Virus record (IMG/VR): IMGVR_UViG_3300007799_000004
Span: 1-51,974 of that record
DNA: 51,974 nucleotides
Strand: one strand, 5' to 3'
Source of the DNA: a virus
Made by a program: the position numbers and the translations under genes. Under the pieces are notes generated by a model that had not been told where the DNA came from, made no database searches, and saw only the letters and a list, made by a program, of their open reading frames with translations. Positions 1-51,974 of the stretch are shown piece by piece (positions within the stretch are counted from its first letter, which is position 1; each line of letters begins with the position of its first letter).

Positions 1-3000
1 TGACGGTAAAAGTAAGTGTTGTGAAGTTTTATAAACAGAGTTGAACAGATATTCTAATTCTCCTTGAGATTGATCGAAGTATTCTTCTGGAGTTGAATAC
101 CCGCCAAATTGAGTTTTAAGAGTATGAACAGCATCAGCTTTAATGAGCTTTCCATCTACAACTCTTTGTTTAAATCCATCATACTTCTTACCGTTTATGG
201 TCTCAGGTTTAACCTCAAATGGTTTAAATGTTACTCCTTTAAATGTAATCTCTATGTTGGCAATATCTGCTGCAGATCTCAAGTTGGCAATTTTCATTTC
301 TGTTTGAAATACCATCTCCATTCCATCAGTCCAATTACCCTGTTTTAGCATAAACTTCTTAAACGCTGGTAAAGTCATATAACTAATACCGTCATTTTCA
401 TTTGTTGTTGCATACTTGGCTTCATATAGTTTTAACTTTGGACCGTATGTTTTACGAAGTTCTTCTATTGAAGTATCTGGAAAATCTTTAACAAACCCGT
501 CTTCAAATAACATAAACAATTTAGACTCTTGTTTGCCGGTTAACTTTGATACCAACGCTTTTCCAGTAGCAGATATAGCCGATTCTAAAAGATGTGATTT
601 GTAATTCTCTCTTTCTGCTAGAGTTACAGATCTAAAATATTTGTCTTTATTGTCTCCAATTAACTTAGACGGATTAACAATTTCAATCTCTCCTGTTTTA
701 GGATTAAGAATTTGAAAATCTTGATTAAGTTTTTCTCTAACGAACTCATGAGTAACTGTATCATTAACAGATAAGTTACCAGTTGAACTTTGGGGAGCCA
801 TTCTTTTAAATAGATCGTTGCCATTTTTAAATGCTCGTACATCTCCAGAAAAGAATCTAGTTTCAAACAAATGACTAGATACTTCATTCACAAATGCTAC
901 AGCTAAAGTCAAGTTTACTGAACCGTAGTTATTAACAATACTGTTGTTCAATCCTTTTATTCTTGTGGTAAAACCATCTCGTTTACCTTCTTTATAAAGA
1001 GGTTCTTGATATGTTTCTAGCATTCCATAAGATGTTACATCGTCTTGAAATACTTTAAATTGTTTTTCAACTAAGTCTCTAATTGGCTGAAGATTAGTAA
1101 TCTTTCCTCCAGCTACGACTTCCTCAAATACTTCTTTACCTATTAAACTAGCAAAAGCTAGATCTTCGTAAGCTTTACCTAAATACTGAATGGGAAGATT
1201 TCTAGATCTCATTTTACGAGTGAACTTAGCTTCCAGTTCAATCTGCTCCTTAATGTTTTTTACTAAGATTTCTAGAGTTTCTCCAATATTAGGAGTTTGA
1301 GACTTACTGTAAAGAGGTTTGTTTAAACCAAATGTATATGCAAAGAACGTTGATCTATCAGCATGTTTTTGTGACATTGTCACACCTTGAAGTGCGCCAT
1401 TTACATGCAAACTCATTAAGTCAGCCTCATCTAATTTAGCCACATCGCTTTGATCTCCATCTTCTGTTTTAACTTGGTATGGAATCATCAAGTCTAATCT
1501 CTCACCATTTAAGATGTTATCCAACCACTTATTATGAACTAAATATTCTCCGTTTGATAATTTAGTAACATTAAATTCAGAAACTTGGAATGGAGCATAT
1601 ATTCTCAACAAATCAATCTTTTCAGACTGAGTCATTTCTGGAGTAAATAATGACTGTGCGTACTTAATTCCATTAATAACTGTTGTTTGCTGAGTATTTA
1701 ATCCTAGAGTATATACTTTAACACCTCCGAGATTAACCATTGTATCTACAGTATCCTCAAATGCTGACTGTTTTGTTGCCAGTTTAGAAATATAACCACC
1801 GATATTAAGATCGTCGAATAATTTCTTACTTTCAGGTTTTTCACCTTTATAGCTGGCAGCTTTATTTACAAGAACATGTAAATCTTGTTGAAGATTTTCA
1901 ATAGCAGGATTAACAGTTATTCCAAAATGATCTAATATATCTTGGTTAGATACTTTGTTTAATCTTGACTGGAAAATCTTTACTTGATTTAACCATGATT
2001 CCCAATCTTCTGTGTTTCTAATTAACTGGTTCTGCCATTCTCCAACTATTTTATCTTTTTTACTACCAGAATTAGCATCTAAAAAATAAATATCATCACC
2101 TTTATAGTTCATGATCAAGAACTTATTCTCGGTCATAGCCATTGTAGAAATAAACTTATTTCTAAAGTTCAAATCCTTATTTAAGAAATCAGATAATTCC
2201 TGAACATAACTCAAATCTAATTTAGCCAATTCTGACATAAAGACAGATGTTGGAATACCGGCCATCCTTGTTCCTATTTGGATAAATCCTTTAGTCCAAG
2301 ACAATGGTTTAGGAAATTTAAAATTAGGAGTTAGTTCTGACTCAGTTAAAGAACTCAACAACAACTTAATCTTCTTACCCATTTTGGCTTTTGGATCAAA
2401 TTCTAAGCTAGGTTGAAATTCCCTAGCTTGTTTTTCAGAGTCTTCTAAAGCACCTTCTGATGCATCTTCTACATCATCTTTAATGTTTAAACCTAGCAGG
2501 TTTAAGTTTTGAACCATGCCGCTGATAAAAATAGAATCTTCTACATTATTAGATGTAGTCCACTTTTCTACATCTTGATATACGGCTGTAATTAAATCAT
2601 CTGCATTTTCATTGGTATCTATAATTATAGACAACATGTCATTTGTTACATACTCCTCAATTAACTTTTTAATTTTAACTGTAGGCTTCCGCAAAAACAA
2701 ATCAACCTCTCCGTTATTTTTTAGCATTGCCTGAACAAATCTTTGGGTCATAATTGAAATCAATTCATTCTTTTCTTCTACAGAAAATTCATATCCTTCA
2801 ATTAACACCTTATCTGCATCTTTCATATATTGATTTACAGACTTGGGTGCGTTCTTAAAATCTTTAGACAAGATCTTATCATAAATCATTTGAATGTTCT
2901 GGATTTTTAATCCTAATAACTTTTTCAAGAAATTTAAGAATCTTTGGAATAAAGATTTAATCGGCTGTTCTACTTTAAAGTTTTGATTTAATGTATAATC

Positions 3001-3426
3001 AGAAAATTCATCAGCTAAAATTTCTTCAATTAAATCATTTTCAGATAATTTTGGATATGCCGATCTATAGGACTCAATCAACGATTGAATCCCTTTTCTT
3101 TTTTTAGCTTCTTTGATTGCCATTAAGCGATCTTCAGAAGATAAATACATTCTCCAAACTCTGTGAAAAGCTTCATGATAAGCTACATCAGGATTAGCTA
3201 AATCTGAAAGTAAGATGTTACCATCTTTTATAAATCTACCTAAAGATCTATTATCTATTAATCCTTTTACTACAAGAATTTCATCCCGATTCATTCCTAA
3301 ATAATCTACAAGGAATTGAACAGATTCTTCTTGACTTTTAGAAGGTAATTCCTCAACCAAAAGTCTTTTCAGACGATCGGTTGAGTATGTTTTACCTCGA
3401 TATTCGTAACTGCAATTTTCAGCCAT
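1..3426 (-). CDS. Giant virion protein with N-terminal HExxH metallopeptidase motif, partial (candidate virion RNA polymerase polypeptide)
   Basis: The reading frame is open for 1142 codons and runs off the left edge, so only the N-terminal part is visible. The ATG lies 4 nt after the stop of the preceding giant gene, which supports this start. Residues 84-88 read HEAFH, a zincin zinc-binding motif, followed about 50 residues later by an acidic ADEFSD stretch that could supply the third ligand. The rest is charged and helix-rich with no further motif I recognise. In crAss-like phages the genes after the tail and cargo proteins encode giant polypeptides that include zincin domains and the virion-packaged RNA polymerase with a DxDxD catalytic motif. 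That motif is not in the visible part, so the polymerase role is inference from gene order only. It is the last visible gene of a long operon and has no own promoter that I can see. Confidence 0.75.
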   Translation of the reverse strand, partial: MAENCSYEYRGKTYSTDRLKRLLVEELPSKSQEESVQFLVDYLGMNRDEILVVKGLIDNRSLGRFIKDGNILLSDLANPDVAYHEAFHRVWRMYLSSEDRLMAIKEAKKRKGIQSLIESYRSAYPKLSENDLIEEILADEFSDYTLNQNFKVEQPIKSLFQRFLNFLKKLLGLKIQNIQMIYDKILSKDFKNAPKSVNQYMKDADKVLIEGYEFSVEEKNELISIMTQRFVQAMLKNNGEVDLFLRKPTVKIKKLIEEYVTNDMLSIIIDTNENADDLITAVYQDVEKWTTSNNVEDSIFISGMVQNLNLLGLNIKDDVEDASEGALEDSEKQAREFQPSLEFDPKAKMGKKIKLLLSSLTESELTPNFKFPKPLSWTKGFIQIGTRMAGIPTSVFMSELAKLDLSYVQELSDFLNKDLNFRNKFISTMAMTENKFLIMNYKGDDIYFLDANSGSKKDKIVGEWQNQLIRNTEDWESWLNQVKIFQSRLNKVSNQDILDHFGITVNPAIENLQQDLHVLVNKAASYKGEKPESKKLFDDLNIGGYISKLATKQSAFEDTVDTMVNLGGVKVYTLGLNTQQTTVINGIKYAQSLFTPEMTQSEKIDLLRIYAPFQVSEFNVTKLSNGEYLVHNKWLDNILNGERLDLMIPYQVKTEDGDQSDVAKLDEADLMSLHVNGALQGVTMSQKHADRSTFFAYTFGLNKPLYSKSQTPNIGETLEILVKNIKEQIELEAKFTRKMRSRNLPIQYLGKAYEDLAFASLIGKEVFEEVVAGGKITNLQPIRDLVEKQFKVFQDDVTSYGMLETYQEPLYKEGKRDGFTTRIKGLNNSIVNNYGSVNLTLAVAFVNEVSSHLFETRFFSGDVRAFKNGNDLFKRMAPQSSTGNLSVNDTVTHEFVREKLNQDFQILNPKTGEIEIVNPSKLIGDNKDKYFRSVTLAERENYKSHLLESAISATGKALVSKLTGKQESKLFMLFEDGFVKDFPDTSIEELRKTYGPKLKLYEAKYATTNENDGISYMTLPAFKKFMLKQGNWTDGMEMVFQTEMKIANLRSAADIANIEITFKGVTFKPFEVKPETINGKKYDGFKQRVVDGKLIKADAVHTLKTQFGGYSTPEEYFDQSQGELEYLFNSVYKTSQHLLLPS

Positions 3427-3430
3427 AAAC

Positions 3431-6400
3431 TTATTTACATTTTTTGATTATTTCTCCGTCCTGAATTTTTTGCTTTAATAGATCTTCGGTTGTTAATATC
3501 TTATCTGCATAATCGTCTAAGTTAGTCTTAGGTCGATTTTTTATCTTGTTAAGAATTTCTTCTTTTTTAGATACTTTAACATCTACTTTCGGAGTTTCTA
3601 TAGGAGCACTCGTTAACTTAGCTAACTCCGCATCATATTTGGCGTTTGTTTCATCAACTGTTCCTATATAAGCAAGTTTGTTATTTTGGTCAACTAAATC
3701 TTCTGTCCAAGCAAACACATCTTCTAATATACTTGTTATATTTTCTCTGCGCGGCAGTTCTTTATTAAATCTTTTGGCCCATTTTTCAAGTTGTTCGTAT
3801 AATAAATCCCCGATTGCCAAAATATATTCTTTGAACAAGTTAGATTTTTTGTTTTCTGACTTAATATCTTTTAAAGTGGCTTGAAAACTTTCATTACTAA
3901 ATGCTTCTGCAACAAATTCATCTAAGTTAGTTAAACCGTAATCTTTATTTTTTGGCAATGCCTGTCTTACCTTATTAAAAATTCTTTCTAATTGCTCAAT
4001 AGCTTTAGTTTCTTTTTCAGTAAGTTTTGTTTGCCAATTTGGAATTAAACCTTTTTTAGTAATATTATAATCTGATAATTTAGAAGTTGTAAACCCATGT
4101 ATAATTTCATGTATAAATGTATGTACGTCGTATTCTTTACCAGATAATATTCCATCAACAGTTTCTTGTGATAAAATCATTCCGAACCAAGTAGCTTGCC
4201 CACTCGCATTTCTTTTATTTACATAGTCAGAATTTATTACAGTAGAATATTTATTAAAATCGACAAGTTTTTCTAACAATCTTATAATTATTCCTTTTAA
4301 TGATGTTGCTGAGTATCTTTGCTTTAAAGACTCTAGTAGTTTTATAGTAGTTTTTCTACCTTCCTTTAATTTATCTTCTCCTACGTTTTCTACGAGTTCT
4401 AAATCTTCCTGCCTTCTTCTTTCTATATCAGCTATAACAAGCGCGGTTATCGGAGCTTCTGCAACAGGAGTGATTGCTGGAGTAGATACAGGAACAACTT
4501 GCTCAACTTTTGGTTGACTGGGTTTATTTTCTTTTTCAACTTCGACCTCTTTACTAACAGTCCTAACATCGTTACCAGTTTGACTGTCCATCAAACCTAG
4601 ATTAGATTTAATATAAGGAGTTATTTCTTCAATTGTTTTACCATTACTTAGCAAGTCTATTGCCGCTTGTTCACTACCAATAATCTCTGTAAGTCGAGCT
4701 ATTGTTTGGCGAGCCTCAAATGATTCTTGACCATCTCTATATACTTGAACAAGACTTTTCACTTCATCTAAAATCTTTGTTACGTTGTTAGAAATAACAG
4801 GCGGTATAAATAGATCTTTAGTTGAAACAGGCGGTTCTACTATAGAAGTAACTTTTTCTAAAAAACTAACACTATCGGTTCTTATAGCATCTAAAATCTC
4901 AACATCGTTAACAGTTTCATCATCAATGTTTTGAAATTCAGATAGATCCTCGTTAGCATTCTTATTAAAGAATAAGTTTCTTTGAACTCTATCTGGATAA
5001 CCATCTAGTTGTTGAGTCGTAGTTGTAAGTACGTCATTTAACAGATGATCAAAATAAGTTCTATCTTGACTCCATTCTAACTCAGGTACTTTCTTACCGG
5101 TTTCATCTACTTTATAAACAACATTAGGTTTAGAAAAGTTGGTAGATGTTTGACCGTTACCTAAAAACTGTTCATTTATATTAAACCTTTTTTGATTTAA
5201 GAAGTCAACCAGAGGTTGAATTTCAGTAAAATCATTTGTATCTATAGCATTCTTAATCTTAGAAACTGCTATGTTTTGAGTCACTCCATCAAAGTTTGTC
5301 CAGACTAATAAAGGATCATCTCTCAAAGATTGTTGATTCCAATAAATTTCACCTTTACCACCAGACTTAAAGCCAAAGGAAATTAACGACTCAATTAAAT
5401 TAGCTCGAGTTGATCCTTTTCCTCCAGAGCTATCGTTATAAAATATAGGAATAGACTTGGTTGACTTATTACCAATCTGAATATTCTTAGGAGCTGAAAC
5501 TTTAATAGCTTCAGTGGGTCCTGGTTGAGATCTCAAAGATAAAAGATAAAGAACAGTTCTCATTTCATCCTCATTTATATTCCTGGCTTTCATAGGATGA
5601 AGATTCTGTCTATCATCTATTACAACTAGATCACCTGTGGGAATAGTATAAGATTCTGTTCCAGCTTGTACAACACCTGTTGTAGATACTACAAACTTAC
5701 CTCCAACTAATTTATTGCCGGCTAGTTTTAATCCTTTAATTCCATTTAAAGGCTTGTTCCAAACAGGAGTTTCCGCAGTTTCATTAGAGTATAACTTTAC
5801 GGCATGTCCTTTTGTTATACCTGCAACTTCTAACTGTCTTGGATTATCAGCTAAATCGTTATACCATTTAGTGTATTCTTCTTTAGCATGAAAGAATGCA
5901 GCAGTCTTTATTGATTGTTCAGTAACTTCGTTTAACACACCAGCCTGCTTCAAAGTTTCTATTTGATTCTTTGAAAGTTTGTCCATGTTTAAATTTGGAA
6001 GCTTGACAAACAATAGAAAGTTATCTAAAATTGTTTGTTCGGCAAGAATAAACTTGAATGGGGTACCGTTTTTAGTAGGGTATAAACTATCAGGTCTCCA
6101 GAGTCCTGTAAAGACATAATTACCTGCTTTAATAACAGGCTTACCATTCTTTAAAAGAACTGTGTATAAATCATTAGGGCTAGTATTTGTAGGTTCTGCA
6201 TCTCTATCTATTTGATTCCAAAGATCTAAGTTAGACTTGTCATCTTTTCTAATAACTTGAACTGCATAAGCTGTTGGATTTTGAGAAACTTCTTCATCTA
6301 ATGTCTCAAACCATAATTTCTGACTTGGAGAATCCGTCAACTTTTCAGCATACAATCCCTCTTTGATTTCTGTAAGTTCGTTTTGAATATTTCTTCCGGT

Positions 6401-9100
6401 AGAAGGATAGAGATTAACACCTTTCTTTTTGTTAACTTCTTCAACACTTTTATCTACTTCATTGTAGTTGGTATCTTCTTGAGCTGTAGATTGTATTGGA
6501 GTTAGTTGTTCTCCTAATTTAGCAGCTTCTGCTTTAAGCAGCTCTTCTATCTTAGATCCTTGAAAACTGAAAATAGCTTGCTCTCTAACAGACAAAGGTT
6601 TATTGTTAGTAACTTTTTCTACAATCCTTTCAAGAACTGATGCAGATGCCTCACCGGTGTCAGTAAACGAATCCCATTCTGCTTTAGAAATATCATCTAT
6701 CTCCAACCTCTTGTCTGACAAATCACCTTTGAATTTATCTAAATCTTGAAGGTTAAATGTTTCTCCGTTTACTCCTTTAAGTGGGACATTCAAATCAGGA
6801 TAACCTTGTTCAGCAGCTAATTGTTGAAGTCTTTCAACTTCTGTCTTATTTCTATCAGGAATAGCATCTACTTTTTCTCTAAGTTCTTCGTTCTCTTGTA
6901 AGATTTCTTCAGAAGCTTGTTCAAACTGAGCTTTTCTTTCTTTAAAAGCTTCAAACATCTCTTTAACTCCAGCCTCAGTAAAGAACTTGGTATAATTATT
7001 AGACGATTCTTTTTCAGCTTTTTCCAATTCTTCCAAGTCCTTTTTAATCTGTTCGGCTTTTTGTTTTTTAATTGGATCTGTGATTGTATCCAACTCTTCC
7101 AATTCTGTTTGAAGAACGCCTGCTTCTAACAAATCATTTTGAATCTCAGACTTTCTTTGTTTTATAGAATCTAATGTAACCAGATTTTGAAACTTGTTAT
7201 GGAAATAAGTTCCTTTGAAATCTTGATATTCTTTTGTCTTTTCTTGAAAATATCTTTCTGGGTAATTAGTTTCTTCCGCTTGAGTATAAGCATCAATTAC
7301 TCTTTCTCCAGATTGTTTAAACTTACGAACATAATCTTGAGCTTCTTTACTTGTTGCATCTCTACCAAATGTTTCCGTAAATCTTTTTTGCCATGCAGGA
7401 AGAACTTGATTCTGGACATGTTCTTGGAATAACTCCTTAGATCCTTCTTGTCCTAAAAATCCTTTAACATAATTAGCAGCTAAATATTGACCGAAGATTT
7501 CTTGTCCTAATTTACTACCCTGTTCTACAGAAAGATCATAAAGAATATTAGCTCTAAAATTATCAGTTTGACCAATCTGTGCATCTACTAATTTCTGCTC
7601 ATCTAAAACAAACTTGCCATTTTCATTTGTAGTTAAGAAATCTTTATAAGATCTAAATTGTTGAATATGATTTTCTCCTAAGATTTTAGCAAATCCTTTT
7701 TGGTCTTTAGTTTCTGGTAGTAAGCCATATTTAGCAAATATAGAATTACTTTTAGTTCTACCTGTACCTCCAGAATAAGCAGCTCTTAAAGCATTGTTCT
7801 CTTGAACTGTTCCTATAATAGAAGCACCTCCGCCTAACAACCCACCTAAAAATATAGCCTCGTGAAGTTCTGTGTTATTAGAAAAATCATCTAAGTAGGT
7901 AGCTCCAACATCATACAGATTTTCAAGGAAAAAATTCTTATTCATTCCTTTTTCAATATTCTGCTGCAATGTAGTTTGAGAACCTTCTTCAAAGAAACCT
8001 TCTTTTACAACACCTTTACCAAAATTTGTCGCAGTTCTTTTTAAAACCGAAGCTCTGGTAAATTCTTTAGGTATTTGTTTAAGAACGTCCATATCTATAA
8101 CACCGTCTTTAAACGCTCTTCCCATTAAAGATTTTGCTGCTTCTTTTGAACCAGCCGATCCAATAGATTTCCAAATAAACATTTCGTCTAAGTAGTTGGA
8201 AACAAACAACAGAGCCATATTACCTTTAAACACAGCAGATGCTCCTTCTCCAGCTTTTTGACTAGCTTCTTCTTCAGATAAACCATCGGTTAAATACTGA
8301 GACTTTAAGTTATCAAATGTGTTAGCTGCTTCTGCTGAACTTTCTATTGTTGTATTTAACAGGGCTGACGCATGTCCTCCAGCATTTCTAGCAAACTTTT
8401 CTGTATATTTAAAAGCTCCTGATGGAAGTTTTTCAAGTAATTTTAGACCTGTTCCTATTTTACCTAATCTAGGAGCCATATTACCTAAAGCTTCACCAAC
8501 AGATGCTATTTTAGCACCTACACCTAATCCTTTAGCTATTGCACCAGGTGCAAACATAGATAACATAAATCCCAAACCATCTGCACCAGATGTTGCCCAC
8601 CATTCACCAGATCCTAATTTGTCTAACAAGTTACCTTCTTGAACTTGTTGAGAAATATAAACCGGCATTGCTGATTTGATTTCTTCATCCAATCCTTCAA
8701 AAGCATTAATCCAAGCATTGTCTACAATCATAGACATGCTGTTCTTTCCATCTCCGATAGTTTCATTGGCTATTGCTCCAACAGCACCTCCTAAATAACC
8801 TGGAATTTTACCAATCTCTATCCCGATGGTTTTGACAACGTTGCCCAAACCTTTAGCTGTTAACTCTAACGCACCTTGATTATATGCTTTAGCTTCGTTA
8901 ATAGCTTGTACGGCATAACTAGAATTACCTAAAGTACCATAGCCTTCTTCTATCCTATCTGAAGTTACAAACTCTAATGAGTCTGCAACCCCAGAAACAG
9001 GATAAGGATTATAGGTATCTGGTTTTACCCCCATACTTTTTTCAAAAGCAAATGGGTCCAATGGTGTATTATTTGGATTATTTAGCCTAAATTTACTCAT
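3431..9100 (-). CDS. Giant virion protein (1889 aa) with C-terminal HExxH metallopeptidase domain
   Basis: The frame can be extended upstream to 9220, but that would overlap the previous gene by 128 nt. The ATG at 9100 (MSKFRLNNPN) overlaps its stop by only 8 nt, as is usual in this operon, and is preferred. Residues about 90-330 are rich in Gly and Ala with hydrophobic stretches (for example GAIAKGLGVGAKIA), suggesting membrane-interacting segments. A long charged, coiled-coil-prone middle part follows. Near the C-terminus HEIIHGF (His1664 to Phe1670) is a zincin motif, and NLDEFVAEAFSN about 60 residues later looks like the accompanying acidic helix. This combination recalls phage polyvalent or ejected proteins. 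By position it is probably carried in the virion and ejected with DNA; protease activity is inferred from the motif only. Confidence 0.8.
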   Translation of the reverse strand: MSKFRLNNPNNTPLDPFAFEKSMGVKPDTYNPYPVSGVADSLEFVTSDRIEEGYGTLGNSSYAVQAINEAKAYNQGALELTAKGLGNVVKTIGIEIGKIPGYLGGAVGAIANETIGDGKNSMSMIVDNAWINAFEGLDEEIKSAMPVYISQQVQEGNLLDKLGSGEWWATSGADGLGFMLSMFAPGAIAKGLGVGAKIASVGEALGNMAPRLGKIGTGLKLLEKLPSGAFKYTEKFARNAGGHASALLNTTIESSAEAANTFDNLKSQYLTDGLSEEEASQKAGEGASAVFKGNMALLFVSNYLDEMFIWKSIGSAGSKEAAKSLMGRAFKDGVIDMDVLKQIPKEFTRASVLKRTATNFGKGVVKEGFFEEGSQTTLQQNIEKGMNKNFFLENLYDVGATYLDDFSNNTELHEAIFLGGLLGGGASIIGTVQENNALRAAYSGGTGRTKSNSIFAKYGLLPETKDQKGFAKILGENHIQQFRSYKDFLTTNENGKFVLDEQKLVDAQIGQTDNFRANILYDLSVEQGSKLGQEIFGQYLAANYVKGFLGQEGSKELFQEHVQNQVLPAWQKRFTETFGRDATSKEAQDYVRKFKQSGERVIDAYTQAEETNYPERYFQEKTKEYQDFKGTYFHNKFQNLVTLDSIKQRKSEIQNDLLEAGVLQTELEELDTITDPIKKQKAEQIKKDLEELEKAEKESSNNYTKFFTEAGVKEMFEAFKERKAQFEQASEEILQENEELREKVDAIPDRNKTEVERLQQLAAEQGYPDLNVPLKGVNGETFNLQDLDKFKGDLSDKRLEIDDISKAEWDSFTDTGEASASVLERIVEKVTNNKPLSVREQAIFSFQGSKIEELLKAEAAKLGEQLTPIQSTAQEDTNYNEVDKSVEEVNKKKGVNLYPSTGRNIQNELTEIKEGLYAEKLTDSPSQKLWFETLDEEVSQNPTAYAVQVIRKDDKSNLDLWNQIDRDAEPTNTSPNDLYTVLLKNGKPVIKAGNYVFTGLWRPDSLYPTKNGTPFKFILAEQTILDNFLLFVKLPNLNMDKLSKNQIETLKQAGVLNEVTEQSIKTAAFFHAKEEYTKWYNDLADNPRQLEVAGITKGHAVKLYSNETAETPVWNKPLNGIKGLKLAGNKLVGGKFVVSTTGVVQAGTESYTIPTGDLVVIDDRQNLHPMKARNINEDEMRTVLYLLSLRSQPGPTEAIKVSAPKNIQIGNKSTKSIPIFYNDSSGGKGSTRANLIESLISFGFKSGGKGEIYWNQQSLRDDPLLVWTNFDGVTQNIAVSKIKNAIDTNDFTEIQPLVDFLNQKRFNINEQFLGNGQTSTNFSKPNVVYKVDETGKKVPELEWSQDRTYFDHLLNDVLTTTTQQLDGYPDRVQRNLFFNKNANEDLSEFQNIDDETVNDVEILDAIRTDSVSFLEKVTSIVEPPVSTKDLFIPPVISNNVTKILDEVKSLVQVYRDGQESFEARQTIARLTEIIGSEQAAIDLLSNGKTIEEITPYIKSNLGLMDSQTGNDVRTVSKEVEVEKENKPSQPKVEQVVPVSTPAITPVAEAPITALVIADIERRRQEDLELVENVGEDKLKEGRKTTIKLLESLKQRYSATSLKGIIIRLLEKLVDFNKYSTVINSDYVNKRNASGQATWFGMILSQETVDGILSGKEYDVHTFIHEIIHGFTTSKLSDYNITKKGLIPNWQTKLTEKETKAIEQLERIFNKVRQALPKNKDYGLTNLDEFVAEAFSNESFQATLKDIKSENKKSNLFKEYILAIGDLLYEQLEKWAKRFNKELPRRENITSILEDVFAWTEDLVDQNNKLAYIGTVDETNAKYDAELAKLTSAPIETPKVDVKVSKKEEILNKIKNRPKTNLDDYADKILTTEDLLKQKIQDGEIIKKCK

Positions 9101-11771
9101 CGCTAGTATTTTGATTTGTACGAACTCTTGTTTCAGTAACTGTAACCGGAGTTTGACTAAGTATTTGTTTTCCGAGTCTTGCTTTCTGAATACCTGAAGA
9201 CGATGAATAAGTGGTACCACCTAATTGATCAGGTACTAAAATCTTATTTCCGTTTTCATCTATTACAACATTACCGAGAACTACTCCAGATGGAGTACTA
9301 AATCCATACGTTTTATAGTGCATACCTTCAATATCAGCGTCATCTTGTAAATCAGCTGCTTGCCATCCATATCCTGGAGATGAAAGATCTACCACTCTAA
9401 AACTTCCATCTGGATTCTGAATTCGTGTATAAATTGGAATCTTTGATGTATTATTAAGATTAAGTTTTTTTGCTTTCAGATCAATAGCCGCAGATGTTAG
9501 TCCATTATTACCTCTTAGCGCATGAATATTATCAAGCACTCCTTCAGCTTCTACTATGTTACCGGAATTAATCATATTAGCATACACTTTCGTCAAACCT
9601 TTCTCAACTTGTCTTGCTTCAGGAGAACGTGGAATCATATTAATTTCAGTATATCCATCTTTACTTTTACCATTGGATAAGGTAATAGTGGCATTCACTT
9701 TAAGTATTGGCTTACCCGCACTATCTTTACCCGGAGCCATAGAAACAATCTTTTTTGTTTCTCCTTCAAGATCATTGCCCTGATTATCTTTAAAATAAAG
9801 ACCTGTCTTACCAAAAGTAGAAAAGTTCAATCCTACTCCAGTTTCTACTGCTTTTGCTATACCATCTAATGTAGGCTTTAAGACTTTATCGTTGTTGTTA
9901 GCATATATTTCATAAGTACCTAACGATCCCCAATTATAGTTACCTCCGTTTTTATTAACATGTCGATTCATTTTCCCGGAAAAATCTTCTGCGGGATTGC
10001 TATCTTTAGACTTGGGAACATATCCCGGAGCCGGGTACGGAGTAGAGTCACCTCTGACAAAAAATAATTCAGGTTGAGCTAAAGCTTTAGCGGCTAAGTC
10101 TTGGTCAGACATCCCAGCAGCTAAAGACGGATTAGAACTACGTAATGATTTTACAGCTTCCTTTCCTTCAGGTGTTGTAATAAACTGACTAGATATTTGA
10201 CCTTGACCTTCTTCATATCTTGTAACTTGATTTTGAGCCTGCCCGAATGTTTCCAACGCACTTTTCAGAGAAGACTCAATTGGTGGAGCATTCATCTCTT
10301 CCATAATTTGACTTACCTGTTGATCTGTAAACGGATGAGTCGCATCTTGATTAAGTAACGTTTTAAAATTAGCTTTCTTTTCAGCATCTGTATTACCTGT
10401 AGTTTGCTCCCACTTTCTAAATGCATCAGCTACATTTTCCATTTTCCAACCTCTAAATGTTGGAGAATTAGAAACCACTGTGTCTAAAGACTTTTTAATA
10501 TTATCTCTTTGATCTTTAACAGTTTTATATTGCTTTTGAATTTCAGGAAGTTGTTGTGCCATACCAGAAACAACTGTAGCTCCAGGGGCACTGGCTGGAC
10601 CAAATTCTCTATCGACAGCGTATCTTGCTATTCTATTTTCTTCATTTTTTTGAGCTATTTCAGCTCTCCATTTAAGAGATGTATTAGCAATTAGATCCAT
10701 GTCCACTTTCTTATAAGCACCTCTTAGAGCGTAACCTAAATAAGCATTAGATGCATCATTGTACAACTCAGTGTCAATATCAAACTTACTGATATTACCA
10801 GCCGCTTTATTTTTTAAATTTTCATAGTGTTCTTTGGCACTGGTTTCTGTCGATGAATCATACTTCCCATTAGCTTTAACATTATACCCTTCTTTTCTAA
10901 GAAGCTCTTGTAGTTCTTTTGTCGCACCACTATCTTTTTCTGCTTTTATAGCTAACTTATCAAATCTATCAACTTCACTCTGCTGTCTTGCTTCAAAATC
11001 ATCTTTATATGTTTTAGCATCGGTACCTAACATTCTATATTGAGCGTCTCTGTTGATCTGACTTGCATATTCTGGCTGACTAGATAATGCTTGAAAAGCT
11101 AATTTAATTCTTTCTGCGGATCTAGTTTCTGTACTGAACTTTTGTAGAAACCAATCTTTGTTTACATTCCCTAACAACTCCGAAGTTCCATTAGCTTCCA
11201 TTTCTGAAAGAAGCTTATTTACTGCATCATTAAGATTTGGGTTCTTATATAATTCTGGAGTAGTGATTTGAGTATAAGATCCTGTTACAGGATCGTAATC
11301 AATAGGTTTTTTTAACTGTTCTGCAAGTGCATGTTTAGCTAATGTCTTATTAACCGGATTGCTATCATCTTTATAAAAATCATCGGTTGCTTTTACTGCA
11401 GCATTATAACTATTATATCTTGAATTAAGAAGATCTGCTGCACCACCTGGACGCCAATCTTTTTTAGTTTGATTTAAAAACTTATTATACGCCATATTAC
11501 CTTGTGCTGGACCAACTTTAAAAGCTTCCGTTACATCATTCAATCCTTGGTCAGTACGCTTTTTGTAATCATTGTATATTTCTAAATCATAATCTGTCTG
11601 AAGTCTGTTGGGAGTCTTCTCTGATAACAACCCAACTTGATCAATTCTTTGTTGGTTCTGCTGAATAACTGCTTCTAAACCAGCTATGTCTAATTCTGGT
11701 AATTTAGGTATAGCGGTCTGGAATGACCAATCTTTAGGGGGTCCTGCTCTGTCAAAACGTGTTATAGCCAT
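9093..11771 (-). CDS. Cargo/ejection-type virion protein (892 aa)
   Basis: The start (MAITRFDRAG) shares its first base region with the stop of the previous gene (TAATG), which fixes it. The sequence is hydrophilic and rich in Lys, Asn, Gln and Asp, with long helical stretches in the first 550 residues (for example around EIQKQYKTVKDQRDNIKKSL). The C-terminal third contains more Gly, Pro and beta-prone sequence. It has no signal peptide and no enzymatic motif that I can see. It lies between the muzzle and cargo genes and the giant proteins, where crAss-like phages encode proteins stored in the tail barrel or capsid and released on infection. The role is inferred from gene order, length and composition. 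It is translationally coupled to both neighbours. Confidence 0.7.
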   Translation of the reverse strand: MAITRFDRAGPPKDWSFQTAIPKLPELDIAGLEAVIQQNQQRIDQVGLLSEKTPNRLQTDYDLEIYNDYKKRTDQGLNDVTEAFKVGPAQGNMAYNKFLNQTKKDWRPGGAADLLNSRYNSYNAAVKATDDFYKDDSNPVNKTLAKHALAEQLKKPIDYDPVTGSYTQITTPELYKNPNLNDAVNKLLSEMEANGTSELLGNVNKDWFLQKFSTETRSAERIKLAFQALSSQPEYASQINRDAQYRMLGTDAKTYKDDFEARQQSEVDRFDKLAIKAEKDSGATKELQELLRKEGYNVKANGKYDSSTETSAKEHYENLKNKAAGNISKFDIDTELYNDASNAYLGYALRGAYKKVDMDLIANTSLKWRAEIAQKNEENRIARYAVDREFGPASAPGATVVSGMAQQLPEIQKQYKTVKDQRDNIKKSLDTVVSNSPTFRGWKMENVADAFRKWEQTTGNTDAEKKANFKTLLNQDATHPFTDQQVSQIMEEMNAPPIESSLKSALETFGQAQNQVTRYEEGQGQISSQFITTPEGKEAVKSLRSSNPSLAAGMSDQDLAAKALAQPELFFVRGDSTPYPAPGYVPKSKDSNPAEDFSGKMNRHVNKNGGNYNWGSLGTYEIYANNNDKVLKPTLDGIAKAVETGVGLNFSTFGKTGLYFKDNQGNDLEGETKKIVSMAPGKDSAGKPILKVNATITLSNGKSKDGYTEINMIPRSPEARQVEKGLTKVYANMINSGNIVEAEGVLDNIHALRGNNGLTSAAIDLKAKKLNLNNTSKIPIYTRIQNPDGSFRVVDLSSPGYGWQAADLQDDADIEGMHYKTYGFSTPSGVVLGNVVIDENGNKILVPDQLGGTTYSSSSGIQKARLGKQILSQTPVTVTETRVRTNQNTSDE

Positions 11772-13312
11772 TAGTCTTTTTCTTTTTTAAGTTCTTCTGA
11801 GAATCCTCCTGGAGCATACTTTAGGAATTCATCCATTCCTATTTTTCCTGACTTAAACTGTTCCATAATACTGGGATCAATCTGCCATCCAGGATATTTA
11901 GTTTGTAAAATACTCAATGCTTGAGTGGTATTAAACTTGTTGATTTCTGCATTATTCCCAATAACTTTTTGAGTCTCAGAATAAGAATTGAAACTTGAAC
12001 CTGCCTGACTTAAATCAGACATTAAAGTTCTATCAAAGAATCTGCTATTAGCTTGATTCTGTAAATTGTCAGTATTATTCTGATAAGTTCTATTAGCAGT
12101 ATCAACAGCCTTACCTTGTTCATACTGACCTTTAGTTAAATTCAGTTGAGTTCTTGCAAGATTCTCTCCTTCAGAAATTCTACCTAAACTGTCTTGGAGT
12201 TGGGCTAATCTACCTTGTTCTCTACCTTGAAAAGCTGCAGCATTACCTGACAAACTTCTATTTATATTGCCTCCAATATTGGATACACCAACAGCATCTT
12301 GTTTAGCTTGAGTATAATCTACATTTGCAGATTGCATATAAGCATCTGATTTTACATAATCAGGTAAGACAAGATTCTCTTGTTGTGCTGGTTGCAAGGC
12401 ATCATAGATGGATCCACCTAAAGCTATTCCTTTCATTCCTAATGCCACAGCATTTCCAGCCTTGGCCCCTAAAACATCAGAACTTCGATCATCAGATTTA
12501 ATTCCTAAGACATCAGAACCTTGATTTCTTGGTGCAAGTACATTCGATTGATTCCCTGGAGCTGTTAAATCTCTACCCAAAATCATCTGTTGTTCTTGTG
12601 GAACAGTTGTATCTGTAGCAAGAGACGTGTTATCTGGAATTGAATATGTAGGTAAAGGATCGATTCCTAAACTAGGTAAATTACTTACAAACATATTTGG
12701 TGATGCTAATGGCACACCTTGATTTTCAATTGCATACTTAATAGCATCTTTACCCAAAGTCCCGCCTAAAAACTTTTGCTTATTGTCATCAATAACTCTA
12801 ATAGCGTCATTTAGCTTACTAAGTCTTTTCATTTCAAAATCTAATGCAGCTCTTTCATCTAAAGATGTTCTAGCGTCGGGATATTTGTTATTAATCTTTA
12901 AAGCATCGGTTGAAAACTTATTTCCTGTTTTAGGGTTTTTAAGAACGTTGGACATCACCGTCACATCACCGTCTACTCTATAAGAGTTTTCCTTACCTTG
13001 GACAGAATTAGGTCCGTTTGGATCTGGGTTGCCATTACTATCGACAGCAAGATCATTACCAGATGCGTGACTACCGGTATTATATTGTTTAAACATATCA
13101 TTTAAAATACCACCTTTAGCAAATTTACCATAAGGATTAGTTGTTATTTTAATTGGTGGTACTTGAGAAAGCTGTTCTGCTTCTAACTTGTCTTTTTCCA
13201 TTTGTTGGTCGACCATTCCAACCAAAGGACTAAGTATTTGTCCTACACCCGGAATGAAACTTACTCCTGTTTGAAGTAATTGACCACCCATTGATTTCTT
13301 ATACTTTTTCAT
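11771..13312 (-). CDS. Cargo-type virion protein (513 aa)
   Basis: The N-terminus has a basic start (MKKYKKSMGG) followed by a hydrophobic Gly-rich stretch (about residues 13-33), which could insert into a membrane. Next comes KFAKGGILNDMF and a region with many Gly, Asn and Asp (about residues 60-115), a composition I associate with a recurrent protein type in Bacteroidota phages encoded after the tail proteins. The C-terminal half is rich in Gln and Asn and probably helical. It starts 4 nt inside the end of the muzzle gene and its stop overlaps the next start, so it belongs to the same operon. Role as a cargo or ejected protein is inferred from position. No catalytic motif was seen. Confidence 0.65.
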   Translation of the reverse strand: MKKYKKSMGGQLLQTGVSFIPGVGQILSPLVGMVDQQMEKDKLEAEQLSQVPPIKITTNPYGKFAKGGILNDMFKQYNTGSHASGNDLAVDSNGNPDPNGPNSVQGKENSYRVDGDVTVMSNVLKNPKTGNKFSTDALKINNKYPDARTSLDERAALDFEMKRLSKLNDAIRVIDDNKQKFLGGTLGKDAIKYAIENQGVPLASPNMFVSNLPSLGIDPLPTYSIPDNTSLATDTTVPQEQQMILGRDLTAPGNQSNVLAPRNQGSDVLGIKSDDRSSDVLGAKAGNAVALGMKGIALGGSIYDALQPAQQENLVLPDYVKSDAYMQSANVDYTQAKQDAVGVSNIGGNINRSLSGNAAAFQGREQGRLAQLQDSLGRISEGENLARTQLNLTKGQYEQGKAVDTANRTYQNNTDNLQNQANSRFFDRTLMSDLSQAGSSFNSYSETQKVIGNNAEINKFNTTQALSILQTKYPGWQIDPSIMEQFKSGKIGMDEFLKYAPGGFSEELKKEKD

Positions 13313-16300
13313 CGTAATGACTGTTGATTATGTAACACTTGTAATATTACTGTTTTTTTATGATCTAATGCAGGATTGTAAAATAGTCTGACAAATGCGA
13401 ACTTGTCCAGAATATTTCCCCAGTCGTAATAGCTCTTGTTAAAGTTAATGACAGCCGTATTTGGTGCCTCATCTATATACCCAAAATATAACTTCTTCAG
13501 GTTCCAATCATCAGTCATTGTCGGTTGACCGATAGACATATCATACAATCCTGCAATTTTATAATTCTGATCGGTTCTAATCACCGTCTTGGAATTATTA
13601 GGTAGCTTGTTATTACCATAAGGATTTATATGCGAATCCATAAGAACTAAGTTCTGAAGACCGGTGGTCTGTTCAGAGTTATAAATAACCAATCTGTCAA
13701 ATGTAGTATCAACTGTTTTAAACTTTTGGTTTACAGTATCCCAGATTTGGGAATATCCTACATAATAAACATTATCTATAGAACTAGAAACTCCGTCTAT
13801 ACTCATCCATTCTAAAACCATATCATACTTAAATCCATAATACTTCTGGTATCTAGTCTTATGTAAATGTTTCCAAATATTTCGATTGTAGTTAGTAGTA
13901 TAAAAATTTATACTATCACTAAAGGCGTGATATGGAATATATGAGTGCCAAGAACACCATGACTCATCTTCAAGATCATAACTTAGAGTCCAAGATTTAT
14001 CTTGAAAATAATCTAAAGAAAACGGATTTTCAAAGTTCCCATTTATATGAGGATACACAGATTCTGAAACGCTGTCAATAATTGTGTACCATTCACTTGT
14101 TTCATTTGTTTCATTAAATAATGAAAATAAACCGGGCAGTATAGGAGCTGTTAGCTTAAAGTTAAGAGGTAAAAAGTCTCTTTTGGAAACCATTAATCTT
14201 TTAAATCTAGGATCGTAATATAAAATAACTCCGTACCCAGAAGTATTTAATGTAGACTTAATTGGATATTCTATTCCTGTAATTCTAAAATACTCTTTTT
14301 TTAACTCAGAAGGAAGATACTCTTTAAACCATTGAGTCAATCCAGTAGTTAACATTTTTATTTGTCCGTTCCAACTTAATACATCACCTCTTTTCTGATC
14401 CACCCAACAATGTCCAAACGGAGTATCCGTCATCGATTGTTTATTCTGTAATCCTCCAAAACCTACATCTGTTTGCATTAACTCTTGTGGAGGAATAGAT
14501 AAGAAATCACCGGTTCCTAAGTAAGCAGTATTTTGATCAGTCTGAATCTGTTGAGGATTTGGTTGAAGAACAAATGTAGTATCTTCACAATGAACTAAGA
14601 GTTGATTGTTTTGATGTTTTAATCCTGTAATAGCACCTCTGTGTCCAGGAATATCAATATAGTCATTAACTTTATTAACACGATAAAGATCAAATACTTC
14701 TTCATCAAATGATTTAGGAGAGAAAATAATTCTGTTTGGATAATATCCATCACATCTAGAACAATAATCAAATGTATTAGGTAGACTTCCTTTTGCTTTT
14801 TCAAACAATCTGATATTATAGTCAGGATTGTAGGCATAGTATTCTGGAATAATTTCTGATCTTGATCTAGGTTGTTGGTCAAATATAGGAAGCGATCTAT
14901 CTACAATAAGTCTCTCGTAATTAACTTCGTCACTGTCTCCTACATTAAAGTATTTATTTTCAATAACCGTACCTTCATGTCGAAGAGCTGTATTTATAGA
15001 AGTTTCAACAAAGTGGTCTTTAAAGAACGGTGTGAATGCAAAAGCGTCACCTGTTAAACTAACAGGAAGAAAGTAGTTCAGTCTAAAATTATTTCCTTCA
15101 TTTACCAGAGTGTCACCACCATACAAAATATTGTCGGCTGTTAATAACGAATAAACAAAGTTATTGCTCATTCCTACATAATTTTTAGTAAGAAAGTTAT
15201 TATATGGTTGCAAAGAACTTTTCTTGTATGTATAAAAGTTATGTACTTTAATTCTAGTATCTGTTGGATTAGTGACCCACGTATCATAAATTTGTGGTGG
15301 TAGTAATGATGTTGTAGATTCCAATCCTCTATTAACATAAGATATTGTATCACTTGTATAATAGTCATAACTTTGAATTTTAGGAAACAATCCCGTGGAA
15401 GATATAATTGCACCAGCGTTAACTAGTACAGACTCCTTTTCCGAATGGTTTGTTCTTAAAGGTAACTCAGATTCTTCAAAATTCATATTTAAAATAATAG
15501 AGTGAATTACTATATTATCTAATGATTCTTTAGCATAACTATTTTTACCATCGTTTGCGACTAAACCTGTATCAAAAGAAGACGCGTTATTAGTCTTGTA
15601 ATAATCAAAGTTACCAAGATTTTTATCGTAAAGAGTTTTTGGAGAAACGTATCTAATATACTTATTCTGAGCACTAGAAGTAAATGGATTAAAGTGGTGA
15701 AACATTTCTTGTCCCCCAGAACTTTGAGTAAAACTTTCAATTTTAACTACAGTTGCCCCGGATAGTTCTACTCTAGGAGTATTCGCCCATCCAGAATCTA
15801 CAACAGTTTTATCAAACTCAGTTCTTTCTGCCATAACAAACTTGTGTCCAATAATATCTGGACTTGGATAAGTAATATTACCAAATTGAATACCAAATGA
15901 ACGTAACCATAAAACCAGTGCTCGTCTAGTCATGTGGGGTAACAGTCGTCTGTCAGGAAATTTAAACAACCGTACTTTTGTAGACGTTGTAATTAGATTA
16001 TCATCTGCATCAGTTCCCCATACCAAATTGTCGTCACAGTCTTTAATATCCGGGTATGTTTCATCTGTTTCAAAATAAGAAAATTCACCTTCATAAGAAT
16101 ACGGACTTGTCACAGTTTGTGATCCTGTTATAGTGGCTGTATTAAACACCTTCCATCTTTCAACCGTATCACCTATCTCTAAACCTAAATGTTCTGCGTC
16201 AGATAACCAGACATCTGTTGCTCCAAGAAGATCTGCATTATTAATAACCGTTAACAGTTGTAAATCTGTTGGAGTTGCAGATCTTCCCACTAATGGGAAT

Positions 16301-17511
16301 ACTGGACTTTGTGTACCATTTGTATGTAAATACATAATTCCTGGTAGGTACACTTCATCTCCTTGGTATCCTCTTTTATACCAATATGTTTTAGGATTTT
16401 TAGGATCTCCTAACTCATTTATATTAGCTGATCGATGTTCTGTTGAAACCCATTTAGCTGTAATTTTACTGGCTGCTGCTTGGTATTCAGAGTAATCAAC
16501 ATTAGACTGACGTAAGTTAGCTTTTAACAACCTTCCCTGTACTTGTTCCATTACATAAGCAGAATCATATAGAATGTTATCTATAAGTTTTTCAGAAGTA
16601 TCTATTGGAAAATCTCCAGCTCCTGGGTCATATCCTTGATATGTCCAATCTACAGACGTAGATCCTATTGGAATTAATTTACCAACTGAATGTGCTGATA
16701 TAACCGATGTTCCAGAAATAGATCGAAATACGTTTACTCTAAGATATTTGAACGTTGTTAACAATTGTGAAAATCTTAAACTAATTGATTTATTAGTTAA
16801 AGGTACTCCACCTATTGCAGGATCATATTGTTCAATATTTAATCCACCATCTATGTTGTAATAATTTAAACTTTGAGGTTCGTCATAAACAATAACTTGT
16901 GGTGTAATTTCTCCAAGATAAATAGAGTTTAAATTTTCATCCAGTATTTCTGGTTGAAAGTAAAAAGAACCTAGTGGAAGAATTCCACCAAAGTCATTAA
17001 CAGAAAGAAGGTCTACTTTTGGAGGTAGTACAGCAGGAGCATGTTTAAATTTATTACAATCAAACACACCGGATACTTTAAAACTATTTGGATTATCTAA
17101 ATCAAACCAGTAGTCTGAATTAAATCCATCTGACCAATAAATTGTTCTGTTACATCCATTTCTAACTCTATATTCTCCAGTAATTGGATGCTGAGTACTA
17201 AAACCTAAACAATCAACATTGACAACAGTTGTATAAGTATCATTCTTATATACACCAACTTCAGATCGTTCCCCATTTGTAGAAAAAATATAAGTCTCAT
17301 CATCTTGTCCATATATTGATCCAACAAGATTGTAATTTGTTGGAATTTGTGCAGATGTAATATTTCCGGGTTCAGATTGATATTCTTGTCTTCCACCCTC
17401 ATGACTATTTCTTATACAGTTTAAAGCGAATGTAACATCATTTTTATCTTTGTATGACCGATCTTTATTTATACCATTACTGTGAACTGTTACTACTTGG
17501 TTATCTAGCAT
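13309..17511 (-). CDS. Large tail muzzle-type protein (1400 aa)
   Basis: This long protein has a beta-rich, aromatic composition with many Tyr, Asn, Asp and Trp throughout and no long coiled coils. There is no signal peptide or catalytic motif. Motif-like stretches such as NGCNRTIYWSDGFNSDYWFD early on, and repeated short Gly/Asp-turn strands, suggest propeller- or jelly-roll-like domains. In crAss-like phages a protein of about this size, encoded directly after the ring proteins, forms the distal muzzle of the short tail. Length, composition and location all fit that role, but I infer it rather than prove it. The start overlaps the ring-type gene upstream by 11 nt and the end overlaps the cargo gene by 4 nt. 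Confidence 0.7.
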   Translation of the reverse strand: MLDNQVVTVHSNGINKDRSYKDKNDVTFALNCIRNSHEGGRQEYQSEPGNITSAQIPTNYNLVGSIYGQDDETYIFSTNGERSEVGVYKNDTYTTVVNVDCLGFSTQHPITGEYRVRNGCNRTIYWSDGFNSDYWFDLDNPNSFKVSGVFDCNKFKHAPAVLPPKVDLLSVNDFGGILPLGSFYFQPEILDENLNSIYLGEITPQVIVYDEPQSLNYYNIDGGLNIEQYDPAIGGVPLTNKSISLRFSQLLTTFKYLRVNVFRSISGTSVISAHSVGKLIPIGSTSVDWTYQGYDPGAGDFPIDTSEKLIDNILYDSAYVMEQVQGRLLKANLRQSNVDYSEYQAAASKITAKWVSTEHRSANINELGDPKNPKTYWYKRGYQGDEVYLPGIMYLHTNGTQSPVFPLVGRSATPTDLQLLTVINNADLLGATDVWLSDAEHLGLEIGDTVERWKVFNTATITGSQTVTSPYSYEGEFSYFETDETYPDIKDCDDNLVWGTDADDNLITTSTKVRLFKFPDRRLLPHMTRRALVLWLRSFGIQFGNITYPSPDIIGHKFVMAERTEFDKTVVDSGWANTPRVELSGATVVKIESFTQSSGGQEMFHHFNPFTSSAQNKYIRYVSPKTLYDKNLGNFDYYKTNNASSFDTGLVANDGKNSYAKESLDNIVIHSIILNMNFEESELPLRTNHSEKESVLVNAGAIISSTGLFPKIQSYDYYTSDTISYVNRGLESTTSLLPPQIYDTWVTNPTDTRIKVHNFYTYKKSSLQPYNNFLTKNYVGMSNNFVYSLLTADNILYGGDTLVNEGNNFRLNYFLPVSLTGDAFAFTPFFKDHFVETSINTALRHEGTVIENKYFNVGDSDEVNYERLIVDRSLPIFDQQPRSRSEIIPEYYAYNPDYNIRLFEKAKGSLPNTFDYCSRCDGYYPNRIIFSPKSFDEEVFDLYRVNKVNDYIDIPGHRGAITGLKHQNNQLLVHCEDTTFVLQPNPQQIQTDQNTAYLGTGDFLSIPPQELMQTDVGFGGLQNKQSMTDTPFGHCWVDQKRGDVLSWNGQIKMLTTGLTQWFKEYLPSELKKEYFRITGIEYPIKSTLNTSGYGVILYYDPRFKRLMVSKRDFLPLNFKLTAPILPGLFSLFNETNETSEWYTIIDSVSESVYPHINGNFENPFSLDYFQDKSWTLSYDLEDESWCSWHSYIPYHAFSDSINFYTTNYNRNIWKHLHKTRYQKYYGFKYDMVLEWMSIDGVSSSIDNVYYVGYSQIWDTVNQKFKTVDTTFDRLVIYNSEQTTGLQNLVLMDSHINPYGNNKLPNNSKTVIRTDQNYKIAGLYDMSIGQPTMTDDWNLKKLYFGYIDEAPNTAVINFNKSYYDWGNILDKFAFVRLFYNPALDHKKTVILQVLHNQQSLR

Positions 17512-18313
17512 AAAACATTTTTTCTGGAAGCTTTGTTAAATTTAAGTAATTCCCGCCATTAATTTGTACAACCAAATCAATATTTATATTTCTTAACAAA
17601 TGATCTCCTTTTACCTGCCTCAACAGCAGTGCTTGTTTTTGATCATAAGCTTGATAGAAATTACCAGCTTGTTCTTCTTTTACAAATTGTCGATTCTCCC
17701 AATGTTTATAAATAGCGTAAGCTACTAAAAACTCATGTAGTATTCCTATATCGTGAATTAATATATCACCGACTTCATTACAAACAGGACTGTCATAATT
17801 AACACAAAGATGACCACAATCTAAAGATATGTACAATATCCTTTCATGTGTTACAGAAAACCATTCTGTACAACTTGATGTAAGATTACAACAGTTGTTG
17901 CTAAACAACGACTTGTCTGTACCTCTATACTTCAGTGCTGTAAATGTGGTTTTAAAATAAGGAGAGTCTAACCACATTTGGTATGTAATCATAGGTTTGC
18001 AAACAGCGGGATTGATATCCTGTCCTTCTTCCTCGACCGTTGGAATACAACTATCTTCTAAGCTTTTTATACAATCCTCAGAAGGATTTTCTTTTTGCCA
18101 ATAAACAGAATTAATTTGTTTGACATATTTAGGTAATTGTAACTTACCATTGGTAAATTCAAACAATTCAATCTTTGGTTCATATTGTAATGTTGATGGA
18201 AGTAGTTTTAATCCATCCATCATCCAGTCTAAGAAATCTACTTCCTGCGATTCTTCAAATAAAGACTTAGGAATCCTTCCTAATAAAGATCTTAATGTTA
18301 TAAAACTTTTCAT
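17501..18313 (-). CDS. Ring/tail-stabilisation protein (P22 gp4-like position)
   Basis: This 270-residue protein begins with a helical segment (MKSFITLRSLLGRI) and then an LDWMMDGLKLL helix. A middle part of beta strands contains several Cys (CCNLTSSC and CGHLC). It ends with a helical pair (HEFLVAYAIYKHWENRQF, then a Gln-rich helix). The helix-strand-helix layout and the aromatic AIYKHWENR helix resemble ring or tail-stabilisation proteins of crAss-like phages, which correspond in position to P22 gp4. It overlaps the gene on either side by a few bases and directly precedes the muzzle gene, as expected for a neck ring component. The assignment rests on layout and remembered patterns, so it is moderate. 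Confidence 0.6.
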   Translation of the reverse strand: MKSFITLRSLLGRIPKSLFEESQEVDFLDWMMDGLKLLPSTLQYEPKIELFEFTNGKLQLPKYVKQINSVYWQKENPSEDCIKSLEDSCIPTVEEEGQDINPAVCKPMITYQMWLDSPYFKTTFTALKYRGTDKSLFSNNCCNLTSSCTEWFSVTHERILYISLDCGHLCVNYDSPVCNEVGDILIHDIGILHEFLVAYAIYKHWENRQFVKEEQAGNFYQAYDQKQALLLRQVKGDHLLRNINIDLVVQINGGNYLNLTKLPEKMFYAR

Positions 18314-18807
18314 TTTGAATCATGTATTTTATATATTTTTGTATAATCTTTTTCACATGCCAAGTACATACTTCTTAACCAAGAACTATTTAATGTAACT
18401 TTCCAGTAACATTTTAGTTTTATATGAACTTTTCTTCTAGCCCAAGATGTGGCTATAAAATAATTATCGACATTGTTTTTTACAAACGTTATTTGCTTGC
18501 CCGCTATTGCTGACTTTTTAAAATCCACAAACCTGGTACATTTAAACTTTACAAGATGAAAAGCACCACCACCTGATGCTAACTCAATTGAGTTTCCATC
18601 CTCTAAATAGTTTTTTAATTTAGATATATAAAGATTGACAATCATGTACCATTCATACCAATCTACAGAAAGCCTGTGATCGGAACAATCTTGTTTTTTA
18701 ACATAGGGAACAGGTATTGTATTTTCTTTATATGGTATGTTTTTCTTGTATGGATAAAAGAAAAAAACATCGGTTAAGGTTCTTCTTTTACATCTTGATA
18801 AATTCAT
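18310..18807 (-). CDS. Probable neck/ring protein (165 aa)
   Basis: The frame extends upstream to 18849, giving a 62-nt overlap with the previous gene. The internal ATG at 18807 (MNLSRCKRRT) reduces this to 20 nt and is preferred. The protein is basic, with many Lys, Tyr and Trp. A WYEWYMIVNLYISKLKNYLEDG helix is followed by a strand-rich IELASGGGAFHLVKF motif, a helix-then-Gly-turn pattern I associate with a crAss-like neck protein. It sits between two other ring-type genes, so a structural role in the head-tail connector is likely. No enzymatic motif is visible. The identity of the exact ring is not decidable from sequence alone. Confidence 0.55.
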   Translation of the reverse strand: MNLSRCKRRTLTDVFFFYPYKKNIPYKENTIPVPYVKKQDCSDHRLSVDWYEWYMIVNLYISKLKNYLEDGNSIELASGGGAFHLVKFKCTRFVDFKKSAIAGKQITFVKNNVDNYFIATSWARRKVHIKLKCYWKVTLNSSWLRSMYLACEKDYTKIYKIHDSK

Positions 18808-19468
18808 TGCTATCGTTTGTTTGATCTTGAGGTAACTGAAGTGGTACATTCAGAAGTTTTAATACTCCTTGATACACGGCTGCTGTATATTCTTCTGGAA
18901 GAGGATACATAGAAGAATATACATCAAAACAAGTTCCTGTAGAAACACCAGAAGGATCACAGTTAGGAATCTTTGCTAAATCCAATACTTCTATCCATAA
19001 CCCGGTTACTAAAATAACTTTTAATGTCAGTGGGACATTCCAAAGAATTAAATAAGAGTTTATGATACTTGCAAAGTAGTCATTTGTTTCTCGATCTTTT
19101 CTTCTAAACCAATCATCTTCTGATACAATATTGACCACCTTACCACTAATTAGTCTAACTTTGAGTTTACTCATATTTCTTCCAACAAATACAGTTGGAA
19201 ACTTATGAGTTGACTTTAATATGTTACAGTCTAGATAATCTGGTACACAATCACAATTGTGTGATTTACCTGATTCCAATCCCATACAAATTTGAAACCA
19301 ATTGTCCGCAGACAGAGTTTTAAATTTGTCCAGTTGCTGTTTCATTATGTCAGCTCTGGAAACAGAAAAAAGGTTATACAGACCCTCGTCCGTATAACCT
19401 TCTGGATTACGTGAATAGGCTTTTATTAAGCCTCTTATATTACTTATGTGGGTACCTATTGTTTTCAA
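18788..19468 (-). CDS. CrAss-like ring/neck structural protein (226 aa)
   Basis: The region from about residue 25 to 90 (YTDEGLYNLFSVSRADIMKQ, then FQICMGLE, then CDCVPDYLDCNILKS) matches my memory of a conserved crAss-like structural protein. That family has a helix ending in IxKQ, an ICxxLE segment and a CxCVP motif. The four closely spaced Cys (CDC...CN) could form a metal site or disulphide. The C-terminal half is predicted strand-rich, followed by a Pro/Gln-rich tail. It starts within the end of the nuclease gene (4-nt overlap), in an operon of ring and tail genes. The ring role is inference from family resemblance and position. Confidence 0.65.
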   Translation of the reverse strand: MKTIGTHISNIRGLIKAYSRNPEGYTDEGLYNLFSVSRADIMKQQLDKFKTLSADNWFQICMGLESGKSHNCDCVPDYLDCNILKSTHKFPTVFVGRNMSKLKVRLISGKVVNIVSEDDWFRRKDRETNDYFASIINSYLILWNVPLTLKVILVTGLWIEVLDLAKIPNCDPSGVSTGTCFDVYSSMYPLPEEYTAAVYQGVLKLLNVPLQLPQDQTNDSNEFIKM

Positions 19469-20343
19469 TTTAACACGGTATTTATTAGTTCAACATAATC
19501 CTTTGTTGGAATAATTTCAAACTTACGTTCTTTTAAATTAAACCATACTATTTTGGATTCTCCAAGTTCTACTCCTGTAGCATCTTGAATTATTTTTTTA
19601 TATAAAGAAACCTGTAAAGAATATTTTTCAAACTCACAATCTGGTAAATCGAATTTAGCTAATTTACCAAATCCTGATTTATATCTAATTTGTTTGTCTG
19701 TTTTAAAATCCCAAACTTCATATTTCTCAGTAAGTTTATTAAAGTACAATCTATCAAATCTTCCAGCCAAACCTAAGCTTTCAGATCCCACTGAAAATTC
19801 TGCAGCTATTAAGATAAGATTTTCTTTTGCATATTCTAAGAATTCTGCACACAATTCTTTTGCAGTTTTTAAAGAATTAAAATAATTAATTCCTTGACCT
19901 GTATCTAGTCCTGGAGGTATGACTGTTATAGGTTGATCTAAAATTCTCATCTCCAGTTTTTCAACATAGTCATGAATGAAAGAACCTCGAGTTCTTCCAA
20001 CTAAAGAATCAATTTCCCATTGTGCTCGTACATCTTCTGGAGTAACTTTTAGGTGTGAATGATCGTCTGAAAGATAAATCATTTTTTCAGTAGTTTCCTC
20101 TACACCAGAAAGAAGTTCTGTTTCAATTAATCTGAAGCAAGTAAAATTATTCCAAATGGATTTAACTTTAAAGCCAGAAAATTCGTAAGCTTTTACAGTG
20201 CTCCAAAACTCAGATTGAAACTTAGGTTTTAAGCTAGATAAGAATTTTGTCACAGATTCTAATTCAACACCATTACTAAAATACTGGTGTTTAGAATCTA
20301 GATATACTACATTTTTAAATGCTTCTTGAAGTTCTTTAATCAT
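19465..20343 (-). CDS. PD-(D/E)XK superfamily nuclease (RecB/Cas4-like exonuclease fold)
   Basis: The hallmark residues of the PD-(D/E)XK fold occur in order: His124 in GSFIHDYVEK, Glu182 in AAEFS, Asp197 in GRFD, the WDFKTDKQ motif with Asp212 and Lys214, and the Gln/Tyr helix YSLQVSLYKK near 241-250. This matches RecB-type and Cas4-like nucleases, which cut DNA in a metal-dependent way. The 292-residue length fits a single-domain enzyme. No Cys cluster for an iron-sulphur centre is visible, unlike many Cas4 proteins. Its role may be DNA recombination, end processing during packaging, or host DNA degradation; the sequence does not decide. It overlaps the phosphoesterase gene upstream by 8 nt and the ring gene downstream by 4 nt. 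Confidence 0.85.
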   Translation of the reverse strand: MIKELQEAFKNVVYLDSKHQYFSNGVELESVTKFLSSLKPKFQSEFWSTVKAYEFSGFKVKSIWNNFTCFRLIETELLSGVEETTEKMIYLSDDHSHLKVTPEDVRAQWEIDSLVGRTRGSFIHDYVEKLEMRILDQPITVIPPGLDTGQGINYFNSLKTAKELCAEFLEYAKENLILIAAEFSVGSESLGLAGRFDRLYFNKLTEKYEVWDFKTDKQIRYKSGFGKLAKFDLPDCEFEKYSLQVSLYKKIIQDATGVELGESKIVWFNLKERKFEIIPTKDYVELINTVLN

Positions 20344-21247
20344 GGAAAGGAATTAAAATAGGTGATTGATTTAAAATAACACCGCAAGAAAGAACTGGCT
20401 TCTTTCCTCTTTGAGCGTAAGCAAAGGCATACGTCTTAAAATCTATTCCCGACCCAACTTGCATACCAAAACTTTGTCCGCCATTTAAAAACTGTATATA
20501 ACCTTCTGTGTGTAAATGACCTTGTACAACCGAGCACATTTCTTGCTGAGCTTTTTTATATGCTGTACCACCTTCGCCGTGAACATAAAGAACCTTGTTA
20601 TGTAAAACCTGTTCTACAAAATTCCAATTAGGAGTTTCTAAAACCTCACCTAACGGTCTCATCCATCTTTGACTTAATCCTGTACTAAACAGCTTTCTTG
20701 CAACAATTCTGTCGTGATTTCCTAAACAAACATCTGCTTGTGGAAAGACCGTGTACCAATTTTGTAGTTTTTGTACAGCTAGTTCTAATTCTTGTTTTGC
20801 AGATAAACCATCAGGATCTGTATTGTGAAAACTTTGGGCGTGGTGATCTATAATGTCACCTAGAAAAATGATTCTTCCGCAATTGAATCGTTCTTGCTGG
20901 AATCTACAAAACTCAAGATAACCGTCTAAGCAAAATGGTTCGTGAAGATCACCTATAGCAAGAACGTTGTTTGGGTTACCGTTAAGATAAGGTGTTGGTA
21001 ATTTAGGTTTGTTCTTCTGGGCTTTAAATTCTAAAAATTCTTTCCATTCATTTTGATCAGAAATTGCTAGTGCAAGCTCATCAGACTTTACAGTACTTGG
21101 AACTTCTCTTTGAATCTTTTTCCACTGTCTTCTAACATAGTCAGATTTCTGTTTAGTTGTTCCTGATACATTATGTGTGTTTGCAATTGAAAGCCAATTA
21201 CCAGCGGTCTGCTTTTCTTGCAGAAATTTAATTAAGTCTTTATTCAT
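20336..21247 (-). CDS. Calcineurin-like metallophosphoesterase with N-terminal HTH-like region
   Basis: All motifs of a calcineurin-like phosphoesterase are present: GDLHEP at 99-104, GDIIDHH at 130-136, GNHDR at 176-180, a later VHGEGG stretch and a GHLH motif (GHLHT). These bind two metal ions and cleave phosphoesters. The first ~48 residues (WLSIANTHNVSGTTKQKSDY, then VRRQWKK) look like a helix-turn-helix that could bind DNA, giving a fusion of a binding module with a hydrolase. The substrate is unknown; nucleic-acid phosphoesters or nucleotides are plausible. It is the first gene of the leftmost operon, 22 nt downstream of a TATCTTTG promoter element. Confidence 0.88.
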   Translation of the reverse strand: MNKDLIKFLQEKQTAGNWLSIANTHNVSGTTKQKSDYVRRQWKKIQREVPSTVKSDELALAISDQNEWKEFLEFKAQKNKPKLPTPYLNGNPNNVLAIGDLHEPFCLDGYLEFCRFQQERFNCGRIIFLGDIIDHHAQSFHNTDPDGLSAKQELELAVQKLQNWYTVFPQADVCLGNHDRIVARKLFSTGLSQRWMRPLGEVLETPNWNFVEQVLHNKVLYVHGEGGTAYKKAQQEMCSVVQGHLHTEGYIQFLNGGQSFGMQVGSGIDFKTYAFAYAQRGKKPVLSCGVILNQSPILIPFHD

Positions 21248-21268
21248 TTAAAGTTATTTTGTTTACCA

Positions 21269-21276
21269 CAAAGATA
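21269..21276 (-). promoter_or_regulatory. Bacteroidota-type -7 promoter element TATCTTTG
   Basis: On the minus strand the sequence TATCTTTGTG matches the TAnnTTTG -7 consensus of Bacteroidota promoters and lies about 22 nt before the phosphoesterase ATG. The same 10-mer appears upstream of the gene ending at 50767. No clear TTTG -33 box is present. It would drive the long ring-muzzle-cargo-giant operon. Confidence 0.55.
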
Positions 21277-21303
21277 CACACAAGACTATATCCCTCGTTA
21301 TGT

Positions 21304-21813
21304 TTAAGAAATATAATAAGAAATTGGAGCAAGATTCAACTCAGATTGTGTTCCGGCAGGAGTAACTCCATTAGGATAAACCACGACGTTTCCATCTATC
21401 CTAACTTCAATACCACAATAAATAAAAGAATCCCCGTCAGAAGTTATTACTGAATATCTTAACGGGGCTTTAGATCGATAAGGAGTAGGTAATCTAAAAG
21501 CAATTAATCCTGTAGAAGGAATTACAACTCCTTCACATTGAAGAGCTCCAGAAAAATAAACTTGTGCCTGATTATATCCTACACCAAATATTTTAATAGG
21601 TGTTGCACCAACTGTAAATCCATTTAATAACGTAGGAGTGTGGAATCCACCACCAAATTCATTTCCCAAAGTTGATACTGTACGAGCATCTGCTGTATCA
21701 AGTAATACATCTATTGTAACTTTTTTGGTTGTCCCACTCTGAACTATTGGAAGTGTGTCTGCATTATTAACAACTGTTGCAGAAGCTAGTGCAGAAATTT
21801 TTATATTTGCCAT
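21304..21813 (-). CDS. Small appendage/fibre structural protein (169 aa)
   Basis: The N-terminus (KISALASATVVNNADTLPIV, then QSGTTKKVTIDVLL) is the type of short module that begins many phage fibre and head-decoration proteins. The remaining ~115 residues are strand-rich with Gly and Val, as in a small jelly-roll or receptor-binding domain (LPTPYRSKAPLRYSVITSDG is the clearest part). It ends the fibre-lysis group, just before the promoter of the next operon. There are no enzymatic motifs. A head-fibre or tail-fibre tip role is plausible. Confidence 0.6.
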   Translation of the reverse strand: MANIKISALASATVVNNADTLPIVQSGTTKKVTIDVLLDTADARTVSTLGNEFGGGFHTPTLLNGFTVGATPIKIFGVGYNQAQVYFSGALQCEGVVIPSTGLIAFRLPTPYRSKAPLRYSVITSDGDSFIYCGIEVRIDGNVVVYPNGVTPAGTQSELNLAPISYYIS

Positions 21814-22169
21814 TATGCGAGTATATTGTTTGAGTTTTCAGTAATTATAGGATCATTACCTTCAGTAGTAAGAAACGCTTCTTCAACTGACATATAGTTA
21901 GTGATACATTTGTCAGGTAATGAAAAGACACAGAATGAAGATTTTTTACTAATAAACGTTTTTATTTCACACTGAAAAGAATGCGGTATTTCACATGCAG
22001 TATTTAAAACCTCTAAATATGTAAACGCTGTTTCTATATCTGAAGTATATTCTTTTGTATGACATTCGATCCCATACCACATTGACTCCTTTAATGTTTT
22101 AACTAACTGAAAATAAATACATTTAAGAACAGCCACATCCGCTGGTTGAACTGGTGATATTGTTATCAT
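21813..22169 (-). CDS. Hypothetical protein (118 aa) overlapping its upstream gene by 47 nt
   Basis: This 118-residue protein has scattered Cys (CIYF, IECHTK, NTACEI, FQCEIK, FCVF, KCIT). It has no signal peptide or membrane span. The ATG at 22169 gives a 47-nt overlap with the upstream Cys-rich gene, one of the largest overlaps in the window; the next in-frame ATG would remove about 29 residues. The stop touches the start of the fibre-type gene. I do not recognise the family. Its place between the lysis cassette and a fibre protein suggests a virion or accessory role. Confidence 0.55.
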   Translation of the reverse strand: MITISPVQPADVAVLKCIYFQLVKTLKESMWYGIECHTKEYTSDIETAFTYLEVLNTACEIPHSFQCEIKTFISKKSSFCVFSLPDKCITNYMSVEEAFLTTEGNDPIITENSNNILA

Positions 22170-22653
22170 TTAATAGTTTTTTTAGCTCTGTATATAAAGA
22201 GCACATTTCTATACACGTGCATGAATCACAGTCATTCCCTTGTAAAAGCGCGTAATATTGATACATCGCTGTTTTATCTTTTGTTGTGGTAAAGTATTCA
22301 ACCACACTACATTTTAAAACACAGTCGATGATAATACAAGCTGAATCGGTAACTGAAACTGGTATGACCGGAAGAGGTGATGTTATATCGTATGCGATTT
22401 CTAGTTCAAAGTTGTACACGTCATCACAGTATTTTGTTTTTGTGGCATCATTATAAAACAATGTTGCAGGAATAAGTATTTGATTGTTACTAATAGAACC
22501 AATTAAACTGGATACAACAACACTTGTCTGGGTTGTAGAACAGTTACGTTTGGTTTTTAACACAAGCGACGTAAATAACTTGACCCCTGAAATCAATAAA
22601 GCTTCAGAGGTCAAGGTCAAAATTGAACAATCACTGTTGAGTGATGCTATCAT
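22123..22653 (-). CDS. Cys-rich hypothetical protein (176 aa)
   Basis: The N-terminal 100 residues are strand-rich and hydrophobic. The C-terminal part carries a cluster of cysteines (CDSCTCIEMC at about 146-155) and ends in GCGCS. The cluster could bind metal or form disulphides. I recall crAss-like genomes with a protein ending in a similar Cys-rich segment in their tail region, but cannot name the family. The start overlaps the stop of the preceding gene by one base, and the Cys-rich tail is encoded in the region overlapping the next gene. Confidence 0.6.
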   Translation of the reverse strand: MIASLNSDCSILTLTSEALLISGVKLFTSLVLKTKRNCSTTQTSVVVSSLIGSISNNQILIPATLFYNDATKTKYCDDVYNFELEIAYDITSPLPVIPVSVTDSACIIIDCVLKCSVVEYFTTTKDKTAMYQYYALLQGNDCDSCTCIEMCSLYTELKKLLNDNNITSSTSGCGCS

Positions 22654-23150
22654 TATTTTATAAATGCAGATAAAAGATTGGAGATAAATCTACGTGTTTT
22701 TTCATTCTTTACAAATCGTTCTAAAATAAAATCAAGAGCGATAAGTGCAAACCCTAAAAATTCAGGACTTTGTACAAAATCATTCCAAATTGTTTTTAGT
22801 TGTTCATCATTAGGTTTAACGGTATCAGTTACCGCTAACAAAGAAAGTAACATAGGTTCTACAAGAACCTCTAACGCTTGACGCAATTGTGGTTGATCAA
22901 CATCTTGAATCATGTCATTCAACAAATTTCTTACAGCAGATAAAACTTCTGGATCACTTGGAAGGTTGTTCCAAATAGAAGTTAAATCAGTCTGACCATT
23001 TGCAAATGCTGAAACAGATAATTGAATGCGTTCAAGAACCTCATTGGCACCAACTTGTGCATATTGGTTATTGATAAGAGGAATAAATTCTGTAGCAATA
23101 AAATTAAGATTTAAAGCTACGAGTTTCTCGAAATAAGGTTTAGCAACCAT
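22653..23150 (-). CDS. Hypothetical helical protein (165 aa)
   Basis: The sequence is predicted mostly helical with alternating hydrophobic residues (VRNLLNDMIQDV; LEVLVEPMLLSLLAV; FALIALDFILERF). It has no signal peptide and lacks a clean single transmembrane span, although the segment around PMLLSLLAV is hydrophobic. It overlaps the endolysin-type gene upstream by 34 nt and follows the lysis genes. It could be a lysis accessory or a structural helical-bundle protein. No family was recognised. Confidence 0.55.
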   Translation of the reverse strand: MVAKPYFEKLVALNLNFIATEFIPLINNQYAQVGANEVLERIQLSVSAFANGQTDLTSIWNNLPSDPEVLSAVRNLLNDMIQDVDQPQLRQALEVLVEPMLLSLLAVTDTVKPNDEQLKTIWNDFVQSPEFLGFALIALDFILERFVKNEKTRRFISNLLSAFIK

Positions 23151-23680
23151 TGTATGAATTTGTTTAAAGTTGAAACTGTAAATTTGTTCTTTTTGATTTC
23201 TGGAAGTATTGCAGGAACAACTATTTCCTGTAATTTAACTTCTTCTACGATAACTTCCTTAGGTTGTTCTTTAACAATTTCTACTGGATTAATAACTGTA
23301 ATTGTAATAGTTCCTACTTTAGAAGCTTTGGTTAAAGTTTCCAATAATTTATATAAAGCAGACTTCGAGTGTAGTAACTTGTTTTCTTGAACCGAGGTTC
23401 CTACAAGTACACAACCGCTTGTGTGTGCTATTGTATTTCCGGAGTGGATACGAATTCCTTCAAATCCTGGAACATTTAATAGTAACGGAAGAATTACTTT
23501 AAATCGTTGACTTAAACTTAAAACAACTTTGTAAACTCCCGCAGGAATACATGTCTCATGTTTAATTTTAACAGTTCTAATTTTATCTTCCAGCGTATAA
23601 CAAGTAAACTTACCATTGATAAACAATTCTCCGATTACAGAGTTGTCAGTCGTCCTTGTTCTTTGTAGAGTTAGATTCAT
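23117..23680 (-). CDS. DUF5675-type protein, putative endolysin
   Basis: The first ~110 residues match the DUF5675 pattern: CYTLEDK near 27-33, IPAGVYKVVLSLSQRF near 45-60, VPGFEGIRIHSGN, and a histidine (His79) followed by SGCVLVG (88-94). The His...SxxSGC arrangement resembles the active site of YkuD-type L,D-transpeptidases, so a peptidoglycan-active function is plausible. In Bacteroidota phages this domain often lies among lysis genes. A ~75-residue extension rich in Val, Glu and Lys ends in a hydrophobic amphipathic helix (LNKFIQWLLNLISR) that may contact a membrane. It follows two genes with hydrophobic N-terminal segments, forming a probable lysis cassette. Catalysis is inferred. Confidence 0.7.
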   Translation of the reverse strand: MNLTLQRTRTTDNSVIGELFINGKFTCYTLEDKIRTVKIKHETCIPAGVYKVVLSLSQRFKVILPLLLNVPGFEGIRIHSGNTIAHTSGCVLVGTSVQENKLLHSKSALYKLLETLTKASKVGTITITVINPVEIVKEQPKEVIVEEVKLQEIVVPAILPEIKKNKFTVSTLNKFIQWLLNLISRNS

Positions 23681-23939
23681 CTATGACGCGAGTTTTGAAT
23701 GTTTCCCAACTTTCGGGAATTTCTATATTTGACTCTAGTTCTTCCTTAATTAACAACTGAATCACATTACATTTACTTAACTTAATTAAACTGGATAGTT
23801 CTCGTAAATATATTTCTTCTTCGGTTGTTATATAGCTTTCTGTATGGAAATCTTCTACATGCGACTGGGAAAAACCTATTGTTTGAACGGTTACTAAATT
23901 GAGCAACAGCACCCAAATTGTGATTAATAATAATCTCAT
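23646..23939 (-). CDS. Small secreted protein of the lysis cassette (97 aa)
   Basis: Residues 1-25 (MRLLLITIWVLLLNLVTVQT) form a signal peptide or N-terminal membrane anchor. The rest is acidic and helical (EEEIYLRELSSLIKL; EELESNIEIPESW). It overlaps the upstream gene by ATGA and the downstream endolysin-type gene by 35 nt. This fits a periplasmic lysis partner such as a spanin-type protein, but no lipobox Cys is visible after the hydrophobic segment. The function is inferred from location and topology. Confidence 0.6.
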   Translation of the reverse strand: MRLLLITIWVLLLNLVTVQTIGFSQSHVEDFHTESYITTEEEIYLRELSSLIKLSKCNVIQLLIKEELESNIEIPESWETFKTRVIDESNSTKNKDD

Positions 23940-24253
23940 TGTTTTTTATTTCTTGACATATTATGAAGAGTGTTGTCGATTTCTTTTTGATTAAGAATCG
24001 CTTCTTTTAAGAGTAAAAGATATTCTTTGTTTTTAAGTTCTGCAACATCAGAACATTTTTTACTTAGTTCTAAAACCAACATGTTCGCGGCTTTGTCATC
24101 AATATTTTTTTCTTTTATAAGACTATTAATAACAGAGGCAAGTGTTCCTATTGTACCTAAGCACACAATAAAACATCCGATTATAAAATTTCTTAAAAAT
24201 ACTTTTGACAATCCCATCATAGAATACCACCCTGCTTCGTTGACATTAGACAT
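23936..24253 (-). CDS. Single-span membrane protein, holin- or spanin-like (105 aa)
   Basis: One clear transmembrane segment lies at about residues 22-46 (NFIIGCFIVCLGTIGTLASV). It is followed by a charged helical domain (KNIDDKAANMLVLELSKK and onwards) that could be a coiled coil. This N-in/C-out layout is typical of inner-membrane spanins and some holins. The gene is followed with a 4-nt overlap by the secreted protein and then the endolysin-type gene, so a lysis role is likely. The sequence does not separate holin from spanin. Confidence 0.6.
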   Translation of the reverse strand: MSNVNEAGWYSMMGLSKVFLRNFIIGCFIVCLGTIGTLASVINSLIKEKNIDDKAANMLVLELSKKCSDVAELKNKEYLLLLKEAILNQKEIDNTLHNMSRNKKQ

Positions 24254-24294
24254 TGTTGGAAATTTAGAATTGTGAATGCGTGTTTTGATTAGAA

Positions 24295-24672
24295 TTAATA
24301 AACGACTTCTATTTGGTCATCGACCGTTTGAGCAGCCAAAGTAACAGTAGTACCTGAATAAGTAAATTGACGAGCAATGGGAGCAGATACAACCCATCTC
24401 AATTTAACTCCATTACGATATACTTGTACAGGAGTAATATTTCCAGATACAGCTTGTAATGAAGCAGCTACTGTGAATGCAGTCTGAGATGCTGTAGCAA
24501 TAAATCTTTGTTCAATACGTGTATGTCTAACCGTATCTGTTATAAGACTGAAAAGAGAAAGATCTGGTGCTCCAACTAAAGGAATATTTAATTGAGTGTC
24601 GGTATTTCTGCGCCGACCAAAAAGAGATAAAGGAATTCTAAGAGTTCTTAGAAATAATGGTGAGTATTGCAT
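24295..24672 (-). CDS. Stand-alone fibre C-terminal beta module (125 aa)
   Basis: The ATG at 24672 (MQYSPLFLRTLR) is chosen because the longer frame starts at a TTG inside a terminator hairpin. Residues ~55-125 (FIATASQTAFTV, VYRNGVKLRW, GTTVTLAAQT) form the small beta domain that ends many phage fibres: an FxATxxQTxF strand, a VYRNG turn and a TVTL strand. The same domain type closes the 793- and 927-residue fibres in this window. The N-terminal 50 residues are basic and less conserved. It is probably a small appendage or adaptor of the fibre system. Confidence 0.65.
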   Translation of the reverse strand: MQYSPLFLRTLRIPLSLFGRRRNTDTQLNIPLVGAPDLSLFSLITDTVRHTRIEQRFIATASQTAFTVAASLQAVSGNITPVQVYRNGVKLRWVVSAPIARQFTYSGTTVTLAAQTVDDQIEVVY

Positions 24673-24694
24673 AATGAATGTATGAATAATAAAA

Positions 24695-24728
24695 AACGCC
24701 AATAACAGAAATATCCATTATTAGCGTT
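24695..24728 (-). terminator. Rho-independent terminator after the 93-aa gene
   Basis: On the minus strand AACGCTAATAA pairs with TTATTGGCGTT (11 bp, one wobble pair) and is followed by TTTTTATTATT. It would end transcription of the single-gene unit upstream. It also overlaps the TTG used by the longer version of the next frame, which argues against that start. Confidence 0.8.
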
Positions 24729-24774
24729 AGATTAATTTAATTGTTTTTTTGTTTGAATTGTTCCCGTTAAAGAA

Positions 24775-25056
24775 TTACTTCATTTTACGAACCTTTGTTC
24801 CAGTAGGTTCTGTCTTTTGATTTTCAGGACTTTCAAGTTCTGAAAATTCTACAATTTCTAAAGATGTACAATCATCTGTAAGTTTAATTCTTTGGATCGC
24901 TGGATCAACTCCTCCGTTTAAGCAAATACCTGTTAGTACATTACTAACATTCATATTGCGTTCATTAATTGAAGCTTGAAGTTTTTCTACTTCAGTTCTG
25001 TTGTCAATAAGTAATTTGGTAATTGCAGGTGTCAATGCGATTGTAAAATTGTTCAT
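24775..25056 (-). CDS. Hypothetical protein (93 aa) in its own transcription unit
   Basis: The protein starts MNNFTIALTPAITKLL and has an early helix (NRTEVEKLQASINERN), a short hydrophobic part, and an acidic-then-basic tail ending KVRKMK. There is no signal peptide, membrane span or known motif. It stands alone between two tandem promoter elements with a hairpin leader on one side and an 11-bp terminator on the other, unlike its neighbours, which are co-transcribed. Independent transcription suggests a need for higher or differently timed expression. No function can be given. Confidence 0.65.
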   Translation of the reverse strand: MNNFTIALTPAITKLLIDNRTEVEKLQASINERNMNVSNVLTGICLNGGVDPAIQRIKLTDDCTSLEIVEFSELESPENQKTEPTGTKVRKMK

Positions 25057-25102
25057 AATCTTTTGTTTTTATTGATGATCCGGTCATCAGTCCGTTTAAT
25101 TG

Positions 25103-25110
25103 CAAATGTA
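25103..25110 (-). promoter_or_regulatory. Bacteroidota-type -7 promoter element TACATTTG
   Basis: The minus strand reads TACATTTGCA, matching TAnnTTTG. A TTG lies about 22 nt further upstream as a possible -33 box. It is 47 nt before the ATG of the 93-residue gene. The leader between contains a TGATGA/TCATCA inverted repeat (25075-25091). Confidence 0.6.
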
Positions 25111-25142
25111 CAACATTGTATTTAATCTCACACAAGTCATTC

Positions 25143-25150
25143 CAAATATA
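25143..25150 (-). promoter_or_regulatory. Second -7-like element TATATTTG
   Basis: A second TAnnTTTG match (TATATTTG) lies 40 nt upstream of the first in the same gap, so the 93-residue gene may have tandem promoters. The element is within 20 nt of the preceding stop codon. No clear -33 box is visible, so this one is less certain. Confidence 0.4.
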
Positions 25151-25160
25151 TGTATAATCA

Positions 25161-25706
25161 TTAATCTCCTGCTAGTAATAAAGACGATGCTGCTGTTGGT
25201 CCTGATCCTGTTGTGTAATGAACTGTCATTCTTATGTGATCTACTGCGCCAATACCATTACCTTTGCCCCCAAACGTTATCGTAACAGAAAGCACAAAAC
25301 CAAAATCGGTACTGTTAACATCAGTGCTATTTAAGGTAACACCCCATAAATCAGAGCTTCCACCAAAACTTCTGTAGCTATAAGCTCCCCCCGGCCAAAT
25401 TAGACCCGCTGATTTATTGTCACCACTAATAACACCGCCTTTAACTAGCCTTAAAATGTTGTCGGTTACATTAGGATCACTTATTGTATCTCTTATTTCC
25501 ACTACAATACCATCAATAGTTGCGCCGCTAGGTATTGAAAATCCAAAATTTGAAGCTCTCAAATAGTTTGATGTCGCGACCACGCCGCCAACAGTTGCTG
25601 ATACACTGTTGTTTGTATATATATTAGTAGGATTACTCCAAGCAATTGTTCCAACACCTGTAACATTTGCTCCTGTCCCGCATGAATTAGGTCCTTGACT
25701 TGGCAT
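25161..25706 (-). CDS. Beta-sandwich appendage protein (181 aa)
   Basis: The sequence has the pattern of a recurrent phage beta-sandwich: IPSGATIDGIVVEIRDT, RLVKGGVISGDNKSAG, GGSSDLWGVTLNSTDVN and a final HIRMTVHYTT strand. This type appears in tail or head appendages of many phages and probably takes part in surface or carbohydrate contact. The start overlaps the sulfotransferase-like gene by 20 nt. No signal peptide or catalytic residues were seen. It lies in the fibre cluster, which supports a virion-surface role. Confidence 0.65.
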   Translation of the reverse strand: MPSQGPNSCGTGANVTGVGTIAWSNPTNIYTNNSVSATVGGVVATSNYLRASNFGFSIPSGATIDGIVVEIRDTISDPNVTDNILRLVKGGVISGDNKSAGLIWPGGAYSYRSFGGSSDLWGVTLNSTDVNSTDFGFVLSVTITFGGKGNGIGAVDHIRMTVHYTTGSGPTAASSLLLAGD

Positions 25707-26271
25707 ATTGTTTATCTTTTTCTAAATTGTGTCTGTATAAGGAAGAGTCGACTAGTTTAGCACATTCATTAACATCTATGTTCCAACCAGCATCTCTGAT
25801 ACTATTAAAAGCATCGGTAGGAGAATTAACAATATCACTATAGTTAATCTCTATGACTTCTGCTCCAATAGTTAAAAGTTTAGCTTTAACTCCATCCATG
25901 AATTCATCGTACAAATAAGTTACAACTTCTTGAGTTCCCCAAGAATTAAAAGGAGTCCACCTTGACATAGACTTGCGTATTTCTTCCGGATTTCTTTTAA
26001 GGATGATTACTTTATAATCTCCTTGAGGAAGATTGTTCAACTGACTGATTGGGAACTTAATAAGTCTATTGACATACATCCTGTCAAATCCTTGGTTTAC
26101 TTCACCATTAAACTGGTAGAAGCCATTAGGATTTGGGACGTAATCAGAAGGTGCTGAGTGATTCATTGTATCTGAAGTTCTATCATAGACTGGATTTAAA
26201 CCTCCAGCCTCTAGACACCTCATTAACATAGAACTACCTGACCTGTGAACATTAACTATCAAGTGCACCAT
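25687..26271 (-). CDS. Sulfotransferase-like protein (194 aa)
   Basis: Residues 7-16 (NVHRSGSSML) match the 5'-phosphosulfate-binding loop of PAPS-dependent sulfotransferases (xxRSGT/STxL), and VIILKRNPEEIRKSM near 90-104 matches the strand-loop-helix that binds the 3'-phosphate (RNPxDxxxS). The remainder is compatible with a shortened alpha/beta sulfotransferase fold; 194 residues is below the usual 250-300, so it may be a minimal version. It would move a sulfuryl group from PAPS onto a hydroxyl or amine, for example on a carbohydrate or protein. It sits between a 135-residue gene and a surface protein in the fibre cluster. A nucleotide-binding P-loop kinase-like variant is an alternative; the substrate is unknown. 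Confidence 0.7.
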   Translation of the reverse strand: MVHLIVNVHRSGSSMLMRCLEAGGLNPVYDRTSDTMNHSAPSDYVPNPNGFYQFNGEVNQGFDRMYVNRLIKFPISQLNNLPQGDYKVIILKRNPEEIRKSMSRWTPFNSWGTQEVVTYLYDEFMDGVKAKLLTIGAEVIEINYSDIVNSPTDAFNSIRDAGWNIDVNECAKLVDSSLYRHNLEKDKQYAKSRT

Positions 26272-26272
26272 G

Positions 26273-26680
26273 TTAAAACAAGTCTATGTAATCCGAACTG
26301 AAGTCCTGTTTGAGTTTAGCTTGAAGTGCCACAAATTCAGCGTTGTCAGATTCAACAAAACCTTGTCTAAGTATTTGGACAAGTTTATTAAATCTTTCTA
26401 AGTCTTGCTTGTAAACTTCTTTAGCTGTATTAGGAACTGTATCAGGTTTAACTCCTGGAATAATAACCCCAAGCTCAATAGTATCCACAAACAAATCAAG
26501 TTCTTCTAACTCTCTTAATTTGCGGTCAATATTGTCTTGCAGCCAGTTAGCATCTTGAACCGATCTAGTAGAATAAGAGTCTTGAACAATAGATGTATTA
26601 TCTTCAGAAACGTATCTTACTTGTATTACTAAAAGTCCTTCGCTTAAATCTTTATTTGTTATTTCTGCTGTATATTTCAT
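26273..26680 (-). CDS. Hypothetical tail-associated protein (135 aa)
   Basis: The N-terminal ~40 residues form strands (YTAEITNKDL, GLLVIQVRYVSED). The rest is a long helix-rich region (WLQDNIDRKLRELEELDLF, then EVYKQDLERFNKLVQILRQGF). This strand-then-helix pattern occurs in small tail or assembly-chaperone proteins, but I do not recognise a family. It lies immediately after the 798-residue fibre (3-nt gap) and just before the sulfotransferase-like gene, so an accessory role for the fibre is plausible. Confidence 0.55.
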   Translation of the reverse strand: MKYTAEITNKDLSEGLLVIQVRYVSEDNTSIVQDSYSTRSVQDANWLQDNIDRKLRELEELDLFVDTIELGVIIPGVKPDTVPNTAKEVYKQDLERFNKLVQILRQGFVESDNAEFVALQAKLKQDFSSDYIDLF

Positions 26681-26683
26681 GGT

Positions 26684-29080
26684 TTAATTGTAGTTTAATG
26701 AAGCGTCTCCGTAATAATGAGTTCCATCATATACTAGTGTAATGATGTCTACCTTACCTACGGCTGTAGAAAGTGTTGGAGCAGTACCACCTCTCCATCT
26801 AATAGTAGGCCAAGTAACTAACCTAGAACCGCCGGTGCCTTGAATTATAAACAGTAAATATCTACCGCCTGTTAATGGATTAGAAAATGTAAATGTCCTG
26901 TTTGCTGCAATCGTGATTTGCTGTACATTACTATTGTTCCAGTTTGCATTTGGGCCAACACCATCTGAGATAGTAAATCTCGTAGATGCGTACTGACCAC
27001 CTACTACGATATTGCCTGATGTTACGGCAATATTACCAGTTACACTTACAACTTCTGCTGGATCTGATCCTGTACCAAAACTGTTTTTTCCGTTAAATAT
27101 ATTCTTTGTCGAAGAACCTGTTTGAACAAACCCATAAGCATTGGTATTGTTTACGTTTGTATAGAAACTAGTCCATGTGCCTGTCAAACTTGTTATAGTA
27201 GGATTTACTGAAATTCCGCTTGCGCTACCGTTTGCAGAAACCGTCTGATTGATTGTGGGGGTTATATCCAGCATTATAACCCCACCATTCCCAGAAGCTG
27301 CTGTATAAGAACCTGTAAGGTTAACAACAGTGGAGAAAATGGAAGTGCTAGTATAAGCTGCTCCCGAAACTAATATAGCCGTACCTGAAGCTGATGGTAA
27401 ACCGGTAGACCTTATTTCTAAGGGATTAGAACCCGTACCAGAAGTAGATACAAGGACAGAGCCTGTAGAACCACCTAAAGTGATTGTGTTGGCTGAGTTA
27501 CCTATTGTGTAAGTACCGTTGGTAGTCAGTGCTGTTGGAGCAAGCCTGAATCTCTCAGTAATTGCCCCAGCATTATTTACATCGCTATATACAAGAGCAC
27601 TAGTTCTAGAAGCATCAGTAGCTGTTGTCCAAATAGCAGACAAGCCAATCATATCTCTATTATCGGTAGTAGTAGACTCACCTTGAAACAATATTCTACT
27701 TCCAAATCCAGCGGCTGCTGTACCAGAAGAGTTTGTTCTGAGTGTTAGTATATCCTCTACCGTGGACGTGTTTGCTGTTACGTCTGTAATAGTGGTAGCT
27801 CCACCAGTAGAAGCTCCACCAGTAATAGCAATTCGAGTAACGTTATTGGTTTCTAAATTTAATCCAAAGGCATCGTTTGTGCCAATGGTTATTGCAGCTG
27901 CGGTAGTATTACCACCATTTGTAATATCACCTGAACCAGCTGAAGGTGTAAAGTATTCGAGGGCTGTTGCTCCTGCATTCACTCTCAACTGTTGTGTTGC
28001 CGTACCTATTGCTAATCTTACCGCTGTATTTGCACCAGTTCCAATAACTATATCTCCAGCAACATCCCAAATTACATCTGTAGCTACCGAGCCACCGCCA
28101 GAAGGAGCAGACCAACCGGGAGCTCCACCAGATGTTCCTGTAAGAACATGGCCGGTTGTACCAGCATTTGCTAATCTTATTAATTCTCCTCCTGTTCCTC
28201 TGTAAAATAAATCAAAAGAAGCATCAGACCCTAAATCAAATCTAACCTTACCCGCTGTTGTGTGTAAAGCGGTTTGACTAGATGCTGTAATTTTTAATCC
28301 TGTAAAACCACCTGAACCTACGGCTGTGAGTACTGGATTAATTATTAATCCTGCAGTTATTCCAGATGCTCCACCAGTTTGATTGATAACGGGAACAATC
28401 TCTACATTACTAAATGTTGAACTTCCTGAATTAGGTTTAAATTCACCACTTATATTTAGAAAATTAAGTGTTCCTGTTGTTTGGTTTGCAGCAGTAACTG
28501 TTCCTGTAGTTAATGTTATACTCTGTGGTATATTTGTAGAATGCAAATCAGCTTGCATTCTTAGTTCTCCATTTCTCCACCACGATTGATTCTTACCATC
28601 AGGAGAATAAATAAAAGTACCCATCCCATCCGGGTTGTCTACTACATATATTGCTGCCTGACTGTTAAAATAATCAATCGTAAAAGTACTATCGTCGGTA
28701 AGAGTGGCAACTGCGTTGGAAGCAATTGTCCCAGAACCGCCGTATATACCGTTACCACTCCCAGAAGGAGTAGCCCAAGTTCCATCACCTCTCCAGAACG
28801 TTGTTCCAGAAGCTGATGTACCTGAATTAAGATTAGCTACTGGTAAGTTACCAGTTACACCGTTTGTTAAATTTACTTGTGCCCATGCTGGATCGTTAGC
28901 CGTTCCAGTATTAGACAAATATCTAGTGGCAGAGGTATTCTTAGGTAGTTTACTAATTACGTCTGAGGCAGAACCGTGAAGAAGGTCACCTTGTGCAATT
29001 GTATTTTGGCCAGTACCTCCATTTATTTCATCAAGTACTCCTTGTACTTGATTTGTTACTTTTACTAATGTAGCTGCCAT
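26684..29080 (-). CDS. Large fibre protein (798 aa)
   Basis: The composition is dominated by Gly, Thr, Ser, Asn and Ala with few charged residues, typical of trimeric beta-helical phage fibres. The start is MAATLVKVTNQVQGVLDEIN followed by GGTGQNTIAQGDLLHGSA, a common fibre-head repeat. The middle holds two copies of a module containing INQTxxxSGIxxNPxxT and LGSDASFDLFYRGTGGE, also present in the other two fibres. The C-terminal ~60 residues (FTISDGVGPNANWNN onwards) form a distinct beta domain that probably tips the fibre. It begins after a terminator and leads the appendage group. It probably forms a tail or head fibre that contacts the host surface. Confidence 0.8.
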   Translation of the reverse strand: MAATLVKVTNQVQGVLDEINGGTGQNTIAQGDLLHGSASDVISKLPKNTSATRYLSNTGTANDPAWAQVNLTNGVTGNLPVANLNSGTSASGTTFWRGDGTWATPSGSGNGIYGGSGTIASNAVATLTDDSTFTIDYFNSQAAIYVVDNPDGMGTFIYSPDGKNQSWWRNGELRMQADLHSTNIPQSITLTTGTVTAANQTTGTLNFLNISGEFKPNSGSSTFSNVEIVPVINQTGGASGITAGLIINPVLTAVGSGGFTGLKITASSQTALHTTAGKVRFDLGSDASFDLFYRGTGGELIRLANAGTTGHVLTGTSGGAPGWSAPSGGGSVATDVIWDVAGDIVIGTGANTAVRLAIGTATQQLRVNAGATALEYFTPSAGSGDITNGGNTTAAAITIGTNDAFGLNLETNNVTRIAITGGASTGGATTITDVTANTSTVEDILTLRTNSSGTAAAGFGSRILFQGESTTTDNRDMIGLSAIWTTATDASRTSALVYSDVNNAGAITERFRLAPTALTTNGTYTIGNSANTITLGGSTGSVLVSTSGTGSNPLEIRSTGLPSASGTAILVSGAAYTSTSIFSTVVNLTGSYTAASGNGGVIMLDITPTINQTVSANGSASGISVNPTITSLTGTWTSFYTNVNNTNAYGFVQTGSSTKNIFNGKNSFGTGSDPAEVVSVTGNIAVTSGNIVVGGQYASTRFTISDGVGPNANWNNSNVQQITIAANRTFTFSNPLTGGRYLLFIIQGTGGSRLVTWPTIRWRGGTAPTLSTAVGKVDIITLVYDGTHYYGDASLNYN

Positions 29081-29123
29081 TGTTTTAATTTTATTTGTAT
29101 AATCATATATTATAGTTTAATTA

Positions 29124-29145
29124 AGGGGAGAAATTAATCTCCCCT
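29124..29145 (-). terminator. Terminator between the 927-aa and 798-aa fibre genes
   Basis: An 8-bp perfect inverted repeat AGGGGAGA...TCTCCCCT with a 6-nt loop is followed on the minus strand by TTAATTAAACTAT. The T-tract is interrupted, so termination may be partial. Confidence 0.6.
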
Positions 29146-29166
29146 ATTAGATCTTAAAATACAATA

Positions 29167-31950
29167 TTATACACGCTTCACTATTCTAAGTGTTTCATCA
29201 GTAGCTAACACAGTAGCCAGCACTAATACACCTGTGGCTGAAGTTAAAGTGTAATCTCTTGAAACTGTACCAGAACGAGATAATACTACACCGTTTCTAG
29301 AAATTTCTACTAAGTCTAGATTGGTTGGAATCGTAAACACAAAACCAGTACCATCTACATCTCTTGCTACAACTCCTGCATCTAAATCATAAGTTGCAGT
29401 ACCAGTACCATCAACATAACAAACAGTTGTTACCATTGCAGTACTTGCGCCCCATGTGGGAGCAGAAGAAGTGGTAGCCGTTAATACTTGACCGGTTGTG
29501 CCATTAGCTAAACGAATCATCTCACCACCAGAACCACGATAGTATGTATCAAAGTTAGCATCAGATCCAAGATCGTGTCTAACTTTACCAGCCGTAGTCC
29601 ACATAGCATAGTGAGATGCTGAAGTAGTGATCTCTAAAGCTCTGTAATCTGCCACAGCAGTTAAAGTTGGAATAATATGCGCTCCTCGAACTATTCCATT
29701 TGCTCCACCAGTTTGGTTAACAGTAGTATTAATACTTAACTGAGTATTTGTTCCTGTACCAGATGTTGGATTAAATGAACCTGTAATAGATAAATTCAGA
29801 CTCGCTCCTGATGTCACATTTCTACTAGCACTTACAATTAAGTTACCTTGAGGCGCAACTGTTCCACCAGACGCTATAATTACAGAAGTAGCCCCGGCCA
29901 TAGTAATGTCGTCGCCAAGATTAAAAATGGAATTGTTTAGTACCACTAAAGGATTTGTAGCACCTATTCTAGTAGTACCATCGTCTGCAACTCTAAACAC
30001 TTGTGTAGCAGCAGAGTTATTATGTCTGTAACCAAATGTAGTATCACTTGTTCCTGAACCTTGAGTAGTAAGTATTGTACTTGCTGGTACAGTAGCAGTG
30101 CCAATTGCTAAAGCAGTTCCATCAAAGTGGAAATTGGTGGTAGAGGTAAGTGTATTAACACCTGAACCATAAGCTACTTTATTTGCAGCAGCAGTACCAC
30201 CAATAGTACCAGCGGTAGCTATTTGAGTGAATGATATTGCATCTGTACCTAAAGTTGTTACTTCAGATACTGTAAACCAAAGTGTACCAACGTTTGCAGT
30301 TCCATCTTGAATAAGAACATAAACACCATCTACTTCACCAGCAGTATCCATCCATGCAACTCGTGTAAGAACTATAGATGAACCTACTCCAGATACAGAG
30401 TAAGCACCGTTATCCCAAGTTCCTGCACCAGTGCCTGTTGTAGAATCTTTTACTAAGATTGTTTCAGCATTAGCATAAGTAACACCATCTACAGTAAGTG
30501 CTGTGCCTCCAATGGTAAGTGTGGTAGCTGTTCTAGCAGTGATAGCTAAAGCAGCGGTAGTAGCACCTCTAACAGAACCAGATTTTAAACCGGCGACATT
30601 ATTAAGTACCCAACCAACTGTAGCTGCATCTGTATTAGCAGAAGGTGTACCATTAATTGTTATGTTACTAGAGAATACTTTAGCTCCAGCAATAGTTTGA
30701 CCTGTAGTTAAATCTACAAAGTTTTGAGTTCCAGAACCAGTACCACCGTTAGCAATGGCTAGTATTCCACTAACAGCACTAGCGGAGCCTAAACTAATGG
30801 CTCCAAAAGTTAAAGCTGTGCCAGAACGTCTTAATACTTGATTGTCACTAGATGCTGGAATAGACGCAAAATCTGCTGTAGCGTTACCAGTAACACCGAG
30901 TACCGAAAGTGCTGATCCTTGTGCCAAACTAGCAAACGGAAGATCTCCTGATAAGGCATCTGTATCAGTTAAGTCTAATGCTCCCCATCCATAAGTAGAA
31001 GCGCCAGTAACACGAAGTATTTGTCCTACGGTAGAAGAGTTTGTTATACCGGTAATAGGAGATGTGCCATTACCTTGCAGTAAACCTGTAATAGTAGTTG
31101 CTCCTGTACCACCATTTGTAACTGGTAATGTACCAGAAACATCAGCGGTCATACTTACTGCTCCCCAAGTAGGTGCTCCAGCTGCATTACCATGTAATAC
31201 TTGTGTGGTTGTACCTAAAGCCAGAGGTGTGGACGGAAGTACACCTGCACCTCCACCTAGTACTATTGCATTTGCAGTAAGTAAAGTAGAAGACGCAATT
31301 GTACCTGCTGCTGTAAATCCTAAAATACCACCAGAAGTGCCCGTTGTTAAACCTGTACCGCCATTGGCAACCGCTATAGTAGTTCCGTTCCAAACACCTG
31401 TGGTAATAGTACCAAGAGTGGTGATAGTAGCTTGACCTACATAAGCTGTAGAAATATCTGCAGTAGGATTACCCGATACACCATCTCCGTTAGTAATTGT
31501 TAGTCTGTTGGTGGTACCTGTTAAAGTCCTACCTACAAAAGTATCTGCTGATGTTTGAGTCAGAATACCATTTGTATTATATGCAGCTAAAGCATTTAGA
31601 GTCGCATCTAGAGTTATATTAGTTCTAGTATTAGGAATATCATCAGCCGCAGTAAAACCTGCACCGATAAAATTGAATTTTGTTCTAGCCGTTAGAGGAG
31701 TACCCTCTTCTTGTATTTCTGCATATCCACCTGCTCCTGCAGATGCATTTAAGGTTGTTCCTGAAATAGATAAGTTACTACCTACTATAAGAGGTACCAA
31801 AGCTGTAGCCGAATGGTCATAAAACCATAAGTGATCGGCACCAGTAGTAGGCTCTGTTATTGTAAAAAAGTTTGACGCATCAGAAGACATAAGTGCTCCT
31901 GGGGCTACAGACTTTTTAAATTGATTTTGTTTTATTTGTGTAGTTGGCAT
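29167..31950 (-). CDS. Large fibre protein (927 aa)
   Basis: This is a Gly/Thr/Ser/Ala-rich fibre with many copies of short beta-turn motifs such as VANGGTGLTT and VTNGGTGATT. The N-terminus (IKQNQFKKSVAPGALMSSDA) probably binds the virion. The middle contains GGTAANKVAYGSG and one copy of the shared module (TVNQTGGANGIVRGAHIIPT; LGSDANFDTYYRGSGGEMIR). The C-terminus (VEISRNGVVLSR and TLTSATGVLVL) has the same small beta domain as the 793-residue fibre and the 125-residue protein. It overlaps the upstream fibre gene by one base and is followed by a terminator. A receptor-binding role is inferred. Confidence 0.8.
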   Translation of the reverse strand: MPTTQIKQNQFKKSVAPGALMSSDASNFFTITEPTTGADHLWFYDHSATALVPLIVGSNLSISGTTLNASAGAGGYAEIQEEGTPLTARTKFNFIGAGFTAADDIPNTRTNITLDATLNALAAYNTNGILTQTSADTFVGRTLTGTTNRLTITNGDGVSGNPTADISTAYVGQATITTLGTITTGVWNGTTIAVANGGTGLTTGTSGGILGFTAAGTIASSTLLTANAIVLGGGAGVLPSTPLALGTTTQVLHGNAAGAPTWGAVSMTADVSGTLPVTNGGTGATTITGLLQGNGTSPITGITNSSTVGQILRVTGASTYGWGALDLTDTDALSGDLPFASLAQGSALSVLGVTGNATADFASIPASSDNQVLRRSGTALTFGAISLGSASAVSGILAIANGGTGSGTQNFVDLTTGQTIAGAKVFSSNITINGTPSANTDAATVGWVLNNVAGLKSGSVRGATTAALAITARTATTLTIGGTALTVDGVTYANAETILVKDSTTGTGAGTWDNGAYSVSGVGSSIVLTRVAWMDTAGEVDGVYVLIQDGTANVGTLWFTVSEVTTLGTDAISFTQIATAGTIGGTAAANKVAYGSGVNTLTSTTNFHFDGTALAIGTATVPASTILTTQGSGTSDTTFGYRHNNSAATQVFRVADDGTTRIGATNPLVVLNNSIFNLGDDITMAGATSVIIASGGTVAPQGNLIVSASRNVTSGASLNLSITGSFNPTSGTGTNTQLSINTTVNQTGGANGIVRGAHIIPTLTAVADYRALEITTSASHYAMWTTAGKVRHDLGSDANFDTYYRGSGGEMIRLANGTTGQVLTATTSSAPTWGASTAMVTTVCYVDGTGTATYDLDAGVVARDVDGTGFVFTIPTNLDLVEISRNGVVLSRSGTVSRDYTLTSATGVLVLATVLATDETLRIVKRV

Positions 31951-34331
31951 TATATGTAGTAAATTGCAGTTATTTTATCTGATGTTGTCAAAGCCGTGAT
32001 TAAAGTTACAGCTGTTCCAGTTACGGTGTAGTCATCTGTTTCGTCCATCAATTGACCGTTTCTAAATATGAGTATGGGGATACTGGCAAGAGGAGTAGAA
32101 GCTAAAGTAATATTTACTCCAGTTATACCAGTTTGCTTTTCTGTTAAAGGAGAAGCGGAAACCCAAGCCCCACCGGAATACATTAGTACATCTCCGTTAG
32201 ATCCACCCGGAAGTGATCCAGCAGTGGTTGTCCATGCCGGAACAGTACCTGTTGATCCAAGTACTTCCATTGGTCCACCTATGCCGATTCTGGTTAGGTT
32301 ACCGGAAGCATTTCTGTAGTACAGATCTCCTGTAGCATCTGATCCTAAGTTGAAACTTACATTTCCGGCTGTGGTTTTTAAAGCCATGTGACCGGGAGCA
32401 TTTATTTCTAAACCTCTGTATGAACCAGCTGTGGCAGCTGTAAGTGTAGGATTAATATAAACACTTCTTATTACAGAAGTACCGCCTGTTTGATTTACAA
32501 CTGTTGTTACGTTTAAGTCTGTGTAGTTATTACTACCAGCTATCATACTAAACGTTCCTTGTATCTCAGCGTTGGACGGATTAGCTATATTGGTAGAACG
32601 TGTAGCAACTACTTTTAAAGAAGGAGTTGTTGTTACTGCCCCACCACTTTCCACAACAACCGTTGTGTCGGAGTATAATCTAAGATTTCCACCAGACTTC
32701 TCTACAGAATATGTTCCCCCGTAACTTATATTTATCTGATCGGGATGTATATATACCTGCCCTAAAGCTCCTATAGTAATAGCTCCATTATCTGCTAATT
32801 TGAATACTTCTACATTTGCAGAACTATTGTGTACATAGCCATAAGTAGATAGCGATGTACCTAAACCTTTGCTCGTAAATCTAGATAAAGATGATGGACT
32901 AGCGGTACCTAATGTTAAGTAAGTGCCATCAAATTGAAAATCTACATCAGAAGTAAGTGTTGTTGGAGTAGCCCAAAGAGCCACCTGATTTGCAACACCT
33001 GTACCAATTGACGCTGTAGTGTTAGTTATTGTTAAAGTATTAGCTGGATCATTATACGTCAAACTTATACCTGTCCCAGCAACCAATAAAGTATTTAATC
33101 TATCATCAACAGCTTCTGAAAAGTCTGTTACATTTAGTGATGTGACACTGATTGCAGTGTCTGTAACACTTAATAATCGACCTTTAGAATCTACATTGAA
33201 AGATGGAATCAACGAACTTGTTCCATACGTTCCTCCAACAACCCCGGTTGTCGCAAGTAACCCAGATATTACTGGTGTTGTAGTTGGGTTTGTAACGGTA
33301 AGATTTATATCAACAGTATCTAACTCTGTTACAGAAGTAACTGTTCCAACACCTCCCGGTAATGTAAACCAACCTCTGACCCCAGCTCCATCAGTACCGT
33401 AATATTTTGTGTTTCCTGGAGAAGCTGTGTCATTTACTAATTGTATATTAGTTGTAGAAAACGTTACCGAATTAATCGGAGTTATATATTCAATTTGACC
33501 AACTCCTGTACCTCTACCGATTAGCTTGTTTGCTGTAGCTGTATTTAACTTATCATATATACTTTGAGGTATGTGATAGTATTCACTAGCCACACCACCT
33601 TGTATTCCAGTTAAATTATTGTGTACCTGTATTGGAGGAACATACGTAGTTGGAACAAAATCTGTTCCGTCGAAAGTTAAAATCTGACCTACTGTAGCAC
33701 CTGACGGATTAAGTTGATCTAAATTTAAAATCCCACCAAGAGTGTGTAACAACACATTTCCTGGGTTAAAAGTAATTTCTGTGGCAGCCAGCATCGCATC
33801 AACTCCACCAGTTATCGTAATAATCGTAGGACTGTTACTAATTAGATCCTCTGGTATAATAGAAGGAATACTAAATATAGCAGTCTCTAGCGACAGCTCT
33901 AGTTCTTGTAATGCTCCTTTAATTGTGTTATTATCAGAAATAAGGGAGCCGCTAAAAGAACCTAAATTAACAGATGATCCGCTAACACCAGATAAAGTAA
34001 TTAAAGATTCTAATTTAACTTTGTCTAGCGCAGTCATTACACCTGCAGCAATAGTAGTTACTGATGGGATTATAGCATCAGTTCCCGTATCAGAGTTTAT
34101 AGTTACAGTTGACGTGGTTACTGTGCGGGTTAAATTGGTCGGATAAGTTCCTGTGATAGTTATTGTTCCATCATCTATTCTTTCTTGAAACCAAGTTGCA
34201 ACATCCACACCGTCATTTCCCAACCATCCGGTACTTAATGTTCCTGGACGATTTAATGTAGATGTTGTAATTGATTTTTTTAGAATGGACTTTGGAAGAA
34301 TTAACTTTTTGTAATCATCATATAGTCCCAT
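31950..34331 (-). CDS. Large fibre protein (793 aa)
   Basis: The N-terminus (MGLYDDYKKLILPKSILKK) differs from the other two fibres and may be the virion attachment part. Then come strand-rich repeats with many Thr, Ser, Val and Gly, including TPLTNTTASIGTGVANQVAL-like motifs. One copy of the shared module (VVNQTGGTSVIRSVYINPT; LGSDATGDLYYRNASG) is present near the C-terminus. The last ~55 residues carry the FRNGQLMDETDDYT-type beta domain. It starts just downstream of a terminator and is co-transcribed with the 927-residue fibre. Confidence 0.78.
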   Translation of the reverse strand: MGLYDDYKKLILPKSILKKSITTSTLNRPGTLSTGWLGNDGVDVATWFQERIDDGTITITGTYPTNLTRTVTTSTVTINSDTGTDAIIPSVTTIAAGVMTALDKVKLESLITLSGVSGSSVNLGSFSGSLISDNNTIKGALQELELSLETAIFSIPSIIPEDLISNSPTIITITGGVDAMLAATEITFNPGNVLLHTLGGILNLDQLNPSGATVGQILTFDGTDFVPTTYVPPIQVHNNLTGIQGGVASEYYHIPQSIYDKLNTATANKLIGRGTGVGQIEYITPINSVTFSTTNIQLVNDTASPGNTKYYGTDGAGVRGWFTLPGGVGTVTSVTELDTVDINLTVTNPTTTPVISGLLATTGVVGGTYGTSSLIPSFNVDSKGRLLSVTDTAISVTSLNVTDFSEAVDDRLNTLLVAGTGISLTYNDPANTLTITNTTASIGTGVANQVALWATPTTLTSDVDFQFDGTYLTLGTASPSSLSRFTSKGLGTSLSTYGYVHNSSANVEVFKLADNGAITIGALGQVYIHPDQINISYGGTYSVEKSGGNLRLYSDTTVVVESGGAVTTTPSLKVVATRSTNIANPSNAEIQGTFSMIAGSNNYTDLNVTTVVNQTGGTSVIRSVYINPTLTAATAGSYRGLEINAPGHMALKTTAGNVSFNLGSDATGDLYYRNASGNLTRIGIGGPMEVLGSTGTVPAWTTTAGSLPGGSNGDVLMYSGGAWVSASPLTEKQTGITGVNITLASTPLASIPILIFRNGQLMDETDDYTVTGTAVTLITALTTSDKITAIYYI

Positions 34332-34348
34332 AGTATAAATCTAAGAAG

Positions 34349-34387
34349 AAAGGGGATCTTCTTGCATGATGCAAAAAAATCCCCTTT
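34349..34387 (-). terminator. Terminator after the 485-aa structural gene
   Basis: A 9-bp inverted repeat AAAGGGGAT...ATCCCCTTT encloses a second small hairpin (TTGCA/TGCAA). The minus strand continues with TTTCTTCTT. It separates the neck unit from the fibre unit. Confidence 0.75.
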
Positions 34388-34392
34388 TTAAA

Positions 34393-35850
34393 TTAAGACA
34401 AATAGACACCGGCCGCAATAGCATCACCAACAACTTGGAAGTTGGTACCAGTGGTTCTTGCATGTTCTAACCATGCAGTTAAAATTGCTTCAACAGAAGC
34501 TACCATCGTAGCAGAAATGGTACCAGTACCAGCATCTGTAGACGTAACAAAAGGAATAGGAGGATTGCTGGCAGCAAGACGAGTTACAATATTCGCAACA
34601 GTTACAGTAAACGAACTTTGTGGTTCTGCACGAAACAAAAGAATTGCTTTAGCAGGACTGTTTACTTCAATAGTAAGCGTATTTTCTGTATCAAAATAAT
34701 CAATAATATAACTTGTATAGAATGCTTTATTAGCATCAATATAAGTCTGACCCATTGAGAACCAATCATCACATGGTTGGAACTGCTTAGTATGAATATT
34801 TAACTGATTTCTCAAATCGTTTCTAATCTTCCATTTTGCTGTATGACCAGTACCTTCTTCTGGAGCAGCTTCAGTAATTACTGGATCAGTAACACCTGAA
34901 ATAAAATCACCGCCCAAATTAAGAACTGGTTTAACCATGCGCTGTTCAATATTATCGTAATATGCGCCAAGTGCATCAGGCAAACCTACTACAATAAGTG
35001 CGTCAATAGTAGCAGCAGCTCCAGCAGTTAGATGATTAACTACTTCAATTGTAGAAGTACCTGTTAATGCAACATTATCTTGAACAAGACGAGCAAGTGC
35101 TTGGCAAAGTTCAACAGAAGATCTAATTACTTGGTTTATACCATTTACAGTTTGAAATGTAATATTGGTTGTCGGAGTAATAGTACCAAGTGCTTGACCT
35201 GATCCACCACCAGCTTTAATACCAAATATAACAAAAGATTTGTTACCTTGACGTGTACCAGTAGAAACAGCTCTAGATTGTGAATTAAAACCAAACATCA
35301 AACGCTGAAGAACATAATCCAATGGTTGTGTAATACCAGCTACTACAAAATCTACAACAGGAACGGCAGCATACATTGAGTTATCATTTGTTAGACCATA
35401 TTCCTTCTCAGATCGTACTGACCCAAGATTCAAAAATGCATTATAGCTTCCAAGATCCACTGGAGTAGGGAAGTTAGTAGCTGCTACAGCTCCAAAAGTT
35501 GCAAACCGTGCACGTTTGACAGCCACAGATCTAATATTTCCTTTACGGATAATACCAGATTCAATATGTGACTTATGACCAACTTCCCAAACATCTGCAA
35601 GTTGGGTATTAGCTGATGCTGGAGTACCTTGTACAATTTTAATTGCTTGTACTTCAGTAGAATCATCTCCTGCTGCAAGATACTGACCATAAGTTTTGAC
35701 TGCAGAATTAGGATCCATACTAAGGACACCTGCTTGACCTGAAGCCAAATTCAAATTTGAACCAGTGGTTGCAAAACTACCTGATGCCAACGCTTGGTCA
35801 CCGGTGAATACTAAAATTTGCTCCATAGGGAGCTTGTTAGTTCTTTTCAT
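34393..35850 (-). CDS. Unassigned structural protein (485 aa)
   Basis: The start overlaps the upstream stop by ATGA, which supports 35850. The protein is rich in Ala, Gly, Val and Thr with alternating strands and helices and moderate charge, as in a phage capsid or tail structural protein. Stretches such as VLQRLMFGFNSQSRAV and AIAAGVYLS are distinctive but I do not recognise the family. It lies between a neck-type gene and the fibres and has a strong terminator behind it, so it probably accumulates. A capsid-auxiliary, head-fibre base or tail-sheath-like protein is possible. Nothing else in the window points to a contractile tail, and the Crassvirales tail genes are elsewhere, so a sheath is less likely. 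Confidence 0.6.
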   Translation of the reverse strand: MKRTNKLPMEQILVFTGDQALASGSFATTGSNLNLASGQAGVLSMDPNSAVKTYGQYLAAGDDSTEVQAIKIVQGTPASANTQLADVWEVGHKSHIESGIIRKGNIRSVAVKRARFATFGAVAATNFPTPVDLGSYNAFLNLGSVRSEKEYGLTNDNSMYAAVPVVDFVVAGITQPLDYVLQRLMFGFNSQSRAVSTGTRQGNKSFVIFGIKAGGGSGQALGTITPTTNITFQTVNGINQVIRSSVELCQALARLVQDNVALTGTSTIEVVNHLTAGAAATIDALIVVGLPDALGAYYDNIEQRMVKPVLNLGGDFISGVTDPVITEAAPEEGTGHTAKWKIRNDLRNQLNIHTKQFQPCDDWFSMGQTYIDANKAFYTSYIIDYFDTENTLTIEVNSPAKAILLFRAEPQSSFTVTVANIVTRLAASNPPIPFVTSTDAGTGTISATMVASVEAILTAWLEHARTTGTNFQVVGDAIAAGVYLS

Positions 35851-36578
35851 ACTTTATTAAGTATTTGTTCTTTTTGTAATTGAAATTTATTATTATCATC
35901 TAGTATAACGGCTACATATTGTACGGCCATGTCTACTAAAAGATCATGATACGATTCTGGAATGTCTGAAGTTACGGTAGCACTTGTCAAGTTATATGCT
36001 GACAAATCACCATTTTCATATTCCAATGAATCATACCCACCACTAAATACTTTTACTGGATTTCTAAGATATTCAACTTTCGCTGACGTAGTTGTATAAC
36101 CTTTAGTGTAAAACTCTAAGAAGTTATTTTTGATCGAACCTAAACATCTTTCCCACAACAAAGAAGGTTGTGTGTTAGCGTCTCTTAATTTCACATCTAA
36201 GTCGTTAGATCTTACTGTTGTAATAGGAATACGTTTTGTTGCACATTCAATTGGGACAACATAAGCCCTTAAAAAATGTCTGTATGTTGGACTGAAAGAC
36301 AGTAAACTGATTCTATATCTATCCAACTCTACAAAAGTAGCCATGTATTCTGTTTCTGGAACAATAAGAGTTTGAAGCATATCAACTCTTTGTTGATTTA
36401 CCTCAAATCCAAACTTATATTGTTTGCTATTATTTCCGGAATAAAATGTCTCTACATAGTCATCTATGACTTTATTAAAAATATCATCAAGATACGCAGT
36501 AGGAAAATCTTTTTTGTGATTAGAATTTAACTTGTTCCATCTTAACTTAAACTCTTGATGAAGTCTTTCTATTGTCAT
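35847..36578 (-). CDS. Head-tail connector/neck-type protein (243 aa)
   Basis: The start (MTIERLHQEFKLRWNKLNS) and the DIFNKVIDDYVETFY helix match my memory of a common Bacteroidota-phage protein encoded just after the capsid gene. That family begins with a similar helical pair and ends in a SYHDLLVDMAVQYVAVIL segment before a short C-terminal helix. This layout resembles head-tail adaptor proteins that bind the portal. It lies between the 378- and 485-residue genes within one transcription unit, ending before a terminator. The connector role is inference; no enzymatic motif was seen. Confidence 0.6.
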   Translation of the reverse strand: MTIERLHQEFKLRWNKLNSNHKKDFPTAYLDDIFNKVIDDYVETFYSGNNSKQYKFGFEVNQQRVDMLQTLIVPETEYMATFVELDRYRISLLSFSPTYRHFLRAYVVPIECATKRIPITTVRSNDLDVKLRDANTQPSLLWERCLGSIKNNFLEFYTKGYTTTSAKVEYLRNPVKVFSGGYDSLEYENGDLSAYNLTSATVTSDIPESYHDLLVDMAVQYVAVILDDNNKFQLQKEQILNKV

Positions 36579-36589
36579 TTTAGTTAAGT

Positions 36590-37726
36590 TTACTCAACCC
36601 AGACATTTCTGGATTTTACTTCTTTAAATAATTCGTTATACCAGTTAGTAACTGATTCTTCGTTTTCTGGATCATATACCAACATTTCTGAAACAATCAA
36701 ACTTACAAATTTTTCATAGTCAGTATGCTTGTACATGTTTTTAGATGACGATCTTGATCTCCAAACCAAATATCCATCTTCAGACTTTAATACATCTGAG
36801 TTAAGACCTTGTTGAACAAGATACATAATCTCAAATCGTTGTTTGCCTTCTGGTGATTGTAGTAAGTTAATAACTTTGTTGAATTTATTAATGTTCTCGA
36901 TTTGATATTTTGAATCATTAATATAGTTATTAATCGCCTGCTTCACTAGTTCTCTGTTTGCAGAACCTTTGACAATCTGACGATCTTGATGTGTAGATAA
37001 CAAACTAGCAACCTTATATGCCTGAAACTCTGAACTTCTGGTAAGAAGCTCGTGTTTAGCATGAATAGCTGCGTCTACAACATCTTGTTTTCTCATTTTT
37101 TCCATTTCTGCTTCGTTTTCTTCAGAAATGTAAAATAGATGTTCTACTGGGTTAGCTTCTGCTTTACTAGCTGCAATTCTATTGTGAATTTTAATCAGCT
37201 GTATTGCCATTCTTTGTCTTGGGGTATCATCTACAAACCTGTTAGGTCGATCAAAAAACTCAACTGAAAACTTTTCAATAAAAGTTACATCACGAGTCAT
37301 AAGTTGACTTGGTTGAAAATTCAGCATTGTACCACCTTTTGCAAGAGTGGTATAATAATCTGGATCAACATTGTCCATTATTTCAAAATAGGTTTGTCGA
37401 GAAATTGATTGTTGCTTAACAAGCTTTGGTACAAGTTCTTGCCATTTTGCATTTAAACTGTACGTAGAAAATACGTCATCAACCTCTAGTTGATAAATTG
37501 GATTTGGAATGAGTTCATCCAAACCAGTAACATATCGATTGTTGTACGTGTCTAACGGGAACTTTAGTGTAACCGATGTACCAACCTCACGAGTTTTATT
37601 CATCGATCTATGAGATCTAACAAGTTCTCTTGTCTTTGGATCAATGGTAGTAAAAGCTTGGTTATCCCTACCTTGAGTGGCAGATCTGGATACAGGACTT
37701 ACATAAAGAGTTGTGTGATTTTTCAT
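36590..37726 (-). CDS. Virion-associated protein of the capsid block (378 aa)
   Basis: A longer frame starts at 37774, inside the terminator hairpin of the MCP gene, so the first internal ATG at 37726 (MKNHTTLYVS) is chosen. The N-terminal ~75 residues contain many Thr, Arg and Ser; the remainder is helical and charged (EENEAEMEKMRKQDVVDAAI; FEIMYLVQQGL). No catalytic motif was found. Its position directly after the MCP and before neck-type genes suggests a capsid-associated or connector role. I do not recognise the family. Confidence 0.6.
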   Translation of the reverse strand: MKNHTTLYVSPVSRSATQGRDNQAFTTIDPKTRELVRSHRSMNKTREVGTSVTLKFPLDTYNNRYVTGLDELIPNPIYQLEVDDVFSTYSLNAKWQELVPKLVKQQSISRQTYFEIMDNVDPDYYTTLAKGGTMLNFQPSQLMTRDVTFIEKFSVEFFDRPNRFVDDTPRQRMAIQLIKIHNRIAASKAEANPVEHLFYISEENEAEMEKMRKQDVVDAAIHAKHELLTRSSEFQAYKVASLLSTHQDRQIVKGSANRELVKQAINNYINDSKYQIENINKFNKVINLLQSPEGKQRFEIMYLVQQGLNSDVLKSEDGYLVWRSRSSSKNMYKHTDYEKFVSLIVSEMLVYDPENEESVTNWYNELFKEVKSRNVWVE

Positions 37727-37752
37727 ATCAATTTTTATTCTATTTTCTATAA

Positions 37753-37786
37753 AAAAGAAGGAGGTGTATTGCAACCTCCTTCTTTT
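37753..37786 (-). terminator. Strong terminator after the MCP gene
   Basis: A 13-bp perfect inverted repeat (AAAAGAAGGAGGT...ACCTCCTTCTTTT) with an 8-nt loop begins 7 nt after the MCP stop, and is followed on the minus strand by TTATAG. It is nearly symmetric and could act in both directions. It should limit read-through from the capsid unit. Confidence 0.88.
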
Positions 37787-37792
37787 ATTTTA

Positions 37793-39394
37793 TCAGATAT
37801 TCAAATTCAATCTAATTTGAGCTATACGGCTCACGTCCCATACGTTCAAAGAACCTGGAACTGTACGATAAATACCCAATTCTTTTGAGTTAACGTGTGC
37901 GTTAGAACCATCGGTAATTGCACCAGTTTCAAAATTATAGATATTAGAAATAGTGTAATATTCTTCTACATCATCCTGCATTACCATACACATGTTTTGG
38001 CCAGACATTCCTGCTGGAGTTTGATCGGTATTACCCAAATCAAAAATATCCATAGTAAATGACTCCAATGTATAATTAGTACCTGGAGCAAGTTCTGGAA
38101 AACGTGAACGATCATCTTTAGTAGGATCATGAACAATCGATACTTCGATACCGTTCATCATCTTAATCTTCGTAAATTGACCACCATATTCGAGCTCATT
38201 AGAATTAAATCCTTCTGGATCAGTTCTTTTTTGAGCGAACAATGTATCAATAGATACAATAGAACTGTACTCTTCAAAAATCTTACGACTCAAGAATTGA
38301 ATACCGGCTTCACCAGAAGCAATTTTGATCTTACGATCAGAAAAGTTCTTTCTTGTCAAGAAGATATTTTGGAAAAATGAGAAGATATCACCAAGTGACA
38401 AGCTGCCGTTGTGCTCTAGGTAATGTCCATCTTTTGCGAGTTGTCTCCAACCTGCAGGAATTTTGATCGGACGTTTGGTATCATGATCAATTGTTTTTTG
38501 CAACTGACCATCTTCCATTGCCATTTCACGATCCCACATAACTCTTTCTTCCAAACGAGCTTCTATAGAAGTAATAAACGTACCTTTAGAAATAGTCTTT
38601 GTGGTCTTGTCCTGTAGAGTAGTCTGATACACATAACCAGAACTAACAGCAGCACCTTTTACTTTTGCACCTGCAACAGAATAAGAATCATTTGTTGGAA
38701 CAGATTGACCACCTTTACGAGCAGCTAATTCAGTTCTAATAAACTTATCGGTAAATTCTGCTTTACGTGAGTACTGAGTTGTCCAGTTAAACAATTTAAA
38801 CATTTCACCGTATTCATCTGGACCATACTTGGTGTTCAATTCATCAGCCGTAAAGGTTGTAGATTGTACACAAGACATTCCAGGTTGTAAAAACTTAACT
38901 GGGATGAAAGCAGTCATATCACCAGTCTGAAGTTCTACTTCATATTCGGTTGAGTTAACTGAACGTTCAACACCATGTCCTATAATACGAAGGAGTGGTA
39001 AATCAGCTTGTGCCAATTTAATGTAAACAGGTTCGTGTAGATAGTTTCTATCTAACGCGATTTTAAATCTTACACCTGCTTTACCAGCTTGACCTGCTGG
39101 ATCTACCAGCAATTCGGTAAACCGATACTCAAGAGCAGTGCTACCCATCAAATACCAAGTAAACTCATCTACTCCACCAGGAAGCATGTGAACTTGTTTT
39201 TGAGCAAGAGTATAGTAAGTAAATTTTTTGTTAATCATATCCTCGCCAATTTTGGCAGAGAATAGTTGTGCGCCTTTGACACCAAAGTCAAACGGCTTGT
39301 ACTGTCTGAACATTGCTGCGTGGGTAAAGCTATCAAAATAACTTCCACCAAATGCTGCACGTTCATGTGTTACTAATGCGGATCTTCTATCCAT
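37793..39394 (-). CDS. Major capsid protein (crAss-type)
   Basis: The 533-residue length is near the crAss-like MCP size. The region from about residue 300 to 370 (AGWRQLAKDGHYLEHNGSLS, then LGDIFSFFQNIF, RKIKIASGEAGIQFLSRKIF) matches the conserved core I remember: an x-WRQL turn, a helix for the spine, and a (I/F)xxGEGGM-like strand. An HK97 fold is expected. Upstream lies the scaffold gene (14-nt gap) and behind it a 13-bp terminator. A weak upstream promoter-like element next to the scaffold gene may raise transcription of both. It builds the icosahedral shell, probably with help from the chaperonin pair in this window. Confidence 0.85.
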   Translation of the reverse strand: MDRRSALVTHERAAFGGSYFDSFTHAAMFRQYKPFDFGVKGAQLFSAKIGEDMINKKFTYYTLAQKQVHMLPGGVDEFTWYLMGSTALEYRFTELLVDPAGQAGKAGVRFKIALDRNYLHEPVYIKLAQADLPLLRIIGHGVERSVNSTEYEVELQTGDMTAFIPVKFLQPGMSCVQSTTFTADELNTKYGPDEYGEMFKLFNWTTQYSRKAEFTDKFIRTELAARKGGQSVPTNDSYSVAGAKVKGAAVSSGYVYQTTLQDKTTKTISKGTFITSIEARLEERVMWDREMAMEDGQLQKTIDHDTKRPIKIPAGWRQLAKDGHYLEHNGSLSLGDIFSFFQNIFLTRKNFSDRKIKIASGEAGIQFLSRKIFEEYSSIVSIDTLFAQKRTDPEGFNSNELEYGGQFTKIKMMNGIEVSIVHDPTKDDRSRFPELAPGTNYTLESFTMDIFDLGNTDQTPAGMSGQNMCMVMQDDVEEYYTISNIYNFETGAITDGSNAHVNSKELGIYRTVPGSLNVWDVSRIAQIRLNLNI

Positions 39395-39408
39395 GTTTTG
39401 TAAAATAT

Positions 39409-40374
39409 TTAAACGATTGGTTTATAATTTTTCCATTCATCTTTTAACGGAGAGTCCGAAGATGATTTTGTTTTTGTTGCAGCAGAACTAAACCCAGATT
39501 TTTCTAATTTCTCTTTAATAGAACTAGATACTCTAGACTCACCTTGCTTTTTTATATGTTCTAAATCAAATTCTTTACCATCAAACATACTAAGCAAATC
39601 CATTAACTGAAGATATGCCTTAGGTGTTTTAATAACATCGTTCAAAATTTGATTTGCTTTAGGAATTACCTGAAGCACTTTTTCTCGCTGTGATTTACTC
39701 CAAGTAGTTTCTTGTAGAGCAGTTTGTACTGATACATTGAAATCTTTTTGGGCTTGGACAATTTTACTATTTTCTAGTTCTTTTTCTTGTAACAACGTAT
39801 CTGTTACTTTATTTTTTGACTTTAATAATTTTCCAGCTTCTTCCTCTAACTTACCTTCATCTTCCAACTCATCTAATTGAGCTTGAATAGCTGAATTACG
39901 CAATCCTTGAGTTTTGAACTGCTGTTCGAGATAAGATCTTGCTTCATCTGCTGTAGAAATTTCTGGTGTATCTTGTTCCTTATAATACTCTTTAATAAAA
40001 GTCTGCAGTTCATCTGCTGTCAGGTTTGTCCCGGCAGAAGCAATAAACTTTAAAATAGTTTGTGAATGATCTGGTAATTCATCAATAGCAGATCTTAAAA
40101 GTTTGTTTGGCAAACCTTCAAACTTAGAATCTAATTCCTCAAAAGAGTTTTTAAAATCTGAGTCTGGTTCTAAAATACCTTTTTCTACAAGTGAATCAAA
40201 AGCAACTCTAGCCAAAGGATCTCCTTCTGCAGGTTCTTCTATAACTTCTTCGTCAGGAAGATCGACGACCGGATCTTCCTGAACTTCTTCATCTACTGTA
40301 ACTTCTTCCTGGAAATCTTCCACAGTAAGAACTACATCAGATGGTAACACGTCTTCAAACGTTGGTAGTATCAT
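39409..40374 (-). CDS. Capsid scaffold protein (321 aa)
   Basis: The first ~60 residues are very acidic (many Glu and Asp, as in VDEEVQEDPVVDLPDEEVIE). Next are helical segments, then coiled-coil-like stretches (AQLDELEDEGKLEEEAGKLL) and a basic C-terminus (KKQGESRVSSSIKEKLEKSG). An acidic N-terminus, coiled coils and a basic tail directly before the MCP is the classic layout of a scaffolding protein. No serine protease motif is visible. It is the first gene after the portal terminator and has a TATTTTTG element 19 nt before the ATG. Confidence 0.75.
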   Translation of the reverse strand: MILPTFEDVLPSDVVLTVEDFQEEVTVDEEVQEDPVVDLPDEEVIEEPAEGDPLARVAFDSLVEKGILEPDSDFKNSFEELDSKFEGLPNKLLRSAIDELPDHSQTILKFIASAGTNLTADELQTFIKEYYKEQDTPEISTADEARSYLEQQFKTQGLRNSAIQAQLDELEDEGKLEEEAGKLLKSKNKVTDTLLQEKELENSKIVQAQKDFNVSVQTALQETTWSKSQREKVLQVIPKANQILNDVIKTPKAYLQLMDLLSMFDGKEFDLEHIKKQGESRVSSSIKEKLEKSGFSSAATKTKSSSDSPLKDEWKNYKPIV

Positions 40375-40392
40375 GTTTCATAATTTAAGACA

Positions 40393-40400
40393 CAAAAATA
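40393..40400 (-). promoter_or_regulatory. Promoter-like TATTTTTG element before the scaffold gene
   Basis: The minus strand reads TATTTTTGTG, matching TAnnTTTG, and lies 19 nt before the scaffold ATG. It is also the T-tract of the adjacent hairpin. No TTTG -33 box was found, so it may be only the terminator tail. Confidence 0.4.
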
Positions 40401-40401
40401 A

Positions 40402-40443
40402 AGTGTAATCTTAAACATTTTTTAAGATGGTTAAAATTACACT
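40402..40443 (-). terminator. Terminator after the portal gene
   Basis: An 8-bp inverted repeat (AGTGTAAT...ATTACACT) encloses a second CTTAA/TTAAG pairing. On the minus strand the hairpin runs into TTTATTTTTG. It would end or reduce the packaging transcript before scaffold and MCP. It coincides with the possible promoter. Confidence 0.7.
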
Positions 40444-40476
40444 CTATTTTGGCGCGTGTATTCTATTATAGCAAAA

Positions 40477-43014
40477 TTATTTTCCAGATGGCTTTTTATT
40501 AGCTATTTTATTCTTAATTTTAAGTTCTTCTCGTTTAATCTCTAAATCATCTCCTTGTGCTTTGACATCAAGTTCAAACTTCTTTTCTTTTAAATAAAGA
40601 TTAGCCAAATCAACAGAATCTGGAACACCGTTATCATTCAGATCTTGTTGCTTACCTAACATAGTAGCTTGAATACCTGCTTTCTGTATTTCAGTTATTC
40701 TCCGTTCCTGTTCTTTCAAGACAATCATTTCTTTTTCATGTAACTGCTCATCTTCTCTAGCTTCAATTCTCATTTTCTCTAAATCTTGAGCTTGTTGAGC
40801 TTGAGAGTTTTGCATTTGTGTTTGACGATCATGAATTTTTTGTTCTTCTATTTGAATCCTTTTATGAATTTCTTCAGGAGATGCCTTACTGACAATGTCT
40901 TTAATAATCTGACTTACTGCAGAAATACCCTGACCTTGATTTTGTGCAAATGCTTGAGCATTTTGTAACATCATTTCAGCGTATCTTTCAAAACTAGAAC
41001 TTGAACTCAAGAAAAGACCGATATCAGTATGTTCTAAAGATTGAGGTGTAACCTGTAAAACTTGTTCAATATTTCCAGGCAACCAGTACTGAAAAGAAAG
41101 TTCAGATAGATTTCTAACTCGCATCTGTGTTTCACAGTAAGTTCTAAAATTAGACAACCAGTCATTTAACGCCTCTTTCCAAATATTAGAATGAGTAAAG
41201 AAGTATGGTTCTGTAATAGCATAACTCTGTTGAATCGACTGTTGATTGTCTGTTACATTAGATCCTTGTTGAAAGGAGGCTTGTCTTTGTGGGGATATCC
41301 CCATAGCCATAGCTATTTCTTGTTTTATTAATTCTGCTAGCTGATGTAAATTCATCAACTCAACTGCTGTACCAATAAGAAATCCTCCAGATCCGGGTGA
41401 CCTGGTTGCAGGAGGTAGATTACCAGAAGATGTTTGAGAGCCAGAATAGAAATCTTTGTTCGTCAGTCTTAACGTCCTAAGATATGCTGACACCTTATCT
41501 CTAATCTTATTACCATTCAAATCTTCTCCCAACTGATCTGGGATTTGATCTACATCTATAGATTGAATAGCACCTTGATATTTACTCAATTCCTTATTCA
41601 TTACACTCTTCACATAAAGAAGTTGTAAATACGGTGGAATTGCTCTCTGCACTAAAGACACTGATTTAGTATTTCTAGCGTTTACAACACCTCCTTTAGT
41701 AGAAAGACCAAATGTTTCATACGGTCTTTCTATATTTGTATTTTGATAAGGTACTTCTCTAAATATTGGATACACATCGTTACCTAATCTAACTACTTCA
41801 TATTTCCGTGGTATCCAAATCCTTTCTGCTTGGAACTCCATATCCATATCTAACCAAACATATCTTTCTGCCTCTCGATCATATTGGTTTATAAACTTTT
41901 CTTTTTTTGCAGACTTTGGAATTTCAAAACTAGAGTCTAACACAGATGTTATACTTTCTCCGTAATCATCTTTATACCTAAGAAAAATTAATTCTTTAAA
42001 CGCTTTGAACTCAAAATGAGTTTCCCAAATAAGTGTTTTGTTACCATTTACAAATTCATTTGTTTGATTAAGTCCTACAGTTATATCAACGTCAGACTGA
42101 GTTTGATTCACAAGCAAGTCGGTTCTTGTATGATCAAACACTAGCTTATTATCTTGACCTAAAGAATGTCTTTTGTCTAAACCTCGACCAAACGTTACAT
42201 GAAGTTTTTCAATGTCCTCTTCAGATAGATCGTAAGCTTCTACAGCGTCTATTAAAGTAATAGCTTGTTGATATGCAATCCAACTTGAGTTGTGTACATA
42301 CTTTTCATTCGGGGATTTATCCCAAATTAAGTAAAGTGGATTTCTAATATCCAAAGTAGGTTTTCCATGTTTCCACCCGGAATAAACAAACATTCTGTCA
42401 GCAACAGCAAGATCGGTCATTGTATCTACTCGCTTGTCTAATATATTTTGATCATAGTTACAAAACTCAAGAGCTTTGTTGTAAAAAATTTCTAACTCCG
42501 ACAACCAATTCTTTTGAGCTAAATCTTCGGGCTCATGCTGAGTTCTCAGTTCAGCAACAAACTTATTAACTTCTTCTTCTTCCATTCCTTCCATCTGCAT
42601 TTCCATTTTCTGCAAATCTATTGCAAGCTTTTCATCAACCGATTGTTTGATAGCTTCAAACATCTTTCTATTTTTACTTTTAATAGCGTTTGCCGACAGA
42701 AGCATTAAATGAAGTTGATCTCTTCTTTGAATAATTTCTCCTTTTAAAATAGAAACAGCATTATGAATTTCTGGGTAAGGTTGAATGTCGTGGTCTGTAG
42801 TTTCTCCAAACTGATCTGCAAGCGGGTTACAAAATTTGTTCAACATATCTTTAAAATCTGTTAAATCATTATTTATAACTTTATAAGCTGTCAACATAGC
42901 TGTATAATCTTCTGAGTTTGGAAGTAATTGAGGAACGGTCATGTTCAAATATTCCTTAAACCACTCTCCTTCGTTTTTATACTTTTCCTTTTCGGAAATT
43001 TTTAACTTAATCAT
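40477..43014 (-). CDS. Portal protein (845 aa)
   Basis: The length and position after TerL and the chaperonin, and before the scaffold and MCP, match crAss-like portals. The early helical part (residues 60-200: EIHNAVSILKGEIIQRRDQL) and the conserved-looking RNPLYLIWDKSPNEKYVHNS segment in the clip/wing region fit. The C-terminal ~180 residues are Gln- and Glu-rich and form a long coiled coil, as in a barrel or crown. Odd: residues 791-802 (DLNDNGVPDSVD) form a complete EF-hand/dockerin-type calcium loop, and a second partial loop DLNGNKIRD lies near residue 497. It overlaps the GroEL-type gene by 8 nt at its start and ends 33 nt before a terminator. Confidence 0.85.
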   Translation of the reverse strand: MIKLKISEKEKYKNEGEWFKEYLNMTVPQLLPNSEDYTAMLTAYKVINNDLTDFKDMLNKFCNPLADQFGETTDHDIQPYPEIHNAVSILKGEIIQRRDQLHLMLLSANAIKSKNRKMFEAIKQSVDEKLAIDLQKMEMQMEGMEEEEVNKFVAELRTQHEPEDLAQKNWLSELEIFYNKALEFCNYDQNILDKRVDTMTDLAVADRMFVYSGWKHGKPTLDIRNPLYLIWDKSPNEKYVHNSSWIAYQQAITLIDAVEAYDLSEEDIEKLHVTFGRGLDKRHSLGQDNKLVFDHTRTDLLVNQTQSDVDITVGLNQTNEFVNGNKTLIWETHFEFKAFKELIFLRYKDDYGESITSVLDSSFEIPKSAKKEKFINQYDREAERYVWLDMDMEFQAERIWIPRKYEVVRLGNDVYPIFREVPYQNTNIERPYETFGLSTKGGVVNARNTKSVSLVQRAIPPYLQLLYVKSVMNKELSKYQGAIQSIDVDQIPDQLGEDLNGNKIRDKVSAYLRTLRLTNKDFYSGSQTSSGNLPPATRSPGSGGFLIGTAVELMNLHQLAELIKQEIAMAMGISPQRQASFQQGSNVTDNQQSIQQSYAITEPYFFTHSNIWKEALNDWLSNFRTYCETQMRVRNLSELSFQYWLPGNIEQVLQVTPQSLEHTDIGLFLSSSSSFERYAEMMLQNAQAFAQNQGQGISAVSQIIKDIVSKASPEEIHKRIQIEEQKIHDRQTQMQNSQAQQAQDLEKMRIEAREDEQLHEKEMIVLKEQERRITEIQKAGIQATMLGKQQDLNDNGVPDSVDLANLYLKEKKFELDVKAQGDDLEIKREELKIKNKIANKKPSGK

Positions 43015-44449
43015 GTAAAATAAAATTTGTATTTATTAGTAATGTAGCTAATGCAAAACTGTTTGTAAGTGCATTAATAATTACATTTGTAGGATCCTTT
43101 AAAGTCGGATCTATTTCTTTTGTTCTAACGTTGTATGGATGACTGACAGGATTGTCATGCAGTATTGAAGAAATATTTGCGTTTGTCAATATCTTTCTTA
43201 TTGGAGAAAGTAAAACGTTTACATAGTCTTCTGAATAGCTTAAATCATAAGCAATATCTACTAACTCTGCACCAGCACCTTTAACATAACCATCTTTAAC
43301 AGCTGTTTTACAAGCACCAATAGCATCTTCAATTCGATCAAACTCTTCTTTAGCATTGGCTAAAGTTTTACCACCTACATAAATAATAGCAGTCGTTTGA
43401 TTTAAGTTATCAATTCTTTTCTGAAAATCATTAATATCCCATTCTTCAGTAAATCCTTCTATCTGAGCACGTAGTTGTTTAATTCTATTTTTAATCTTAC
43501 CTATTTCAGGATTGTTATAGAAAGAAAAATCTGTGGGTGTAACAGTAATCTTATTAACCGAATCTTTAGACATAAACGCTTTCATGTCTTTATAGTTTTC
43601 ATCTACACCTGCGCCCCAACCTGGAAGTTTTAACAAGCATATATCCAAACCCTTTTGAGTTTTATTAGTCAACGCATATCTAATAAACGAGTCAGAGTAA
43701 TCTTTAGCAATAATTACAAGTGAAATCTTTTCTTCATGTAATTCATTAATAGCTTCTGCGTATCCTTCAAAATCATTCATTACGTCTTTGGTAAGAACGA
43801 TCTTCGGACTTTCTGCTGAAAATGTACCATTTAACTGATTTGCAAAAAGCGGGTGTATTAATCCACCTTCAAAGTTTAAACCCTTTGTGATCTCTGAATA
43901 AGATGTAGCAGAATGTTGTGATAGTTGTACAGAAATAGAAGCTTTTAAACCAACCTTTTTATATATCTCATATATCATACTTGCCAACTTGTCGTTCTTG
44001 CACGAAGTCATTGCAATATTTAATATATCATCGATACTATCTATCTTCTTAGATCTAGCCTTTAAGTGTCGGATTGTACTATTTACATATTCTTCCCACT
44101 CTTCTAAAACATCATTAATTGAATTGTGTTCACACAATGCGAAAAGATTGGATACAAACTCTTGTACAAACAACGACGTTAAAGTTGTACCATCTCCACA
44201 TTCTTTTACAGTTTTATTAGCTGCTGTAATTAGCATTTGAGCTCCAGCATCTTCTTCCGAATCTTTAAACTGAATCTTTTTAGCAACAGACACACCATCT
44301 TTCGTAAACTGTAGTTGCTTGTCTTCAAACAATAAAACGTTCTTTCCAGATCCACCCATTGTAGATGTAATAATATTTGACGCCTTTCTAATTCCTTCCA
44401 AGACTCCTTTCACAGAGTCTACATTATTAATCAATCGTTTCTCGTTCAT
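43007..44449 (-). CDS. GroEL-type chaperonin (480 aa)
   Basis: The group I chaperonin pattern is clear. GGSGKNVLL at 32-40 corresponds to the GroEL GPKGRNVV loop, TKDGVSVAKKI at 49-59 to the DGVSVA segment (Asp51 equals GroEL Asp52), and GDGTT at 85-89 to the nucleotide loop. RIEDAIGACKTAVKDGYVKG at about 390-410 corresponds to the C-terminal equatorial ATPase segment with its Asp, and DPTNVIINALTNSFALATLL to the DPTKVTRSAL region. It is ~70 residues shorter than host GroEL and lacks the C-terminal Gly-Met repeats. It sits between TerL (23-nt overlap) and portal (8-nt overlap). It probably folds virion proteins with the phage GroES-like partner. Confidence 0.88.
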   Translation of the reverse strand: MNEKRLINNVDSVKGVLEGIRKASNIITSTMGGSGKNVLLFEDKQLQFTKDGVSVAKKIQFKDSEEDAGAQMLITAANKTVKECGDGTTLTSLFVQEFVSNLFALCEHNSINDVLEEWEEYVNSTIRHLKARSKKIDSIDDILNIAMTSCKNDKLASMIYEIYKKVGLKASISVQLSQHSATSYSEITKGLNFEGGLIHPLFANQLNGTFSAESPKIVLTKDVMNDFEGYAEAINELHEEKISLVIIAKDYSDSFIRYALTNKTQKGLDICLLKLPGWGAGVDENYKDMKAFMSKDSVNKITVTPTDFSFYNNPEIGKIKNRIKQLRAQIEGFTEEWDINDFQKRIDNLNQTTAIIYVGGKTLANAKEEFDRIEDAIGACKTAVKDGYVKGAGAELVDIAYDLSYSEDYVNVLLSPIRKILTNANISSILHDNPVSHPYNVRTKEIDPTLKDPTNVIINALTNSFALATLLINTNFILHD

Positions 44450-46796
44450 ATTTTTTTAATCTTGCCAGTGTATTTGATGTCCCAAAAATATTTGGATTAA
44501 TTGACAAAAAAGCCAACGGATTGTGTTTTGGTTTATTTCTTTCTTTAAGAACAGAATGTTCTAATTCTTTTAATGCCAATGGATAACCAAGATACGCAGA
44601 CACAGCATCAAAGTTTCCTTTTAAATCAAATTGGATAAACTGCTGTACTAAAAACAAACAGGGAAGAGTTTCTACGACTCTACATTTCTTACCATTTAAC
44701 ATTGTTTGAGAGAGCAGATTATCATTGGTATCATCGCACATTTCAATTTTATCTATTTGATTACCTACCATATAACCATACTCAAGCACTTTTCTATCAT
44801 AGATAGCCGATCCTTTTTCTTTATTAGGTCTAAGTGCTAACAGAAACATTTTATTCTTTTTCATGTAATAACCTCTAACCGAATCTCCTCTATTAGCTTC
44901 ATACCATAAACCTCTTGTCGGATTACCGTAATAAGCTAATAACTTTTCTTGATTGTCATAGTAAGAATCTTTTCCGTTTGGATGTTTACCAATATAAGAA
45001 CATACTAATAAATTTCCATTAAATCCTTCCGATACATACTTAGGATTTAAGAAGCCTAAAGTCACACCTAAAGACCCACCTTCATCTATATTTTCAGAAA
45101 CATAAGGATCGAAAGTAAATATATACATGTCTGATGGAACTTCTCCTCTAATTGTCTGAGGCTTCTCATAAATAGCAATACCACCATCGATCTTAGTTAC
45201 AGTTCTATCAAAAGGAAACGTATGTATTAATTCTATCTCTGCATCATACTCAGCTCTAACACCATTCAATTGTTTAGAATCCCATATCAATTTTGTGGGT
45301 TGTGCGAGAGTTTTATACTTCTGATCTATCAATAGCTCTTTCTCTCTTTCCATCAACTCAATCTGTGGAAAATATGAACCTTTGTTAGAGATCCACATAT
45401 CAGAGGGAATTAACGGATAGTTCATTTTTTCTGCATAAATAGAAGCGGGGTCATCTTTTTTAGCAGCATCTATTCTTCTTTGTTCATAATGCTTTAGTGC
45501 TCTTTCTAAGTCTGTATTACCATTCTGGTCTTTAAACTTAGTTTCTGTTAAATACGCGGGAACAAATAAACCGATTTTCTTTTCTGATACTTCCCAGATG
45601 TTTTCAAATTCTAAGAAATCATATTCTTTAGGATTTTCAAATACCTGTCTAGTTTGCTGAATTAAATCAATATTACCAGAAGTTCCAATACCTAACTGAA
45701 CTCCAAATTGTTCACCATCTACAGAAACCACAGCAGTGTTAGATAGAAGTGCATCCTTAAAGTTAGGCATCAATCCAATCTCTTCATATAAACACAGTTG
45801 TGATCTACCACCAGCACCAGCTTGTGCACCATCTTGCTTCTTATCAGAATAGTTAATATGATGTAAACTTGTACCAGTTCCTTTTTTTAACCATCCTTGT
45901 GGAGTTTCAATTTCATATTCATATCTAAGTGGATTTTTAGTATTCCCTGGTTTATCATCACCAATCCAGTTTCTATAAAACGGTGTTGGTTCATAATCTT
46001 TAGTAGCAGGATCTCCCCACACGCCTAAATCTTTATCTGTACCAAGAACATTTAATCCTGTAGTAATTTTATTTACTAACTCAGAACTTTTACCAGTAAT
46101 ACCTGCACCTAATATAACTTTCGTTGTAGGAGGATTGTCAAACATATCTTTAGAAAACTCTTTAATCCCATCAAAGGTTAAAGTGTGTGTTGCAATACCA
46201 GCACAGCTATAAGACTTACCTCCACCCCGGGAGCCTAAGATCTCGAGATTAGATGCCGTATTATAATACAACGGTCGACCTAAGTTTTCTGTATGTAATT
46301 GCTTGATATATTCTCTCGGTTCTACAAACTCTTTTCTTTTACCATTCGACTTATGTAGATCATTAAATCTAATTCTATCGTCAGCTTCTACTGATACTTC
46401 TAACTCTTTATACTTAGCATCTTCTGCAAGAGCTTTATCACAAGAATATTTATCGTCTTTCTTAAAGCCAGAAAAACCTTGAGCTTCTAAATAAGAATAA
46501 TGTATCAACCAATCTAAATCTCTTACAATAGGTTTTATAAAAGTCCTTATTTTTCTGTTCCTTTGAGTATGTTCTATTTTAAAAAAATTAGCGTAGTAGA
46601 ACAACGTAGGAGGCATAAATCTCCAGCCATTTGAATCAAATGCCCAGAATCCTTCAATACACCACTTAGTATAACTTGTCCACAACTTACTATATTGTGG
46701 ATTATCTGGATGATACTGAGGTATTGTTATTAAGAAAGAGTTGATATTTTCAACAGTAATCAAGTCTTTCTTTAATCTGTTTATATCTGTAATCAT
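44427..46796 (-). CDS. terL: Terminase large subunit (TerL)
   Basis: Walker A is GSRGGGKS at residues 188-195 and Walker B with catalytic Glu is LCLYEEIG at 334-341. A QAGAGGRS loop between these may be part of the ATPase core. Later segments (MNYPLIPSDMW; then TFDPYVSEN with an acidic residue) fit the RNase-H-like nuclease domain. The 789-residue length is on the large side but typical of crAss-like TerL. It cuts concatemeric DNA and drives it into the head through the portal. The start overlaps the small HExxH gene by ATGA and the end overlaps the GroEL-type gene by 23 nt. Confidence 0.92.
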   Translation of the reverse strand: MITDINRLKKDLITVENINSFLITIPQYHPDNPQYSKLWTSYTKWCIEGFWAFDSNGWRFMPPTLFYYANFFKIEHTQRNRKIRTFIKPIVRDLDWLIHYSYLEAQGFSGFKKDDKYSCDKALAEDAKYKELEVSVEADDRIRFNDLHKSNGKRKEFVEPREYIKQLHTENLGRPLYYNTASNLEILGSRGGGKSYSCAGIATHTLTFDGIKEFSKDMFDNPPTTKVILGAGITGKSSELVNKITTGLNVLGTDKDLGVWGDPATKDYEPTPFYRNWIGDDKPGNTKNPLRYEYEIETPQGWLKKGTGTSLHHINYSDKKQDGAQAGAGGRSQLCLYEEIGLMPNFKDALLSNTAVVSVDGEQFGVQLGIGTSGNIDLIQQTRQVFENPKEYDFLEFENIWEVSEKKIGLFVPAYLTETKFKDQNGNTDLERALKHYEQRRIDAAKKDDPASIYAEKMNYPLIPSDMWISNKGSYFPQIELMEREKELLIDQKYKTLAQPTKLIWDSKQLNGVRAEYDAEIELIHTFPFDRTVTKIDGGIAIYEKPQTIRGEVPSDMYIFTFDPYVSENIDEGGSLGVTLGFLNPKYVSEGFNGNLLVCSYIGKHPNGKDSYYDNQEKLLAYYGNPTRGLWYEANRGDSVRGYYMKKNKMFLLALRPNKEKGSAIYDRKVLEYGYMVGNQIDKIEMCDDTNDNLLSQTMLNGKKCRVVETLPCLFLVQQFIQFDLKGNFDAVSAYLGYPLALKELEHSVLKERNKPKHNPLAFLSINPNIFGTSNTLARLKKYERETID

Positions 46797-47161
46797 TTCA
46801 TGATTTCATTAACAATATACTGAAGAAGATAAGCATAAACTTCAGACGTTTCATCTGAATGTTTTATATGAGCATATTCTAAAATAAATTCCGTGGCATG
46901 AAAAGCTTCATGTACAATTATTCCAATATCATTTATATAATCTTCGTGCAATACAATAATCACACTTCCGTTTGGAAATCTAATTGTATAACCTGGAGAC
47001 GTAAAAACCTTATCGTCTACAATATCTTCATAGCTAGAATCAATTAATTCCAGCTCTATCTTAGCTTGATCCAATGTGTAACCTCTAAAAACATAAATAT
47101 TACAAGGATAAATTCCATCAGGAATGACTTGAATACTAGGAGTAGAGTTCTTCTTCTTCAA
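46793..47161 (-). CDS. Small HExxH putative metallopeptidase (122 aa, TTG start)
   Basis: Residues 84-88 read HEAFH and a helix with SDETSEVYAYLLQYI follows, which could give the third zinc ligand (Glu104 or Glu107). This HEAFHATEFIL...SDETSE pattern recurs in small phage proteins and resembles zincins. No ATG occurs upstream in frame before a TAG stop, so the start is the TTG at 47161, which is decided by the stop. The first ~70 residues are strands without recognised domain. It is directly upstream of terL with an ATGA overlap. Activity is inferred from the motif. Confidence 0.7.
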   Translation of the reverse strand: MKKKNSTPSIQVIPDGIYPCNIYVFRGYTLDQAKIELELIDSSYEDIVDDKVFTSPGYTIRFPNGSVIIVLHEDYINDIGIIVHEAFHATEFILEYAHIKHSDETSEVYAYLLQYIVNEIMK

Positions 47162-47279
47162 TGTATTTATCTATTTTTCTAATTAATAGTTCCGACTGTT
47201 CTTTAATATTCCCTAAAGAATATTTACTCAAGAACACGGCTAGCTTTCTGCAAGCATTAAGTATTTCTTTTAGTTCCAT
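47136..47279 (-). CDS. Small hypothetical protein (47 aa)
   Basis: The frame starts ATG (MELKEILNACRKLAVFLSKY), one base after the previous stop codon, and ends within the next gene, overlapping its TTG start by 26 nt. The product is helical with a Glu/Lys-rich C-terminus. No motif is recognised. It fills an otherwise uncovered gap with the same spacing as other genes, so it is likely translated. Confidence 0.6.
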   Translation of the reverse strand: MELKEILNACRKLAVFLSKYSLGNIKEQSELLIRKIDKYIEEEELYS

Positions 47280-47280
47280 T

Positions 47281-47496
47281 TTATTTATCTTCTAAGGTAA
47301 ATATATCTCCTGCCTTTATGTGCAAGTTCTGATCAATTATATAAAAGTTTCTAATACCTTCATTCTCTGTAAGGGCAGGAGATAAAATTGTAATCGGTGA
47401 ATCATTAACATAATAAACAACATCACCTCGTTCTAAAAAATTTCTATCTACAATAATATATCTTCCTTCTGTATCTTCTACACTAAGTATTTTCAT
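47281..47496 (-). CDS. Hypothetical protein (71 aa)
   Basis: The product (MKILSVEDTEGRYIIVDRNF and onwards) is strand-rich and acidic, suggesting a small beta domain. It overlaps the upstream gene by ATGA and is followed one base later by the 47-residue gene. There is no signal peptide, membrane span or recognised family. Confidence 0.65.
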   Translation of the reverse strand: MKILSVEDTEGRYIIVDRNFLERGDVVYYVNDSPITILSPALTENEGIRNFYIIDQNLHIKAGDIFTLEDK

Positions 47497-48050
47497 TCTT
47501 CTTCGGGTCTAATTAATCCTTTTTCTCTAGCTGTTTGTTTTCTGCCGCCCCATACTTTAGATTCAGATTTATTCTTTTGAAATAACTTGTCAATCTTTTC
47601 AAAATCCTGATATATCTTTGGCATCTTAGATTTTAAATTAATAATCTCTGCAATATTGGCCATATCTATTGTCTGCGACGATAGAAACTGACTGATCTCA
47701 ATCAACTGATCTTTCTGTAACTTATACGCCAGTTCGTCTGCGTTTAAACAAAGATGAGGATACTTTTCTAAAGCCTCTAATATCAACGGATGATTTTCAT
47801 CAAAAGCAGGATTAAAATTCTTACAGATTTCCAACTTCTCTTCTTTATCCGTTATTCGATAATACTTATTTACTTCTTCATCTGGGTCTGTTAACCAGAG
47901 AACACACCACATATCCCTAGAACTTTGTTCCTTTCCTTTACTCTTATCAAAAGAGTACATTGCATGAAACGGTTCTATATAAATTATATGTGGATTAAGA
48001 TCCCAAAAGTTTCCAGAAGAATTCTTATTTATATTTGTAAAATTAGTCAT
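47493..48050 (-). CDS. Terminase-adjacent hypothetical protein (185 aa)
   Basis: The N-terminal 70 residues (NPHIIYIEPFHAMYSFDKSK; MWCVLWLTDPDEEVNKYYRI) and the C-terminal basic segment (VWGGRKQTAREKGLIRPEEE) recall a conserved protein next to the terminase in several Bacteroidota phages. The middle is helical (LAYKLQKDQLIEISQFLSSQ, then KMPKIYQDFEKIDKLFQKN). It lies three genes before TerL, a position in which a small terminase would be expected, but I cannot assign one. The start overlaps the upstream stop by 8 nt. Confidence 0.6.
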   Translation of the reverse strand: MTNFTNINKNSSGNFWDLNPHIIYIEPFHAMYSFDKSKGKEQSSRDMWCVLWLTDPDEEVNKYYRITDKEEKLEICKNFNPAFDENHPLILEALEKYPHLCLNADELAYKLQKDQLIEISQFLSSQTIDMANIAEIINLKSKMPKIYQDFEKIDKLFQKNKSESKVWGGRKQTAREKGLIRPEEE

Positions 48051-48306
48051 GTCTAAAGTATGCTGTAAGGATCATGATTTCAAACTGATTTAAGTCTAGA
48101 AAAGCAGTCTTAAAGTAATCTAATCCATATTCTTTAAAAGTAAGATAACCTGGTTCTTGAGAAGTTAAAATATGATCTCCGTTGTAATATCCTTTAATGT
48201 TATTATCAGTTACAAACTGAACTAAAAAGTCTAACATACAAGGATGTATGTTTTCTTTAGATCTTAATTTCATTAATGAAACAATCTTATCTGTAACTTG
48301 TATCAT
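48043..48306 (-). CDS. Hypothetical protein (87 aa)
   Basis: The sequence (MIQVTDKIVSLMKLRSKENI, then GYYNGDHILTSQEPGYLTFK) has no membrane span, signal peptide or known motif. It overlaps both neighbours by 4 to 8 nt, so it is coupled to the operon. Function is unknown. Confidence 0.6.
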   Translation of the reverse strand: MIQVTDKIVSLMKLRSKENIHPCMLDFLVQFVTDNNIKGYYNGDHILTSQEPGYLTFKEYGLDYFKTAFLDLNQFEIMILTAYFRHD

Positions 48307-48572
48307 ACCTTTATATATGCCAGAAGTTTTAAATCATCGATTGATTTATCTTTATAAACAATCATAATGACTTTTTCAGAATCAAAGGAAAGAACAGGAT
48401 TCTTTTTAACCGCCCATCTTAATGTCAGAGTGTTGTCCTTAAATGTATAACCTACACAAGAACAAAGAGGCTCTATTTCTAAAACCTCTTTGTTCCCAGT
48501 ATATATAAATTCAGTTACCAGAGTCACTCCTTTACTAACTTCTCCAAAGTCGTGTTCTGTTTTATTCCACAT
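48303..48572 (-). CDS. DUF1573-like Ig-fold protein (89 aa)
   Basis: The beginning (HDFGEVSKGVTLVTEFIYTG followed by NKEVLEIEPLCSCVGYTF) follows the DUF1573 pattern: a FDFGxVxxGxxVxxxFxxxNTG segment, then an xxxCxCT-like turn. DUF1573 domains are common in Bacteroidota secreted proteins and have an immunoglobulin-like fold. There is no signal peptide, so the protein is cytoplasmic or virion-associated. It overlaps the preceding gene by 1 nt and the next by 4 nt. Its role in the phage is not known, though Ig-like domains often bind surfaces or structural partners. Confidence 0.65.
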   Translation of the reverse strand: MWNKTEHDFGEVSKGVTLVTEFIYTGNKEVLEIEPLCSCVGYTFKDNTLTLRWAVKKNPVLSFDSEKVIMIVYKDKSIDDLKLLAYIKV

Positions 48573-48856
48573 TAGTCAATTGGCTTGCAAGTTAAACTAA
48601 ATACCTTACCTGTATTAGGACATCGAAACTGAAGTTGTGCGTATTGACCAATATTTGAAATTACAACAGGCTGTAATTCAAAATGGAATGATATTCCATT
48701 ATCTTGACTCATCATCATAACTTCTTCATCATTATCAAAACGGACGAATAATCCAATTTTACCAGCATCGGTAACAATCTCAGAATTCTTCAAAATAATC
48801 ATTGGTGGATTTTCAGAAGATGTAGTAGTGTTTAATTCAAAATCTTGATCTAACAT
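48572..48856 (-). CDS. Hypothetical protein (94 aa)
   Basis: The product is strand-rich with a patch of Met (EEVMMMSQDNG) and a C-terminus QFRCPNTGKVFSLTCKPID. It has two Cys and no recognised motif. It overlaps the GroES-like gene by one base and the DUF1573-like gene by one base. Function unknown. Confidence 0.6.
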   Translation of the reverse strand: MLDQDFELNTTTSSENPPMIILKNSEIVTDAGKIGLFVRFDNDEEVMMMSQDNGISFHFELQPVVISNIGQYAQLQFRCPNTGKVFSLTCKPID

Positions 48857-49449
48857 TACACTTTAGCTTTTACTTCGTGATACTGAATAAGAGCATAACC
48901 GTAGTGCTCATTAGTTAAATCTGTTGGGCAATCATGCATCATCGAATCAGGATGAACAAAACCTTGTTCAACTCTAATTTCTGCATTAGCACCATTACCT
49001 ATTACATTCATTTGGATTGCTCTACGAGAAAGCATTACTTCATCTCCAGCTTTAAGCTGATTAGATTCGGGTGCAGCAACGACCACAGCTTTCAATCTAA
49101 AAGGGAAATCTGATTCAACTTCCTGATAACCATCAACACCTGATTTAGTTTTAACAGGAACGTGTTGTTTAAACGGCATCACCAATCCACCTACCTTTGT
49201 AGGTTCATGCAAATAAAATCTAACTAAGATTTCATGCAGTGGTTGAATAGAACTATAAAGAGGATTTAAGTTCTTCAGATTATTGTTATACTTAATAACT
49301 TGATCATTGTATTCATCCGTGTACTTAAACGCATGAATGTTAGTTTGTGCAATAGCTTCTTGTTTAGCTAGTGGATCTGATGATTGATTATCTTTGATAA
49401 AATCAAGCATTGTGTTTTTCTTACCGGGTTTGTTTTTTCTTAGTGTCAT
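48856..49449 (-). CDS. GroES-like co-chaperonin (197 aa)
   Basis: Residues 68-93 (IQPLHEILVRFYLHEPTKVG then GLVMPF) match the GroES start (xxPLxDRVxV) and the mobile loop whose GG-hydrophobic-hydrophobic tripeptide (GroES GGIVL; here GGLVM, 87-91) docks on GroEL. VVVAAPES and KAGDEVMLS correspond to the GroES VxxVG and VGDxV segments. It is about twice the usual length (~97 residues) because of a 65-residue N-terminal extension and insertions, as seen in some phage versions. It would cap the phage GroEL-type chaperonin encoded 4.4 kb downstream. An ATG at 49410 is an alternative start that removes 13 residues. Confidence 0.75.
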   Translation of the reverse strand: MTLRKNKPGKKNTMLDFIKDNQSSDPLAKQEAIAQTNIHAFKYTDEYNDQVIKYNNNLKNLNPLYSSIQPLHEILVRFYLHEPTKVGGLVMPFKQHVPVKTKSGVDGYQEVESDFPFRLKAVVVAAPESNQLKAGDEVMLSRRAIQMNVIGNGANAEIRVEQGFVHPDSMMHDCPTDLTNEHYGYALIQYHEVKAKV

Positions 49450-49711
49450 TTCTTTTGTATTTTTCTATGTTATCAACTAATTCTTGTCTCAACAACAAGG
49501 TTCTTTCACTTCCCTTTCCCAAGGAATCTTTTAATTTATATTCTTTTAAGTTAATACTTAAAAACTCTGTTATTAGAATACCACCTTTAACATCTTGTGG
49601 ATTAAGTAATAACTGTCTTAATCCGTCATGAAAACTTTTACAAACAGCATTAACCTTTTCTGGTGATATCTTTAGTTCTCTTGCAACTTCTAACGCTAAA
49701 GCTTTATTCAT
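49421..49711 (-). CDS. HU/IHF-like DNA-binding protein (96 aa)
   Basis: The size, the N-terminus (MNKALALEVARELKISPEKV), a second helix (VNAVCKSFHDGLRQLL) and a strand-rich arm region (ILITEFLSINLKEYKLK) match the HU/IHF layout: two helices then a beta saddle. The arm lacks the Pro typical of the intercalating tip, so bending could be weak. CrAss-like phages are known to carry IHF-type genes in their structural region. It overlaps the GroES-like gene by 29 nt. It may organise phage DNA or regulate transcription. Confidence 0.6.
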   Translation of the reverse strand: MNKALALEVARELKISPEKVNAVCKSFHDGLRQLLLNPQDVKGGILITEFLSINLKEYKLKDSLGKGSERTLLLRQELVDNIEKYKRNDTKKKQTR

Positions 49712-49896
49712 ACTATAACCAATTGAGTAGAGTTTGTTATCACTATTTCCATGTTATGAACATATTCTAAATATGTCGTAGAATCTAGTTCTTTTACAAG
49801 TAAATTATAACTTGTAATATTAATCAATATCTTTCTTGGTATTCTGTTTCTCTTTAAAAGAGCTAATTCTAAATCAATAATTTTATCCAGTATCAT
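49708..49896 (-). CDS. Hypothetical protein (62 aa)
   Basis: The sequence (MILDKIIDLELALLKRNRIP, then ITSYNLLVKEL) is helical with an amphipathic pattern and ends in a hydrophobic strand (ITNSTQLVIV). It overlaps the winged-helix gene upstream by 14 nt and the HU-like gene by 4 nt. No motif was recognised. Confidence 0.55.
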   Translation of the reverse strand: MILDKIIDLELALLKRNRIPRKILINITSYNLLVKELDSTTYLEYVHNMEIVITNSTQLVIV

Positions 49897-50236
49897 CGTT
49901 CTTTATTTTAAAATTAAACATAATTTCTATCTTATCTTCTTTATCAAAGAATTGCTTATAAGAACTAGATGCCTTGGATAACTCTTTACCTACAATCAAT
50001 CCTTTATCTTCTAGCCTCTTGAGGATCTTATAAATGTTAGTCTTACTAATACCTGACTCTGACAATTCTTTTCCCTCCAATAAAGTTACAAACACAGAAA
50101 TCTCTGAATCTGTTAACTTACTTTCCTGAAAAATGTTATTAAACTTAAACATATAAGTATATAACTCCTTCCTTGTTATTTCTGTAAATCCTTCAGGTCT
50201 TACATTTATTTTTTCATTTAATAGATTAAGTTTCAT
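49883..50236 (-). CDS. Winged helix-turn-helix regulator (117 aa)
   Basis: Residues about 41-86 form a winged helix: a helix (TDSEISVFVTLLEG), a turn, and a typical recognition helix (KTNIYKILKRLEDKGLI) resembling TrmB or MarR-type regulators, then a wing. The C-terminal ~30 residues are charged. It probably binds DNA and may act on phage late promoters in the window. It overlaps the preceding microprotein by 4 nt and the next gene by 14 nt. The ligand, if any, is not known. Confidence 0.7.
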   Translation of the reverse strand: MKLNLLNEKINVRPEGFTEITRKELYTYMFKFNNIFQESKLTDSEISVFVTLLEGKELSESGISKTNIYKILKRLEDKGLIVGKELSKASSSYKQFFDKEDKIEIMFNFKIKNDDTG

Positions 50237-50373
50237 CCTAATTTATTTGCATCTTTCGATTGTTTTCTGATTTGTTCTAAATCTTTTTGTACTTCCTTAC
50301 TCCAAGTTTCTAACTTCCTAGTTAGATCTTTATCCTTGGAGGTTTCAATTTCTTTAATGTTATTTTGTTTCAT
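50233..50373 (-). CDS. Small coiled-coil protein, tandem paralogue 2 (46 aa)
   Basis: The frame runs from ATGAAACAAAATAAC to a TGA that overlaps the regulator start. The product begins MKQNNIKEIET and contains LETWSKEVQKDLEQIRKQ, which matches LEIWIKKVQQELDRMRRE of the neighbouring 41-residue gene. It is a charged amphipathic helix with a central Trp. The stop-start overlap with both neighbours supports translation. Confidence 0.65.
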   Translation of the reverse strand: MKQNNIKEIETSKDKDLTRKLETWSKEVQKDLEQIRKQSKDANKLG

Positions 50374-50485
50374 TGTTTTTTGTTTCTCTCCTCATCCGAT
50401 CTAACTCTTGTTGTACTTTTTTAATCCAAATTTCTAACTTTAAAGCCTTATCTTCTTCAGATTCGTTTGTGTTAGTTTGTTTCAT
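50360..50485 (-). CDS. Small coiled-coil protein, tandem paralogue 1 (41 aa)
   Basis: The frame starts ATGAAACAAACTAAC, nearly identical to the next gene, and ends with TAA inside the next gene's start. The product (MKQTNTNESEEDKALKLEIW, then IKKVQQELDRMRRE) is a charged amphipathic helix that could form a coiled coil. The pair overlaps by 14 nt. Similarity in length and motif indicates tandem duplication. No function is known. Confidence 0.65.
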   Translation of the reverse strand: MKQTNTNESEEDKALKLEIWIKKVQQELDRMRRETKNNETK

Positions 50486-50777
50486 CTATTTTGTAAATAA
50501 GGTTATGAAGTCCCCAATAAGGTACAGCATTTTGCATCCTGTTAAACTCTTGTATCCAATCCACATCATTATAACAAATATAATAAAATCCATCTTTAAT
50601 AACATCTTCAGAGTATCCCCAATCAACACTCCATATACAGATTTCTATATTTGTAGAAAACTTAGTCTTAGCATAAAACTCGTTTCCACCTAAAGTAATT
50701 CTAATAATTTCCATATTCTTTTCAGCCTCCAAGGCTCGATCCAGATCAGATCTCTTTACCGTTAATTTAAACTTCAT
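50472..50777 (-). CDS. Hypothetical protein (about 101 aa)
   Basis: The frame can start at 50789 (MNSQMKFKL) or at 50777 (MKFKLTVKR); the latter gives an 11-nt overlap of the GATGAAnnnTAA type shared by its neighbours and is preferred. The product has strands (IEICIWSVDWGYSEDV) and many Trp and Tyr. The last codons (DETN) overlap the start of the first microprotein. No domain was recognised. Confidence 0.6.
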   Translation of the reverse strand: MKFKLTVKRSDLDRALEAEKNMEIIRITLGGNEFYAKTKFSTNIEICIWSVDWGYSEDVIKDGFYYICYNDVDWIQEFNRMQNAVPYWGLHNLIYKIDETN

Positions 50778-51057
50778 CTGGGAATTCATAATCTTCTTTA
50801 GTTGCTGGAATTATTTCACCATAAATTCTTTCTGATTCATTCCACTGACCATCTATACAAGAATAAACAATCTTAAAAACTCTTGTTTCTGGTCCAACAT
50901 GGGAGAGATACACTCTACTAGTTTCTTTATATAAAGCTTCAACTTGATCTTCATATCTATAAAATTTAATAAACTCTGGTGTACCCCATAAATTAGTAGG
51001 ATAAAAAGCTGTATCAGTAGCTCCATTCGTTAAAAGACCTCCGCTTGCAATCATCAT
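50767..51057 (-). CDS. Hypothetical protein (96 aa)
   Basis: The product starts MMIASGGLLTNGATDTAFYP and has a central charged segment (EDQVEALYKETSRVYLSHVG) and an acidic C-terminus (EDYEFPDEV). No signal peptide, membrane span or known motif was recognised. It begins 28 nt after a TATCTTTG element and is the first gene of this transcription unit. Confidence 0.6.
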   Translation of the reverse strand: MMIASGGLLTNGATDTAFYPTNLWGTPEFIKFYRYEDQVEALYKETSRVYLSHVGPETRVFKIVYSCIDGQWNESERIYGEIIPATKEDYEFPDEV

Positions 51058-51084
51058 AATTGTAATGTTTAATTATTAATAGCA

Positions 51085-51092
51085 CAAAGATA
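51085..51092 (-). promoter_or_regulatory. Bacteroidota-type -7 promoter element TATCTTTG
   Basis: The minus strand reads TATCTTTGTG, the same 10-mer as at 21269. A TTTA about 21 nt upstream is a possible -33 box. It would start the unit of small genes leading to terminase. Confidence 0.6.
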
Positions 51093-51112
51093 GACCTTAC
51101 CTTTACATCTCA

Positions 51113-51301
51113 TTAAAGTATAATTACCAATGCTACTACTACAATCACTATTAATACAACTCCTAACACCCAAGAATAATTCTTATCACCTGCACCATTA
51201 GCTTTAAAAGTACTGCTATATTCTTTAGTTTTACCACCTCGACTTCCCCAACTACCTCTAGTTTTACTATGTTGTGCTTTAACTACACTTCTTTTTGTCA
51301 T
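51113..51301 (-). CDS. Small basic tail-anchored membrane protein (62 aa)
   Basis: The first ~40 residues are basic and rich in Ser, Gly and Lys (MTKRSVVKAQHSKTRGSWGS, then RGGKTKEY). The last ~22 residues (SWVLGVVLIVIVVVALVIIL) form a single transmembrane span at the C-terminus. The protein would be tail-anchored with a positively charged domain facing the cytoplasm. It is the first gene after the structured non-coding region. A role in host membrane takeover or lysis is possible but unproven. Confidence 0.7.
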   Translation of the reverse strand: MTKRSVVKAQHSKTRGSWGSRGGKTKEYSSTFKANGAGDKNYSWVLGVVLIVIVVVALVIIL

Positions 51302-51309
51302 CTTGTTAA

Positions 51310-51775
51310 CTTGTTAATTTTTAAAATTTGAATTTTTGATATACCTCTCCCTAGCCTAAATTTAACCGTCTTAAAAACAGATTAAATCTAGGATCTTCGG
51401 TAAACCATTTTACCTTTATTTCAAAATTCCTTTCCATCAGCCAGGGTAGTCAGTACCAATGGTACTTATAGGCTCGTTATAACTAACTTTTATTCTCCAC
51501 CATTACAGTATTGGATCATCAAGTCCGACGTTCGGGTTCTAAACAAATTCAAGATTTGTAATATTTGACCCTGCTCTCCAGTATAACACAACTGATTTTA
51601 TAGAATTTCTTTCACACCTATCGGAGAAAACCATTTTCACCATTACTGTACCTAAATACAAAGGCTACTTTACTAATCCGACTTCTAGACTGGGCTTTCA
51701 TCTCAGGTTAAAGATAGCTGCCAGCCGGTCATTCAATACTTTCTCAAGGTAAGAATGGGTGTTAACTTTTAATTC
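51310..51775 (-). ncRNA. Candidate large structured RNA
   Basis: No protein-coding frame longer than about 35 residues fits here, yet minus-strand RNA folds into many helices: GGCUGG (51721-51726) with CCAGUC (51688-51693); UCUCC (51623-51627) with GGAGA (51575-51579); a GGGUC/GAACCC stem (51567-51571 with 51534-51539) enclosing a 6-bp hairpin (51543-51559); a 6-bp hairpin at 51452-51466; CCCUGGCU (51439-51446) with AGGCUAGGG (51349-51357), enclosing hairpins at 51399-51414 and 51357-51390 (11 bp). G-U pairs make sense only on the minus strand. Internal repeats GTCGGA and GTAATGGTG occur twice. Promoter-like TATATTTG elements lie just upstream. It is not a tRNA. A ROOL- or GOLLD-like large phage RNA is possible but not established. 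Confidence 0.6.
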
Positions 51776-51780
51776 AACTG

Positions 51781-51788
51781 CAAATATA
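51781..51788 (-). promoter_or_regulatory. Promoter-like TATATTTG element before the structured RNA
   Basis: The minus strand reads TATATTTGCA, matching TAnnTTTG; initiation would be near 51775. The element lies next to a GTGAGA/TCTCAC inverted repeat (51791-51809) that may be an operator. It is part of a 14-bp direct repeat with the element at 51850. Confidence 0.5.
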
Positions 51789-51820
51789 AGGTGAGAAATA
51801 TAATCTCACTTCTTTTTTTT
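51789..51820 (+). terminator. Hairpin with T-tract, possible plus-strand terminator or operator
   Basis: GTGAGA pairs with TCTCAC (7-nt loop) and is followed on the plus strand by TTCTTTTTTTT. As a plus-strand terminator it could stop transcripts coming from the left. On the minus strand it lies between the promoter elements, so an operator role is also possible. No plus-strand gene is seen in the window. Confidence 0.5.
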
Positions 51821-51849
51821 AAAATATTTTTTATTTATTTTTTATGATG

Positions 51850-51857
51850 CAAATATA
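51850..51857 (-). promoter_or_regulatory. Second TATATTTG promoter-like element
   Basis: This is a second copy of TGCAAATATAAGGT (51848-51861), repeating the motif at 51779-51792. On the minus strand it contains TATATTTG and could give a second start upstream of the structured RNA. A TTTA lies about 17-21 nt upstream, but no TTTG box. Confidence 0.45.
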
Positions 51858-51904
51858 AGGTATAAATTTAAACATAAACGAGGACTTTAGCCAAAAGTGT
51901 GATA

Positions 51905-51965
51905 TTTTCGACCAACGTACTGATTTCATCGACGAACGTATGGTTTTCATCGACATAAATATTTA
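51905..51965. repeat. Three iteron-like tandem repeats
   Basis: Units begin at 51905, 51924 and 51945: the middle one is TTTCATCGACGAACGTATGG, the first lacks CA and reads TTTTCGACCAACGTACTG, and the third keeps TTTCATCGAC and then diverges. Spacing is ~20 bp, about two helical turns. They could be binding sites for a regulator or replication protein and may extend beyond the right edge. Confidence 0.5.
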
Positions 51966-51974
51966 TCCATAAAA

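Follow-up and report, generated by a model that had tools for sequence, protein, structure and literature searches.

The window, by which is meant the whole stretch of DNA analysed here, is a virus record of 51,974 bases from a crAss-like phage. Such phages rank among the most abundant phages known, and the clade considered here constitutes a little-known group among them, the closest GenBank phage by TerL being Cellulophaga phi14:2 (Crassvirales, Steigviridae), with 32% identity. The minus strand carries all of the large genes, including those for TerL (44427-46796), a groEL-like protein (43007-44449), the portal (40477-43014) and the major capsid protein (37793-39394). Upstream of the first of these, on the same strand, lies a structured RNA of about 430-440 nt (51338..51776), which extends from a promoter to a conserved 3' motif and is marked out by homologues at the same place and by covariation. 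A search of the open literature turned up no report of a structured RNA in crAss-like phages.

Judged from its reading frames, the stretch 51310-51775 is non-coding, as the first-pass annotation had proposed. No ORF of at least 60 aa covers it, the best tblastn match of its short frames to any homologue has an E value of 0.003 and involves a close relative only, and the minus-strand frames of the homologues hold at least five stops in each frame of each homologue. A conserved protein encoded in one of the short frames was looked for in the homologues, and no reading frame was found to be conserved across them. The minimum free energy of the window RNA is close to that of shuffled sequences (z of -0.2 and -0.41 on the minus strand), and the plus strand of the same stretch gives a z of 0.26. 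Since the folding energy in the window equals that of shuffles, the claim of a structured RNA rests on the homologues.

Homologues and their distribution

Relatives of the phage were gathered by scans with the capsid protein and TerL. The RNA is present in six records representing four diverged lineages, namely the window and the records G004, G005, G006, G008 and L078, and in all five of the other records it sits before the late genes, in the same place as in the window. The G008 copy is partial, with the final ~270 nt present up to the contig end. The copies in G004 and G005 are near-identical, while those in G005 and G006 are 85% identical, and the four lineages compared are those of the window, G008, G005 and L078. 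Among these, blastn detects only short conserved islands (AGGGAGAGGTATRTC, CTGGCT..GGAAA and GTCTAGAAGTCGG.TTAG). Over the C-terminal 590 residues, TerL identity to the window amounts to 83% in G008, 59% in L078 and 53-54% in G005 and G006, and in a TerL tree the RNA-bearing records all fall on one side of a branch (83/100), so that a single gain suffices to account for the distribution.

The RNA copies of the window, G005 and L078 have no blastn match among GenBank phages. The late-arm heads of phi14:2 and of five relatives (G010, G012, G013, G015 and G016) are without such an RNA, and no homologous RNA is visible upstream of the first late gene of G011. When viral contigs were scanned with DNA patterns, two scans yielded no members outside the known records, and a third returned L078 again and nothing else. 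In bacterial and archaeal genomes, the pattern of the 3' motif produced chance matches only and a TerL scan revealed no relative; a scan with the neighbouring protein orf117 likewise found nothing.

Conserved helices and their support

At least 12 helices, labelled P1-P13, have been proposed by comparison from a hand alignment anchored on conserved islands; at least seven had been recognised in the first-pass annotation. All lie on the minus strand. The 5' hairpin P1 (CATTC/GAATG, 51730..51757) has as its counterpart in G005, G006 and L078 a hairpin of other letters in the same position. It is followed by P2 (GGCTGG/CCAGTC), which surrounds the hairpin P3 with its loop TAACCT (51688..51726); P2 reads GGCCCA/TGGGTC in L078 and TCCGG/CTGGA in G005, with the UAACC/U loop kept. 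P4 (GTCGGA/TCCGAT) surrounds the hairpin P5 (51620..51682) and is replaced by GTCGGG/CCCGAT in L078, GGTGGG/CCCGCC in G005 and AGTGGG/CCCGCT in G006. The 5' arms of P6 (51603-51609) and P7 (51590-51596), which together with the conserved loop UAUAAA occupy 51590..51609, pair with 51423-51442, where the 3' arms of P7 (51436-51442) and P6 (51423-51429) carry the conserved loop GGAAA. Further inside, P8 (51582-51587 with 51476-51481) surrounds P9 and P10 (51476..51587), the pairs of this domain being GATGAATTA/TAATTCATC in G005, GTTTAGACA/TGTCTAAAC in L078 and TGAGAATCT/AGATCTCA in G008. The hairpin P11 (AGTACC/GGTACT, 51452..51466) has other letters and a GAAA loop in G006 and L078 and is missing from G005. 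Other paired letters are found for the hairpin P12 (GGTAAA/TTTACC, 51399..51414) in G008, G005, G006 and L078, and for the hairpin P13 (CCTAGATTTAA/TTAAATTTAGG, 51355..51392) in every other lineage.

The most conserved segment is the 3' motif AGGGAGAGGTATATC (51338..51352), which is near-identical in G004-G006 and G008 and reads GGGGGAGTTATAATT in L078. The conserved single-stranded segments comprise the UAUAAA/GGAAA loop, the UAACC loop and GGGAGAGGUAU. A candidate pseudoknot, in which the loop of P3 (UAACC/U) would pair with the 3' motif, is strong in L078 only (-12.0 kcal/mol, shuffle fraction 0.001) and finds no support in the window or G005. Two internal repeats had been read as duplicated subdomains. 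Both are present, with GTCGGA at 51677-51682 and inside 51515-51533 and GTAATGGTG at ~51639-51647 and 51498-51506; the subdomains are not duplicated, as the second copy, GTCGGA...GTAATGG, recurs in the sister record G008 and in none of the others. Going by letter count alone, repeats of 6 and 9 letters are about what chance would give in 470 nt.

The least circular pairing test takes the best duplex between regions bounded by anchors and not defined by the helices. For P6/P7, the duplexes in the four lineages have energies of -14.2 (window), -16.5, -20.0 and -17.8 kcal/mol. Among 24 cross-lineage permutations the true partners rank first, and shuffles equally good occur in 6 of 1000 cases for the window and in 1, 0 and 0 per 1000 for the other lineages. 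P6 and P7 flank the same internal loop, UAUAAA versus GGAAA, in all four lineages, and they show the strongest covariation within the RNA. A P6/P7 descriptor including the loop matches all six RNA copies. Beyond these it gives four weaker matches, chance-like in kind, in overlapping loci from the relatives, and a single match across 670 kb of loci that are unrelated. True partners are also best for P8 (among 24 permutations) and P4 (among 6). In the P9 region, which is without separate support, the true partners are not the best (7 of 24 permutations), and P2 taken alone is weak in the anchored-region test and not separately supported.

Since RNAalifold on a plain MAFFT alignment catches the helices only in part (in a padded subset, MAFFT placed P2/P3 wrongly), a structural alignment made by hand was used. 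This alignment covers four lineages only and, being fitted by hand, is tilted in favour of the structure. Of its 399 cells, 392 pair (98.2%), as compared with 62% in shuffles and 32-44% when the sequences are slid. Double-sided changes occur in 84 of its 105 pairs; over 500 shuffles the mean is 40.6 and the highest count 53, and sliding gives 9-18. Unconstrained minimum-energy folds of single sequences recover 62 of 87 consensus pairs in G005, 62 of 85 in L078, 38 of 51 in G008, 55 of 88 in G006 and 29 of 81 in the window. The search of related crAss-like genomes has yielded homologues whose helices covary across diverged sequences, the mark of a conserved structured RNA, and this is almost certainly a real one, its shape having been kept while its letters changed.

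The strand had been proposed from G-U pairs in at least four helices. Such pairs occur on the minus strand in P2, P3, P4, P5, P6, P7 and P13, and over five sequences 39 G-U pairs stand against 1 A-C, a count with a bias, since the helices were selected for pairing on this strand. An RNA encoded on the minus strand where the late arm begins is further supported by the covarying homologues and by a promoter on this strand. The sequences themselves show the conserved fold, its strand, the promoter box and the position.

The promoter and the first late genes

Directly before the RNA lies the promoter element ACCTTATATTTGCA (51779..51792, minus strand, with TAHHTTTG at 51781-51788), from which the RNA is expected to start at ~51776. 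An upstream copy of the element (51848..51861, minus strand), with the -7 box TAnnTTTG, forms with it an exact 14-nt direct repeat at a spacing of 69; these are the two matches in the whole window, and none further appears even when 2 mismatches are allowed. The promoter consensus of Bacteroidetes is TTTG/TANNTTTG (PMC6847099). A -7 box of this type immediately precedes the RNA in the window, G005, G006 and L078, and TATCTTTG is found at the same promoter place in L022, L023 and L078. In the window promoter the -33 TTTG is absent at the usual spacing, so that the promoter may need an activator. Transcription of the late genes in crAss-like phages is attributed to the host polymerase (PMC8375218, PMC10136315). 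Two tandem 21-nt repeats, TGATATTTTCGACCAACGTAC and TGATTTCATCGACGAACGTAT, lie at 51900-51941, ~130 nt upstream of the RNA start, and are possible activator sites or iterons. A perfect palindrome, AGGTGAGA...TCTCACTT (51789-51811), overlaps the stretch that immediately precedes the -7 box and might serve as an operator or, on the other strand, as a terminator.

Downstream, the distance from the 3' motif to the first ATG is 39 nt in the window, 18 in G008, 24 in G005, 17 in G006 and 12 in L078, and no terminator-like site occurs between the RNA and the first ORF of the window. This ORF (51113..51301, minus strand) encodes 62 aa with a possible membrane segment and has no PHROG or Pfam match and no tblastn relative within the relatives' loci. 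The first gene after the RNA varies, being a 39-aa ORF in G008, a longer ORF in G005 and G006 and a gene for a winged-helix-type protein in L078. The relative of the latter in the window, a TrmB/PadR-like winged-helix protein (49883-50236, minus strand), is encoded among the first late genes in all RNA-bearing lineages and in L078 by the very first, making it a candidate late regulator. In the RNA-less phi14:2, G010, G012, G013, G015 and G016, a similar TAnnTTTG box heads the late arm; unlike in the window, these sister promoters are leaderless or short-leadered, the box standing at the first ATG (within ~45 nt) with no RNA in between. The late arm also holds terminator-like hairpins on its coding strand, which are mere consensus matches, an example being that at 24728-24695 (15 pairs, tail TTTTATTATT).

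Possible roles and comparison with known RNAs

The RNA probably helps to control virion gene expression. In the explanation favoured here, host RNA polymerase would begin transcription at the adjoining TAnnTTTG promoter; of the late (virion) transcript so made, the initial ~430 nt would fold into a compact, lineage-specific RNA serving as its 5' leader. In this fold, P1-P5 would make up a 5' domain, P6/P7 would close a core containing P8-P11, and P12, P13 and the motif RGGGAGAGGUAURUC would form a 3' part. Transcription would continue past the RNA into the first late gene, and the RNA would act in cis on the whole late operon and not on a single gene. We infer transcription, co-transcription with the late genes and action in cis. 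The gap between the RNA and the first ATG is 12-39 nt, the first gene varies, and sisters without the RNA have a similar promoter at the ATG; the likeliest reading is therefore that the RNA leads the late transcript and acts in cis. It is very probable that the RNA is made as such a leader, and action in cis on the operon has an even chance of being correct, as has the explanation when taken as a whole.

As to the action itself, the likeliest would be a modification of the elongating polymerase that lets it pass terminators, as with the put RNA of phage HK022 or the EAR RNA of Bacillales, both of which mediate RNA-based antitermination; failing this, the RNA might protect the 5' end of the late mRNA. 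Like the present RNA, put and EAR are structured, head a long operon and are independent of the identity of the first gene, and they are made by the host polymerase, as this RNA would be. They are much shorter (about 65 nt for put and about 120 nt for EAR) and have no sequence or structure match to this RNA. Its position and the co-directional late arm would suit an antiterminator, and the terminator-like hairpins within the arm, consensus matches as they are, make processive antitermination a sensible first hypothesis; antitermination in particular is nevertheless a guess, and a rather doubtful one. The sister clades without the RNA count against the explanation, as late expression in general needs no such RNA, and so does the size of the RNA, which is unusual for a leader or antiterminator considering that the mean leader of F. 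johnsoniae is 33 nt (PMC6847099).

The chief rival explanation is a stable non-coding RNA of the phage, comparable to ROOL, GOLLD or a packaging RNA, that acts in trans after being cut from the late transcript or terminated within it. Its size, the number of its helices, its conserved single-stranded segments and the possession of its own promoter agree with this, and so does the lack of conservation of the downstream gene, from which it follows that the RNA is not tied to one gene. Against it stand the absence of a terminator-like site after the RNA in the window, the abutment of the 3' motif on the first start codon in all lineages and the lack of an Rfam match, which leave action in trans a serious possibility without making it probable.

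A likeness to ROOL and GOLLD had been noted in the first-pass annotation. These are likewise large structured phage RNAs whose function is not known, and the agreement ends with size and phage setting. ROOL and GOLLD are often found near tRNA islands (PMC12286853), whereas this RNA follows immediately on a late promoter and borders on the first late gene, with no tRNA genes across the 52-kb window and no sign of oligomer-forming loops. A cmscan search against all 4227 Rfam families, with ROOL, GOLLD, OLE and the group I introns among them, gave nothing at the gathering score, and at E values up to 10 or 5 it gave chance matches only, among which ROOL, GOLLD and OLE did not figure. Covariance models of group I and group II introns, ribozymes, tmRNA and RNase P did not match the RNA. 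Applied to related loci, the same search detects group I introns and also a hatchet-like ribozyme, indicating that it works on such material, and by this measure the RNA matches no known family. The packaging RNA (pRNA) of phi29, of about 174 nt, is likewise a phage RNA beside packaging genes; there is no Rfam match to it, TerL starts ~4.5 kb downstream of the present RNA, and sister phages with the same packaging genes do without it. A Y RNA, partner of Ro/TROVE, was also considered and dropped, as the 99-kb RNA-bearing record G005 and five relatives contain no PF05731 match.

A riboswitch- or attenuator-like leader of the first late gene alone would fit the location directly upstream of the first ATG. 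The RNA stays while the genes behind it change, being unrelated between lineages, so that single-gene regulation is less likely than an effect in trans or on the transcript as a whole, and this reading is unlikely. Still less credit can be given to inverted repeats acting as DNA, in a replication origin or packaging site, for which the arm switch of crAss-like genomes, where the RNA lies, would be a plausible place (PMC10136315), since the minus strand has many G-U and almost no A-C pairs (subject to the bias of strand choice), the interior long-range helices have conserved internal loops and the promoter is fixed at the 5' end. The least credible reading, an AU-rich spacer with chance helices and no functional RNA, agrees with the shuffle-like folding energy of the window and is refuted by the cross-lineage pairing test, the covariation and the synteny, unless the alignment is wrong.

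The earlier suggestion of a possible new class has gained support from the lack of both an Rfam match and a conserved protein. In its fuller form, that of a new class of large phage RNA controlling host RNA polymerase or the fate of the late mRNA at the start of the virion operon, it can be put forward only tentatively. If true, this reading would constitute RNA-based control of late gene expression in Crassvirales. The presence of the RNA in one clade and its absence from sisters offer a natural comparison, with and without it, for the control of late transcription, and with this RNA the small set of large phage RNAs lacking a known function gains a family.

Additional elements have been observed in the relatives. 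A hatchet-ribozyme-like match at L022:211-322 (minus strand), G005 opposite arm, scores 49.8 bits against a gathering score of 51. Several relatives, among them L011:5291-8698 and L089:1202-4603, have a TerL with an in-frame insertion at ~residue 190, beside the Walker A motif GSRGGGKS; the TerL of the window has no such insertion. The insertions contain Hint and LAGLIDADG homing-endonuclease domains in L011 and a LAGLIDADG domain in L089, which point to inteins. Group I introns (77-80 bits) occur at L011:15499-15814 and L096:11810-12112, where they apparently interrupt the major capsid protein gene, the capsid match in the intron-bearing relatives stopping near residue 320.
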